Shown here in pieces: positions 1 through 43,770 of a stretch of 43,770 nt of DNA (position 1 is its first letter; every line of letters starts with the position of its first letter). The notes beneath the pieces were generated by a model, which saw only the letters and a program-made list of their open reading frames with translations, did no database searches and was not told the DNA's origin. Origin of the DNA: a virus. The stretch is from positions 1 to 43,770 of IMG/VR virus record IMGVR_UViG_3300042691_037438; one strand, 5' to 3'. A program made the position numbers and the translations under genes.

Positions 1-1382
1 ATTTGATTTTTTGCAAAATATGCATAAAAATTTTGATTATATGCATTTACTTTCGGATCGCCTTGTGCCACCCCGTCAGATATATTTTTTATATTTTTTC
101 TATATTCCTGAATGTGTATCAAAGGATAATCTTCATAGAAATTATTCGTTAATCCTGTAGTATTACCATATAAATTAGGATCCGGAAAAATGTATAATTT
201 ATTTGGCTCTAGTTTAGCCGTATCTACATGAAATTTATTTTCAGGTGTTGAAAAGTATAACAATCCTGTTTTTTCTGGTTTGAAAAATAAACCAAGTTTT
301 CTTAAAGATACTAAGTTTGATGTTTCTTCTACTGAAGCAGTACCAGGAAAATGCCTATTCAAAAGATTACCAGATGGATTATCTGCTTTAAATAAAATGT
401 TATATTCATAAGAAGATGTATCGTCTCCGGTTTTTATATAGTAAAAATCTGCTCCTATATATTTTTTGATCAATTGACTTTTTAAATTTAAAATCCTTGC
501 GGCATCATCTTTATATGAACTAACGAGATTATAAAGTTTATCACCAGTTTGACAATTTAAATTTACTTGCGTTAAATCATAATTAATTAATATCTTACTG
601 CCTATTTCTTTTAAATATATATCTAATATATAAAATATATATTTTTTAGTTGCTTCATCAAAATCGTAAAAAATATCACCATCTATGGAATTTTGATTAG
701 CCGAAAACAATGATTCTCTTAAGGCTGTCTTTGTTGCATAATCTGTAGCGGATTTATTGGGGTCATTGTCGAAATATGTTGTGTATAGATCGTATAAATC
801 TTCTATTTCTATATCTAAATTATTGATTATTCCATCAATGTCATTTTTTAAATTATTGTAAATTAAATTCTCATCATCAGAAGCTATTACATAGTCTGCC
901 AAATTTTCAATTACAGCATTTTCTAGTGAATTTTTCGTACCTCTTTCTTGATTTTTATAATTACTGTATTTTAATCTTTCTCTTTTATCACTATAAAATT
1001 TACATATTTCTAAAATTTTACGAGAATATAGGGGTATTATAATATCGAGATCACTAGGATCATCAAAATTAGCCAAAGACAAAAAACGTCGTTCTTCATA
1101 TGTTAAGTAATTCAGCGAAATATCTTTTAATAAATCAATATATTTCTCTCTAATTAATTTTTTTCTATAAGTAAAATTAGTTTTCTTTATGTCATTCCAC
1201 GCATTAATATAATTTTTATATGCCGAATTATATTGATTTGGATTTAATCTTATTTTTACATTTGTTAAAAAATCAAAAAATGAAAATACATTTTTAAAAT
1301 CCAAAGCTAATGGATCATTACTTCCTAAGGAGGTAATTGAATTTTCAGGTAAAGGCAATTGTAAGGTTAAACCAGTGGCCAC
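1..1382 (-). CDS. Partial virion structural protein (probable baseplate or tail), C-terminus outside window
   Basis: An open frame reads leftward off position 1 with no stop in the parts I checked, so at least 460 residues are present and the C-terminus is missing. The best start is GTG at 1382-1380, giving the N-terminus MATGLTLQLPLPENSITSLG; an in-frame TAG lies a few codons upstream, so the start cannot be much earlier. The visible part is rich in Asn, Asp, Tyr and Lys, has no membrane segment or signal peptide, and contains helical stretches with many Lys-Glu pairs. It follows the gp25, gp6 and gp7-position genes with a 20-nt gap, which suggests another wedge or tail-fibre-attachment protein (T4 has gp8 here). 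I do not recognise the family from sequence; the role is inferred from position only. Confidence 0.7.
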   Translation of the reverse strand, partial: MATGLTLQLPLPENSITSLGSNDPLALDFKNVFSFFDFLTNVKIRLNPNQYNSAYKNYINAWNDIKKTNFTYRKKLIREKYIDLLKDISLNYLTYEERRFLSLANFDDPSDLDIIIPLYSRKILEICKFYSDKRERLKYSNYKNQERGTKNSLENAVIENLADYVIASDDENLIYNNLKNDIDGIINNLDIEIEDLYDLYTTYFDNDPNKSATDYATKTALRESLFSANQNSIDGDIFYDFDEATKKYIFYILDIYLKEIGSKILINYDLTQVNLNCQTGDKLYNLVSSYKDDAARILNLKSQLIKKYIGADFYYIKTGDDTSSYEYNILFKADNPSGNLLNRHFPGTASVEETSNLVSLRKLGLFFKPEKTGLLYFSTPENKFHVDTAKLEPNKLYIFPDPNLYGNTTGLTNNFYEDYPLIHIQEYRKNIKNISDGVAQGDPKVNAYNQNFYAYFAKNQ

Positions 1383-1402
1383 ATGAATATTTAGAAACTA
1401 AA

Positions 1403-4400
1403 TTAATAATTGCCTGACAATAACTCTAAACCTTGAACTAATTCTTTTGTTATAATGTTTTCAGCAATATCATACCATTGATTATATGATGATATATTTT
1501 CACTAACAGTTGTAAATGAATCGCTCCAGTTTATTATACCTTCTAATTGCTCATTGGCATACCCAGAATTATATGAAAAAAATGAATAATACTTAGCAAT
1601 ATCTTCATTTGTATAAATTGGGGGCAATACTAAATTCCAACCCCAATGTGGATTATATGATGACAAAGCATAGGTGCTTAATGTTGGATTTATATAATTT
1701 GCTGTTAATACATTTGTATTGCATTTGGTATATGTCTGTGAAAATTTTTCATAAGCTATAATATATCCATCACGGCCGCCTGTTAGTATATGTGAATAAA
1801 AATTTAATTCATTACCTAAATTTAATCCATATTTTTGATTTGAATAATAGCCATGCTGTTCGAAATTTTCATCAAATTTATTCCGTGCACCTTTCAATTT
1901 AGAAAATTTAATAGAAATTAAATCGACTATTCTAAGTAAGTCTCCAGGAAAATTATATGAATTGAATTTATATTGATATTCATTGAACATTTGATACATG
2001 GATTGTAATTGATTTACATTGCATGTGTCAATAAATGATATATTATCAACTAAATTAGATATTTTTTCGTACACCTTTTTACCTAATGTGTTGGGGTCGT
2101 CATTTATAGTGCCAACACAGCTACTCATAAAATCATTTAATAAAATTTGGCAATCTACAATACTTTCCTGGAATGCAAATGCACTATATTGTGCACTCAT
2201 ATCAAAATTTTCATTCAATTTAGCTATATTGTATTTGCCAGTAGGGGGATTAATGTCAAAAATACTACTACATCCTGATATTTGTGCAAAGCCTGATCTA
2301 TTTTTTCTGAATTTATTAATATAATTAAAGCCAACCCAATCACCCTGTGCATTTAATATATTTCCATATTCTGTCTCAGGCACGACCTTCAATGGTATTT
2401 TAAATGTTATATCTGAATTTTTTTTATTGAATCCTTTTATATCATTGTCTGCTATATCCACAACCATAATATCATTATTAGTATTACATGCAATACCCAC
2501 AAAATTACAGTCGGGTGATATATATCCTTCATTTGCAGATGGATATATGATTATTCTATCTATATCAAATTCTTTATTTTCAGTGTCAAAATATAAAATA
2601 TTATTTTTACTAGAATCATTACTAGATGTAAACCAAAGATCATCATCTGCATCTATTGCGAATGACCAAACTTTATTATCTTCAGGAACAATAAAATATT
2701 CCATCTCATTGTCTTCTATTTTCAGTAGCCCATCTTGCCCAGTAAATTCTGTATTTTTCAATAAAACCCATGTTCTATTTTTTGCGTCACAAATTATATT
2801 ATATGGCTGAAAACCAAGATCAATTGTATATATATTGGTCAATTCGCCAGCACTTGTATATTGGCATATAAATGAAGATAGAGGGTAGTTGTAAGACACC
2901 CATGCATTATCTTTCATATCTATATCTACTGTAGCGGGCAAAATTGTATTAGAACCAGCAAATCCATTTAATGATTCATATAAATTAATATCATCTACAT
3001 TTAAATTTTCTTTATTTGGTTTTGCATAAAATAATATCGTACCATTACTACTTAATTTGCATACACTAACACTGTCGTGCATTGTTGTCCATACATTTTC
3101 CTTAGAGTCTGCAGCGAGAAAGCTTGGGGATGAAGATAATGGCAGTACTTTATCAAAAACTTTTGTTCCTTTATTTGTATATTTTGATATAATATCTCTG
3201 TCTGAATCAGCAAACCAAAAATAATTTTTATTTGTGCTATCTGGGACTACAATAGAACAATATATACCTGACAAATTTGTTGTATTTTTTAATGTATCTG
3301 TAGTTCTTTTTGGTAGTAAATTTAAGTCATTAACATATTTGAAATTTATTAAATGAAAATTTGTACTAGCAGGATTTGATATAGCACCATTTAGTGAAAT
3401 AATATAATAGTATTCCTTGCTTTCTGCATTTACATGTGCACAAATTCTTACATTGTCTCTAATAATTTTAGGAACAATATAACCTTTAAAAAATCCTAGC
3501 TTCTCATAAGTTTCAAATTCACCATAATCTTCATATACATCTATAGCATCGTATATGATTTCGTTTGTCGTCGCATCAGTCAAAAATATTTTAATAGAAT
3601 TTAAAAATGATTCTTGGTATTCGGGTATTAGTTTTAATTTACTGATAGATTTTACTGGATAACCGCTCAAATCCTTTATTTTTACAACAATTGGAATTTT
3701 CTGCCCTAAAAATTTATTTTTCCCTATATTAAATGAATCAATAATAATTGTGCCCTCACTGTCTATACCATTAGATGTTATAGATAGGAAACTAGGTGCT
3801 TTACTATCTATGATGGTTGGTGTATATACAGCTGTAGCTACTGTATTTAATATGGGGAAATTATTAATAAATTCATATTTCTTGCTATCAGCATCAAAAA
3901 ATGTTGATGTGTCAAAATATGATAATATGATTACAGGTGGTATAATTTTATCGACTGGTGTTTTTACTATATCATCAATATAGTAAACGGTTCTGCGGCC
4001 CGAGGTTCCCGCTAATACAGCGCCTTCATCATTTTTTTGACAAAAAACTATTTTTTTTGAACTATCCAACTTCACATAAATTTCACTATTATCTATTGTC
4101 TTAAAACTATTAACGGGTGTTGGGTCATATGATGATAATATATTATTATATTCCGAAATTAAAAATCGTGATGATGCCTTTAAATGAGAATATTTGTCTC
4201 TTTGGTATGCATCAACATCCAGTAGTGTACCACCCGTAGCAGAAGCATATAGTAAAATTGTAGATCCTGATGCTGAAAGTGTATCAAATGTTTGCCAACT
4301 ATTATAACGCGTTATTACAAATGGTGATTCTACATGTGAAGCCCTTATATTAGGATATTCATCTGCAGATAATACCAACGTATCTGGTATATAATCTTTG

Positions 4401-4699
4401 ACTAATACATTTTGACAAAAGGTTGATTCAAAACCATTACCGCTAGTGCCGTAAAAATAACATTTTATACTATAAGTACCCGGTATTTTATATGCATGTG
4501 TAGCAGTTATATCTTTACTGAAGGTACCATCGCCGAAATCCCATAATATATTTGTATTTGATGTAATTAAATTATCACCAGAATCAAACTTGGGTATAAA
4601 CGTAAATGGTGTGATGGGTAATGTATATGAACTGGTAGTGCTAGTACCAGTATAATTTTTAACCAAAAAATAAAGATATCGTTTTTGTGTGTCTTCCAT
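1403..4699 (-). CDS. Large baseplate-wedge-position structural protein with PKD domain and beta-propeller-like repeats
   Basis: The protein has 1098 residues, similar in size to T4 gp7 (1032), and sits directly after gp6 (2-nt gap), the place of gp7 in T4. Residues about 45-85 form a PKD-type Ig-like domain: WDFGDGTF at 53-60, ATHAY at 66-70, then PGTYSIKCYF. The middle (about 500-800) has repeated blades with motifs such as NYFWFADSDRD, ENVWTTMHD, DNAWVSYN, NRTWVLLK and DDLWFTSS, resembling NHL or streptogramin-lyase-like propellers. The last 300 residues are rich in Tyr, Asn and Ser. There is no signal peptide. Seen: the domains and the position. Inferred: a wedge or peripheral baseplate protein that may also bind carbohydrate or another surface. 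Sequence similarity to gp7 itself is not evident to me. Confidence 0.8.
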   Translation of the reverse strand: MEDTQKRYLYFLVKNYTGTSTTSSYTLPITPFTFIPKFDSGDNLITSNTNILWDFGDGTFSKDITATHAYKIPGTYSIKCYFYGTSGNGFESTFCQNVLVKDYIPDTLVLSADEYPNIRASHVESPFVITRYNSWQTFDTLSASGSTILLYASATGGTLLDVDAYQRDKYSHLKASSRFLISEYNNILSSYDPTPVNSFKTIDNSEIYVKLDSSKKIVFCQKNDEGAVLAGTSGRRTVYYIDDIVKTPVDKIIPPVIILSYFDTSTFFDADSKKYEFINNFPILNTVATAVYTPTIIDSKAPSFLSITSNGIDSEGTIIIDSFNIGKNKFLGQKIPIVVKIKDLSGYPVKSISKLKLIPEYQESFLNSIKIFLTDATTNEIIYDAIDVYEDYGEFETYEKLGFFKGYIVPKIIRDNVRICAHVNAESKEYYYIISLNGAISNPASTNFHLINFKYVNDLNLLPKRTTDTLKNTTNLSGIYCSIVVPDSTNKNYFWFADSDRDIISKYTNKGTKVFDKVLPLSSSPSFLAADSKENVWTTMHDSVSVCKLSSNGTILFYAKPNKENLNVDDINLYESLNGFAGSNTILPATVDIDMKDNAWVSYNYPLSSFICQYTSAGELTNIYTIDLGFQPYNIICDAKNRTWVLLKNTEFTGQDGLLKIEDNEMEYFIVPEDNKVWSFAIDADDDLWFTSSNDSSKNNILYFDTENKEFDIDRIIIYPSANEGYISPDCNFVGIACNTNNDIMVVDIADNDIKGFNKKNSDITFKIPLKVVPETEYGNILNAQGDWVGFNYINKFRKNRSGFAQISGCSSIFDINPPTGKYNIAKLNENFDMSAQYSAFAFQESIVDCQILLNDFMSSCVGTINDDPNTLGKKVYEKISNLVDNISFIDTCNVNQLQSMYQMFNEYQYKFNSYNFPGDLLRIVDLISIKFSKLKGARNKFDENFEQHGYYSNQKYGLNLGNELNFYSHILTGGRDGYIIAYEKFSQTYTKCNTNVLTANYINPTLSTYALSSYNPHWGWNLVLPPIYTNEDIAKYYSFFSYNSGYANEQLEGIINWSDSFTTVSENISSYNQWYDIAENIITKELVQGLELLSGNY

Positions 4700-4701
4700 T
4701 A

Positions 4702-6528
4702 TTATAAAATTTGTATTTTATTAATTAAATTGCTTTTTTCATATAAAAACGGAAATTGGAAATATTGCATTCTGTAATTCTGTGAAATGCTTTCATATGT
4801 AGATTCTTCATATGATGGATTCCAAACAATAAAATTTAATTTAGATATTGATATTGATTCATTTTCATATTCTCTGTATGTTTCTAATCTAGCGACACCG
4901 GGAATATTCAAAATACTTTGCGATAATTGTGCTATATCTACAGTTGCCCCCAAATAATTATTTGACGAATTAAAAAAATCTGATATAGCTGTTGCAACAC
5001 TGCTCTTTATTAATTCTTTTGATGTATTAAAATTGTTATCTCTATATATTCTCAATATTGTTTCACTTCTTGTATCATTAGAGATGATCTCATTTTGAAA
5101 TGGTAGTCCAATATCAAATGCTAGATATACGGGGTCACACACAACTATATTTTGATTAATTAATTTATTATTTTCAAAAGATTGTGCGATAAATTGTTTT
5201 TGTGAAGCCGGTAAAGAAAGTGGAGTAACTTCATTTAAAATATTATTAAATTTAGGTACTACAAAACAATATATATTGTTGAAATCACAGCTATCAGTGA
5301 ATAACACTTGATTCATTAATATTTTTTCGTCTTGATTGGGCTTTTCAAGGCCAATATCATAAAAATATTTTAAAAAATATTTTGTATAATTTTGATTATT
5401 AACGACATATGTATCATGTATGATGTTTGAGAACGCGGCCATGATTTTGGTTTTGAAATCATTTGTTGTCACCGTTCTGTTTTGTGTCATGAACATAAGC
5501 GGTGCATTTGCTTTTATCTCACTTGACGATTCGTGTGTCTTGAAATCAGAAGAAGGTAAGTCATTATCTATGTTAATTAATTCTAATTGATTAATGTCAA
5601 TAGAAGTGGGTCCTACTTTTTTAATGTCATTATATATATAAGACCACCTATTATTGAAAAAAAGACTTAATGGTTTGCCTGCTAATAAATTATTGCCTAT
5701 TTTTCCTGAATATCCTCTACTAGCTAGATAATAAATAGCAATTAAATCGCCTGGATTTAATTTTTTTCCATTTACATCATTACCAAATTTCACTTCATAA
5801 TTATAATTTTCATTAAATTTCTTTTCAAAACATAATTCTCTAGTTTTTTGTCCGTATAAAGTGTCTACTTCTTTCCATTCTTGCCATTTTTGTGTGTATA
5901 CATCTTTTACAAATACGAAAATATTATTATGATCTATTAAAGTGCGCTGATTTAAATTGGATGTGTCTTGTACTACAATAGGTATTGTTTCAAATGATTC
6001 GCCTAATGCTGTTACTGTGGGATATTCTTTTACGTCGCCTTGATATAAAATATAATTGTTAGTGACGGTTTCTAGATTTTGTTCGCCGTCAGCATTTTTT
6101 TCAAAAAATACATCCTCTGTGAATACGTAATTTGAACCATCAACACCAACTGATGTAAATCGTGGTAAACAATATGACCCATTTGATAAACCACCACTAA
6201 CCAAAAATTGTGATATTGGCAAATTTGCTGTGTGATAACCGTGTGGTTTATAACCTATTAACGAAACAATTTTATTAATATTTTCAAATATCTCAGCTTG
6301 AGAAAATGTAGCTTCTGAAGCTGTTTGATTTAAATAAAACATTAAAACGTGATACATATAGGCAATGATATCAACCAATGCTGATATATTACTACCTTCA
6401 AAGTCTATATCTTTAAATGCCTCTGACTGTTTTAATCGATTTACGATTAATTGTTTCATACTAACTGCATCAAATGCAGCGTAGGCATTATTAGGTAAAT
6501 TAAATTCTGTAAAATTAGAAATTGCCAT
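4702..6528 (-). CDS. gp6: Baseplate wedge subunit gp6
   Basis: The 608-aa protein (T4 gp6 is 660) has the typical gp6/J-like N-terminus. Residues about 1-100 read FTEFNLPNNAYAAFDAVSMK, then LVDIIAYMYHVLMFYLNQTASEA, then NINKIVSLIGYKPHG. Proteins of this family form the inner ring that joins baseplate wedges. The ATG at 6528 follows the gp25 stop at once (TATATAATATGG), so the two are probably translationally coupled. Order gp25-gp6-gp7 position is that of T4. The central region, with a LISNDTRSETILR-like stretch and an IPGVARLETYREYEN motif near the C-terminus, fits the conserved gp6 C-terminal domain. The name is well supported by family pattern plus synteny. Confidence 0.88.
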   Translation of the reverse strand: MAISNFTEFNLPNNAYAAFDAVSMKQLIVNRLKQSEAFKDIDFEGSNISALVDIIAYMYHVLMFYLNQTASEATFSQAEIFENINKIVSLIGYKPHGYHTANLPISQFLVSGGLSNGSYCLPRFTSVGVDGSNYVFTEDVFFEKNADGEQNLETVTNNYILYQGDVKEYPTVTALGESFETIPIVVQDTSNLNQRTLIDHNNIFVFVKDVYTQKWQEWKEVDTLYGQKTRELCFEKKFNENYNYEVKFGNDVNGKKLNPGDLIAIYYLASRGYSGKIGNNLLAGKPLSLFFNNRWSYIYNDIKKVGPTSIDINQLELINIDNDLPSSDFKTHESSSEIKANAPLMFMTQNRTVTTNDFKTKIMAAFSNIIHDTYVVNNQNYTKYFLKYFYDIGLEKPNQDEKILMNQVLFTDSCDFNNIYCFVVPKFNNILNEVTPLSLPASQKQFIAQSFENNKLINQNIVVCDPVYLAFDIGLPFQNEIISNDTRSETILRIYRDNNFNTSKELIKSSVATAISDFFNSSNNYLGATVDIAQLSQSILNIPGVARLETYREYENESISISKLNFIVWNPSYEESTYESISQNYRMQYFQFPFLYEKSNLINKIQIL

Positions 6529-6529
6529 A

Positions 6530-7006
6530 TTATATATAAGAAAAACCTGAGTTATTTAATGCACCTATTAAGGTTGCATTTGTTTGATTTAAAGTTGGTA
6601 ATGATATTATAATTTGTATATCATATTGCTGATTATCCGGGTCTGGTATAACAGATAAAAAATTTATTTTAATTCTGGGTTCATATTTTTCTAACTTTGT
6701 AGAAATTATTGAAGCAATGTCAGATGCCCTGGTATTGGTAATTGGATCAAACAAAAATTGTTTAAGATTTAAACCAAAATCCGGATTCAATATCTTTTCA
6801 CCCGGCATTGTATTGAATATATTTTTAATTGAATTTTTGATTGCTGAATAATCATAATCCATTACAATATCGTTAATTTCAGGATATTGTCTGAGATTTT
6901 CTTTAATTAAATATTTTTTACGTATATCTAAATGAATATCTTCATAAGTGTACACAACTTCCGGGGATTGGGAAATTGGTAATCCACTTATTTTGATTGA
7001 AGCCAT
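6530..7006 (-). CDS. gp25: Baseplate wedge subunit gp25 (GPW/gp25 family)
   Basis: From the ATG at 7006 the protein has 158 residues (T4 gp25 is 132). The signature is the central block IKNIFNTMPGEKILNPDFGL followed by NLKQFLFDPIT, the hallmark of the GPW/gp25 fold found in wedge proteins of all contractile tails. Gp25 contributes to the wedge core and to starting sheath assembly. The frame is open upstream to 7039, but I chose 7006 because an ATTAAATA late-type box (7012-7019) lies exactly 5 nt upstream, and MASIKISGLPISQSP looks like a normal wedge N-terminus while the upstream residues do not. The gene abuts gp6 and is divergent from the plus-strand gene at 7038. Confidence 0.93.
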   Translation of the reverse strand: MASIKISGLPISQSPEVVYTYEDIHLDIRKKYLIKENLRQYPEINDIVMDYDYSAIKNSIKNIFNTMPGEKILNPDFGLNLKQFLFDPITNTRASDIASIISTKLEKYEPRIKINFLSVIPDPDNQQYDIQIIISLPTLNQTNATLIGALNNSGFSYI

Positions 7007-7011
7007 AAAAA

Positions 7012-7019
7012 TATTTAAT
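7012..7019 (-). promoter_or_regulatory. Late promoter box (ATTAAATA variant) for gp25-gp6 operon
   Basis: ATTAAATA on the minus strand, 5 nt before the gp25 ATG. It differs from the T4 late consensus TATAAATA at two positions. Identification rests on spacing shared with stronger boxes elsewhere in the window. Confidence 0.5.
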
Positions 7020-7024
7020 TCATG

Positions 7025-7032
7025 AGTAAATA
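7025..7032 (+). promoter_or_regulatory. Late promoter box (AGTAAATA variant) for the 7038 gene
   Basis: AGTAAATA lies 5 nt before ATG 7038. It is back to back with the gp25 box, with 5 nt between the two octamers. Weak match, good spacing. Confidence 0.45.
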
Positions 7033-7037
7033 ATAGC

Positions 7038-7601
7038 ATGAAGAAGAAGTTTGATACTATTTTTGAAGCAGCGGTAACAAGATTTTCACGTGGTGGTTAT
7101 TTGGTAGGTGATTATGTGAAGTTTGCTAAAGGTTTCAAAAATCATGATGCCTATAAATCTTTAGGATCAAATATCAAACAATTGCTTGACGAAATGGAAA
7201 GCTCTAAACTCCATTTACGAGTTGTAGGTATTGTTGATAACAATACACCACGTTATCCAGGTAACCCGGATACAATGACGGGAGACGTTACTTTAGATAT
7301 TGCCCTAGATAACGGGGGTGGTCGTTATACACATTATACAAAAATTCCCGCGTGTTGTGTTGAAGCCATGGAATTAGATGGTGTGAATTACCCAGCTTTT
7401 GATGATTCATTAGTCCGACCCAATGGTACACAAATTAAACCAGTTGAATATTCTATAAAAGAAACTGAATCGTTTAAATCTGATAAAGGTGGTAATGTTT
7501 CCTCCATAGATCATACGTTACCAACACAAAATATCAAAATTCCTAGTAATCAACCCGCTACAGATAATCCGTATACTACAAATTATTTAAAAAATTTTTA
7601 A
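7038..7601 (+). CDS. Conserved-looking phage protein of unknown function, late-expressed
   Basis: A 187-aa soluble protein, not recognised. The N-terminus MKKKFDTIFEAAVTRFSRGG is basic and helical and is followed by LVGDYVKFAKGF, a pattern I associate with virion-associated proteins of T4-like marine phages (recollection, not tested). The middle has an EMESSKLHLRVVGIVDNN segment followed by a Gly/Asp-rich stretch (ALDNGGGRYTHYTKIP) with a Cys-Cys pair. The C-terminal 50 residues are Ser/Thr/Asn/Pro-rich and probably disordered. The late-type box AGTAAATA is 5 nt upstream. Its stop overlaps the clamp-loader stop on the other strand by 4 nt (TTAA). A structural or assembly role is a guess from its late promoter. 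Confidence 0.75.
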   Translation: MKKKFDTIFEAAVTRFSRGGYLVGDYVKFAKGFKNHDAYKSLGSNIKQLLDEMESSKLHLRVVGIVDNNTPRYPGNPDTMTGDVTLDIALDNGGGRYTHYTKIPACCVEAMELDGVNYPAFDDSLVRPNGTQIKPVEYSIKETESFKSDKGGNVSSIDHTLPTQNIKIPSNQPATDNPYTTNYLKNF

Positions 7602-8521
7602 GGCACGAAAATCTTATTAATTTGTAGTATACACGCAAAGAAATTAATTTCTTGGTCAACCACAAATGCATGTCTATACATGTATTCTGTAATAATTAAT
7701 ATCAATTCTCTTTTATTGTTAATTGTATTATTATTATAAATGTAATGTATAAGACTCTTTAAAAGGTTATGATAATCAGATTGAAACACGCTTTCATTTT
7801 GAATATAAAAACGACGACAATCAAATGGATCATTAAGTTTTTCTACTATTTCTTTGATGAAATCATTCTGAGCTGTTTGATTTACAATCTGTAATTTGCC
7901 AGATGTTGAATTTTTTTGCAATTCATTAATAATTTTTCTAAAATCAGGAAAATTTTGTTTAACTAATTCTACAAATAGTGGTTTTTGTTCATCATCAACT
8001 TGAATACCTTCTTTTTTAAGAATCCCAAAACAATGTTTCAGTACATCTTGAATATTATGATTAAAATTCAAACTAATGCATCTAGATTGTATAGCAGGAA
8101 TAATTTTATGTTTGTAATTTGCTGTGAGAATAAATCGGGTATTTGCAGCGTATTCTTCCATGACGTTGCGAAGAGCGCGCTGTGCTTCACTTGATATACC
8201 ATCAGATTCATCTAATATAACTACTTTTATATCACCATTTAATGAACGGGTTTGTGCAAATGAAATTACTTTTGTTCTAATAGTATCAATACCATTTTCA
8301 TCTGATGCATTTATATAAAGATAATCACATTCTAAAATATTGTTTACGATAATCTTAGCTAGGGTGGTTTTTCCTTGTCCGGGTGAAGATATCAATAAAA
8401 GATTTGATATTTCTTTTTTTAATTGATATGATTCAATGACACGGCGCGTTTCAGCCGGTAAAATAATATCATCTAGTGTTTTGGGTCTGTATTTTTCGAC
8501 CCAAATATTATCAAAATTCAT
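7598..8521 (-). CDS. gp44: Sliding clamp loader large (ATPase) subunit gp44
   Basis: The 307-aa AAA+ ATPase (T4 gp44 is 319) opens and loads the gp45 clamp on DNA with the small subunit gp62. Visible motifs: an N-terminal WVEKYRPKTLDDIILP typical of RFC/gp44 proteins; Walker A SSPGQGKTT at 45-53; Walker B VVILDESDG with Asp104 and Glu105; sensor 1 around ILTANYKHK (131-138); and the SRC arginine-finger motif at 146-148. The C-terminal third is the collar region. It lies 5 nt downstream of dUTPase, so both probably share the sigma70-type promoter at 8956-8984. I did not recognise the small subunit gp62 anywhere in the window. Confidence 0.95.
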   Translation of the reverse strand: MNFDNIWVEKYRPKTLDDIILPAETRRVIESYQLKKEISNLLLISSPGQGKTTLAKIIVNNILECDYLYINASDENGIDTIRTKVISFAQTRSLNGDIKVVILDESDGISSEAQRALRNVMEEYAANTRFILTANYKHKIIPAIQSRCISLNFNHNIQDVLKHCFGILKKEGIQVDDEQKPLFVELVKQNFPDFRKIINELQKNSTSGKLQIVNQTAQNDFIKEIVEKLNDPFDCRRFYIQNESVFQSDYHNLLKSLIHYIYNNNTINNKRELILIITEYMYRHAFVVDQEINFFACILQINKIFVP

Positions 8522-8526
8522 AATAT

Positions 8527-8949
8527 TTATTTTCCAGAAGAACCAAACCCTTTATCACCACGAGTTGTCTCAGTAACCGAGTTTGCCCAAATTGCTTCGC
8601 CATTTACTAATGGATAAATTACTAATTGTGCAACTCTATTTCCTTTTGCAACAGTGTAATCTGTATCTGTATGATTGAATAATTTTACACCTAGATCACC
8701 TCTATATGCATTATCAATGATGCCGTTGAATGCTGTAATCCCAAATTTAAATGCCATGCCCGACCTACTTTCAATACGAATCCAATATCCTGGATTGAGG
8801 TCGGCTAATGTCAGACCAACAGGAACTACCGCTGAACCTCTAGCAGGAATGACAATATCTTCAACAGATGTCATATCATATCCACTATCATTAGAATTAT
8901 TTTTTGATGGCAATACAGCATCTGGATGTGTCTTCAGAAATTTGATCAT
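8527..8949 (-). CDS. dut: Deoxyuridine 5'-triphosphate nucleotidohydrolase (dUTPase)
   Basis: The 140-aa protein has all five motifs of trimeric dUTPases in order: SNDSGYDMT (motif 1), RSGMAFKFGI (2), GIIDNAYRGDLGV (3, with the catalytic Asp and the uracil-pocket region), RVAQLVIYP (4) and TTRGDKGFGSSG (5, the C-terminal arm closing over the active site). It hydrolyses dUTP to dUMP and pyrophosphate, keeping uracil out of phage DNA and feeding dTMP synthesis. The ATG at 8949 lies 6 nt after a TATAAT -10 hexamer, so the transcript may start at or next to the start codon. It is the first gene of a two-gene unit with gp44, an early-type island within late structural genes. Confidence 0.97.
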   Translation of the reverse strand: MIKFLKTHPDAVLPSKNNSNDSGYDMTSVEDIVIPARGSAVVPVGLTLADLNPGYWIRIESRSGMAFKFGITAFNGIIDNAYRGDLGVKLFNHTDTDYTVAKGNRVAQLVIYPLVNGEAIWANSVTETTRGDKGFGSSGK

Positions 8950-8955
8950 ATAAAA

Positions 8956-8984
8956 ATTATAGGTGATGCATTATCATTTTTCAA
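8956..8984 (-). promoter_or_regulatory. Sigma70-type promoter for dut-gp44
   Basis: On the minus strand TTGAAA (8984-8979) is followed after exactly 17 nt by a perfect TATAAT (8961-8956). The expected start of transcription, 6-7 nt after the -10, falls on or beside the dUTPase ATG at 8949. The -35 overlaps the plus-strand late box AATAAATA (8983-8990), so the two promoters may compete. Confidence 0.75.
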
Positions 8985-8990
8985 TAAATA
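8983..8990 (+). promoter_or_regulatory. Late promoter box (AATAAATA) for candidate gp16
   Basis: AATAAATA, one base off TATAAATA, 5 nt before ATG 8996. This spacing decides the start over the upstream in-frame ATG at 8963, which would place the box inside the gene. Confidence 0.65.
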
Positions 8991-8995
8991 TTTTT

Positions 8996-9538
8996 ATGTC
9001 TGATGAAAATTCTTTAGATTCTGTTGATTCATTAATCAATCAATTAAAGTCGATACCAAAAGCAACAAAAGAAATTAATCATGTTAATGATGAATTGACA
9101 AAAGAAAATTTAGAAGAGTTTATCTTGAAACACACAGGCAATTTAGTAAAACAAGCTTCTGAATCAGTGACCTTAGTTAGAGATTATGTAGAAGCGTCAC
9201 CCAATGCTGAAGAAGTGACTGCTTTAGCAGAATTAATTAAAGCAACATCATCTGCAGTTGAAAGTTTAAATCGCATTTTAATTACAGATAAAAAGACCAA
9301 TACAGCTATAAAAATCAAAGAAATGGATAATAAAAGCAGACAAAAAGAATTGGATGCTGTAATTGGTTTAAAAATAAGAAGTACTCGTGAGGAACTCATG
9401 AAACAACTGCTACATGCAACAGTAGTCGAAGAAGTTAAACCACAATTAAATAATTCAACTTATGATGAAGTTTGTGTAGATACTAATCCAGCGGGTGTTC
9501 TGTTGGATACCAAGCCTTGGAACCAATCTGGTGTTTGA
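8996..9538 (+). CDS. gp16: Candidate small terminase subunit (gp16-like)
   Basis: From ATG 8996 the protein has 180 residues (T4 gp16 is 164). It is mostly helical and acidic: an N-terminal SVDSLINQLKSIPKATKEIN, then a long central helical core SPNAEEVTALAELIKATSSA and VESLNRILITDKKTN, resembling the central oligomerisation helices of T4 gp16 (from memory, NADSPRHMEVFATLMGQM and NKEILKLHKDMK). It would recognise viral DNA and regulate the large terminase. Oddities: in T4 the small and large subunit genes are adjacent, but here the candidate lies over 14 kb from TerL and on the other strand, and its last 79 nt overlap the convergent peptidase gene. The alternative is an unrelated helical structural protein. 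Confidence 0.6.
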   Translation: MSDENSLDSVDSLINQLKSIPKATKEINHVNDELTKENLEEFILKHTGNLVKQASESVTLVRDYVEASPNAEEVTALAELIKATSSAVESLNRILITDKKTNTAIKIKEMDNKSRQKELDAVIGLKIRSTREELMKQLLHATVVEEVKPQLNNSTYDEVCVDTNPAGVLLDTKPWNQSGV

Positions 9539-11001
9539 TTTAATGAATTTTTTGTTTTATCTGGACCAAATGGTGTGAATGTATTACGGAATGTTCCGAA
9601 ATCTATATGTATGTGATCTCCTTCCCAACCCAGACCAGCAGCACCTTGTCTCATCCAAAATGTAACAAATCTTTTCGCATACTCACTATCTGTTTTTAAT
9701 TTAGGATTTGTATTGAATCCAAAATCTACAGCTTCACCCAATCCATGTGCTCCTCTATCGCCTTCTCTATATGCCGAAGTAATTTTTAATGTTGAAAATT
9801 CTGGTATATCTAACATTTGACACAACATCAATAATAAGCTACTATTAACCATCACAGTTCCAGATGAATTTTTTATTTTAGCTCCATTTGAATTTTGTTC
9901 TATTCGGGAAATGCATAGATTACTTACTACTGGTTTTTCATCATTTATTTTTTTAATTCCAATAGCATTAGGTGACAAATCATAGGGGGTTGATTTATGT
10001 GCATCTGGTCTTTGTAAATTTGGTTTTACAATGGTGTAATCGTCAACATAGGTACCACCGCTTACTGTCAGTGTACGAATGCTTAAATTTTTATTAATAG
10101 GTACAGCAACATTCATTTCAGGATTAAATGGATTATACCTTGCCATATAATCTGTAATTCTATAACAATCACCTAAAAATGTTCTATTATTCGACACACC
10201 ATTTGAATATGCAGCCATAGTGCTTTGAAATACACTGGGGCTGGTTGCCCCCAAATATACAGCACCAGATTTATCACTAGTTTCACCTTTTTTAGCTAAT
10301 GACTCTAAACTATGTGTAGATACAAAATTATGCAATCTCTCCCTAGATTTATCCAAGAACGCTTTCATACTAGTGTAAGCTGTTGCATGTGCTTCCAATA
10401 CTGCAGTAGGTATTTTATTGTATTTTTCTAAAGACAACGGTGATGGTGGTGGTGAATCTAAATTTTTATCTTGTGGTGGCGAATTATGAATTGAATTAGC
10501 TAAACTAAAATCATAAATTGAACCAACTCTATTTGAAAGATTTTTAAAGTAATTACATGATGATTCACACTCTTGCATTAAGGCTGCTAATCTTGATAAA
10601 AAATCACGATCATTATCAATATTTGAGTCACCAAAATCTCGGGCTGATAAACTATAATCTTTTCCTGATAAATTTTCTACTTTAGAAAATCCGCTGCCTG
10701 TTTCATTTAAAATGCGATCTCTATACAAGGGTGGTAAATTTCGTATTTTATCACGATAATAAATAATATGTTCGGTACTTAATTTGGGTGCATCCAAAAG
10801 AAAATGTTTTGTAAAAGTACGCAACGCCCCTATTGTATCTGGATCTGTATCTATTTTTTTCCAAAGATATGCTAAATTTATTTCTTCTGGAAATTCATCT
10901 ACCAAATAACATAGATTTGGAACGTTTTCACGTAAAAATTGCGGACTATCACCTATTGTAATAGTTTCTAAATATTCCGGAAATCCTGTTCGTGTAATCA
11001 T
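9460..11001 (-). CDS. Tail-associated M15-type zinc peptidase, candidate baseplate-hub lysin
   Basis: This 513-aa protein has a C-terminal domain matching zinc D,D-/L,D-peptidases of family M15 (VanX/VanY type). After ITSAYREGDRGA come His419 and Asp426 (H-x6-D), then GLGWEGDHIHIDFG with Glu460-x-x-His463, the M15 zinc and catalytic pattern. Family members cut peptide cross-links of peptidoglycan. The first 400 residues are not recognised and include a Pro-rich linker (about 170-195), probably the part that docks into the tail. It lies just after a gp27-like hub gene and close to gp53, where a T4-like phage needs a cell-wall hydrolase; T4 uses the gp5 lysozyme instead. Its 3' end overlaps the plus-strand gp16 candidate by 79 nt. 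Domain call firm; hub location inferred. Confidence 0.82.
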   Translation of the reverse strand: MITRTGFPEYLETITIGDSPQFLRENVPNLCYLVDEFPEEINLAYLWKKIDTDPDTIGALRTFTKHFLLDAPKLSTEHIIYYRDKIRNLPPLYRDRILNETGSGFSKVENLSGKDYSLSARDFGDSNIDNDRDFLSRLAALMQECESSCNYFKNLSNRVGSIYDFSLANSIHNSPPQDKNLDSPPPSPLSLEKYNKIPTAVLEAHATAYTSMKAFLDKSRERLHNFVSTHSLESLAKKGETSDKSGAVYLGATSPSVFQSTMAAYSNGVSNNRTFLGDCYRITDYMARYNPFNPEMNVAVPINKNLSIRTLTVSGGTYVDDYTIVKPNLQRPDAHKSTPYDLSPNAIGIKKINDEKPVVSNLCISRIEQNSNGAKIKNSSGTVMVNSSLLLMLCQMLDIPEFSTLKITSAYREGDRGAHGLGEAVDFGFNTNPKLKTDSEYAKRFVTFWMRQGAAGLGWEGDHIHIDFGTFRNTFTPFGPDKTKNSLNQTPDWFQGLVSNRTPAGLVSTQTSS

Positions 11002-11007
11002 AATGCT

Positions 11008-12711
11008 CTAAAAACTAAGTCCTGAACCAAAATCTATTGCGGTGCCGGGTTCTTCACTACTAGCCGACATTTCTCTGATTTTCTTGTCTAGTGCAGTACT
11101 AGACAGATCTCTTACTTTCTTTTGTGATGTTGGTGTAGGTGATATTAAATCGCTTAATTTATTTGGTTCATTAGCTTGTATATTGCCATTAATTAATGCC
11201 AAATCATCTTTATTTAGCAATCTATAGGGTTTGATTGTTTCAACTCTATTAATATACGCATTGTCAATAAAAATATGTTTCACACATGTTACTAAATGTC
11301 TGCCTAAGTGTTTCATGTCAAAATCAGTAGGTGAATTTGGATTTAATTCATTTTTTTCTTTATCAAATTTTAAAATATCAACAAAAGTAGCCGATTGTCT
11401 AGCAGCAGATCCCCTGCATTTTAATATATATGTATAATTCAAATTTAATAAATTAGCTAATTTTTTTAATTCAAATTGTGCAACTGTCATATCAGGAGAC
11501 AAACTATCTGTTCTTTGTTTCCACATATCTCTCATGTGTTGATTATTTTGTGGCAAATAAAAATTTTCCTTCAACGCATAATTATTAAATAAGCTTTCAA
11601 AAGGTTTTAAAAATTTCTCTTTGTATGTATTGATAATAGTATCAGGTGCTAGGATTTGTGTATCATATAAAAATGAACCATATGCTCTCGAATAAACTGA
11701 TATGCTTTCTTTGGCAAAAAAATCTAACACCAATGCTGCAGCTGGTGGTTCTATATAAAATTCTTGAATTGACGAATCTGAACCGTTTTTACCAAATTGT
11801 GACACTTCACTTACTCTAGATAAATGTGCATAATTAATATTAGCACCTTTTGTATAATCTACTTCAGACCCCATTTCATCATTATGTGTTGATCTGCCAA
11901 AATGCATTTCTTCATTACAAAAATTTTGATGATTTTTAAAAAGAGTCTCGTAAGAAATTAAACCAAAAGCTTTTTTTACTCTATCATATCGCAATAAACA
12001 TGGGCTATTATTATGTTTATGAAATTGTAAAATATAATTTAAAACCTTTATGTTTGGAATAGTGCCTGCTAGTGAAAGGTTGATATTTAAACTATCATTA
12101 GATTCAAATATTTCAGCAGCATTCTTATCTTTAATAAACAATTCTTCTCCCATTTCAGGATATACTGATTTTAAAATTTGTCTTATCCATTCTCCTGTAC
12201 TTTTTGAATTACCTGTATTCGTATTAAGATAAGAAAAGCCGGGCATTGCTTTTTTAATTTCACTATAATTAAAAAAAGTTTCAGATAATTTATATTCTTT
12301 AGATTCAACTAATTTTAATTTCTTGCATATAGAATTTTGATAATTAACATCAACACACTCTACTATAACAAAATCAAATTTTAATTGAAAATCTTCATTA
12401 GTTAATGGTGGTTTGGCGTTAATAGGTGTTTTCGGCGCTATAATCAAAATCAACCTATCTCTTCCATTTCCTAGATAAGAATATTCTTTATCAAAAAAAT
12501 TAATATCATTAGACAATATAATTTCTGCTGTATGAAATGGGTGATATATATTATCAGTTATTTCAATATAACGAAAAGCTTTGCCTCTTAATGGCAATGT
12601 ATTTTTATTTTCGTATGAATCATTTATGAATGTACCCAAAACAACATAATCATCACCATTATATTGGTAATCTACTCCTGTATCTGATGACATGTCTAAT
12701 GATAAACTCAT
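11008..12711 (-). CDS. Baseplate hub protein, gp27-like candidate
   Basis: The protein has 567 residues (T4 gp27 is 391). The N-terminal region has the pattern of hub/late-control-D proteins: YVVLGTFINDSYENKNTLPL, then FRYIEITDNIYHPFHTAEII and LSNDINFF, a beta-barrel-like strand order in which a motif of the type 'iEI.d.i..p...aeIil.d' is usual. Residues about 130-250 hold a charged region with GEWIRQILKSVYPEMGEEL. The C-terminal 60 residues are polar and end in GTAIDFGSGLSF. It lies between gp53 and the M15 peptidase with 3- and 6-nt gaps. Role: the central hub under the tail tube. The family assignment is by pattern and context only; another tail-hub protein is possible. Confidence 0.6.
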   Translation of the reverse strand: MSLSLDMSSDTGVDYQYNGDDYVVLGTFINDSYENKNTLPLRGKAFRYIEITDNIYHPFHTAEIILSNDINFFDKEYSYLGNGRDRLILIIAPKTPINAKPPLTNEDFQLKFDFVIVECVDVNYQNSICKKLKLVESKEYKLSETFFNYSEIKKAMPGFSYLNTNTGNSKSTGEWIRQILKSVYPEMGEELFIKDKNAAEIFESNDSLNINLSLAGTIPNIKVLNYILQFHKHNNSPCLLRYDRVKKAFGLISYETLFKNHQNFCNEEMHFGRSTHNDEMGSEVDYTKGANINYAHLSRVSEVSQFGKNGSDSSIQEFYIEPPAAALVLDFFAKESISVYSRAYGSFLYDTQILAPDTIINTYKEKFLKPFESLFNNYALKENFYLPQNNQHMRDMWKQRTDSLSPDMTVAQFELKKLANLLNLNYTYILKCRGSAARQSATFVDILKFDKEKNELNPNSPTDFDMKHLGRHLVTCVKHIFIDNAYINRVETIKPYRLLNKDDLALINGNIQANEPNKLSDLISPTPTSQKKVRDLSSTALDKKIREMSASSEEPGTAIDFGSGLSF

Positions 12712-12714
12712 TTT

Positions 12715-13065
12715 TTAAGATTTATTTTTTAAAGACGATAATATAGCATTTAAATATTGTTTTTTTATGATCTTAATGGTAGAGCCAGGCGATATCAATT
12801 TGACAGCGTTTTGCACGTTATTGCATAATAATATTAACCACCATAGATGCATGTCGCCATATATTTGATAACTTAATGTTGTTAACGGCATCGAACTTGG
12901 AACATTGTAATATTCAAATACATTTTCATCTATATTAGGAGGCATTGTTATTTTATTGCCTAAATTATAAAAATAATAAACATCATTATTATCATTTGAA
13001 TCTTTATATAGATTCAATACATTTTCAAAATATTCATCTGGGTGAGATATGGTTATTTTTTCCAT
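12715..13065 (-). CDS. gp53: Baseplate wedge subunit gp53
   Basis: A 116-aa protein (T4 gp53 is 196) containing the characteristic block PLTTLSYQIYGDMHLWWLIL followed by LCNNVQNAVKLISPGSTIKI. The YGd..lWWlIl..N pattern is shared by gp53 and related wedge proteins with a LysM-like fold. Gp53 joins neighbouring wedges. The N-terminal 35 residues include a short polar region (YKDSNDNNDVYYFY). It is 3 nt upstream of the hub gene and 11 nt downstream of the gp48-like gene. Shorter than in T4, but complete. Confidence 0.83.
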   Translation of the reverse strand: MEKITISHPDEYFENVLNLYKDSNDNNDVYYFYNLGNKITMPPNIDENVFEYYNVPSSMPLTTLSYQIYGDMHLWWLILLCNNVQNAVKLISPGSTIKIIKKQYLNAILSSLKNKS

Positions 13066-13076
13066 ATAAAATTACC

Positions 13077-14354
13077 TTATTGTGTTTTTTCCCTAGCTGC
13101 TACTGCTGCCGCATATCTCTCTTGTGCAGCTTCTTTTTCTGAAGCATTTTCTTTCATAGCTGTTTTAAATTCAGCTTCTGTGCCATACCATTTTTTTTCT
13201 GGTGTATCGGTTTCTATAGTTGTTGATGTAGTAGAAGGTGGTGGCATATAATAGTTGTTCATATTCATTTGGCCTTTGAACATATTGGCATCAAATTTTA
13301 ATAGTGATGTAAATGTTATCGATACACTATATGCTTCTGGAAAAATATCATTGTTATAATAACTTTTATTTCCTATATGCTTGACATCATACCCTGATAC
13401 ATAGCAATACGGCATAAAGACTTTTCCTGGTATTTTTACACTATATATTCTAGAGGGATCCACAGCGAGTAAACTCTTGCGGTGTGGCATATTATTAAGA
13501 CCAAATATCTTTACAAATTTCATATTTCGCTCAGTCTGATAACTATTCACCGTATTATAGAGAGGAAAATTTATTGAAACCGAAGGTTCCCCTACAGCAT
13601 TAAAATCATAATATTGAGGTGTTTGTATATACGCGCCAGGCATCATCAACGCAGGTAATTGAGAAATTGCCTTTAATGCATTTTTTGCAGCTTCACCAGC
13701 ATCAATTGCTCCGACACCAAAATCAAATTTTAAGTAATCATTTGTATCACTAAATTTATTTGCTAATGATAAAAATGTGTCATCCATATATGGAAATATA
13801 AATCTTTTACCAGTTCTCTTTACTGTATAAAGATGATTATATTTTTGTTTGAGATTAAAATCTCCTTCAAAATCCATTTCACTTTCTTGAAATAGTGATT
13901 TCATTGATTCATATTTTTTTGCCTTTTCAGATGCATCTTGTATTCCTTTTTTAATTGCGTCTGCGCCTTGATCATATATGTTAGCCCATTTATCCTTAAT
14001 AGTGCTATCTGCAAATTGTACTACAGCATTATCACCTATTGCAGCTATAGCAAATTTTAAATTTTGAATCATTGGTGATGTAATAATATCATATTCTGTC
14101 GCTATCAATCTTGGAATAAATGGTGTTATATTATTTTTATTTTCTGATATAGTCCAAAAATAATATTCTAATATATTATATTCATCAAAATTTGATACCA
14201 ACTTTGTAATTGATTTTATGTTTGTATTATTTAAATTATTCAATTGCAAAAATGATTCTGATTGTCTAGAACGTGAATCACTGGCTAGGCTTAATTTCCT
14301 ATCGCCATCAAACGAATTCTGCATTTTCACATTTAAAATTGAATTGTCTGCCAT
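13077..14354 (-). CDS. Baseplate/tube-initiation protein, gp48-like candidate
   Basis: The 425-aa protein (T4 gp48 is 364) follows the tape measure and precedes gp53. The C-terminal half contains INFPLYNTVNSYQTERNMKF, then FGLNNMPHRKSLLAVDPSRIYSV and KIPGKVFMPYCYVSGYDVKH, ending with FPEAYSVSITFTSLL. These strand patterns fit the tube-like domain shared by gp48, gp54 and gp19. In T4, gp48 and gp54 sit on the hub and start the tube. The last 45 residues are low-complexity (Pro/Thr, then an Ala/Glu/Lys helix AAQERYAAAVAAREKTQ). Residues 120-180 are a charged helical insertion. The exact T4 equivalent (48 or 54) is not settled by sequence alone. Confidence 0.58.
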   Translation of the reverse strand: MADNSILNVKMQNSFDGDRKLSLASDSRSRQSESFLQLNNLNNTNIKSITKLVSNFDEYNILEYYFWTISENKNNITPFIPRLIATEYDIITSPMIQNLKFAIAAIGDNAVVQFADSTIKDKWANIYDQGADAIKKGIQDASEKAKKYESMKSLFQESEMDFEGDFNLKQKYNHLYTVKRTGKRFIFPYMDDTFLSLANKFSDTNDYLKFDFGVGAIDAGEAAKNALKAISQLPALMMPGAYIQTPQYYDFNAVGEPSVSINFPLYNTVNSYQTERNMKFVKIFGLNNMPHRKSLLAVDPSRIYSVKIPGKVFMPYCYVSGYDVKHIGNKSYYNNDIFPEAYSVSITFTSLLKFDANMFKGQMNMNNYYMPPPSTTSTTIETDTPEKKWYGTEAEFKTAMKENASEKEAAQERYAAAVAAREKTQ

Positions 14355-14357
14355 ATA

Positions 14358-16412
14358 TTATGATTTGGTTAAATCCGTGATTATCTTCGTACTATCAATA
14401 TAATTTTTTTTTGTTAATGAATAATTATCAATCATTCTTATAGAGGTATCATTTACACTAGGAACATTAATCGTTTTCTTATTTAAATTTTGTGATATAA
14501 AATAAAGTATCTCGTTATTTTTTTCTAGTATACTGTTTTGTACAACCATCATTTCCATTTCTCTTTTCGATATATCAATTAAAACATTTGTAATTTCTTT
14601 TAATTCTGAAGTTTCTACTTTTAAAATTTGTGTTATTTGTGGTTGATTTTGTCCTGAGTTTGTTAAATTAATTGGTGCATTTAACTTGTCTGGTATAGTA
14701 TTATTATTTTTTAAATTACTATTTTCCCATAACCATCTAGGTGTAATTTTTTTGAATCCTTCTTTAAAATTTCCTTCTGCAAAATCATCTATAGCAGATA
14801 ATAAAGTGCCTACACCTGGTATGCTCAATAACATTTCTTTTAAATAATCATAAGCCTTACTCCATATAGGAGTACGTGATTTGCCTATATTTTCTCCTCT
14901 AGTTTCGGTTTCATTAAAGAAAAATGAGACCAAGTCACCTATAACGGGTATAGCTGTTGCTAAACTAATAAATCCTTCTTTCCATCTATCATTTGTGAAG
15001 TGATCTATAGCTCTTATAGTAGAGCCAATATAAGGCCAATCATATATTTTTTCTGCAATACTATTGTAAAAGCTTCCTATATATGCCCATATGCCGCGAC
15101 CCTCTCTTCTGTCTTTTATACTTTGTTCAGTTGTACCTGAAGCATCTCTCCAAGCATTCAATACACTTAATCCTATTGATATAGCAGTACCTGCTATCGG
15201 TACGTTTACTGCTAATGCCGAAGCAATTTCTATTAAACCCCCTGTAATATCACCTTTCTTAAATCTGTCATATGCAAAATAGAGAGTAATTAAAGTACCT
15301 ATTATCGGTAATTTAGATAAAAATTTTATACCACCTTTGAAAAGAGACGACATCCAACCACCGCCTTTGAAAAAATTACCCAAAGATGGTATTTTTATTT
15401 TTGATATTTTTTCATTAATACCACCAAAATTTAATGCATTGCCTAATCTAGTAAACAATCCAGAAACACTTTCAGTTATTCTAGTTACAAAATTTTTTGT
15501 ATTTTTTATAAAAGGCAACTCATTAAAAGACAGAATTTTTTTAAACAAAGTATCTATACTGCTCCTTATATTATTAAATACCGATACAAAAAAACCTTTA
15601 AGTGGAAAAATTAATTTTTCTTCTAATAGTTTATAAATTTGACTATTTTTGATAAAATCTGTCACTAGTGACATTTTTTTAATTAAATTTTCTTTTGTAG
15701 TTGTAAACCATTTAGTTAAAAAAGGTATTTTTTCTTCCAAAAATGCATATGGCCATTTTACTAGATTTAATATTTTTTCTCCTAATTCAATAAATGTCAG
15801 TTTTGAAAACGGTAATAACCTAGCTCCAAGCTTCCCCAATAAATCTAATGTACCTTGCCATGGGGCAATTTCTGCATTCATAAAATGACTCAATGCAGCC
15901 AATAACGGCAATAATTTCAATAACCCACTATAATTATTTTTGACTGGCTGATCTTCTTTTATGTTTTTAGTTTTTTGGCTTGGTAATATCTTTGTAAATA
16001 AAGAAGTACGTTGTTTACTTTCTTCCCTATCACTAATATCTTGGCGTAATTTTTTAATTTCTCTTGATACTTTTTCTGTGTGATATATTTGCATATCCAT
16101 TCTATCTAAAAATGATATACGCATATCATCAATTGATCTAGCTATGGAAGACACGTGTGTTACTCTATCATATATTTGTGCTAGTTTTTTATGATGGTTT
16201 TCCTCAGACCGCGATACATTTTTTTTAAAAGAAAAATAATTACCTAATACTGACAACCAATTCGACTTTTTGTTTTTCTCTTGATCATTCCTGTTATCAA
16301 AATTACTTGGATCACTTTGTTTTTGCAGAAAATCTTTTAAAGAATCATTAGATGATGTTAATTTAGCTAATGATTCTTGTATTTTTTGAAAAATTGATGC
16401 ATCTTCTGCCAT
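14358..16412 (-). CDS. gp29: Tail length tape measure protein, gp29-like
   Basis: The 684-aa protein (T4 gp29 is 590) has tape-measure features: a charged, helical, coiled-coil N-terminal third (DDMRISFLDRMDMQIYHTEK, KVSREIKKLRQDISDREE), a central part with hydrophobic, Gly-rich segments that could insert in membrane (about residues 175-190 and 365-430), and a helical C-terminus (IDISKREMEMMVVQNSILEK). Three imperfect repeats carry the pattern IPxxGTLI or IPVIGDLV followed by Asp/Arg-rich helices and a 'G(D/N)..(E/G)G' turn (KLPIIGTLITLYF, AIPVIGDLVSFF, SIPGVGTLLSAI). Such proteins set tail length and leave the tail at injection. It overlaps the end of the next gene by no bases (3-nt gap). 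Its ATG lies within a perfect hairpin (16409-16431) that includes a late-type box. Confidence 0.78.
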   Translation of the reverse strand: MAEDASIFQKIQESLAKLTSSNDSLKDFLQKQSDPSNFDNRNDQEKNKKSNWLSVLGNYFSFKKNVSRSEENHHKKLAQIYDRVTHVSSIARSIDDMRISFLDRMDMQIYHTEKVSREIKKLRQDISDREESKQRTSLFTKILPSQKTKNIKEDQPVKNNYSGLLKLLPLLAALSHFMNAEIAPWQGTLDLLGKLGARLLPFSKLTFIELGEKILNLVKWPYAFLEEKIPFLTKWFTTTKENLIKKMSLVTDFIKNSQIYKLLEEKLIFPLKGFFVSVFNNIRSSIDTLFKKILSFNELPFIKNTKNFVTRITESVSGLFTRLGNALNFGGINEKISKIKIPSLGNFFKGGGWMSSLFKGGIKFLSKLPIIGTLITLYFAYDRFKKGDITGGLIEIASALAVNVPIAGTAISIGLSVLNAWRDASGTTEQSIKDRREGRGIWAYIGSFYNSIAEKIYDWPYIGSTIRAIDHFTNDRWKEGFISLATAIPVIGDLVSFFFNETETRGENIGKSRTPIWSKAYDYLKEMLLSIPGVGTLLSAIDDFAEGNFKEGFKKITPRWLWENSNLKNNNTIPDKLNAPINLTNSGQNQPQITQILKVETSELKEITNVLIDISKREMEMMVVQNSILEKNNEILYFISQNLNKKTINVPSVNDTSIRMIDNYSLTKKNYIDSTKIITDLTKS

Positions 16413-16431
16413 CCTTAATATTTAAGGATGG
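16409..16431 (-). promoter_or_regulatory. Perfect hairpin overlapping the tape-measure start codon
   Basis: The 23-nt palindrome has 10-bp arms (CCATCCTTAA / TTAAGGATGG) and a 3-nt loop. The ATG of the tape measure gene is in the 3' arm of the minus-strand RNA. Read-through RNA from upstream genes would hide the start codon. Confidence 0.7.
16419..16426 (-). promoter_or_regulatory. Late promoter box (CTTAAATA variant) for the tape measure gene
   Basis: CTTAAATA lies inside the start-codon hairpin, 6 nt before ATG 16412. Two mismatches to TATAAATA. RNA started from here would lack the 5' arm of the hairpin. Confidence 0.45.
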
Positions 16432-16437
16432 ATATCA

Positions 16438-17166
16438 TTAAACGAATAGTGAAGCGTCTAGTGGTATTTTTTCTTCATCTACAGTAATATATGCTTCCTC
16501 TGCATTTCTGATATTTTTAGAGATGACATTATTCAATTTACTGACAGTTGAGGCTGGTAAACTACTGACCAAGCTTAAAGCATCATTAAAATCTAAATCA
16601 GATACATTAATTGACGTGTCATCTACAGTAATTGTATTAATAAATTTTGTTATTTCATAAAGATACATATCACCAATGACATTTGATAATTTTGCATCAT
16701 TATTTTTTTCAATATTTTCTAATAATTTTTTATTAAATTTATCGTCGGAATCTAAACAAGGAATAGATGCTGAAATTACTAATGTATTTTCTTTGCATGT
16801 AAAAACTTCGTCACAATCCATATCCATTTTCTTATTTGATAATGGTTGTATATCTATTTTTTTTCCATTTAAATCTAAAGGTTCTGCAGAAAATTTGTTT
16901 CTTAAACCAATTATAATTGGTATTCTGTCAATTATTTTATATGTGCATGGTTCTACACTATTTTCTTTTATAATTTGATTAATTACCAGGTTAAATTGAA
17001 GTGCTGATGATACATCATTATTAATTCCCGACTTTAAAATATCTTTTTGTTGTTTTAACGTTAGAGGTTTAAACTTTGTGTGCTTCTTTAAGCTGGGAAT
17101 GTATACATTAATGTAATTTTCATTATTAATTTTCTGCAATTTCGAAATTAAGTCATTAACTACCAT
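16438..17166 (-). CDS. Baseplate hub assembly protein, gp26-like candidate
   Basis: A 242-aa protein with the N-terminal pattern INVYIPSLKKHTKFKPLTLK followed by QQKDILKSG. The 'ip.l.k..kf.PLT..qqk.il' motif is what I expect for the T4 hub/base-plate family of gp26 (T4 gp26 is 208 aa). The middle has a short conserved-looking RIPIIIGLRNKFSAE, and Cys at EPCTYK, DCDEVFTCKE and IPCLD. The C-terminus is acidic. It sits directly before the tape measure gene and after another probable hub gene. In T4, gp26 is needed for hub assembly. The assignment is moderate; gp51 or an unrelated tail chaperone for the tape measure are alternatives. Confidence 0.5.
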   Translation of the reverse strand: MVVNDLISKLQKINNENYINVYIPSLKKHTKFKPLTLKQQKDILKSGINNDVSSALQFNLVINQIIKENSVEPCTYKIIDRIPIIIGLRNKFSAEPLDLNGKKIDIQPLSNKKMDMDCDEVFTCKENTLVISASIPCLDSDDKFNKKLLENIEKNNDAKLSNVIGDMYLYEITKFINTITVDDTSINVSDLDFNDALSLVSSLPASTVSKLNNVISKNIRNAEEAYITVDEEKIPLDASLFV

Positions 17167-17176
17167 GTATTATATA

Positions 17177-18010
17177 TTAAAGTGGTAATGGATATCCACT
17201 GTTCTTCTTCTTTTCTGCTTCTTCTTGTTTCTTAATTTCTTTATTTTGTAAATTTATAAACAATTTTGATTCATTAAATGTCATAGACATGAAATGATCA
17301 TATGATATATGCATTTTCGTAATTAAATTGAATTGCATTTCGTAAAAATTCATTAAATTGTCATGATAAATCAATTTTAAAAAATCAAATAATGAATTAT
17401 TGTATACATTAAGTGGCCATTCTTCAATTGAAGAATACATTTTCTTATCTAATATGGAATAATTATCTAATAAATTCTTAGTGTTTATAACATAATTTTT
17501 GATATATGTGAATATATTAGCTGGTAACATACTAGCTAGATCAATATCACGCATATGAGACATGTTAAATTCATCAATTTTTGCTATAGTGGCGTGATAT
17601 ATATCTATAGATTCATCAAAATATAAATTTTTTGGTATAGATAATTCATATTTTATATTGTCAGCATGAAAATGTTTATTTGATAAATTCAAATCAGTTA
17701 ATTTTGTTAATATATTATCTATATTAATTTTAAAATTAGTATTTTCTTGCAATAGGTCTATGTTTGAACCTAGCGAAAGCGCTCTTAATTCTAATAAGAT
17801 GTAAAATTTATCTATATTGGATAGATCTGTTGCATCGATATTTGTTAATTCTGTTATTAAAAAATTAAAATAATATTCTATATCATACGAATTATTATTC
17901 TCTAAGTATTTTAAAAGATCCAAATAATAAAAATTAGAAATTTCTCTTAACGAAATTTTTTTTTTACTAAATGGGAGATTAAAAGATATTTTAAAATTCG
18001 AATTTAACAT
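17177..18010 (-). CDS. Baseplate hub assembly protein candidate (gp26/gp51-like)
   Basis: A 277-aa, Asn- and Leu-rich soluble protein. The N-terminal third reads SLREISNFYYLDLLKYLENN and later LSNIDKFYILLELRALSLGS. The 'id.fyilleLRa.SlG' element is a pattern of T4 hub assembly proteins as I recall it. The C-terminus is helical and ends with a basic tail (EEAEKKKNSGYPLPL). Its ATG at 18010 overlaps the stop of the upstream tube-like gene. T4 gp51 (249 aa) catalyses hub assembly and is not in the virion; size and location would fit. I cannot separate gp26 and gp51 roles between this protein and its neighbour. Confidence 0.45.
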   Translation of the reverse strand: MLNSNFKISFNLPFSKKKISLREISNFYYLDLLKYLENNNSYDIEYYFNFLITELTNIDATDLSNIDKFYILLELRALSLGSNIDLLQENTNFKINIDNILTKLTDLNLSNKHFHADNIKYELSIPKNLYFDESIDIYHATIAKIDEFNMSHMRDIDLASMLPANIFTYIKNYVINTKNLLDNYSILDKKMYSSIEEWPLNVYNNSLFDFLKLIYHDNLMNFYEMQFNLITKMHISYDHFMSMTFNESKLFINLQNKEIKKQEEAEKKKNSGYPLPL

Positions 18011-18672
18011 TATGTCAAGATATAAGTATAATAATTATATATAAATCCTACATCTTTTTCAACTATTTTTTCTTCTCCGTAATTTAATTTAGAACCTTCA
18101 CAAGAAAATGGTATACAATCGTAAAAATTATGTATTTTTCTTAAGGGTTTATTTTCACCTTTAGTATATTGGCGTATTTGTATATTTGCCTTGAGTGACG
18201 GCACTCCTGGTATTTCAGCTAAGCCTCTATATCCACATGCTGCAATCCATGGTCTCATGAGTGCGTCTGTGATATCTAAGTTAGTTTCTAGCAATTTTAA
18301 TGATAATTCTCTTTTACCTGACCTTCGTGACACGACTGATCCTTGGAGGAACCCATTAGCACCATCCATGCCTATAGTTTGCAATTCTATCGCTTCCTCA
18401 GGCAATACTGCTTCACGCGCATAGAACATACCTAAACCATCTTCTGATGGATTTGCGCGCGTTCCGAGTATTTTACGCACCTGTTCATGGATCATAGCAT
18501 TGTCTAGCATACTATGATCTGTTTTGAAATAATTTTTTAAAACACTAAAAAACCCATCTATACCTAATTGTGGTTGGATATTGACAACCCACTGCGTCTG
18601 CAGAGGGATATTCATGTCCCAATCAGACAAATTATTTAAAAAATGATCTCTCGGGGAATATATTGTATCCAC
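18010..18672 (-). CDS. Tail-tube-like protein next to gp19 (gp54-like candidate)
   Basis: A 220-aa protein started by GTG (18672-18670), with no nearer in-frame ATG that keeps the conserved-looking N-terminus. The C-terminal half has the tube-domain pattern IQIRQYTKGENKPLRKIHNF, then YDCIPFSCEGSKLNYGEEKI and VGFIYNYYTYIL, where a 'nc.P.....l.Y......k.v.f.Y..y' order of strands is typical of gp19-like tube proteins and their paralogues. It is 11 nt downstream of gp19. T4 gp54 (320 aa) caps the baseplate end of the tube. Residues EAIELQTIGMDGANG and WIAACGYRGL are further landmarks. Tube-fold relation likely; which paralogue is uncertain. Confidence 0.55.
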   Translation of the reverse strand: MDTIYSPRDHFLNNLSDWDMNIPLQTQWVVNIQPQLGIDGFFSVLKNYFKTDHSMLDNAMIHEQVRKILGTRANPSEDGLGMFYAREAVLPEEAIELQTIGMDGANGFLQGSVVSRRSGKRELSLKLLETNLDITDALMRPWIAACGYRGLAEIPGVPSLKANIQIRQYTKGENKPLRKIHNFYDCIPFSCEGSKLNYGEEKIVEKDVGFIYNYYTYILT

Positions 18673-18683
18673 AAATAGGATTA

Positions 18684-19286
18684 TTATCCTAAGAATGCAT
18701 TAATATTTGGGAATGCATTGTTAAGATTATTTGTAATGAATTCACCTGGTCGCTTTGTTTCAAAGAAATGATAGGCAAATGTCGCATCAAAACTCTTAAT
18801 TGTTCCGGTACCTTCAGCAATGTCAAAATCCATTTCACCTACGCTACGAATAGATGCACCATATAATGTATATTGCAATACAGGATTTAATTTTTTATCT
18901 AATTGAACTAATTCAATAAAACTATTGCGGTCTGGTGTATTATAAGTACCGGTACTAGTCGCATCATTGAACACAGCACGTGTTTCGGCGATTAATCTTT
19001 CTCTTAAAATAGAATTTGCATCACAATAAAATGAAAGAGTAAACGCTTCGGAATTTGGATATGTTGCAATACCAGGTAAGTTGAATGTCATGCCCATATA
19101 TTGGGTAGTCAAATTTTCAATATCCCTACCTGGCAGAGTTGCTGACTTCACATATACTAATTCGTCTTCACCTAAGAACATAGTTCCGGTGCGAATCATC
19201 ATCACACGAAATAGATAATCTCGTGCAAAGTCAGCAATTGCTGCCTTATCATAAAAATTCCTAATGGTTTGTGTTGTGTCTGCCAT
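18684..19286 (-). CDS. gp19: Tail tube protein gp19
   Basis: The 200-aa protein (T4 gp19 is 163) has the tube-protein signature: DYLFRVMMIRTGTMFLGEDE, then LVYVKSATLPGRDIENLT, and PGIATYPNSEAFTLSFYCDA. The C-terminal part (TGTIKSFDATFAYHFFE) completes the beta-sandwich. Hexameric rings of gp19 stack into the tail tube inside the sheath. It is directly downstream of the sheath gene, as in T4. The start is fixed by a CATAAATA late promoter 5 nt upstream (19292-19299). A separate late promoter for the tube fits the high copy number needed. Confidence 0.93.
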   Translation of the reverse strand: MADTTQTIRNFYDKAAIADFARDYLFRVMMIRTGTMFLGEDELVYVKSATLPGRDIENLTTQYMGMTFNLPGIATYPNSEAFTLSFYCDANSILRERLIAETRAVFNDATSTGTYNTPDRNSFIELVQLDKKLNPVLQYTLYGASIRSVGEMDFDIAEGTGTIKSFDATFAYHFFETKRPGEFITNNLNNAFPNINAFLG

Positions 19287-19291
19287 ATTCT

Positions 19292-19299
19292 TATTTATG
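19292..19299 (-). promoter_or_regulatory. Late promoter box CATAAATA for gp19
   Basis: CATAAATA preceded by A, 5 nt before the gp19 ATG. By T4 numbering (-13 to -6) transcription would start on the A of ATG. Confidence 0.85.
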
Positions 19300-19310
19300 T
19301 TTTAATATAA

Positions 19311-21929
19311 TTAAACGCGAGGACCGCCAACTAATTCATTAAAGTCAGCACCTGTTCTTGTAGCGATAAAGTTCACTAATATAAATTCAGATGCACGTAC
19401 TGGTTTAATGTAAATATCAACAACTAATTCATTATTATCTATAGATTCGGGTGTATTATTTCTGCGATCTGAAACAATCATGTAATCTGCTAATCCATCT
19501 GTGGATTTTGCAAAATTAAATATTGGATTCAGTGCATTTACTAAACGTGTTCTAGTAAATGTTGAATTAGGTTCAAATACAAAATATTTTACTGTCTTTT
19601 TTGTAGCCTTTTCCAAATATAAGAATAACCTTCTCACATTAATGCGGTCAAATGTACTTGGTTGTCGTTGCATGGTCTTCTGACCGTATATGGTGATGCC
19701 ATCTCCAGGGAAGAATGCAACAGGATTAATAGCAATTTTATATAGTTGATCTCTTTCCTTTTGTTTAGGCGCAACAGCTAATTCTAATACATTGCGAACT
19801 TTGCCGCGAGTAAATCCTGCCGGTGCATACCATGGATAGAAATTAGAATCTGTATTCACAAAACTAGAAGCTGCAAATCCTGAGAATGGTACCCACACAT
19901 TCAATCCAGCAACAGCATCATAAATTTTTGCCCAGTTGCCATAAGTGCATGAATAATTTGAATTAGCTAATTCAAATAAGTGTTTTAATGAAGAATATAT
20001 ATCACGCGAAAATGAATTGCTAGCATTAGGTAATACTTTGCTGTTTTCACCTTTAACGAAAATTTGACGTAATGGATCTGCTATGAACATACAATCTTTT
20101 CGTCCTTGTGAACAAAAAGTATCAAATTTAGAGAAAATAGTATTATAAAGTGCCCTTAGATCTTGTGTCGCGTCAGATGGCGAATTGTATTCGCCAGTGG
20201 ATTTCAATAATTCTAATCCTGCTGCAAAATTTGCAGTAACAACTGTGTCATCAAAGTAAGGTAATTTATTTGCACAGCATGTTGTGAAAATTGTACCTAG
20301 GCCCCCTTCAACAACTAAATCTAGATCAAATAATTCATCATTTTCTACTTTATATAAGGCATTTTCAATCTTGGTCGGCAAATCACCAATTTCTTTTGTT
20401 GTTATGTTTAGATTAGTATAAGGCCCAGTAGGATATAGAGCATCTACTGTTTTTAGTTTTGTAGATAGTGCATTGTAGTCTAGGAAGTAACCACCAAAAC
20501 GCTTACCATTTTCTTCATTTTTATCAGTTAATGATTTGAGTGCTGAATTTGTATATAAACGAACCTTTTTACTAGGAACGCCTTGCGCATTTAACCATGT
20601 ATCACCGCCTCTATTTGTAATATTATCATTTACTAAAATTTTAATAGATCTACTTTCTTTTTGAGGTGAAGATATAAAATAAGATACAGCAGAACCTCCG
20701 TTTGTATCTTGAATTTTTCTATTGTAATCTAATGATCCAATAAAATTGCGTTCAAGAACATAATCCATTTTAATTGCATCTGGTGTATAAATGGAACGAC
20801 GCAATTTATATAAACTAATTGATAATGTATCGTCAAATTTTTCAGATGTTGAATCTGTGAAATTGAAGAAAGTGCGCTCGAGATTATAAGATATATTTGA
20901 ATCATCACGATTAATACCAATATCATTACCACCTGAAAGGGCAAAATTTAAACGTTCTTCAGGAATTTGAGTAAACCCATCACCATATAAACCATTAGAT
21001 GGTGCAGTCTGTGTAACAGTATATGCTTTTACGATACTATCGTGATCTGTAGTAGGTTCAGCATTTGTATTGTCTGTGATGGCGGCATAAAACCCTTCAG
21101 CTTGTGCTTCTGTCACAGTCTGACCCCTATTCAAAATAATTAATCCAGCCTTACCGAAGTCAGCAATTGAATTAATATTTGTAATATCAACTGATGATGT
21201 AGCCCAATTGAATGCCGTACCTTCAACCACTGCATTATATTGATCTAAGGTCAATTCGAAAAACTTAGGCGCACCCAAAATGTAAGTACCTGAAACAACA
21301 TCTAGGGTATTAGTTTGATATACATCTGCAGCAGAGAAGAAAGACGATTTTAGATCAGTGGCTGCTGATACTGCTTGTGTACCATAAACAGATAGCCTAT
21401 CAATCAATGTTTGATACTCTAGTAATGAAAATTTTGCATAGTCTGCACTATCAAACGCAATTCCATTTGCAGTTAATGAGATAATATCCACTGCACTCAA
21501 ACCGCCTCCTGTGAGTGTTGATACGGCGGTACCTGCAAAATTAAATGCAGATGCTGGCACAGATTTTGAAGCACGCCATACGTCTGTGCTGCTTTTTTCT
21601 AAGGTTACAACAGGATAAACTAACGCTCCAAAAGACGAGCCATAACCATATCCAGAACCAGGCCCATAAGGAATTCTATTTACAAATAAAGTAGCACTAG
21701 AATCAGTTACAATTTGCTTTGCTGTGTGATAGAAATATCGTTCTGCTGGTGTAACTGGTGCGCCATAAATTTGTTCTAAATCTTGAAGTGATGTTATTTG
21801 AATTACTTCGTCGGTTGGGCCACGCTGGGAGAATCCTGCTAAAAATACATTTGTTCCGGTTGGTTGAAATCCAACTTGTGAAATGTCAATTTCGCGAATT
21901 TCGACACCGGGCGACTGAATTGTTCTCAT
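19311..21929 (-). CDS. gp18: Contractile tail sheath protein gp18
   Basis: The 872-aa protein (T4 gp18 is 659) begins MRTIQSPGVEIREIDISQ, followed by PTGTNVFLAGFSQRGPTDEV and YFYHTAKQIV, the standard T4-like sheath N-terminus. The conserved C-terminal sheath domain is also clear: NPVAFFPGDGITIYGQKTMQ, then STFDRINVRRLFLYLEKATK and LVNALNPIFNFAKSTDGLAD, ending in a strand rich in Val and Ile (VDIYIKPVRASEFILVNFIA). The extra 200 or so residues are in the outer domains (about 90-290), as in other marine T4-like sheaths. A CATAAATA box 8 nt upstream drives it. Confidence 0.97.
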   Translation of the reverse strand: MRTIQSPGVEIREIDISQVGFQPTGTNVFLAGFSQRGPTDEVIQITSLQDLEQIYGAPVTPAERYFYHTAKQIVTDSSATLFVNRIPYGPGSGYGYGSSFGALVYPVVTLEKSSTDVWRASKSVPASAFNFAGTAVSTLTGGGLSAVDIISLTANGIAFDSADYAKFSLLEYQTLIDRLSVYGTQAVSAATDLKSSFFSAADVYQTNTLDVVSGTYILGAPKFFELTLDQYNAVVEGTAFNWATSSVDITNINSIADFGKAGLIILNRGQTVTEAQAEGFYAAITDNTNAEPTTDHDSIVKAYTVTQTAPSNGLYGDGFTQIPEERLNFALSGGNDIGINRDDSNISYNLERTFFNFTDSTSEKFDDTLSISLYKLRRSIYTPDAIKMDYVLERNFIGSLDYNRKIQDTNGGSAVSYFISSPQKESRSIKILVNDNITNRGGDTWLNAQGVPSKKVRLYTNSALKSLTDKNEENGKRFGGYFLDYNALSTKLKTVDALYPTGPYTNLNITTKEIGDLPTKIENALYKVENDELFDLDLVVEGGLGTIFTTCCANKLPYFDDTVVTANFAAGLELLKSTGEYNSPSDATQDLRALYNTIFSKFDTFCSQGRKDCMFIADPLRQIFVKGENSKVLPNASNSFSRDIYSSLKHLFELANSNYSCTYGNWAKIYDAVAGLNVWVPFSGFAASSFVNTDSNFYPWYAPAGFTRGKVRNVLELAVAPKQKERDQLYKIAINPVAFFPGDGITIYGQKTMQRQPSTFDRINVRRLFLYLEKATKKTVKYFVFEPNSTFTRTRLVNALNPIFNFAKSTDGLADYMIVSDRRNNTPESIDNNELVVDIYIKPVRASEFILVNFIATRTGADFNELVGGPRV

Positions 21930-21937
21930 ATTGGACT

Positions 21938-21945
21938 TATTTATG
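21938..21945 (-). promoter_or_regulatory. Late promoter box CATAAATA for gp18
   Basis: CATAAATA preceded by A, 8 nt before the sheath ATG; leaves a leader of about 3 nt by T4 numbering. Confidence 0.8.
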
Positions 21946-21962
21946 TTTTTTTAAATCATTTT

Positions 21963-22559
21963 TTATATTAGAACACAATATAGTTCTGAGAATGCAAATT
22001 CAAATGAAGATTCTATTTCAGCGGATGATCGATAATTAAAATCTATCCCTGCTAATGATGTTGGGAATGCTCTTTTATACACCCATTTTATAACATCATT
22101 GTTATATTCATCTTTACCGTATATGGTTATATCGGTACTATAATCTTTCAATAATGCATTACCTGAAAAATTATCATTTTTATCCACACAACGTGCAAAC
22201 AAACCACTATCTGCATCTCTCAATGCATTCAGCCAAGTATATATGACCCAATAGTTATTGAACATATTATCTACTGTGAATTTCACACTCAATGGATCAT
22301 ATTTTGGATGTGTGTGTGAAGTAATACTGAGAGGCCCCCCTGCATAATTCAGATCTATAGATGGCACTTTAATAGAAGGTACTATAGAGCCATGTACAGA
22401 GAACGTCATTGTATCTATAGATATTGATTCATTTTCTCTATTAAATCGTTTGCATACAGGTCTCAATAACGGCGGTACATCAAAAACAAGTAAAAATTTA
22501 TCGTCTCTAGCTTTATTAAGTAAAGCCTGATCATTAATTGTTGTATTATTGCCTATCAT
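21963..22559 (-). CDS. Tail-tube-like structural protein upstream of the sheath gene
   Basis: A 198-aa protein not identical to but patterned like gp19. It has DKFLLVFDVPPLLRPVCKRF near the N-terminus, SIDTMTFSVHGSIVPSIKVP with PSIDLNYAGGPLSITSHTHP, then KYDPLSVKFTVDNMFNNYWV and IYTWLNALRDADSG, and a closing AEIESSFEFAFSELYCVLI. The 'l.vkf.vd....nyw.iy.Wl..l.d' segment is common in myovirus tube and tail-terminator-like proteins. It lies between the ligase-like gene and gp18, so it may act at the head-proximal end of the tail or in the baseplate. The role is inferred from fold pattern and context. Confidence 0.6.
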   Translation of the reverse strand: MIGNNTTINDQALLNKARDDKFLLVFDVPPLLRPVCKRFNRENESISIDTMTFSVHGSIVPSIKVPSIDLNYAGGPLSITSHTHPKYDPLSVKFTVDNMFNNYWVIYTWLNALRDADSGLFARCVDKNDNFSGNALLKDYSTDITIYGKDEYNNDVIKWVYKRAFPTSLAGIDFNYRSSAEIESSFEFAFSELYCVLI

Positions 22560-22560
22560 T

Positions 22561-23814
22561 TTATTGAATTAAGTTAGTTTGATCATTAGCCCAATTCTTT
22601 GGTAAAATAAAATTAGCACGTGAAAACTCTAAACGATCAATAAATTTTATCCCATTTTGATCTTGATCAAATGCAACGTATCCTTCGGGGTTTGTAACCT
22701 TTATATCACCATTGGGCATTACCAGGAATGTCCCCATCGCTGCTGAACGCATTATTTCATTATATTTTTGAATAAAAATGTCTTTTATTTGTTTAACATC
22801 TCTGATAAAATTCAATAGATGAATGAATATATCTTCATTAGTATTTAATTTGGTAATAAATTTTTCTTTTTCAGCAATTTTTGTTTCTTTCCTCTTTAAC
22901 TTTTCGATCTCACTATCCATTCTGGAACCGACCCACATTACGAACTCATTGAATGAATATCTCAAATCATTTAAAAATTCTCCTTGTTTAATTTTTGAAT
23001 TAAGAAATATATTGATCAATTCAGATGTTTTTTTATCTAATAATGCAAAATTAATTAAATTAATATGCGTATTAGCATTTTTTAAAGTTTTATAAACAAA
23101 ATTTGTTTCAAGTTCTGTCAAGCTAATAGATCCTGCTTTGTTTTCAAATAAAGCATCTATAATATAAGCACTTTTACTTTTTAAGTGTTCAACAGAAATG
23201 CCAAATTGTTTGTTTATAAATCGCTGTTTACCATCTTTATCTATACTAGGATCATACTTTGTATGAAATGCAACACCTATATTATATTTCAATAATGTTT
23301 TAGCTTCTTTTGAAGACTCAGGAAATGTATATAATATAGTATTGGGCCTAAATCCAATGTATTTCTTATTATCAATAGTATATTTTTGTAATAGCCCAGG
23401 CCAAAATAGCATATCACCCTGATATACACCATCAAAATCTACATTTTTGAGTGAGTTAAATGCATTAATTAGTTTGATGACTAATCCTGGGGCATCACTA
23501 TGATTAGTCTTTATGTCTTTTATACTATATGATAGAAGTGGTTCAGCATTAAATGCACTTTTTGTTGATAAAAAGAATTTGCCTTTAGAATCCCTGCCGC
23601 AAACTATTGCGGGTGCACCATCTATTTTTACGGTCATATTAATCTTTCTATCTGACCCACTCTTAAGTATATTCATCAATGATTCAATATATTGAAGTGT
23701 TTTAATAGCTCCTTCCTTGCCTTTCTTAAGAATTAATTCATCTAGATGGGTTAAATGCTTGTTGGTCTGGTCGGCATTTTCCATCAACATAAAATAATCT
23801 TTAAATTTTTTCAT
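22561..23814 (-). CDS. Ligase-like nucleotidyltransferase-domain protein in the tail operon
   Basis: A 417-aa protein whose fragments follow the order of covalent nucleotidyltransferase motifs: a KxDG motif I in TVKIDGAPAIVCG (Lys63, Asp65, Gly66); a motif-III-like FDGVYQGDMLF (127-137); YIGFRPNTILYTF (about 142-154); a motif-IV-like NPEGYVAFD (375-383); and a motif-V-like IKFIDRLEF with Lys390. Between III and IV there is a long helical insertion with a Lys/Glu coiled coil (IEKLKRKETKIAEKEKFITK). If genuine, it would bind ATP through Lys63 and act as a DNA or RNA ligase or as another adenylating enzyme. It lies 10 nt after TerL. Motif spacing is unusual, so the enzymatic call is an inference; loss of activity or a structural role is possible. 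Confidence 0.6.
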   Translation of the reverse strand: MKKFKDYFMLMENADQTNKHLTHLDELILKKGKEGAIKTLQYIESLMNILKSGSDRKINMTVKIDGAPAIVCGRDSKGKFFLSTKSAFNAEPLLSYSIKDIKTNHSDAPGLVIKLINAFNSLKNVDFDGVYQGDMLFWPGLLQKYTIDNKKYIGFRPNTILYTFPESSKEAKTLLKYNIGVAFHTKYDPSIDKDGKQRFINKQFGISVEHLKSKSAYIIDALFENKAGSISLTELETNFVYKTLKNANTHINLINFALLDKKTSELINIFLNSKIKQGEFLNDLRYSFNEFVMWVGSRMDSEIEKLKRKETKIAEKEKFITKLNTNEDIFIHLLNFIRDVKQIKDIFIQKYNEIMRSAAMGTFLVMPNGDIKVTNPEGYVAFDQDQNGIKFIDRLEFSRANFILPKNWANDQTNLIQ

Positions 23815-23821
23815 ATTCTTT

Positions 23822-23829
23822 TATTTACC
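23822..23829 (-). promoter_or_regulatory. Weak late-type box (GGTAAATA) before the ligase-like gene
   Basis: GGTAAATA overlaps the TerL stop region, 7 nt before ATG 23814. It matches only the TAAATA core, so it may be chance. Confidence 0.3.
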
Positions 23830-25273
23830 CCATAAATTTCCATCCGGCCGACATCAGGTCACTTAAATCACTATTAAATACAGGAGCTCCTAGGACTATA
23901 GGCATATTATCATATGATTCACTTTCATCTTTTAAATTATTATTTTTGAGAGAAGATTTTATCCAATCATAAGGCCTAATTATAGCTGGTTTGTTATTAT
24001 CGTCTGTGGCAATTATTTCAAAATATTTTGATATTAATTTTTCATGCAATATTAATAACGCCCAGCCCAATGACATAACTCTATCATCATGTTTATCTTG
24101 TTTAGCTTTCCATGTGCCATTAGGTGTTCTTACGAAGTCTCTCAGTTCTTCAACAGTAGCCATGTCATTAATCCTCACTGAATCTATTGTATTAATCCAA
24201 TAACGTTGATTGGTGACATTGTCATATTTTGTATTTGTATGACAAACAACCCCCAAAGGTATATTAGTTCTACTCAATTCTTTATATCCGTGTGAAATTA
24301 TGTTCTCATACTGAAAATCTTTTCTTAAATTATCAACAACCTGTGCACCACACTTATCTCTCTCAATTAATAATAAAGGTGATCCCCATTGTGTTAATAT
24401 ACTATGTAATTTGCTCGTAAACTCGATAGGTGTAATAGAATTGCTAGCATAAACAGCAACCTGATTGATTGCTCTTAAGTTAGTTAAATCTAGTATTTGT
24501 ACTATAGTACTATCCTTTCCAGCACCTTCTGCTACGTCAACACCAGCTACATATATTCTACCTTCTTTTGGCAATTCCCATACCTTATAAGCACCATCCA
24601 TATAAATGTGTTCAGGTTGACTAGTTTTGCTTCTTAAATTATCAAATGTCGTAGCATTAATTGATGATTCGCCTATTTCATCAAATATACACTCAAATTC
24701 TCTTAAGAAGTCTTCTGGTGAAGCCAATGACCCCATGGTTTCCTTCTTCCATTTTTCATCACGCCCTGGAACATCATACCAAGGTACTTTCATACTAACC
24801 CAATTATTTTCTCCTTTTATAGATCCACTGTATAATTTGTAGAACAACCCGGAAGTATCACGGGGCGTTGATGCCATTATGATCTTTGACTTCTTTGAGT
24901 TCGATATAATAGGATATACAGACGCCCAAAAACTATCTAATAGATGGCAATTGTGTGACACAACACCGTTCGACAAATATTTTCCACCATCAACACCCAC
25001 GACATCATACGCATCGATTTTTTTGTATTTTTTTATACTCTTTACAATTTTAAATCCTTCTAAAGATTTAATTTTTTTATTTCTGCTTGATTTTGCTGTT
25101 GTGAAATTACCATTTATACACTGCAATTCGTGGTCTTCACTGCATATGAGCTCAGATGTATCATTAAATATCAATTTAACTGATGATATATTTTTATTCT
25201 TAATGACACCCTCAAATGTTTTCCATCCCTCAGCTGTGAGAATTTCCCAGTCTTTGGCATTATTATCTTCCAT
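23825..25273 (-). CDS. gp17: Terminase large subunit gp17, C-terminal half fused behind C-terminal split-intein fragment
   Basis: The 482-aa ORF has two parts. Residues 1-108 are a C-terminal intein fragment: WEILTAEGWKTFEGV, block-B-like CSEDHEL (His48), and the terminal YDVVGVDGGKYLSNGVVSHN with His107-Asn108. Cys109 is the +1 extein residue. Residues 109-482 continue the terminase: PIISNSKKSKIIMASTP (ATPase coupling motif), then the RNase-H-like nuclease with AGVDVAEGAGKDSTIVQILD (first acidic site), LLIERDKCGAQVVDNL (second) and AKQDKHDDRVMSLGWA (third). It cuts concatemeric DNA and, after splicing to the N-half, packages it into proheads. The ATG overlaps the endonuclease gene by 11 nt. 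Alone this half lacks Walker A and B and cannot be a motor. Confidence 0.95.
   Translation of the reverse strand: MEDNNAKDWEILTAEGWKTFEGVIKNKNISSVKLIFNDTSELICSEDHELQCINGNFTTAKSSRNKKIKSLEGFKIVKSIKKYKKIDAYDVVGVDGGKYLSNGVVSHNCHLLDSFWASVYPIISNSKKSKIIMASTPRDTSGLFYKLYSGSIKGENNWVSMKVPWYDVPGRDEKWKKETMGSLASPEDFLREFECIFDEIGESSINATTFDNLRSKTSQPEHIYMDGAYKVWELPKEGRIYVAGVDVAEGAGKDSTIVQILDLTNLRAINQVAVYASNSITPIEFTSKLHSILTQWGSPLLLIERDKCGAQVVDNLRKDFQYENIISHGYKELSRTNIPLGVVCHTNTKYDNVTNQRYWINTIDSVRINDMATVEELRDFVRTPNGTWKAKQDKHDDRVMSLGWALLILHEKLISKYFEIIATDDNNKPAIIRPYDWIKSSLKNNNLKDESESYDNMPIVLGAPVFNSDLSDLMSAGWKFMG
24950..25273 (-). other. C-terminal split-intein fragment (108 aa) of TerL
   Basis: Codons 1-108 of the C-half. 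It carries a block-B-like SEDH, the block F/G region ending VVSHN, and is followed by TGC (24949-24947) for the +1 Cys. Most of the intein is in this fragment, opposite to typical split inteins, whose C-part is about 35 residues. Confidence 0.93.
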
Positions 25274-26171
25274 AAAATTTATAATTCAATTCTGTTACTA
25301 CCTTATAAGTAAAATTATTTGCATTACACCACTCTTCTGCTGCGCGTTTCTTACTAATAAAATTAAGACTATTTAATTCTGAAGAAGGTTTTATTTCGTA
25401 TATGATTCTATTTTCTGGATCTGTGAAATCTGTTATATAGACTCGCACATTTTCATTTTCTGTGTATTCAATTCTAGTAAATTCATACTTTAAATTGGGA
25501 TTTTCTTCATGAAATATTAATTCCCAATTACTCCTGTATTGTATATTGGTTATATGTGATTTTATTCTTTTTGCGCGCTTCCTATTTTCAGATTTGGGTG
25601 TCAATTCTCCACTCAGTATCTTTTTTTTCATTGTGTGTGAAATCTTCTCACAGATACCGTTTAATATACGTCTTTCCTTATCGAGTTTTTTGTACTCTTC
25701 AGTCCACCTTTTCGCGTTACTTTCACCTATTCTTTGTTTGTTTATTTCAGATAATTTTCTACCTGTCAACGATACTCTTTTATGTTCTCTGGCTTCACTT
25801 GTTTGAAGCATCCATGTGCCGCGATCTTTTGCAATTTGAGATAATAATCTATGCTTACAAACTAGCTCGCTACACGTTTTTCCCAAGCTGCGATTTACCA
25901 TTACTACTTCTTTATGACAAAAGGGGCATTCAAGTTGTTTATTGTCAATTAAATCACACAAAAATTTGCATCTCATAAAAAGTGTAATGTTTTTATACTG
26001 TTTTGTATGGTGGTATATAGATTCCACTAATTTAGAATTGAATTTTTGCGAATTTATTTTTGGTACTATAAGTTTTTGTTTTTTAAAAAAATTGATTTTT
26101 ATCAAAGTTATGGTTTCATTTATCGAATAAAGTGATTCAATATTTTTTATCATAATTTTATTGTTGTGCAT
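25263..26171 (-). CDS. Free-standing homing endonuclease between the split-intein halves (PD-(D/E)XK-like, NUMOD3)
   Basis: A 302-aa ORF (or 296 from the second ATG at 26153). Landmarks: a possible zinc site Cys82-x2-Cys85 with Cys100-x4-Cys105; a NUMOD3-like DNA-binding element around GRKLSEINKQRIGESNAKRW (137-156); basic KRAKRIKSH (198-206); and a nuclease core YRSNWE (Glu217), YITDF (Asp248), YEIKP (Glu259, Lys261), the E-D-ExK arrangement of PD-(D/E)XK nucleases, ending AAEEWCNANNFTYKVVTE. It overlaps the N-half by 14 nt and the C-half by 11 nt and is in a third frame. By analogy with fractured genes in marine phage data, it probably cuts intein-free terminase alleles and spreads the whole cassette. 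Family placement (Vsr-like versus I-Ssp6803I-like) is open. Confidence 0.85.
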   Translation of the reverse strand: MHNNKIMIKNIESLYSINETITLIKINFFKKQKLIVPKINSQKFNSKLVESIYHHTKQYKNITLFMRCKFLCDLIDNKQLECPFCHKEVVMVNRSLGKTCSELVCKHRLLSQIAKDRGTWMLQTSEAREHKRVSLTGRKLSEINKQRIGESNAKRWTEEYKKLDKERRILNGICEKISHTMKKKILSGELTPKSENRKRAKRIKSHITNIQYRSNWELIFHEENPNLKYEFTRIEYTENENVRVYITDFTDPENRIIYEIKPSSELNSLNFISKKRAAEEWCNANNFTYKVVTELNYKFYGR

Positions 26172-26805
26172 TAAAAAAATTAAAAGCTTCTTCTATTGAT
26201 AAATTTTTAATATCTCCTGTTTTTTTGGATCTTATTTGTATTTGGCTAGTGCCTTCTAAACATTCAATCCAGTCGGCTTCGTCCACAAATAATAAATTTG
26301 CTGAACTGCCGCGGCCAGCAGAACCAGTTGTAGTAGTAATGCCTATGCGTGATCCATTAGCCAACTCCATAGACTCTTTACCGTATTCTTTAACACCTGG
26401 TTTGAGCCAGTTTGGCAGCTCTTCATATGCAAGACGTATGCGTTTGAAAATTTCTTTCGCGGTACTTTCTTTATTTGCAACAATCAGGATATTCTGATGC
26501 TCGTTAAAACAAGCAGTCCAAAGACAATATATAGTAGATATCGTACTTTTACCACTTTGACGTGCAAATAATAATAACGAAAATCGATTATCCCTCATCA
26601 TACGAAGTGATTTTTTTTGATATGTATGAAGAGGTATTTTTATTTTACCATCATCTGGTGATATGATATGAAAATAATTTTCAGCAAAGTGTAAAATATT
26701 TTCACCACATTTTTTAATTTCTTTAATTTCTTCTATACCATAGTCAAACTGGGCGTCGACAGTAGGTAAATTAGGATTATTCAAATAGACTTTTTGTCTG
26801 CCCAT
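26158..26805 (-). CDS. gp17: Terminase large subunit gp17, N-terminal ATPase half ending in N-terminal split-intein fragment
   Basis: The 215-aa ORF holds the packaging-motor ATPase. Residues 1-181 are extein: an adenine-motif-like region with PLHTYQKKSLRMM (58-70), Walker A ARQSGKST (81-88), and Walker B LLFVDEAD with Asp175 and Glu176. Residue Cys182 starts the intein, giving CLEGTSQIQI and then a short helix NLSIEEAFNF before the stop. Joining residue 181 to Cys109 of the C-half reads VDEADWIE-CHLLDSFW, which aligns with uninterrupted T4 gp17 at the same place, and yields 555 residues (T4 610). No late box was found before ATG 26805; it is divergent from the plus-strand gene at 26824, 18 nt away. 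Confidence 0.95.
   Translation of the reverse strand: MGRQKVYLNNPNLPTVDAQFDYGIEEIKEIKKCGENILHFAENYFHIISPDDGKIKIPLHTYQKKSLRMMRDNRFSLLLFARQSGKSTISTIYCLWTACFNEHQNILIVANKESTAKEIFKRIRLAYEELPNWLKPGVKEYGKESMELANGSRIGITTTTGSAGRGSSANLLFVDEADWIECLEGTSQIQIRSKKTGDIKNLSIEEAFNFFNAQQ
26161..26262 (-). other. N-terminal split-intein fragment (34 aa) of TerL
   Basis: Codons 182-215. Starts with the catalytic Cys (TGT, 26262-26260) and block-A-like CLEGTSQIQI, and ends NAQQ at a TAA. The short N-part matches the atypically split class (AceL-TerL has about 25 residues as I recall it). Confidence 0.92.
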
Positions 26806-26806
26806 A

Positions 26807-26814
26807 CATAAATA
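26807..26814 (+). promoter_or_regulatory. Late promoter box CATAAATA for the 26824 gene
   Basis: CATAAATA preceded by A, 9 nt before ATG 26824. It lies 2 nt past the TerL start codon on the other strand. Confidence 0.75.
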
Positions 26815-26823
26815 GTTATCAAT

Positions 26824-27570
26824 ATGAACAAAAAAGGTGCACCTACATTTTCAAAGGCCACAGATAAAAAAATCCATCCATATATGTCACCACCAACATT
26901 GGCCGGTAAAAATGGCGTATCATCTATGGGTGTACCAACACCCAGTGAAGTTGATTTTTCAAAAAGAAATGAAAATTGCAAACCTTGTGAAAAAATTACA
27001 AAAGAAAGCATAAATACATCCAATATGAGTAAATCTATTTTCGACAAATTATTCGAAGACGTAATGAGTGGTGCAGATGATTTAGCTGCAGATGCATCTG
27101 ATCTCGGTATTGGCTCTGGTGCAAGTGACGACATGGGCGGAGACATGGGCGGAGACGAAGTTACATTTACATTAGATCGCGAAACTGCACAAAAGCTTCT
27201 TGATGTTATCGGTTCAGCTATGGGTAGTTCAGAAGATGAAGGTGATTTGGACGGCGAAGGTGGTGAAGAAGGTGAAGAAGGTGAAGGGGGTGAGTTTGGT
27301 GAAGAAGGTGAAGGAGAAGAAAAGCTTGCTGGTGAATCAATTGAAGTAGTAGCAGAACCCAAGCCTTTCACTGCAAAGCCCGAAACCCTTCAAAATAAAA
27401 ATAATAAGGTAAATTCTAAGCATAAACCAGCAGGAGGAAAAGCTCATACAGGTAGTATTGCACCTCTTCAAGCTGAACCAAAAGTATTGGGAGCAAAGCC
27501 CGAAACCCTTCAAAATAAAAACAATAAGGTAGCTGGATTTAATACATCAGGCACAATTTTCGGTTCTTAA
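26824..27570 (+). CDS. Acidic, repeat-containing virion or prohead-core protein with nested in-frame start
   Basis: A 248-aa protein in three parts: a basic, Pro-rich N-terminus (1-67); a middle beginning MSKSIFDKLFEDVMSGADDL (68 on) with a Gly/Asp stretch (DDMGGDMGGDE), a helix DRETAQKLLDVIGSAMGSSE and a Glu/Gly run; and a C-terminus with two copies of AKPETLQNKNNKV. Acidic Gly-rich proteins occur as prohead-core or head-associated proteins in T4-like phages, but I do not recognise the family. Two CATAAATA boxes exist, one before residue 1 and one before Met68, so a 181-aa short form is likely as well. A strong terminator follows 20 nt after the stop. Confidence 0.8.
   Translation: MNKKGAPTFSKATDKKIHPYMSPPTLAGKNGVSSMGVPTPSEVDFSKRNENCKPCEKITKESINTSNMSKSIFDKLFEDVMSGADDLAADASDLGIGSGASDDMGGDMGGDEVTFTLDRETAQKLLDVIGSAMGSSEDEGDLDGEGGEEGEEGEGGEFGEEGEGEEKLAGESIEVVAEPKPFTAKPETLQNKNNKVNSKHKPAGGKAHTGSIAPLQAEPKVLGAKPETLQNKNNKVAGFNTSGTIFGS
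27009..27016 (+). promoter_or_regulatory. Internal late promoter box CATAAATA before in-frame Met68
   Basis: CATAAATA inside the coding region, 8 nt before ATG 27025, the spacing also seen at gp18. It would produce an N-terminally shortened product in the same frame. Confidence 0.65.
27373..27531 (+). repeat. Two 39-bp near-identical direct repeats within the acidic protein gene
   Basis: Copies at 27373-27411 and 27493-27531 differ by one base (ATAATAAGG versus ACAATAAGG). They encode AKPETLQNKNNKV twice. Near identity at third positions points to a recent duplication. Confidence 0.9.
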
Positions 27571-27589
27571 TATTTTTTGAATATATCAT

Positions 27590-27623
27590 AAAGAGACTCT
27601 ATGAAAATAGAGTCTCTTTTTTT
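27590..27623 (+). terminator. Rho-independent terminator with GAAA tetraloop
   Basis: Perfect 13-bp stem (AAAGAGACTCTAT / ATAGAGTCTCTTT) closed by a GAAA (GNRA) tetraloop and ending in a run of T. It follows the acidic protein gene and precedes the next late promoter by 7 nt. Confidence 0.92.
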
Positions 27624-27630
27624 GTTTAAA

Positions 27631-27638
27631 CATAAATA
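27631..27638 (+). promoter_or_regulatory. Late promoter box CATAAATA for 27644-29079
   Basis: CATAAATA preceded by A, 5 nt before ATG 27644; directly after the terminator, so the downstream genes restart transcription here. Confidence 0.85.
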
Positions 27639-27643
27639 TTAAT

Positions 27644-27997
27644 ATGTTTCCTACATTTAAGGAATTTTTTTTTGAAAATCGAAAGGGTGAAAGAAACCCC
27701 CATCATACAAATATTTTTAAAGGATTTGATGGTAAAACAAAAGGATTTAATATGACTTATCAAGTCAATAAAAGTGAGAATGAATTCGAACAATCTTTGA
27801 AAAATTTAAGATCTGGTGCTGCATCATTTTTGGTCGTAACACCCCATATGAAAAATTATCTAGTAAAAAAATATCAACAACATAATTTTCCTACAGAACC
27901 GAATCAAAAAGTAGCATTGGGTAGGTCTGGTGATAATACAGATCAAATCTTTTTGTCTTTAAATAATACCGGTCAATATATACTCACAACCCATTAA
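27644..27997 (+). CDS. Hypothetical late protein (117 aa)
   Basis: Not recognised. The protein starts MFPTFKEFFFENRKGERNPH, a short amphipathic N-terminus of the type 'TFKEF' common at the start of virion-associated proteins in T4-like phages (recollection). The rest is mixed alpha/beta with SFLVVTPHMKNYLVKKYQQH and a polar C-terminus (SLNNTGQYILTTH). Strong late promoter 5 nt upstream; next gene begins 1 nt after its stop, so both are on one late transcript with possible coupling. Virion or neck assembly is the likely area. Confidence 0.75.
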   Translation: MFPTFKEFFFENRKGERNPHHTNIFKGFDGKTKGFNMTYQVNKSENEFEQSLKNLRSGAASFLVVTPHMKNYLVKKYQQHNFPTEPNQKVALGRSGDNTDQIFLSLNNTGQYILTTH

Positions 27998-27998
27998 T

Positions 27999-28796
27999 AT
28001 GTCTACATATACATGTTATTATTCTGGTGCAGGAAACGGAAGTTTATGTTATGAACTATATGACAAATCTAGACTAGCCCCCGAATTAGAATTAATAAGC
28101 AATTCAGCCGAGGAGGCAGTTAATTTATTGGGTCAAAAAATTGAGTATTATATTAATACATATCAACCTGCAAGTGCAGATAATTTATATGGTGAGCAAC
28201 CCACTATGGTATACCATGGTCCTTATACTATGAAGATGATAATTAACTTGAATGAATCTTCATTAGCATTATCGAAATTTGGCTTTAATGCAGATGATGA
28301 AATTACAGGATTTATATCTATTAAAGGTTATAAGAGGATTTTTGAAAATACTTGGATATATGATGGATTAGATCAATCTGTTGAACCAAAAGCAGGTGAT
28401 GTATTTTGTATGAGTGAATATGGTAGTACTCGACCAGGTGGTAGAGCTGGTAATTATTTTATTATTACCGAAAGGAGAGATCAAGATGTATCTGATATCA
28501 ATCCACTAGGCGGACATTATGTTTGGCGTATCGCTGCTAAGCGTTTGGAATATTCATTCCAACCAGGCATTTCAGGCGAATCACAAAATGATCAGGTGTA
28601 CGATGATACATTTGCAGGGTTGTTATCAACAAATATCACAGAAGATCCTTTTGTGGCGGGTGTGCCTTCTTTATATATTGAAAATATATCTGAAGCACAA
28701 TTTTTTGATGAATTGGGTAATTATATTGCTGATGCTAATGATGGTGTTGATGGTGGTGATGCAAATATAGACTCAAATAATGGAGGAGATTTTTAA
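27999..28796 (+). CDS. Virion neck protein candidate (gp14-like)
   Basis: A 265-aa protein (T4 gp14 is 256). The middle reads GLDQSVEPKAGDVFCMSEYG, then NYFIITERRDQDVSDINPLG and YVWRIAAKRLEYSFQPG. This follows the order of T4 gp14 (P..GD, a short strand, a long turn, then R.i.a..f.ys.e) as I remember it. The C-terminal 30 residues are Asp/Asn/Gly-rich (DANDGVDGGDANIDSNNGGD), another similarity to acidic gp14 ends. Neck proteins gp13 and gp14 close the head before tail joining. Evidence is pattern-level; a different head-tail connector protein is possible. Confidence 0.5.
   Translation: MSTYTCYYSGAGNGSLCYELYDKSRLAPELELISNSAEEAVNLLGQKIEYYINTYQPASADNLYGEQPTMVYHGPYTMKMIINLNESSLALSKFGFNADDEITGFISIKGYKRIFENTWIYDGLDQSVEPKAGDVFCMSEYGSTRPGGRAGNYFIITERRDQDVSDINPLGGHYVWRIAAKRLEYSFQPGISGESQNDQVYDDTFAGLLSTNITEDPFVAGVPSLYIENISEAQFFDELGNYIADANDGVDGGDANIDSNNGGDF
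28782..28788 (+). promoter_or_regulatory. Shine-Dalgarno GGAGGAG before ATG 28798
   Basis: GGAGGAG ends 9 nt before ATG 28798. It lies inside the last codons of the upstream gene and supports this start over the in-frame ATG at 28780. It is one of very few clear ribosome sites in the window. Confidence 0.65.
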
Positions 28797-28797
28797 T

Positions 28798-29079
28798 ATG
28801 TCAATACCAGGAATAACACCAACACCAAAAAAAAAATATGCAGGAAGTACAGACGAGGAAAGTAAATTATATTTTGATATGTCTGTAAATAATACTTCAG
28901 TATATGGAGGATTTTCTGTAGGCCCAGAAGAAGGAGAAGGTTCTGCAAATGACCAAATATCACCATCTACTCCAATTCCACTTAATGAAGTACAAAAAAT
29001 AGTAATAAAAAATGTAAACGAAACATTAACAGATTTCTTGCAAAAAGATGTAGATGTTTTACAAGGTGGCGACTTCTAA
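28798..29079 (+). CDS. Small late virion-associated protein (93 aa), unrecognised
   Basis: Starts MSIPGITPTPKKKYAGSTDE, contains a Gly/Glu-rich loop (SVGPEEGEGSANDQ) and a C-terminal helix EVQKIVIKNVNETLTDFLQK, ending in VLQGGDF. The preceding gene also ends NGGDF; the shared GGDF-like terminus might be a processing or docking tag. The ATG at 28798 is chosen because of the strong Shine-Dalgarno. Its TAA overlaps the fibre-like gene's TAG by 4 nt (CTAA) on the other strand. Co-transcribed with the neck-like gene. Confidence 0.7.
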   Translation: MSIPGITPTPKKKYAGSTDEESKLYFDMSVNNTSVYGGFSVGPEEGEGSANDQISPSTPIPLNEVQKIVIKNVNETLTDFLQKDVDVLQGGDF

Positions 29080-32000
29080 GAATATAACGGAATATATTTT
29101 TTACTTCCATTCACATAACATATCAAATATTCATTATCATCATTATTAGGAGTTGTGATTTTTACTGCAGACGGTGTCATTGTGAATGATGATACTGGAT
29201 GTGAGGTAGTAGTTGTCACTAATGTTAATTCATTATCAATAGATACTTTTTGATTTCGTTGATCTTCATTGATTGACGAATACCACTTAGCTATAGGCAA
29301 TATTGTATTTGCATTTTGCACATAATATGTTTTCGCATTGAAGTGATCACGTGAAAATTTGCCTGTAGCAAAATCAGTTTCGGGTGTAAATGGCAATTCA
29401 CTTTCACTCCATGCATTAGTTTCAGGATCATATGTGTAAGTTTTGCCATCGTATTGTACATCAAAAGTATCTACGAATTTTAAAATTTCAAAATATGTAT
29501 CCGGTTGTGACCAATTAAAATAACCATAAGGCAATTGAGCAATAAACTTTTGTAAATATGATTTTGAAGTATCTGATAGGTCACAACTTATCATTGCAAC
29601 ATATGAACTTTCATCTGTGCTATCTATTTCTGTTTTTATTGTATAAAAATTTGTTGTATAACATTTAATTATATTATTGTCTCTTACGACTTTTAATTTT
29701 ACTCCGCCAGCATCTGTTACACTTGTTGAACCCGACGCATTGCATGCACGCAACCAACCAGTGTCATAATGGGTTATATCTTTTATATTATGGGATACGA
29801 CTACAGTATGTTCTCTAGATTGATTCTGGAGCGTATCGAAAATTGAGGGTGTAAATTTGTGTTGTAAATTATAAAAGATAGCAAAATCTGTAAATGATGA
29901 GTCTGTTGTTGCAGTGTAAGGATACTTACTGCCTATATTAATTGGATCTGTATTTGATGACCTTCCATATGAAGCAGAAAGACCGCATAGTGCCGGCAAA
30001 TATACAGACCCCTCTGGATTATCGGGAGTATCAGTATTATTTCCATATTCTCTGAAAAATCTATTAAAAACATCCAATCTAAAATTATTACTTAAAGACT
30101 TATTAAATGATAATAATGTTTTATAGTTGGACGATGAATCGGGAAAGGGATAAGAAGGGGAACTCGGCTGGGGCTCACCGGTGTTTTGTGCCCCCACCAT
30201 TATATCACCAATTACAATCCCACGTGATGATAAATGTTCACTTGAATTACTACTATTACCACCATTTCTAACCATTTGTTGGACGTCTGCAGGTGCACTA
30301 GTGAATGTTGCTGCTGGTACAGCGTTTATGCATGTGAAAAGCATATCTTGAGGGTTTCCTGGTGATCGCTTTAACGTCAATGTATGTGTATTGCCATTTG
30401 CTGGGTCAACATATCTTGCTATTACTAGACCATTATCATCATCATCATTATTTTGGGAAAAAAATCTTACTTCATGTAAGTATTTTTTGTAATTTGCTTC
30501 TGATATAAATCCTACATTTGATCCTGTATTTTGTGTTGATTTAATATAATCAACCCCACCCACATTTGTTAATGCCCACGAATTTTCTTCAGCGGTATTA
30601 TAATGATCACTAAAACTGTTGCTGCTGTGTGAGTATCTATACCAAGTATTAAATATTTCTGATTGACTGTATTTGCGGTTACCAGCTGTCAGTGCATTTA
30701 ATTCCGTCAAAGACGTTACAAATGATCCTTGTTTGAGTGGTTGATAATTATCGACTGTAATATCCCCTGTTGCACTTATATCACCAAAAATAGTCAATTT
30801 TTTATTTGGTGCATCAGTACCAATGCCCACATTACCACTTGATGTAATTCGAACTTTCTCTTCAGATGGATTGCTGCTGCCCTCTGCACTACCATTTGCA
30901 GTCGAAAATGAAATATAACCACGCAAATCATTAATAGTAGGTTTTGTTTCGTAACCCAATGTGATGTCCGCGGCACCGCCTTTTGTTTTATCATTTGCCC
31001 AAGTTCCTGTAATTGCACCCAATGAATCAGTGCCTTGTACATATGGTATTATCCTGAATGAATGTCCAGTGCCAGACAATGCACTAGCTGGATTTGTCAT
31101 TGTACCTGAAGCGGAATAATATTTCGATACTGAATAGTCATTATTTCCAGCTGCTTTACTGTAATGATAAAAATGCCATGGAGAACGTTGTCCATAAGCA
31201 CATATGCATGGTGATGTTGTTTCTGAGACTTCAAGGTGAGTAGTCCCACCACTAATATATAATTTACCAGCAGTTCCTTGTTGATCCGTATTAATACCAA
31301 CATTACCATATTCATTAATATGAAATAATGGTGTTGGTATTTTGCCCACAATAACAGTATTGTTATTTCTGATAGAAAATTTCTGACCAGTTGGCCCCAG
31401 GGGATTATTGTATAAATCTAATGTTAAATGATAAAGATCACCAGCCCCAATCTGTCTAATTAATGCATAGTCAGTTGTCAGAGTGACACCAGTGCCCAAA
31501 TTGCCGAAATATATATATGATCCTGATACTGCAGAAGCCGGTAAAGTACTAAAAAAAGAATGATCTAAATTAGATTGGCCTTCTAGTGCTAATACACCAG
31601 AAACTATCTGAAGGTCTGCTTTTGGATTGTTAGTACCTAAACCAACATATCCAGCACTATTAATAACAAAATTAGTACCGCCTACACTACCAACCGCTGA
31701 TAAAATATTACCGGTGCCCAAATGCTTCAATACTACTCCTGTTTTATTTCCCAGTACTTGAGTAATATCTAAAGCTGGTCGTGTGGGGTCTGCATTATAT
31801 ACACATAAGGCATCTGTTGTCGTAGCTGTTACATTTATTAACTTTGTTGATCCCAATGCAGTAAGATTGCCTAATACAAGTAAATCTTCGTTTACTGTTA
31901 AATCCCCATTTACAGTTATATCTGCTGGTGTTGTTGGAGTACCAGCCCATAATGCTGCTGCATTCCAACTTGCTGATTGATCTTTTATTAATGTATATGC

Positions 32001-32405
32001 TGGCCCTAGATTGTCTGTATGTACAATGCCTCCGGGTAGTTTAGCACTTATCACACCATTATTTGTTAATGTTAAATTATTTTTTAAATAAACACCACCA
32101 TCATAATTTATAGATAAACTGTTGGATGAATTAACTAAAGAAATATTACTATTTGAGTTTGTTAATACACCACCATTAGTGCCCGATAATACCAATTTGT
32201 TGGTAATTTTTGCAGAACCAGTTTCGAATGAACTACTTTTTATTTCATTTCTAGAAGATAATGATCCAGAGAGTACAAAATCACCACGAAACGGTTTTTC
32301 AGGCGACGCTATGGGGTCATATGAACTATCAGGCAATCCGGGTGTTGCCGCAGTATGGTGGTTTGACCGGTGTAATTTATCATGAAAACGTGCATTGCCA
32401 GACAT
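29076..32405 (-). CDS. Large tail-fibre-like or virion surface protein
   Basis: The 1109-aa protein has a fibre-like architecture. Residues about 40-250 are a beta-rich region with repeated short motifs (LVLSGTNGGVLTNSNSNISL, DITVNGDLTVNEDLLVLGNL). Two 'VGIGT' modules (YVGLGTNNPKADLQI and NVGIGTDAPNKKLTIFGD) are typical of trimeric tail-fibre shafts in marine T4-like phages and of proteins with a C-terminal chaperone. No intramolecular chaperone with its catalytic Ser-Lys pair is recognisable; the C-terminus ends YLICYVNGSKKYIPLYS. The middle (550-1000) contains long Ser/Asn/Asp-rich stretches. Driven by a CATAAATA box 6 nt upstream. Receptor binding is inferred from architecture. Confidence 0.78.
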   Translation of the reverse strand: MSGNARFHDKLHRSNHHTAATPGLPDSSYDPIASPEKPFRGDFVLSGSLSSRNEIKSSSFETGSAKITNKLVLSGTNGGVLTNSNSNISLVNSSNSLSINYDGGVYLKNNLTLTNNGVISAKLPGGIVHTDNLGPAYTLIKDQSASWNAAALWAGTPTTPADITVNGDLTVNEDLLVLGNLTALGSTKLINVTATTTDALCVYNADPTRPALDITQVLGNKTGVVLKHLGTGNILSAVGSVGGTNFVINSAGYVGLGTNNPKADLQIVSGVLALEGQSNLDHSFFSTLPASAVSGSYIYFGNLGTGVTLTTDYALIRQIGAGDLYHLTLDLYNNPLGPTGQKFSIRNNNTVIVGKIPTPLFHINEYGNVGINTDQQGTAGKLYISGGTTHLEVSETTSPCICAYGQRSPWHFYHYSKAAGNNDYSVSKYYSASGTMTNPASALSGTGHSFRIIPYVQGTDSLGAITGTWANDKTKGGAADITLGYETKPTINDLRGYISFSTANGSAEGSSNPSEEKVRITSSGNVGIGTDAPNKKLTIFGDISATGDITVDNYQPLKQGSFVTSLTELNALTAGNRKYSQSEIFNTWYRYSHSSNSFSDHYNTAEENSWALTNVGGVDYIKSTQNTGSNVGFISEANYKKYLHEVRFFSQNNDDDDNGLVIARYVDPANGNTHTLTLKRSPGNPQDMLFTCINAVPAATFTSAPADVQQMVRNGGNSSNSSEHLSSRGIVIGDIMVGAQNTGEPQPSSPSYPFPDSSSNYKTLLSFNKSLSNNFRLDVFNRFFREYGNNTDTPDNPEGSVYLPALCGLSASYGRSSNTDPINIGSKYPYTATTDSSFTDFAIFYNLQHKFTPSIFDTLQNQSREHTVVVSHNIKDITHYDTGWLRACNASGSTSVTDAGGVKLKVVRDNNIIKCYTTNFYTIKTEIDSTDESSYVAMISCDLSDTSKSYLQKFIAQLPYGYFNWSQPDTYFEILKFVDTFDVQYDGKTYTYDPETNAWSESELPFTPETDFATGKFSRDHFNAKTYYVQNANTILPIAKWYSSINEDQRNQKVSIDNELTLVTTTTSHPVSSFTMTPSAVKITTPNNDDNEYLICYVNGSKKYIPLYS

Positions 32406-32411
32406 TGTATC

Positions 32412-32419
32412 TATTTATG
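32412..32419 (-). promoter_or_regulatory. Late promoter box CATAAATA for the fibre-like gene
   Basis: CATAAATA, 6 nt before ATG 32405. Part of a divergent pair: ATAAATAGAT occurs on both strands (32409-32418 and 32439-32448). Confidence 0.82.
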
Positions 32420-32437
32420 TGTGGTTTTTACTTTTTG

Positions 32438-32445
32438 TATAAATA
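32438..32445 (+). promoter_or_regulatory. Late promoter box TATAAATA for the lectin-like gene
   Basis: Exact T4 late consensus TATAAATA, 6 nt before ATG 32452. Confidence 0.87.
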
Positions 32446-32451
32446 GATTAA

Positions 32452-33045
32452 ATGTCTAAGGCCAGTTTAAATTTTACACATATTTCAGCTTTTGATCCTG
32501 CAAAAGATATAGTATGGTCATTTTCCTATAAAATAGAAAATACAGGTACTCTACCATTAGATGGTGGATTTACTACCTACTTAGACTTTTCAGTTCCTAC
32601 TGTTTCAGGTCCTGAAAATACATTAGGTTATAGTAATAACTATAATCCAATTAATAATTCATTCTTAGTAGCTGCATTTGATGTTTATGGCAGTTTTTGT
32701 CAGAAGAAAAGTGATACATTTACAACAGGCATTGCTTCTAGGACTCCAAATACATTAACTATTAGGTTATCAACTAATTATACTTATTTAACATCAATAC
32801 CATTAGCTTCATTTTTTCCATTATCAGCACCTGATTTTCAATCTCTGCGGTTTCAATTAACTAATTTAGGTAATACATTCAATGTATTTTATATGGGTGG
32901 TGATTCATATCAAAAAATAACATCTATTGAGACTGGCAAAACATTTGTTGATAGTGAAAAATTATATATTGGCATGTCATGGTCAAGTAATGCATGCACC
33001 AGTAAATTAAAAATTAAAGATTTTCACTATCAAGCTCAAAATTAA
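32452..33045 (+). CDS. Beta-sandwich, lectin-like late protein (197 aa)
   Basis: Almost all beta-strand by pattern: DIVWSFSYKIENTG, GGFTTYLDFSVPTVSG, SFLVAAFDVYGSFCQ, NTLTIRLSTNYTYL, RFQLTNLGNTFNVFYMGGDS and KLYIGMSWSSNACTSKLKIK. The order resembles legume-lectin/LamG-type jelly rolls, where a '.l.v.l.....f.v.......G' core is common, and might bind a glycan on the host surface. No catalytic residues are visible. It has its own strong late promoter and is divergent from the fibre-like gene, so both may be adhesion-related. The fold call is by eye and uncertain. Its stop overlaps the convergent gene's stop by 4 nt (TTAA). Confidence 0.6.
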   Translation: MSKASLNFTHISAFDPAKDIVWSFSYKIENTGTLPLDGGFTTYLDFSVPTVSGPENTLGYSNNYNPINNSFLVAAFDVYGSFCQKKSDTFTTGIASRTPNTLTIRLSTNYTYLTSIPLASFFPLSAPDFQSLRFQLTNLGNTFNVFYMGGDSYQKITSIETGKTFVDSEKLYIGMSWSSNACTSKLKIKDFHYQAQN

Positions 33046-33311
33046 TTAATTTGGTTCATTGCGTATTCAATATCGTAGATATGCTCTTCTACTTTTACAT
33101 CATGGATCATTGCCGGTGTTCTTTCGACAATATATTTTTGAATAGCCAATGGCTTAATCCATTTATTGGTTTTTTTGATATCAATATTTTGCTCTTTTGC
33201 ATTCTTTTCAATAAGATCTAATGCTTCGATTAGGCACAACCACCTAGCATATGTAGCTACTGTCATTTTGTGTTCACCAATGCAAATTGTAATATCATTA
33301 TCTTTGTTCAT
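33042..33311 (-). CDS. Small hypothetical protein (89 aa)
   Basis: Not recognised. Starts with a hydrophilic stretch and contains TVATYARWLCLIEALDLIEK, an amphipathic helix, then IKKTNKWIKPLAIQKYIVER. Soluble. It is the last gene of a four-gene leftward unit (34461 to 33042); its ATG overlaps the previous gene by 14 nt, so it is probably translated by coupling. Confidence 0.65.
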   Translation of the reverse strand: MNKDNDITICIGEHKMTVATYARWLCLIEALDLIEKNAKEQNIDIKKTNKWIKPLAIQKYIVERTPAMIHDVKVEEHIYDIEYAMNQIN

Positions 33312-33690
33312 GTATATTTTTTAACAGGTTTCCTAATAAAATATAAATTAAATCATTGTTTTTTGGTACTAACGTATACAGTAAAGTAATTAAATTATTA
33401 ATACTATTAATAATAAGACTTATTTTTTTAAGATCCAAATCTTTATTTTTTGTGAAATAATTTTGAATCAATATAAAAAATTCTTTAAGTTGCTCTTCTT
33501 CTGTGTTTGAATATCTAGAAATAGATCTAGCTTCGCGATATTGTTCGTATGACTTATAGTCAACCTGAATCAAATATTTTTCAAAAATATCTAAAAGATT
33601 GTCTTTTGTTATATTTGATTTTGATGTCGCGAATGAATCCCCATTTTTAATATCACAATTTTTTAATTCATCAGATAAAAATTCATTCAT
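33298..33690 (-). CDS. Hypothetical helical protein (130 aa)
   Basis: Not recognised. Mostly helical: N-terminal MNEFLSDELKNCDIKNGDSF, then DNLLDIFEKYLIQVDYKSYE and a C-terminal LIINSINNLITLLYTLVPKN that is hydrophobic but likely an amphipathic helix rather than a membrane span. The start overlaps the end of the gene upstream by 8 nt. Same late unit as its neighbours. Confidence 0.65.
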   Translation of the reverse strand: MNEFLSDELKNCDIKNGDSFATSKSNITKDNLLDIFEKYLIQVDYKSYEQYREARSISRYSNTEEEQLKEFFILIQNYFTKNKDLDLKKISLIINSINNLITLLYTLVPKNNDLIYILLGNLLKNIHEQR

Positions 33691-34099
33691 TTTTACTTAT
33701 TGTTTTTTGATAAACCAAATCAAATGCATTATTTGATTTCTCTAAATTAATCGGTTCTGTTTGTAGAAATGATTTAAAATCTAAATCAACTTTCACATTT
33801 TTGCTGCATTCCAAACATCTATATGAATTATCTTGATCAAGTCTAATTGGAATAAAATTTTTAATTGCTTTATCACAGGGACATGTCAATTCACAACCTT
33901 GTTTAGACAATTCTTTTATTTTTTCTAGATCTATTTTTGACATCATAAATGTCACAACGTTTCTATACACATTATAGAATAATATTTGCATTAATGTCGC
34001 AAATAAAAATATTTTAGCAAAACCATATGCATTTGTCGAAAATGCAAAGCTTAATATACTAGATATAGCAAATAAAGTAACTAGAGACTTTACTATCAT
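33683..34099 (-). CDS. Membrane protein with two N-terminal spans and a cytoplasmic zinc-ribbon-like domain
   Basis: A 138-aa protein. Residues about 4-22 (LVTLFAISSILSFAFS) and 26-50 (FAKIFLFATLMQILFYNVY) look like membrane segments, preceded by the start and followed by a basic stretch. The soluble part has GCELTCPCDKAIK and, 20 residues later, YRCLECSKN, i.e. CPC and CxxC pairs able to bind one zinc. It is a membrane-anchored zinc-ribbon architecture of unknown role; membrane proteins in this position of T4-like phages include lysis- and superinfection-related proteins, but nothing here proves either. Confidence 0.72.
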   Translation of the reverse strand: MIVKSLVTLFAISSILSFAFSTNAYGFAKIFLFATLMQILFYNVYRNVVTFMMSKIDLEKIKELSKQGCELTCPCDKAIKNFIPIRLDQDNSYRCLECSKNVKVDLDFKSFLQTEPINLEKSNNAFDLVYQKTISKNE

Positions 34100-34113
34100 T
34101 CTTGTATTTTATA

Positions 34114-34461
34114 TCAAAATGATAATTTATCAAGATATTTTATAATGTCTTGTGCAAAAATTGCATTTATTTTATTAATACGATCAATAAGCTTTTGGGA
34201 TATCATTTTTTTTGATTCAGAAGCCAAATCTGATTTTGAATATTCATTAATACGATCTGCAAGATTTTTTAAATCTACAATATAATTTGCAATTTGTGGA
34301 ATTATTACAGAAGTCTGAAATTGATGAGGCAAAATCATAGGTGTTTCTGTTGGTTGCGCAAGTGTATCTACCCCAGCATCTTTTGATCCGGGTCCAATAC
34401 CAGAAATATTTCGTTCCGGATCTGTTATTGTAGCATCTTCACGAAAAAAGTGGTTCCTCAC
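34114..34461 (-). CDS. Helical late protein with GTG start (115 aa)
   Basis: The open frame extends upstream to 34620, but I place the start at GTG 34461 because a CATAAATA late box ends exactly 5 nt before it and because the upstream extension would run across the divergent promoter and the opposing gene. The product begins VRNHFFREDATITDPERN (Met-initiated), has a Gly/Pro-rich linker (SGIGPGSKDAGVD) and a C-terminal helical half IANYIVDLKNLADRINEYSK with SQKLIDRINKINAIFAQDII. Not recognised; possible virion or assembly protein. Confidence 0.68.
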   Translation of the reverse strand: MRNHFFREDATITDPERNISGIGPGSKDAGVDTLAQPTETPMILPHQFQTSVIIPQIANYIVDLKNLADRINEYSKSDLASESKKMISQKLIDRINKINAIFAQDIIKYLDKLSF

Positions 34462-34466
34462 ATTTT

Positions 34467-34474
34467 TATTTATG
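34467..34474 (-). promoter_or_regulatory. Late promoter box CATAAATA (leftward), divergent pair
   Basis: CATAAATA, 5 nt before GTG 34461. Forms an 8-bp inverted repeat with the rightward CATAAATA at 34483-34490, 8 nt apart. Confidence 0.85.
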
Positions 34475-34482
34475 CATATTAA

Positions 34483-34490
34483 CATAAATA
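34483..34490 (+). promoter_or_regulatory. Late promoter box CATAAATA (rightward), divergent pair
   Basis: CATAAATA preceded by A, 5 nt before ATG 34496. An upstream in-frame ATG at 34472 would include the promoter in the coding region and is not preferred. Confidence 0.85.
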
Positions 34491-34495
34491 TATGC

Positions 34496-34936
34496 ATGAT
34501 TAATCTATTTGAAAAGGCATTCAAGTTAACATTATCGGAAGATAACGGTGTAGATTTGCCTGCTGACCCTGAAAATATGTCTGACTCTGATGCCATGGCA
34601 TCGACATTAGATGTGGGCACAGAACCAAGTGATTATGATATCGAAGCAGGAACACAACAAGCGTCGATTGCTGCTGCAAGAGCTAATGCAGCTATGATTG
34701 AAAAGTTACATGGCTGGATATCTAAAATTGAAGAATTTACAACATTTTTAAATGGTCAAAACCCAGAATCTATTCAATCCCAATTATCTAAAGCCCATGA
34801 AAAAAGTTTGTTTGGATCTATTAAAACAGCAGAAACAAAGAAGATTGCGTTAGTTGCACGTGAATTAGCAGGATTCAAAGAAATGTTAAATGGTTATGTA
34901 GCATCATCTTCAGATCCAAAATACAAAGGTGTTTAA
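34496..34936 (+). CDS. Late, Ala-rich helical protein (146 aa)
   Basis: From ATG 34496: MINLFEKAFKLTLSEDNGVD, an acidic segment (ENMSDSDAMASTLDVG), then an Ala-rich helix QQASIAAARANAAMIEKLHG and charged helices with SKIEEFTTFLNGQNPESIQS, and a Gly/Ser/Pro end. I associate the order amphipathic start, acidic linker and Ala-rich helix with virion structural proteins of cyanophage-like T4 relatives; the family name is not known to me. Its stop overlaps the primase stop by 4 nt (TTAA). Confidence 0.75.
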   Translation: MINLFEKAFKLTLSEDNGVDLPADPENMSDSDAMASTLDVGTEPSDYDIEAGTQQASIAAARANAAMIEKLHGWISKIEEFTTFLNGQNPESIQSQLSKAHEKSLFGSIKTAETKKIALVARELAGFKEMLNGYVASSSDPKYKGV

Positions 34937-35958
34937 TAAACTGACTTAAGTCTTATTTCAGCTGATATCCCTTCATATGAATATTTTTTAATGAAATCAC
35001 GCGGTATTTCATTAATATTCAATTGAATTGCAAGATCATTAAAGTCTTTAATTTTTTTACCAATTGATTCGGGCCATATAAAAAGTTTATGGCCTTGTTT
35101 TGCAAGAATATGGCTTTTTTTTCTAGCGGCTTCATCAATCCATTGTGAATCTAATACCCAAATAAAATTCCTACAAATTAAATTGTTTATTTGGTCTTGT
35201 TGTTTTTGAGAAAATAACCGCTCTGATGAATCTTGAATACCTGCTACAGCTATTCCATTTTTAACAAAGCACGAATTTAATGGCCCCTCAAATATAAAAA
35301 TATTATCATCATCTGATATTTGATCTAAATTGAATAATGTTTTCTCACTATTAATTTTTGATATATAACGAGGCTTAATCTTATTGTCCGCAGCTAATAT
35401 TGTTCTTGTTTGATAATGCACTATTTTTTTATTAACATCAAAAAAAGGAATCACCAATCTATTCTTATGCACAGGGTCTGATAAAGAAATATATAAAGCT
35501 TTGGGTCGATTACAAGCAGTATCTAATTTACGCGCCTTTATAAATTCTAATGCTCTTTGCACAACAATTTCATCTTTAAAATAATTTATTTGTTCATGAT
35601 CGAATAAATTAATACAATCATCTGGTAATGTATTTGATGTAGTTAATTCTTTATTTTCAGTGACTGTTAATTCTTCAATTGTTGTGGAATAATTTTCTAA
35701 TTCATTTTTTATATCAATAAAATTCATCCGGGAAACTTCTTGTATCCAAGATAATGGTGTGGAGCTCCAACCACAATTATGACAATATATATTGTTATTT
35801 TTTGGTATGTAATAACAACGTTGTTTTTTTAGCCATGATTTACCTTCACGACAAATAGGACACGATCCAACAAATGTTTTATTAAAACGATTGTGTTTTG
35901 GTGCCCCCGCGTATTGTAAAAATTTCTGAATAATATATTCTTCAGGCAATACGATCAT
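34933..35958 (-). CDS. gp61: DNA primase gp61
   Basis: The 341-aa protein (T4 gp61 is 342) has the primase layout: an N-terminal zinc-binding domain with Cys33-x2-Cys36 (SCPICREG) and Cys59-x2-Cys62 (YCHNCGWS), followed by a TOPRIM-containing polymerase domain. Landmarks are NRLVIPFFDVNKKIVHYQTR, the TOPRIM acidic motif IFIFEGPLNSCF, and FIWVLDSQWIDEAARKK with an Asp-rich metal-site pattern. It makes RNA primers for lagging-strand synthesis and works with helicase gp41, which is also in this window. The 3' end overlaps the plus-strand neighbour's stop. Confidence 0.9.
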   Translation of the reverse strand: MIVLPEEYIIQKFLQYAGAPKHNRFNKTFVGSCPICREGKSWLKKQRCYYIPKNNNIYCHNCGWSSTPLSWIQEVSRMNFIDIKNELENYSTTIEELTVTENKELTTSNTLPDDCINLFDHEQINYFKDEIVVQRALEFIKARKLDTACNRPKALYISLSDPVHKNRLVIPFFDVNKKIVHYQTRTILAADNKIKPRYISKINSEKTLFNLDQISDDDNIFIFEGPLNSCFVKNGIAVAGIQDSSERLFSQKQQDQINNLICRNFIWVLDSQWIDEAARKKSHILAKQGHKLFIWPESIGKKIKDFNDLAIQLNINEIPRDFIKKYSYEGISAEIRLKSVY

Positions 35959-35975
35959 GCATAATGATATGCAAA

Positions 35976-36185
35976 TTAATTAAATTTGCACGTATGGGAA
36001 ATATCTTCTCTTGTGGATGCATCTAAAATCTTAACCAGACCTCTACGAATAAATGATCCTGATGCTGGATCATACCAATGGGCTTCTACGAAAATTTTAT
36101 CTCCATTTACACGCTCAACAATACGTGGTGTCACAGATTGACCAGAAATAGGAGAAGCGATTTTGTTTGGCTGTACGAAGTCCAT
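35976..36185 (-). CDS. Small late protein (69 aa), unrecognised
   Basis: Starts MDFVQPNKIASPISGQSVTP and contains RIVERVNGDKIFVEAHWYDP followed by RRGLVKILD, a beta-rich sequence. Its start is fixed by an exact T4 late box TATAAATA 5 nt upstream (36191-36198), which overlaps the end of the previous, probably early, gene. So it is a late gene placed inside the replication cluster. I recall small proteins of this type in marine T4-like phages, function unknown. Confidence 0.75.
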   Translation of the reverse strand: MDFVQPNKIASPISGQSVTPRIVERVNGDKIFVEAHWYDPASGSFIRRGLVKILDASTREDISHTCKFN

Positions 36186-36189
36186 ATTA

Positions 36190-36504
36190 CTATTTATATT
36201 TTTCGTTGTACATATATTGATCTTTTAAAAAAATATACATATCTTTGGGCAATACTTCCACCAATTCTACAATATTATTTCGCTTTCCTAAATTGAATTG
36301 TTCTTTACTAATATAATGATTATTGATATCAGGTATAGAAAGAAATTTATACTCTGTCATTGATGATTGAATATAAACAAACATTTTTCCTTTATGGTCA
36401 CCAGATAATATAGCAAATACTGTTCCCTTTTTAGGATTAAAACATATCTGTGTTATTATTTTGCATGAAAAATCTATTAATGGCTGTAGAAAGGGAATCT
36501 GCAT
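36190..36504 (-). CDS. Hypothetical protein (104 aa)
   Basis: Not recognised. Reads as a soluble alpha/beta protein with PKKGTVFAILSGDHKGKMFV, a compact strand-turn-strand unit of the SH3- or KOW-like kind, then IVELVEVLPKDMYIFLKDQY. The start region (MQIPFLQPLIDFSCKIITQI) overlaps the previous gene by 68 nt, unusually long for this genome; a later internal start is possible. The TATAAATA promoter of the next gene lies in its last codons. Confidence 0.55.
   Translation of the reverse strand: MQIPFLQPLIDFSCKIITQICFNPKKGTVFAILSGDHKGKMFVYIQSSMTEYKFLSIPDINNHYISKEQFNLGKRNNIVELVEVLPKDMYIFLKDQYMYNEKYK
36191..36198 (-). promoter_or_regulatory. Late promoter box TATAAATA for the 69-aa gene
   Basis: Exact match to the T4 late consensus, 5 nt before ATG 36185, overlapping the 3' end of the upstream coding sequence. 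Confidence 0.87.
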
Positions 36505-36769
36505 CTTGTTGTGTTTTTGCGTGAATTAAATTTATTAAATTACCATCCATATCATACCCAAGAACAATAAAACTATTTAAAAATTCTTCTAGTGTGCTCA
36601 TTACTGCTTCTTTATTTGAAAGAGCTGTTCTAGTCCTGTGATCTAAGTCAGCTTTTAATGCTTCTTTTAATAAATTGCGAATTTGCTCTTTTGAAATTTT
36701 TTCAATTTCAGAATCTGTATTCTTTTTTTTCTTATTTTTTTGTTGATCATCTGCGTGATCGCCCATCAT
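36437..36769 (-). CDS. Small hypothetical protein (110 aa)
   Basis: From ATG 36769 the sequence reads MMGDHADDQQKNKKKKNTDS followed by SKEQIRNLLKEALKADLDHR, i.e. a charged, disordered N-terminus and a helix, then an alpha/beta part with IVLGYDMDGNLINLIHAKTQ. The last element suggests a small fold related to phage proteins that sense a product, but no family is recognised. The frame is open to 36811; I prefer 36769 because an ATTAAATA box sits 5 nt upstream and the upstream start would overlap the neighbouring gene. Confidence 0.62.
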   Translation of the reverse strand: MMGDHADDQQKNKKKKNTDSEIEKISKEQIRNLLKEALKADLDHRTRTALSNKEAVMSTLEEFLNSFIVLGYDMDGNLINLIHAKTQQDADSLSTAINRFFMQNNNTDMF

Positions 36770-36773
36770 AGAT

Positions 36774-37121
36774 TTATTTAATCTTTTTAACATAATATGG
36801 GCTGTTTTCATCTATGGGTTGTATGTTTTTATCATTTAAATAGGATACAATAACTTCAATAGATTCAGTAGAAATAGAATAGTTTTTAGGAAATAAAATG
36901 CCACCGTCATTCAATTCAAAATAAATTTCACCAATGAATAATTTATTTGTATAACATGTTACAAATATAGAAGCCTTGCCGGGATCTACTAAAACAGTCC
37001 ATCGGCGTGGATCATGAATACCATAATTTTGAAAAATACGTATTACACTGAATCCACTATCGCGAAGACGTTTGATAAAATAACCAGGAGTAGAAATTTT
37101 ATTTTGTTGACGCTTATTCAT
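36774..37121 (-). CDS. Conserved-looking small protein (115 aa) of the replication cluster
   Basis: A basic protein starting MNKRQQNKISTPGYFIKRLR, then GFSVIRIFQNYGIHDPRRWT, VLVDPGKASIFVTCYTNK and ELNDGGILFPKNYSISTESI. The sequence has a clear alternating alpha/beta order and a strongly conserved look (DPRRWTVLVDPG, FELNDGG); similar proteins occur, to my memory, next to clamp or SSB genes of T4-like marine phages, without known function. It lies 25 nt after gp45 and overlaps the next open frame. Confidence 0.7.
   Translation of the reverse strand: MNKRQQNKISTPGYFIKRLRDSGFSVIRIFQNYGIHDPRRWTVLVDPGKASIFVTCYTNKLFIGEIYFELNDGGILFPKNYSISTESIEVIVSYLNDKNIQPIDENSPYYVKKIK
36775..36782 (-). promoter_or_regulatory. 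Late-type box (ATTAAATA variant) before 36769
   Basis: ATTAAATA, identical to the box of gp25, 5 nt before ATG 36769. Two mismatches to TATAAATA and located inside the 3' end of the upstream gene. Confidence 0.45.
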
Positions 37122-37146
37122 TTTTTATATGTAGATTTAATTTTAA

Positions 37147-37881
37147 TTAAATCACTTTAGCGGTAGTTATATATTTCAAATAATAACCTGGTTCAGTAAT
37201 ATCTAAACACAATATTCCTTTTGTTGTATTAATTTTAAATTCTAATTCTGCGGTGCGTAATGTAGATATACTTCTCAATACATCAAACAAAAATGGCATT
37301 GGTTTAGTCATTGCAACACCTTGATATGTTTCAGCTAATACTGTAGAAAAACTATCAACATTGTGTTTGCTTTTATCCGTTAATTCACAATGAATCTCAC
37401 CATTTTCTGAATAAAAATAAATTTTTTCACTATTATTAAATGTACTGCTCTTTAGAAGATCTTGAAATACATTAATAGGCACTTTGAATTCAACATCAAA
37501 ATCAAATGATTGAATCTTTGATAGTGATAAACCAACCGGAGAAATAATACCATCTTCTAAAAGATGGTATTTAAACTTAATTTTTGGTGATTTATATTCT
37601 AAATTATTAGAATTTATTTTAATATCAAATGATTCATCGTTAATACAATCAAATGCTTTAACAAATTTTTTAACATCAGGTACATTCAACAAAACAGAAT
37701 CAGAGCCATCTAATGAGATATTTTCACACTTAGCATACAATATGCTATTATTATCCGGTGTCTTATTTAATGAATAAATTTCATTGGTTTTAACTGTCAG
37801 AATTGCTAAGTCTGACAGTCTTGAAATAGGTGTTAAAAAATTATTACAAAAGCTAGTTTTGTTTTTAATAGACAAAATCAT
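37147..37881 (-). CDS. gp45: DNA polymerase sliding clamp gp45
   Basis: A 244-aa protein (T4 gp45 is 228). The sequence shows the two-domain clamp pattern: domain 1 with FLTPISRLSDLAILTVKTNE, VPDVKKFVKAFDCINDESFD and LEYKSPKIKFKYHL; domain 2 with INVFQDLLKSSTFNNSEKIY, DVLRSISTLRTAELEFKINT and GILCLDITEPGYYLKYITTA. In T4 the trimeric ring tethers the polymerase to DNA and is also the mobile activator of late promoters, which matters here because the window is full of late boxes. Neighbours gp32 and clamp-loader genes support the call. Confidence 0.87.
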   Translation of the reverse strand: MILSIKNKTSFCNNFLTPISRLSDLAILTVKTNEIYSLNKTPDNNSILYAKCENISLDGSDSVLLNVPDVKKFVKAFDCINDESFDIKINSNNLEYKSPKIKFKYHLLEDGIISPVGLSLSKIQSFDFDVEFKVPINVFQDLLKSSTFNNSEKIYFYSENGEIHCELTDKSKHNVDSFSTVLAETYQGVAMTKPMPFLFDVLRSISTLRTAELEFKINTTKGILCLDITEPGYYLKYITTAKVI

Positions 37882-37890
37882 TTTTATATA

Positions 37891-38259
37891 TTAAAGCTGT
37901 TCTATTTTTTGCAATCGAATATCAATATCATTTAATTTATTTTCAATATTTCTGAGAATATTATATATTTTTTCATTATCAGCAGAATTATTGAAATTGA
38001 ATTCTAATTGTCCTGGATTATCAGTTGTTGTTGGTTGTATATGAACTTGTGGTGGTGCTGGTGGTGGAATTCTGGTTTGAGAGTATACATCTGTTGGGTG
38101 TATTTTATTTGATAAAATATTTGTAGCTAATGCTTTAAATTCACTACTTTTGGGTTTTAAATGTTGTGAATGTCCGACAATATTTTTATCAAGCTTTAAA
38201 ATCTCTCCATAGGTTTGACCTATGAAGCTTGTCAGCATATTATTAATATCTTCTTCCAT
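37891..38259 (-). CDS. Hypothetical Pro-rich protein with C-terminal coiled coil (122 aa)
   Basis: Not recognised. Three parts: helical N-terminus (MEEDINNMLTSFIGQTYGEI), a Pro/Thr-rich linker (RIPPPAPPQVHIQPTTTDNP) and a C-terminal helix IYNILRNIENKLNDIDIRLQ with heptad spacing, preceded by GQLEFNF. It is placed between gp32 and gp45; its ATG overlaps the gp32 stop by one base (TAATG), and gp45 begins 9 nt after its stop. The GQLEFNF element resembles QLxLF-type clamp-binding motifs and could dock on the neighbouring clamp, but this is only a suggestion. Confidence 0.62.
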   Translation of the reverse strand: MEEDINNMLTSFIGQTYGEILKLDKNIVGHSQHLKPKSSEFKALATNILSNKIHPTDVYSQTRIPPPAPPQVHIQPTTTDNPGQLEFNFNNSADNEKIYNILRNIENKLNDIDIRLQKIEQL

Positions 38260-39119
38260 TATTCAAGACCCTTTAAAAGTTCTTTAACTGTATCGTCATC
38301 TAGAATATCATCATTGGCATCTGATTTAACAGAAGATGTAGTTGTTTTAGTAACGGTTGTTGGTTCTGATAATACAGGATCTGGTTCTTGTGTGATTGGA
38401 GCAAGTGCAGAAGATGTAGTACCTTGGCACAGGAAATGTTCGTTCCACAATTCACGCAGTTCATCTGCTGTCTTAATTCCTACGATCTTTTTCAAATCAT
38501 GAATTGAATCATATAATTCTCTTTGTTTAGATTCAGTCAAACCTAGGTCCTGTGGTGTTGTAAAACGTGATGAAACGTAAGATGGATATTCACCCTGCTT
38601 TTCAACTTTAATCTTTAAATTAACACCTTCTTTTGACAAATCAAAAATGCGGGGCCCAAATTCTGAAGCATCTTCACCATCAATTGCTTCATCAATAATC
38701 TTCGCCAATTGACGACCATAACGAATAATTTTTACTGAACCATTATTTGTTGGATTTGTGGGGTCATCAATAACATATGCATTGACCATCCACTTTTCTG
38801 ACCTATTAATCTTCTCTGCTTTCTTTTTTTCGGCATCCGTACCTAAACGCAAAATACGATATCTCTCTTCTTGAATAGGATCGCGTTCGTTAAATGATTG
38901 AAGTGATACTGCCGACACAAATTGTCCTGTTGCGAATGATTGCCATCCATTTAGGAAATAATGAAAAAATGTATTTTCTGGTGATTTTGAATTTGGCAAT
39001 AGACGCACTGTATAAGTCTTACCTACTTCTAGCTTCATAATATCTTTATAAGATGAACCACCTGTATCATCTTTTGCTAGTGCATTCTTAATTGATTGGA
39101 ACATTGATGTTGTATACAT
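38259..39119 (-). CDS. gp32: Single-stranded DNA binding protein gp32 without the zinc site
   Basis: A 286-aa protein (T4 gp32 is 301). The OB-fold core contains LEVGKTYTVRLLPNSKSPEN, FFHYFLNGWQSFATGQF and KWMVNAYVIDDPTNPTNNGS, then VKIIRYGRQLAKIIDEAID. The C-terminus is the expected acidic tail ending DDDTVKELLKGLE, which in T4 recruits partner replication proteins. The protein contains only one Cys (near residue 235), so the T4 Cys-His zinc finger is lost. The N-terminus is MYTTSMFQSIKNALAK; the second Met (39104) may be the true start, as T4 starts MFKR. Next to gp45 and downstream of a DHH-type gene. Confidence 0.88.
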   Translation of the reverse strand: MYTTSMFQSIKNALAKDDTGGSSYKDIMKLEVGKTYTVRLLPNSKSPENTFFHYFLNGWQSFATGQFVSAVSLQSFNERDPIQEERYRILRLGTDAEKKKAEKINRSEKWMVNAYVIDDPTNPTNNGSVKIIRYGRQLAKIIDEAIDGEDASEFGPRIFDLSKEGVNLKIKVEKQGEYPSYVSSRFTTPQDLGLTESKQRELYDSIHDLKKIVGIKTADELRELWNEHFLCQGTTSSALAPITQEPDPVLSEPTTVTKTTTSSVKSDANDDILDDDTVKELLKGLE

Positions 39120-39130
39120 ATTTTATATTT

Positions 39131-39775
39131 TTAATGGGTTTCGTTTGTTATTTTTTTTAATCCTTCTTTAATTAATAATTTGCATTTTTTCGATGAAAAA
39201 AACCGATTTTTATATATTTGTATATTCTCGTGTATATTTTCACCAAACATAAATTTCAATAAATCTTGATCTTCATGTCTAATATAGTTTAGTGTATTTG
39301 GTATTTCTATCAAGACATAAGTGTGTAATTTTCTTTCTTTCCAATGTACTAAAAATGATTTTGTTTGTCCTGATATATGATCAGCATAAGAATTTAATGT
39401 TAAATTATTTTCAATTAAAAAAGTCTTTAAAAATTTTAAACTAGACACTATCTTGTTAAGAATGTCATCGGAATCAGGGTCATGATCAGACTCTTTTGAG
39501 ATATACAATGTATATGCTTTGATAGCACGCTGTGATGTGTAATATTGCAAATCAAAAAAATCATTTTTGCCGTATAATTCATACGGTGCCTTAAAGAAAT
39601 CAGTAATATTGATATTAGTAAATTTTGTCAAGAGTCGTGCAATACGCTTAACAAAAACAACAATATTTGGTTCTATGTCATCAAAATTTTTTCGTAATCG
39701 ATACGGTTTATCTTTCGTCTGTCTAGATACTTTTAAATATTCATTGTATATAGACTGCTCAAAATTGTTTAACAT
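39131..39775 (-). CDS. Hypothetical protein upstream of gp32 (214 aa)
   Basis: Not recognised. Soluble, helical and basic: YLKVSRQTKDKPYRLRKNFD, IVVFVKRIARLLTKFTNINI, then a C-terminal region HDPDSDDILNKIVSSLKFLK, FLVHWKERKLHTYVLIEIPN and KKCKLLIKEGLKKITNE. The size matches T4 gp59 (217 aa, helicase loader), which lies beside gene 32 in T4, but I cannot match the sequence to gp59. The reading frame starts 17 nt inside the previous gene and ends 11 nt before gp32, so all are in one leftward unit. Confidence 0.65.
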   Translation of the reverse strand: MLNNFEQSIYNEYLKVSRQTKDKPYRLRKNFDDIEPNIVVFVKRIARLLTKFTNINITDFFKAPYELYGKNDFFDLQYYTSQRAIKAYTLYISKESDHDPDSDDILNKIVSSLKFLKTFLIENNLTLNSYADHISGQTKSFLVHWKERKLHTYVLIEIPNTLNYIRHEDQDLLKFMFGENIHENIQIYKNRFFSSKKCKLLIKEGLKKITNETH

Positions 39776-40058
39776 TATTAGCTATAATAACCTTACCTTC
39801 TCTTGAATTCAAGAACTTACTGATATATTTGCTCTTAGAGAGAGAAGGATCAAAATCAATAAACAATTTGAATAATTCATAATCAGTATCTATAGATACT
39901 AATTTTTTTAAAATTTGTTTATATGTTGGTGTTTTTAGGAGAAGTAAAAAAATATTTGGTAAATTTAATTTTTTCCCAGAAAGTAAGCATATTAGTGAGC
40001 AGAAGCACAAAAAATTGTGTTCAATTTCTCTTCGTTCGATTGCAATATTTGTTACCAT
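39759..40058 (-). CDS. Hypothetical protein (99 aa)
   Basis: Not recognised. The N-terminal half is hydrophobic with clustered Cys (HNFLCFCSLICLLSGKKLNL), then helices PNIFLLLLKTPTYKQILKKL and YELFKLFIDFDPSLSKSKYI. It could be a small helical protein rather than a membrane protein since the hydrophobic segment is broken by charges. Its ATG overlaps the DHH-type gene's end by 7 nt and its stop overlaps the next gene by 17 nt; tight packing suggests it belongs to the replication operon. Confidence 0.55.
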   Translation of the reverse strand: MVTNIAIERREIEHNFLCFCSLICLLSGKKLNLPNIFLLLLKTPTYKQILKKLVSIDTDYELFKLFIDFDPSLSKSKYISKFLNSREGKVIIANNVKQF

Positions 40059-40942
40059 AATTGTTGTAAAGTTTTCGTGAATTCAATAAATTTTGTTGTT
40101 AGATTACCACCGGCTGTTCTCATAGTGCCCCCACCCTCTGTTAATTTTTCAGCAATTAAATGCAGCGGTGCATCTGATTCTTTACTTTGGTGCATATATA
40201 CTGTCTTTTGTGTCATATTGACAATCATTACTATATCTACATCATAGACTGAAATAATATGTTCTGAAATTTCTGGAAAATGTGAATCTGCAAATGTAGC
40301 AACTACACTATAACGTTTTCCTTTAACTGGTATAATGCCTTTGAATATATCTAATTCAGATATTGTTTTAACAATTTTCTTTTTATGCAATTCAATATTA
40401 TTTTTTTGTTGATTATCAAATCCCACAAACCCCCTATCAAAGGTTTGTGCAAATCTTTCTACGCGATTACCGTTATGTGCTGACCAATACAATGCATTCA
40501 ATCCATATGAATCTGGTTCAATTTTACCTGCAACATAATTATCGATTAAACTAATTAATTTGATTTGATGTGGTGTTAATATTTTAACTAATTGATCTTT
40601 GAATAACCTGAATATAAGGCGCGTAGTAGAACTGGTTTCTGTTATAGCTGTTTTTGCATCTGTATATAAATGTTTTCTCTCAAAATGTGATTTATGTGTA
40701 TCTATAATTACACAATCAGGGCGGTCAGCAATATCTAGGCTTTTCGAAAGATCTATAGATGTAATATAAATCTTGTTGTATTTTGTTGCAGATGAATCTA
40801 ATAGCCATTGATGAAAATCATCTCTGAATTTTCTGGGAGTAGAATAATGGACTTCGAGATCTGTTTTCTTAAGCCATTTAAGCAAAAGGTAGCAACCCGC
40901 ACCATCTAAACCATAATTTGTCCATACGACTTCTCTACTCAT
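40052..40942 (-). CDS. DHH/DHHA1-family phosphoesterase-like protein
   Basis: A 296-aa protein with DHH superfamily landmarks: an N-terminal NYGLDGAGCYLLLKWLK (where members have D-x-DG), ITSIDLS (second motif), VIIDTHKSHFERK at the position of the family DHH motif (here Asp-Thr-His, not Asp-His-His), and the C-terminal DHHA1 glycine motif GGGTMRTAGGNL. Such enzymes (RecJ, NrnA) hydrolyse phosphodiester bonds of DNA or short RNA with Mn. The altered motif may weaken metal binding. It leads the operon that contains gp32 and gp45 and has a sigma70-type promoter 12 nt upstream (40954-40982). A role in degrading primers or nanoRNA is plausible, not shown. Confidence 0.78.
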   Translation of the reverse strand: MSREVVWTNYGLDGAGCYLLLKWLKKTDLEVHYSTPRKFRDDFHQWLLDSSATKYNKIYITSIDLSKSLDIADRPDCVIIDTHKSHFERKHLYTDAKTAITETSSTTRLIFRLFKDQLVKILTPHQIKLISLIDNYVAGKIEPDSYGLNALYWSAHNGNRVERFAQTFDRGFVGFDNQQKNNIELHKKKIVKTISELDIFKGIIPVKGKRYSVVATFADSHFPEISEHIISVYDVDIVMIVNMTQKTVYMHQSKESDAPLHLIAEKLTEGGGTMRTAGGNLTTKFIEFTKTLQQLW

Positions 40943-40953
40943 GAGTATGAGTA

Positions 40954-40982
40954 TATATAGTCAATATGGAATATTTTGTCAA
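40954..40982 (-). promoter_or_regulatory. Sigma70-type promoter for the DHH-gp32-gp45 operon
   Basis: TTGACA (40982-40977), exactly 17 nt, then TATATA (40959-40954). The -35 overlaps the helicase stop codon. The ATG is 11 nt after the -10, so the leader should be only about 4-5 nt. Confidence 0.72.
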
Positions 40983-42307
40983 CTATTTGATAATGACGCC
41001 AATAAATCTCGTGCAGATTCAGAAGACTCTACCATAGTTGCCAATTCTGCATCTTCTGTGAGTGTCAATGTCGAATAATCTATTTTAAATGCAGATGAAC
41101 CAAAGTTAGGCCCAAAGCGATTTTTCATCATAGCTATGCGCATAATACCCTGTTCTGCATCTTCTTCTAATTGATAGACTGATGCAATAAAATCACCTGT
41201 TGTTGCCAATCCGTAACTTTCAGATAATGATTGCATAGTTGGTTCTGCAACATCGTATCCGGATCTATTCAATTGTGTTGCTGTAATAAATGGACAATTA
41301 TATACGTATGATAATGCTCTAGTTTGTTCAGATAAATGTTTAACTTTTTCATATGAATTATTGCCATATGTAGTGTGCAATAAATTCAAATAATCTAAGA
41401 CAACAGCATCAACAAATATGCCTTTATTTCTTAACGTTTTAATAAAAGATGATAACTGATTCGGTGTGATAGTAGATGGAGGAAATTCTTTAATTAAAAT
41501 ACGACCCCGCGGATTTCTTTCTTTAATTTCCTCTAACGCATTTTGTAATGTTATTGATTCTTCTCTTAATGTTCGTACAGGTATTTTAGTAGCAGAAGAT
41601 GCAATACGTTTTGCATACATTATTTCCGACATCTCCAATGTAACTAATAAAACTGTCTTGCCTTGTTCTGCAATATTTTTTGCTATGTTGCCAAGAACAA
41701 TACTCTTACCAACATTTGCCTGACCAGCAAATATATATAACGCTCTGCCATTTTGCATGAACCCACCATTTAACTTTTCATCAACCCACTCCCATTTTGA
41801 AGGAATAACCGGTTCATCAGAATTCAATTCTTTGATGAGTTTTTCAGGATTATGATAAAGATCTAATCCTATATCTGTTGTCAAATTGATGTTGCAAGTC
41901 TTTTCGAATTGATCCAATACCCATGATGTATCAGCTTTACCTTGTTGTAATTTATCTGCCACATCAAGCATGGTTTTATATACAGCTCGTTCTTTTAAGT
42001 ACCGTTCTGTATTTTTGATTAATTCATCATGATTATAATTTTTATCTAAAGATTGAATCATCAACAACACATTCTTAAATGAATCTTTCAATTCATGTGT
42101 CGTGAGATAATTTTTTAATTCAGATAGATTCGGTAGACAGTCTCTTTTTTCAAAATATTCTTTAACTAATAAAAACATTGCTTTAATGTCTTTATCTTTA
42201 AAGTAGTCTGGGTCAGTACTGTCTACTACAGAAGAAAAATATTCTTCATCTGTAATCATTTTGAGACAAAATATTTTCTCAAAATGATCTAAATCAATTT
42301 TATCCAT
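40979..42307 (-). CDS. gp41: Replicative DNA helicase gp41 (DnaB-type)
   Basis: A 442-aa protein (T4 gp41 is 475). The N-terminal helical domain is followed by a RecA-like motor with Walker A GQANVGKS at 195-202, an acidic element in VTLEMSEIMYAKR, Walker B VVLDYLNLLHTTYG, and ATQLNRSGYD with an arginine-finger-like position further on (MKNRFGPNFGS). DnaB-family hexamers unwind DNA 5'-to-3' and recruit primase gp61, also present here. It is 36 nt upstream of the DHH gene and 8 nt downstream of the glycosyltransferase. Confidence 0.95.
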   Translation of the reverse strand: MDKIDLDHFEKIFCLKMITDEEYFSSVVDSTDPDYFKDKDIKAMFLLVKEYFEKRDCLPNLSELKNYLTTHELKDSFKNVLLMIQSLDKNYNHDELIKNTERYLKERAVYKTMLDVADKLQQGKADTSWVLDQFEKTCNINLTTDIGLDLYHNPEKLIKELNSDEPVIPSKWEWVDEKLNGGFMQNGRALYIFAGQANVGKSIVLGNIAKNIAEQGKTVLLVTLEMSEIMYAKRIASSATKIPVRTLREESITLQNALEEIKERNPRGRILIKEFPPSTITPNQLSSFIKTLRNKGIFVDAVVLDYLNLLHTTYGNNSYEKVKHLSEQTRALSYVYNCPFITATQLNRSGYDVAEPTMQSLSESYGLATTGDFIASVYQLEEDAEQGIMRIAMMKNRFGPNFGSSAFKIDYSTLTLTEDAELATMVESSESARDLLASLSNS

Positions 42308-42315
42308 GCTCTATA

Positions 42316-43011
42316 TTATTTGGTCTCGTTTCGTTTTACACCGTATTCTTTAATAAAATTTTCATTGCTAGCTTTCCATGTTGGGTTCTCTACTGAGAAT
42401 AACCCGGGGGAACGGTGAATAACATTAATAGGATAAACACCAATTTTTAATTTCTTTTTATTAGCATCAATAGATGATGAAATATCATAATGATGGAATG
42501 TATAATTTTCGTTGAAATTAAAATTGACTTCTTTCGCTTTGGGTTGATATACTGCGAATAATAGCCCATCAATGATTACTACTCTAGATGGTGATGGTCC
42601 AAAATTTGTAACCATCATTTGTTTTTCATTCACTGGGTGTGCCACAAAACCTCGATGATCTTTACGATCAGTCATAAGATGCCAAAGGTTGATGCCGCCA
42701 ATACGTGGATTTAGACCTCCTGCTAACCCAACAATATCATATTCTAAATTTTTTGCCTCATTTAGCTTTTGTAATAATCGTGCATCATCAATATATACAT
42801 CATCATGAACAAATACAATCCACTCATATTGGCTATATTTTGCGTCATTTAATATGGTGTTATATTGTTTTGACAAACCTTCTTTATTTTGATAAAAAAC
42901 TTCTAATTCAAAATCCTTATTTAAATTGCAGTCATGATATGATTTGTATATATCGGTATTTTGGAAAAGATGTTTATTCTTTTGTGTGCATGTAACGATT
43001 AAATTTTTCAT
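42316..43011 (-). CDS. Glycosyltransferase, GT-A-type (GT2-like)
   Basis: A 231-aa protein with an NTP-sugar-binding Rossmann-like start (MKNLIVTCTQKN), the acidic catalytic motif YEWIVFVHDDVYIDDARLLQ (D-D-x-Y, related to the DxD site), and GLAGGLNPRIGG. The C-terminal half has VVIIDGLLFAVYQP, then FNENYTFHHYDISSSIDANK and PINVIHRSPGLF, a layout I know from small GT2-like phage and bacterial proteins. It would move a sugar to DNA bases, proteins or lipids; which one cannot be told. Its start overlaps the amidotransferase stop (ATGA), so the two are coupled and may share a pathway. Confidence 0.75.
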   Translation of the reverse strand: MKNLIVTCTQKNKHLFQNTDIYKSYHDCNLNKDFELEVFYQNKEGLSKQYNTILNDAKYSQYEWIVFVHDDVYIDDARLLQKLNEAKNLEYDIVGLAGGLNPRIGGINLWHLMTDRKDHRGFVAHPVNEKQMMVTNFGPSPSRVVIIDGLLFAVYQPKAKEVNFNFNENYTFHHYDISSSIDANKKKLKIGVYPINVIHRSPGLFSVENPTWKASNENFIKEYGVKRNETK

Positions 43012-43694
43012 AATGTAAAAAAAGGTGATGTGTTTTTGAAATTGCCTACGATTTCTAATTTATTTGTTGCCTTATATAAGGTACCCTCTTCAAGCTCAAA
43101 CCAATTTTTTGATTGTATTGAACAAAAGTCTCCTTTTTCATTAGCAAAAAGAGTACTGCCTTGACGTGCTAAAAATATATTGCCTGTTTTTTCATTAAAA
43201 ATCCACAACCCAAATGTACCTTCAAGCAAGGAAAGTGATTCACAAATAATTTCTACTTCTGTTTTATCTGGTGTTTGTGTCTCTAATGCATGAAATAGGT
43301 GTGGTATATTACTTGAATCAACAGGATTTTTATTCCATGCACAATATTTTTTATTGATTTCTTTGTAGTTTGTCAAAACACCGTTGTGAGCAACTACCCA
43401 GTTATGTGCAACAAATGGGTGTGAGGTAGCTACATCATGTTCCCTTTGTGACGAAGTAGGTGCTTGACTATGTCCTAGATAGTGAGTGATATTTTTATTT
43501 TTACATGCGGGAAATCTTTGTTCTGGATTTAATTTATCCATGCTATTAGGATGTCCTTTAAGCCTTAAAATAAAAGCTGATCTTTTTTTATGTTCTAGAA
43601 AGACAAATGATGATGCAAATGAACCTCTATCTTTTGTTGCATCATGCAAAATATCAAACAGATTTCTATTTGTTGATCCATAGATTGCACACAT
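43008..43694 (-). CDS. Class II glutamine amidotransferase (stand-alone glutaminase domain)
   Basis: The protein has 228 residues from ATG 43694, which places the catalytic cysteine as residue 2 (Met-Cys-Ala-Ile-Tyr-Gly), free to be the N-terminal nucleophile after Met removal. Further class II landmarks: HYLGHSQAPTSS (substrate-binding threonine/serine loop), HPFVAHNWVVAHNGVLTNY (catalytic Asn-Gly), and IFLARQGSTLFANEKGDF. It releases ammonia from glutamine for a partner enzyme. No synthetase, SIS or transferase domain is attached, so the acceptor enzyme is separate. The ATG at 43745 in the same frame would leave the Cys internal and is rejected. Coupled to the glycosyltransferase, possibly in amino-sugar or nucleotide modification. 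Confidence 0.85.
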   Translation of the reverse strand: MCAIYGSTNRNLFDILHDATKDRGSFASSFVFLEHKKRSAFILRLKGHPNSMDKLNPEQRFPACKNKNITHYLGHSQAPTSSQREHDVATSHPFVAHNWVVAHNGVLTNYKEINKKYCAWNKNPVDSSNIPHLFHALETQTPDKTEVEIICESLSLLEGTFGLWIFNEKTGNIFLARQGSTLFANEKGDFCSIQSKNWFELEEGTLYKATNKLEIVGNFKNTSPFFTL

Positions 43695-43704
43695 AATATG
43701 TTTC

Positions 43705-43732
43705 ATATTACATATAAATTTTAATAAATCAA
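43705..43732 (-). promoter_or_regulatory. Possible sigma70-type promoter for the amidotransferase operon
   Basis: TTGATT (43732-43727), 16 nt, TAATAT (43710-43705), 10 nt before ATG 43694. Weaker matches; overlaps the rightward late box AATAAATA (43731-43738), the same layout as at 8956-8990. Confidence 0.4.
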
Positions 43733-43738
43733 TAAATA
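43731..43738 (+). promoter_or_regulatory. Late promoter box (AATAAATA) for the gene leaving the right edge
   Basis: AATAAATA, 5 nt before ATG 43744, identical in form to the box of the gp16 candidate. Confidence 0.6.
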
Positions 43739-43743
43739 TTTTC

Positions 43744-43770
43744 ATGTCTATTTTAAAATCACCGGGTTGG
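43744..43770 (+). CDS. Start of a late gene, cut by the window edge
   Basis: Only nine codons are visible: MSILKSPGW, then the window ends. The AATAAATA late box exactly 5 nt upstream and the 49-nt divergent spacer from the amidotransferase make this a likely real start. Nothing can be said on function. Confidence 0.6.

What the first reader, a model, noticed from the sequence alone, without database searches (positions are those of the whole stretch)
23825..26805. Large terminase split by an atypical trans-splicing intein (34 aa N-part, 108 aa C-part)
Seen: the packaging-motor gene is in two ORFs in different frames. The N-half ends with a Cys-led intein start (CLEGTSQIQI) and the C-half begins with intein sequence ending VVSHN followed by Cys. 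All splicing residues are present: Cys1, a SEDH block B, penultimate His, terminal Asn, +1 Cys. Joining the exteins restores an uninterrupted terminase. Known: most split inteins divide near the endonuclease site, with a C-part of about 35 residues; a small class (AceL-TerL, from a metagenomic terminase) has a very short N-part. This window seems to hold a new member in full genome context. Inference: phage packaging depends on trans-splicing of its motor.
Basis: partly seen in the sequence, partly recalled or inferred. Interest (0 to 1): 0.9.

Follow-up and report, generated by a model that had tools for sequence, protein, structure and literature searches.

The report
Phage packaging motor in two spliced pieces
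In this T4-like virus the DNA-packaging motor is encoded as two separate proteins that almost certainly join themselves through a split intein, with a mobile DNA-cutting enzyme gene lodged between the halves; it is a new case, at a new position, of a known kind of arrangement.

Summary
TerL is two ORFs: 215 aa (181 extein + 34 aa IntN) and 482 aa (108 aa IntC + 374 extein). The joined exteins (555 aa) are collinear with an uninterrupted relative: 476 of 561 alignment columns are identical and five ATPase/nuclease motifs sit at identical positions.

It is a TnsA-like PD-(D/E)XK nuclease, so this is a 'fractured gene'.

By profile the intein's best solved match is CatC (the AceL/GOS-TerL consensus), but it is not their orthologue. 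Cat-like inteins sit about 90 residues downstream, with GIY-YIG-like genes in the two loci read out. This one follows Walker B (DEADWIE|C).

At least eight other contigs carry an intein at this site, usually with the same nuclease. In intein alleles the +1 residue is Cys (Thr once); in 15 empty alleles it is Pro, Lys or Ala. Intein halves are under purifying selection.

Split TerL genes also occur in cultured phages: phiR1-RT, Tequatrovirus, Krischvirus, and Campylobacter Fletchervirus (halves 22-26 kb apart, opposite strands).

Trans-splicing is very probable but not shown biochemically. New member of a known kind. More surprising: several TerL genes are in three pieces, and this nuclease clade lies between intein halves in at least four phage gene families.

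The parts
26263..26805 (-). TerL N-extein (181 aa, ATPase: Walker A RQSGKS, Walker B LLFVDE)
26158..26262 (-). IntN, 34 aa plus stop codon, starts with Cys1 (residue 182 of the ORF)
25263..26171 (-). Free-standing TnsA-like PD-(D/E)XK nuclease, 302 aa, probable homing endonuclease
   Evidence: PF08722 E=3.1e-8, all six homologues match; phrog_15427 endonuclease; invariant D248, E259, K261; Foldseek weak best hit TnsA
24950..25273 (-). IntC, 108 aa, block B SEDH, ends SHN
23825..24949 (-). TerL C-extein, 374 aa plus stop codon, begins with +1 Cys, RNase H-like nuclease

Best explanation
The large terminase of this T4-like phage is a fractured gene. The N-precursor (ATPase half + 34-aa IntN) and the C-precursor (108-aa IntC + nuclease half) are translated separately. 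The intein halves associate into a class-1 Hint fold: Cys1 attacks the upstream peptide bond, the acyl group moves to the +1 Cys, the terminal Asn cyclises, and a 555-aa TerL is released. The gene between the halves encodes a TnsA-like PD-(D/E)XK homing endonuclease that probably cuts empty terL alleles near the insertion site, so that repair copies the whole IntN-nuclease-IntC cassette. Shown here: anatomy, homology, conservation, empty sites and selection. Inferred: splicing chemistry, homing, and dependence of packaging on splicing.
For: Spliced product collinear with the intein-less homologue. Profile match to CatC and gp41-1 inteins. Five further loci with the same three-ORF layout and conserved Cys1, block-B His, SHN and more divergent ones at the same site. 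The +1 residue is Cys in eight intein alleles and Thr in one, but Pro, Lys or Ala in 15 empty alleles. Purifying selection on IntN and IntC (omega mostly 0.1-0.5 for pairs with unsaturated dS). L133 keeps both intein halves although its nuclease is reduced to a remnant of at most 81 aa. Related TerL split inteins in cultured phages, including Fletchervirus with halves 22-26 kb apart on opposite strands. Related AceL-, GOS- and Cat-TerL split inteins splice in vitro (PMC11766414).
Against: No biochemical evidence for this intein. IntC alone gave no confident structure (pLDDT 44) and Pfam's intein model scores below its cut-off. No obvious Shine-Dalgarno sequence stands before the C-precursor. 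The record is a 43.8 kb fragment, so a second terL elsewhere cannot be excluded.
Confidence: 0.9

Rival explanations
1. Genes in pieces without splicing: the nuclease insertion split terL, and the two chains work as a non-covalent two-part motor with intein relics as tails, as reported for a T-even-like NrdA split by a homing endonuclease (Friedrich 2007, known here only from citations).
For: A precedent exists for another phage gene. Splicing itself was not observed.
Against: Relics would not keep Cys1, block-B His, HN and a nucleophile at +1 across alleles only 39-65% identical to the window's IntN and 53-65% to its IntC, nor would +1 switch from Pro/Lys/Ala to Cys or Thr exactly in intein alleles. 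Omega on both halves is below 1.
Confidence: 0.05
2. RNA-level splicing: the nuclease gene lies in a self-splicing intron, and the spliced mRNA encodes a contiguous cis-splicing intein in TerL (the IBB_35 authors read a similar gene as intein plus intron).
For: Published reading for Campylobacter phage IBB_35 (PMC3322345).
Against: No group I or II intron found by Rfam covariance models, even at E up to 1. The nuclease ORF overlaps both neighbours and fills the space between them. The C-precursor keeps its own ATG in all six aligned alleles.
Confidence: 0.02
3. One contiguous intein with an in-frame nuclease, broken by sequencing or assembly errors or rescued by programmed frameshifts.
For: Some related phages have contiguous inteins or a nuclease fused to the N-precursor (VmeM-32, SRB7757, JK32).
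Against: Five other contigs show the same separate ORFs with own starts and stops. The distance between IntN stop and nuclease start varies (overlap in the window, gap in L016 and others), so no shared frameshift site is kept.
Confidence: 0.02
4. A decayed gene: an intact terL exists elsewhere in the virus.
For: The record is a fragment.
Against: All active-site motifs are intact. Exteins are under strong purifying selection. The gene lies in a structural-gene cluster with tail tube and sheath genes downstream.
Confidence: 0.01

Closest known systems
AceL-TerL / GOS-TerL / engineered Cat-TerL atypical split inteins (25+104, 37+115 and 30+104 aa; PMC11766414)
   Same: TerL gene, very short IntN, long IntC, Cys1 (AceL, Cat), +1 Cys; CatC is the best PDB match (E=5.8e-12)
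   Different: Cat-like inteins sit at FE|CEFLGSVDTLI with a GIY-YIG-like gene between the halves in the two loci read out; the window intein sits at DEADWIE|C with a TnsA-like nuclease
Fractured genes of Dassa et al. 2009 (split inteins with a Vsr-like homing endonuclease family; not held, known from citations and own knowledge)
   Same: Essential phage gene broken at a split intein with a free-standing nuclease gene between the halves
   Different: Nuclease is of the TnsA-like clade by Pfam; split point is atypical (short IntN)
TerL of Yersinia phage phiR1-RT (g166/g167/g168) and Tequatrovirus / Krischvirus members
   Same: Split TerL intein with a nuclease of the same clade (41% identity over 123 aa to phiR1-RT g167) free between the halves or fused to the N-precursor
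   Different: Insertion about 5 residues upstream, directly at Walker B DE|C; nuclease shorter (199 aa) or fused
TerL of Campylobacter Fletchervirus (NCTC12673, CP81 'terL1/terL2')
   Same: Split TerL intein with short IntN and about 100 aa IntC, Cys1, SHN|C
   Different: Halves 22-26 kb apart on opposite strands, with no nuclease between them in one cassette; insertion at DE|C

Membership tests
Split class-1 intein | N-terminal Cys/Ser nucleophile at the end of one extein gene | tested here: met
   Cys1 in all six aligned alleles
Split class-1 intein | Block-B His, penultimate His, terminal Asn, +1 Cys/Ser/Thr | tested here: met
   H82, H141, N142 invariant in the profile alignment; +1 Cys, Thr in L131
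Split class-1 intein | Hint fold | tested here: inconclusive
   Profile match to CatC and gp41-1; IntC alone pLDDT 44; fused halves could not be folded
Split class-1 intein | Trans-splicing activity | not testable with these tools
   Needs co-expression and mass spectrometry
AceL/Cat-TerL intein allele family | Insertion at FE|CEFLGS in TerL | tested here: not met
   Window site is DEADWIE|C; Cat-like loci are all at CEFLGS
Fractured gene (split intein plus free-standing homing endonuclease) | Nuclease gene between two extein genes that each carry an intein half | tested here: met
Fractured gene, Dassa-type | Vsr-like endonuclease family | tested here: not met
   Pfam places all six homologues in TnsA-like N (PF08722), none in a Vsr family
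Homing endonuclease | Nuclease catalytic motif | tested here: met
   D248, E259, K261 invariant in six homologues
Homing endonuclease | Cleaves the empty site and drives transfer | tested here: inconclusive
   Empty alleles exist; an island of 85-97% nt identity from the nuclease C-terminus through IntC among L117/L119/L120, against mostly 68-82% in the exteins for the L117 pairs, suggests recent exchange; cleavage not testable here

The most novel reading that the evidence does not exclude
A TnsA-like PD-(D/E)XK homing-endonuclease clade specialises in fracturing essential phage genes at split inteins (TerL, UvsW-like helicase, clamp loader, another helicase), and some T4-like phages have ended up with packaging motors encoded in three pieces, whose middle piece gives as few as 8-11 residues to the mature protein, so that virion assembly obligatorily depends on one or two orthogonal protein trans-splicing events.
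Probability: 0.4. Interest if true: 0.72.

Novelty: new member of a known kind. Interest (0 to 1): 0.52.

Why it matters
It gives an atypical split TerL intein its genome context (nuclease, neighbours, empty alleles) and a new insertion site, and it leads to cultured phages with the same layout, in which the question 'does a phage need protein trans-splicing to package DNA?' can be tested directly. It also supplies candidate short-IntN split inteins for protein labelling, and candidate natural systems that need two orthogonal splicing events in one protein.

Tried and rejected
(1) Co-conversion breakpoint between N and C halves. Protein identity to intein-less relatives falls from 95-98% to 77-79% across the site, but DNA identity shows no clear step. 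The drop reflects stronger constraint on the ATPase domain, so the idea was dropped.
(2) Group I/II intron: no Rfam match.
(3) Structure of IntC alone: pLDDT 44, not used for fold comparison.
(4) Nuclease fold: only weak Foldseek hits (TnsA E=0.03), used as support only.
(5) AceL orthology: rejected by insertion site.
(6) Dassa 2009 could not be read, and the paper library holds only one paper naming AceL-TerL, so novelty statements are limited to what could be searched.

Full report
What is there. On the minus strand three ORFs follow each other: 26158-26805 (215 aa), 25263-26171 (302 aa) and 23825-25273 (482 aa), with overlaps of 14 and 11 nt. The first is the TerL ATPase half (Pfam Terminase_6N E=3.4e-9), the third the TerL nuclease half (Terminase_6C E=7.6e-7). 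The first ends with 34 extra residues beginning with Cys; the third begins with 108 extra residues ending SHN before a Cys. Joining the rest gives 555 aa. That product is collinear with the uninterrupted TerL of L007, with 476 identical residues over 561 alignment columns and five motifs (RQSGKS, LLFVDE, VDVAEG, IERDKC, KHDDRV) at the same positions. It overlooked the gene in the middle.

The extra sequences are an intein. A single-sequence search finds CatC (6dsl, the consensus of AceL- and GOS-TerL) at E=1.4e-6. A profile of five relatives finds CatC at E=5.8e-12 and gp41-1 at E=1.3e-8 and nothing but inteins below E=0.1. Pfam's intein model is below threshold, and IntC alone gave no confident AlphaFold2 model, so the Hint fold rests on sequence profiles.

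The gene in the middle. It matches TnsA-like nucleases (PF08722, all six homologues) and PHROG endonuclease families. The PD-(D/E)XK residues D248, E259 and K261 are invariant. The weak structural matches are led by TnsA, with the catalytic domain of the homing endonuclease I-Bth0305I also listed. Together with the empty alleles this makes it a homing endonuclease in all likelihood; its cutting was not tested.

Relatives at the same site. L016, L117, L119, L120 and L121 show the same three ORFs, with IntN 33-34 and IntC 108-113 aa. L129, L131 and L133 have inteins at the same place. For pairs with unsaturated dS, omega for IntN and IntC is mostly 0.1-0.5. The +1 residue is Cys in the window, L016, L117, L119, L120, L121, L129 and L133, and Thr in L131. 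It is Pro (11), Lys (2) or Ala (2) in the 15 empty alleles (some contigs may be the same virus). In L133 the nuclease has shrunk to at most 81 aa while both intein halves remain intact. This is what selection for splicing, not relic sequence, predicts. Among L117, L119 and L120 the stretch from the nuclease C-terminus through IntC is 85-97% identical in DNA, against mostly 68-82% in the exteins for the L117 pairs, which fits recent exchange of the cassette.

Not AceL-TerL. A scan with CatC found 127 viral-contig relatives, of which 80 were kept. In those kept, the context is FE|CEFLGSVDTLI, about 90 residues downstream of the window's site. In 62 loci where both halves were seen, 60 have a gap of about 585 nt between them. 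In the two loci read out (L045, L057) the gap holds a 189-aa GIY-YIG-like ORF (the family name rests on reading the sequence, not on a profile scan). The window intein is thus a separate allele family.

Cultured phages. phiR1-RT (g166/g167/g168), Salmonella phage pSe_SNUABM_01 (Tequatrovirus), Krischvirus JK32 and Shewanella phage Thanatos-2 have split TerL inteins at DE|C, with a nuclease that is free or fused to the N-precursor; the phiR1-RT and JK32 nucleases match the same Pfam family. In Campylobacter Fletchervirus the halves are 22-26 kb apart on opposite strands, e.g. NCTC12673 46039-46653(-) and 72897-74075(+). The CP81 record calls them terL1 and terL2. Only a trans reaction can join these.

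Wider pattern. Of 34 loci with relatives of this nuclease, nearly all of those inspected lie next to or between intein halves, not only in TerL but in UvsW-like helicases, the clamp loader and another helicase; the clear exceptions were L152 and L153. Several TerL genes carry two split inteins and so are in three pieces: L131 (middle extein CLVIDECAFVE, 11 aa), L121, L057 and IBB_35 (middle extein CNIIVVDE, 8 aa). The IBB_35 authors read that gene as an intein plus an intron (PMC3322345).

Judgement. Trans-splicing of TerL is very probable (0.9) though not demonstrated. The case is a new member, at a new insertion site and with a TnsA-like nuclease, of the known kinds 'atypical split intein' (PMC11766414) and 'fractured gene' (Dassa 2009, not held). 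Its main value is that it leads to testable cultured phages and to the three-piece genes.

Noticed in passing
L131:1375-5317; L121:2551-6028; L057:985-5070 (also L055, L079); L024 (IBB_35):1553-6799: TerL genes that carry two split inteins and so are encoded in three pieces; in L131 and IBB_35 the middle piece would contribute only 11 and 8 residues to the mature protein.
   Followed up: partly
L134, L136, L137, L139-L142, L144, L146, L148-L151: Relatives of the window's TnsA-like nuclease sit between the halves of split inteins in UvsW-like helicases, the clamp loader and another DNA helicase; there the split is canonical (long IntN, short IntC).
   Followed up: partly
L021, L022 (NCTC12673); L156, L157 (CP81): Campylobacter Fletchervirus TerL halves, each with an intein half, lie 22-26 kb apart on opposite strands; annotated as hypothetical protein or as terL1/terL2.
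   Followed up: partly
L025 (VP-1), L031 (PhiW-14), L026 (VmeM-32), L023/L024 (CP21, IBB_35), L133: Another TerL insertion site at Walker A (GK|C or RQ|C), occupied by contiguous or split inteins.
   Followed up: partly
L133:2813-3055: Nuclease reduced to a remnant of at most 81 aa while both intein halves at this site remain intact.
   Followed up: partly
window 22561-23814 (-): 417-aa DUF6267 protein (E=9.7e-75) next to TerL-C, with a KIDGAP motif resembling the nucleotidyl-transfer motif of ligases.
   Followed up: no
window 38259-39119 (-) and 40979-42307 (-): gp32-like single-stranded DNA-binding protein and DnaB-like helicase; with the tail sheath gene they mark the window as a T4-like myovirus.
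   Followed up: no
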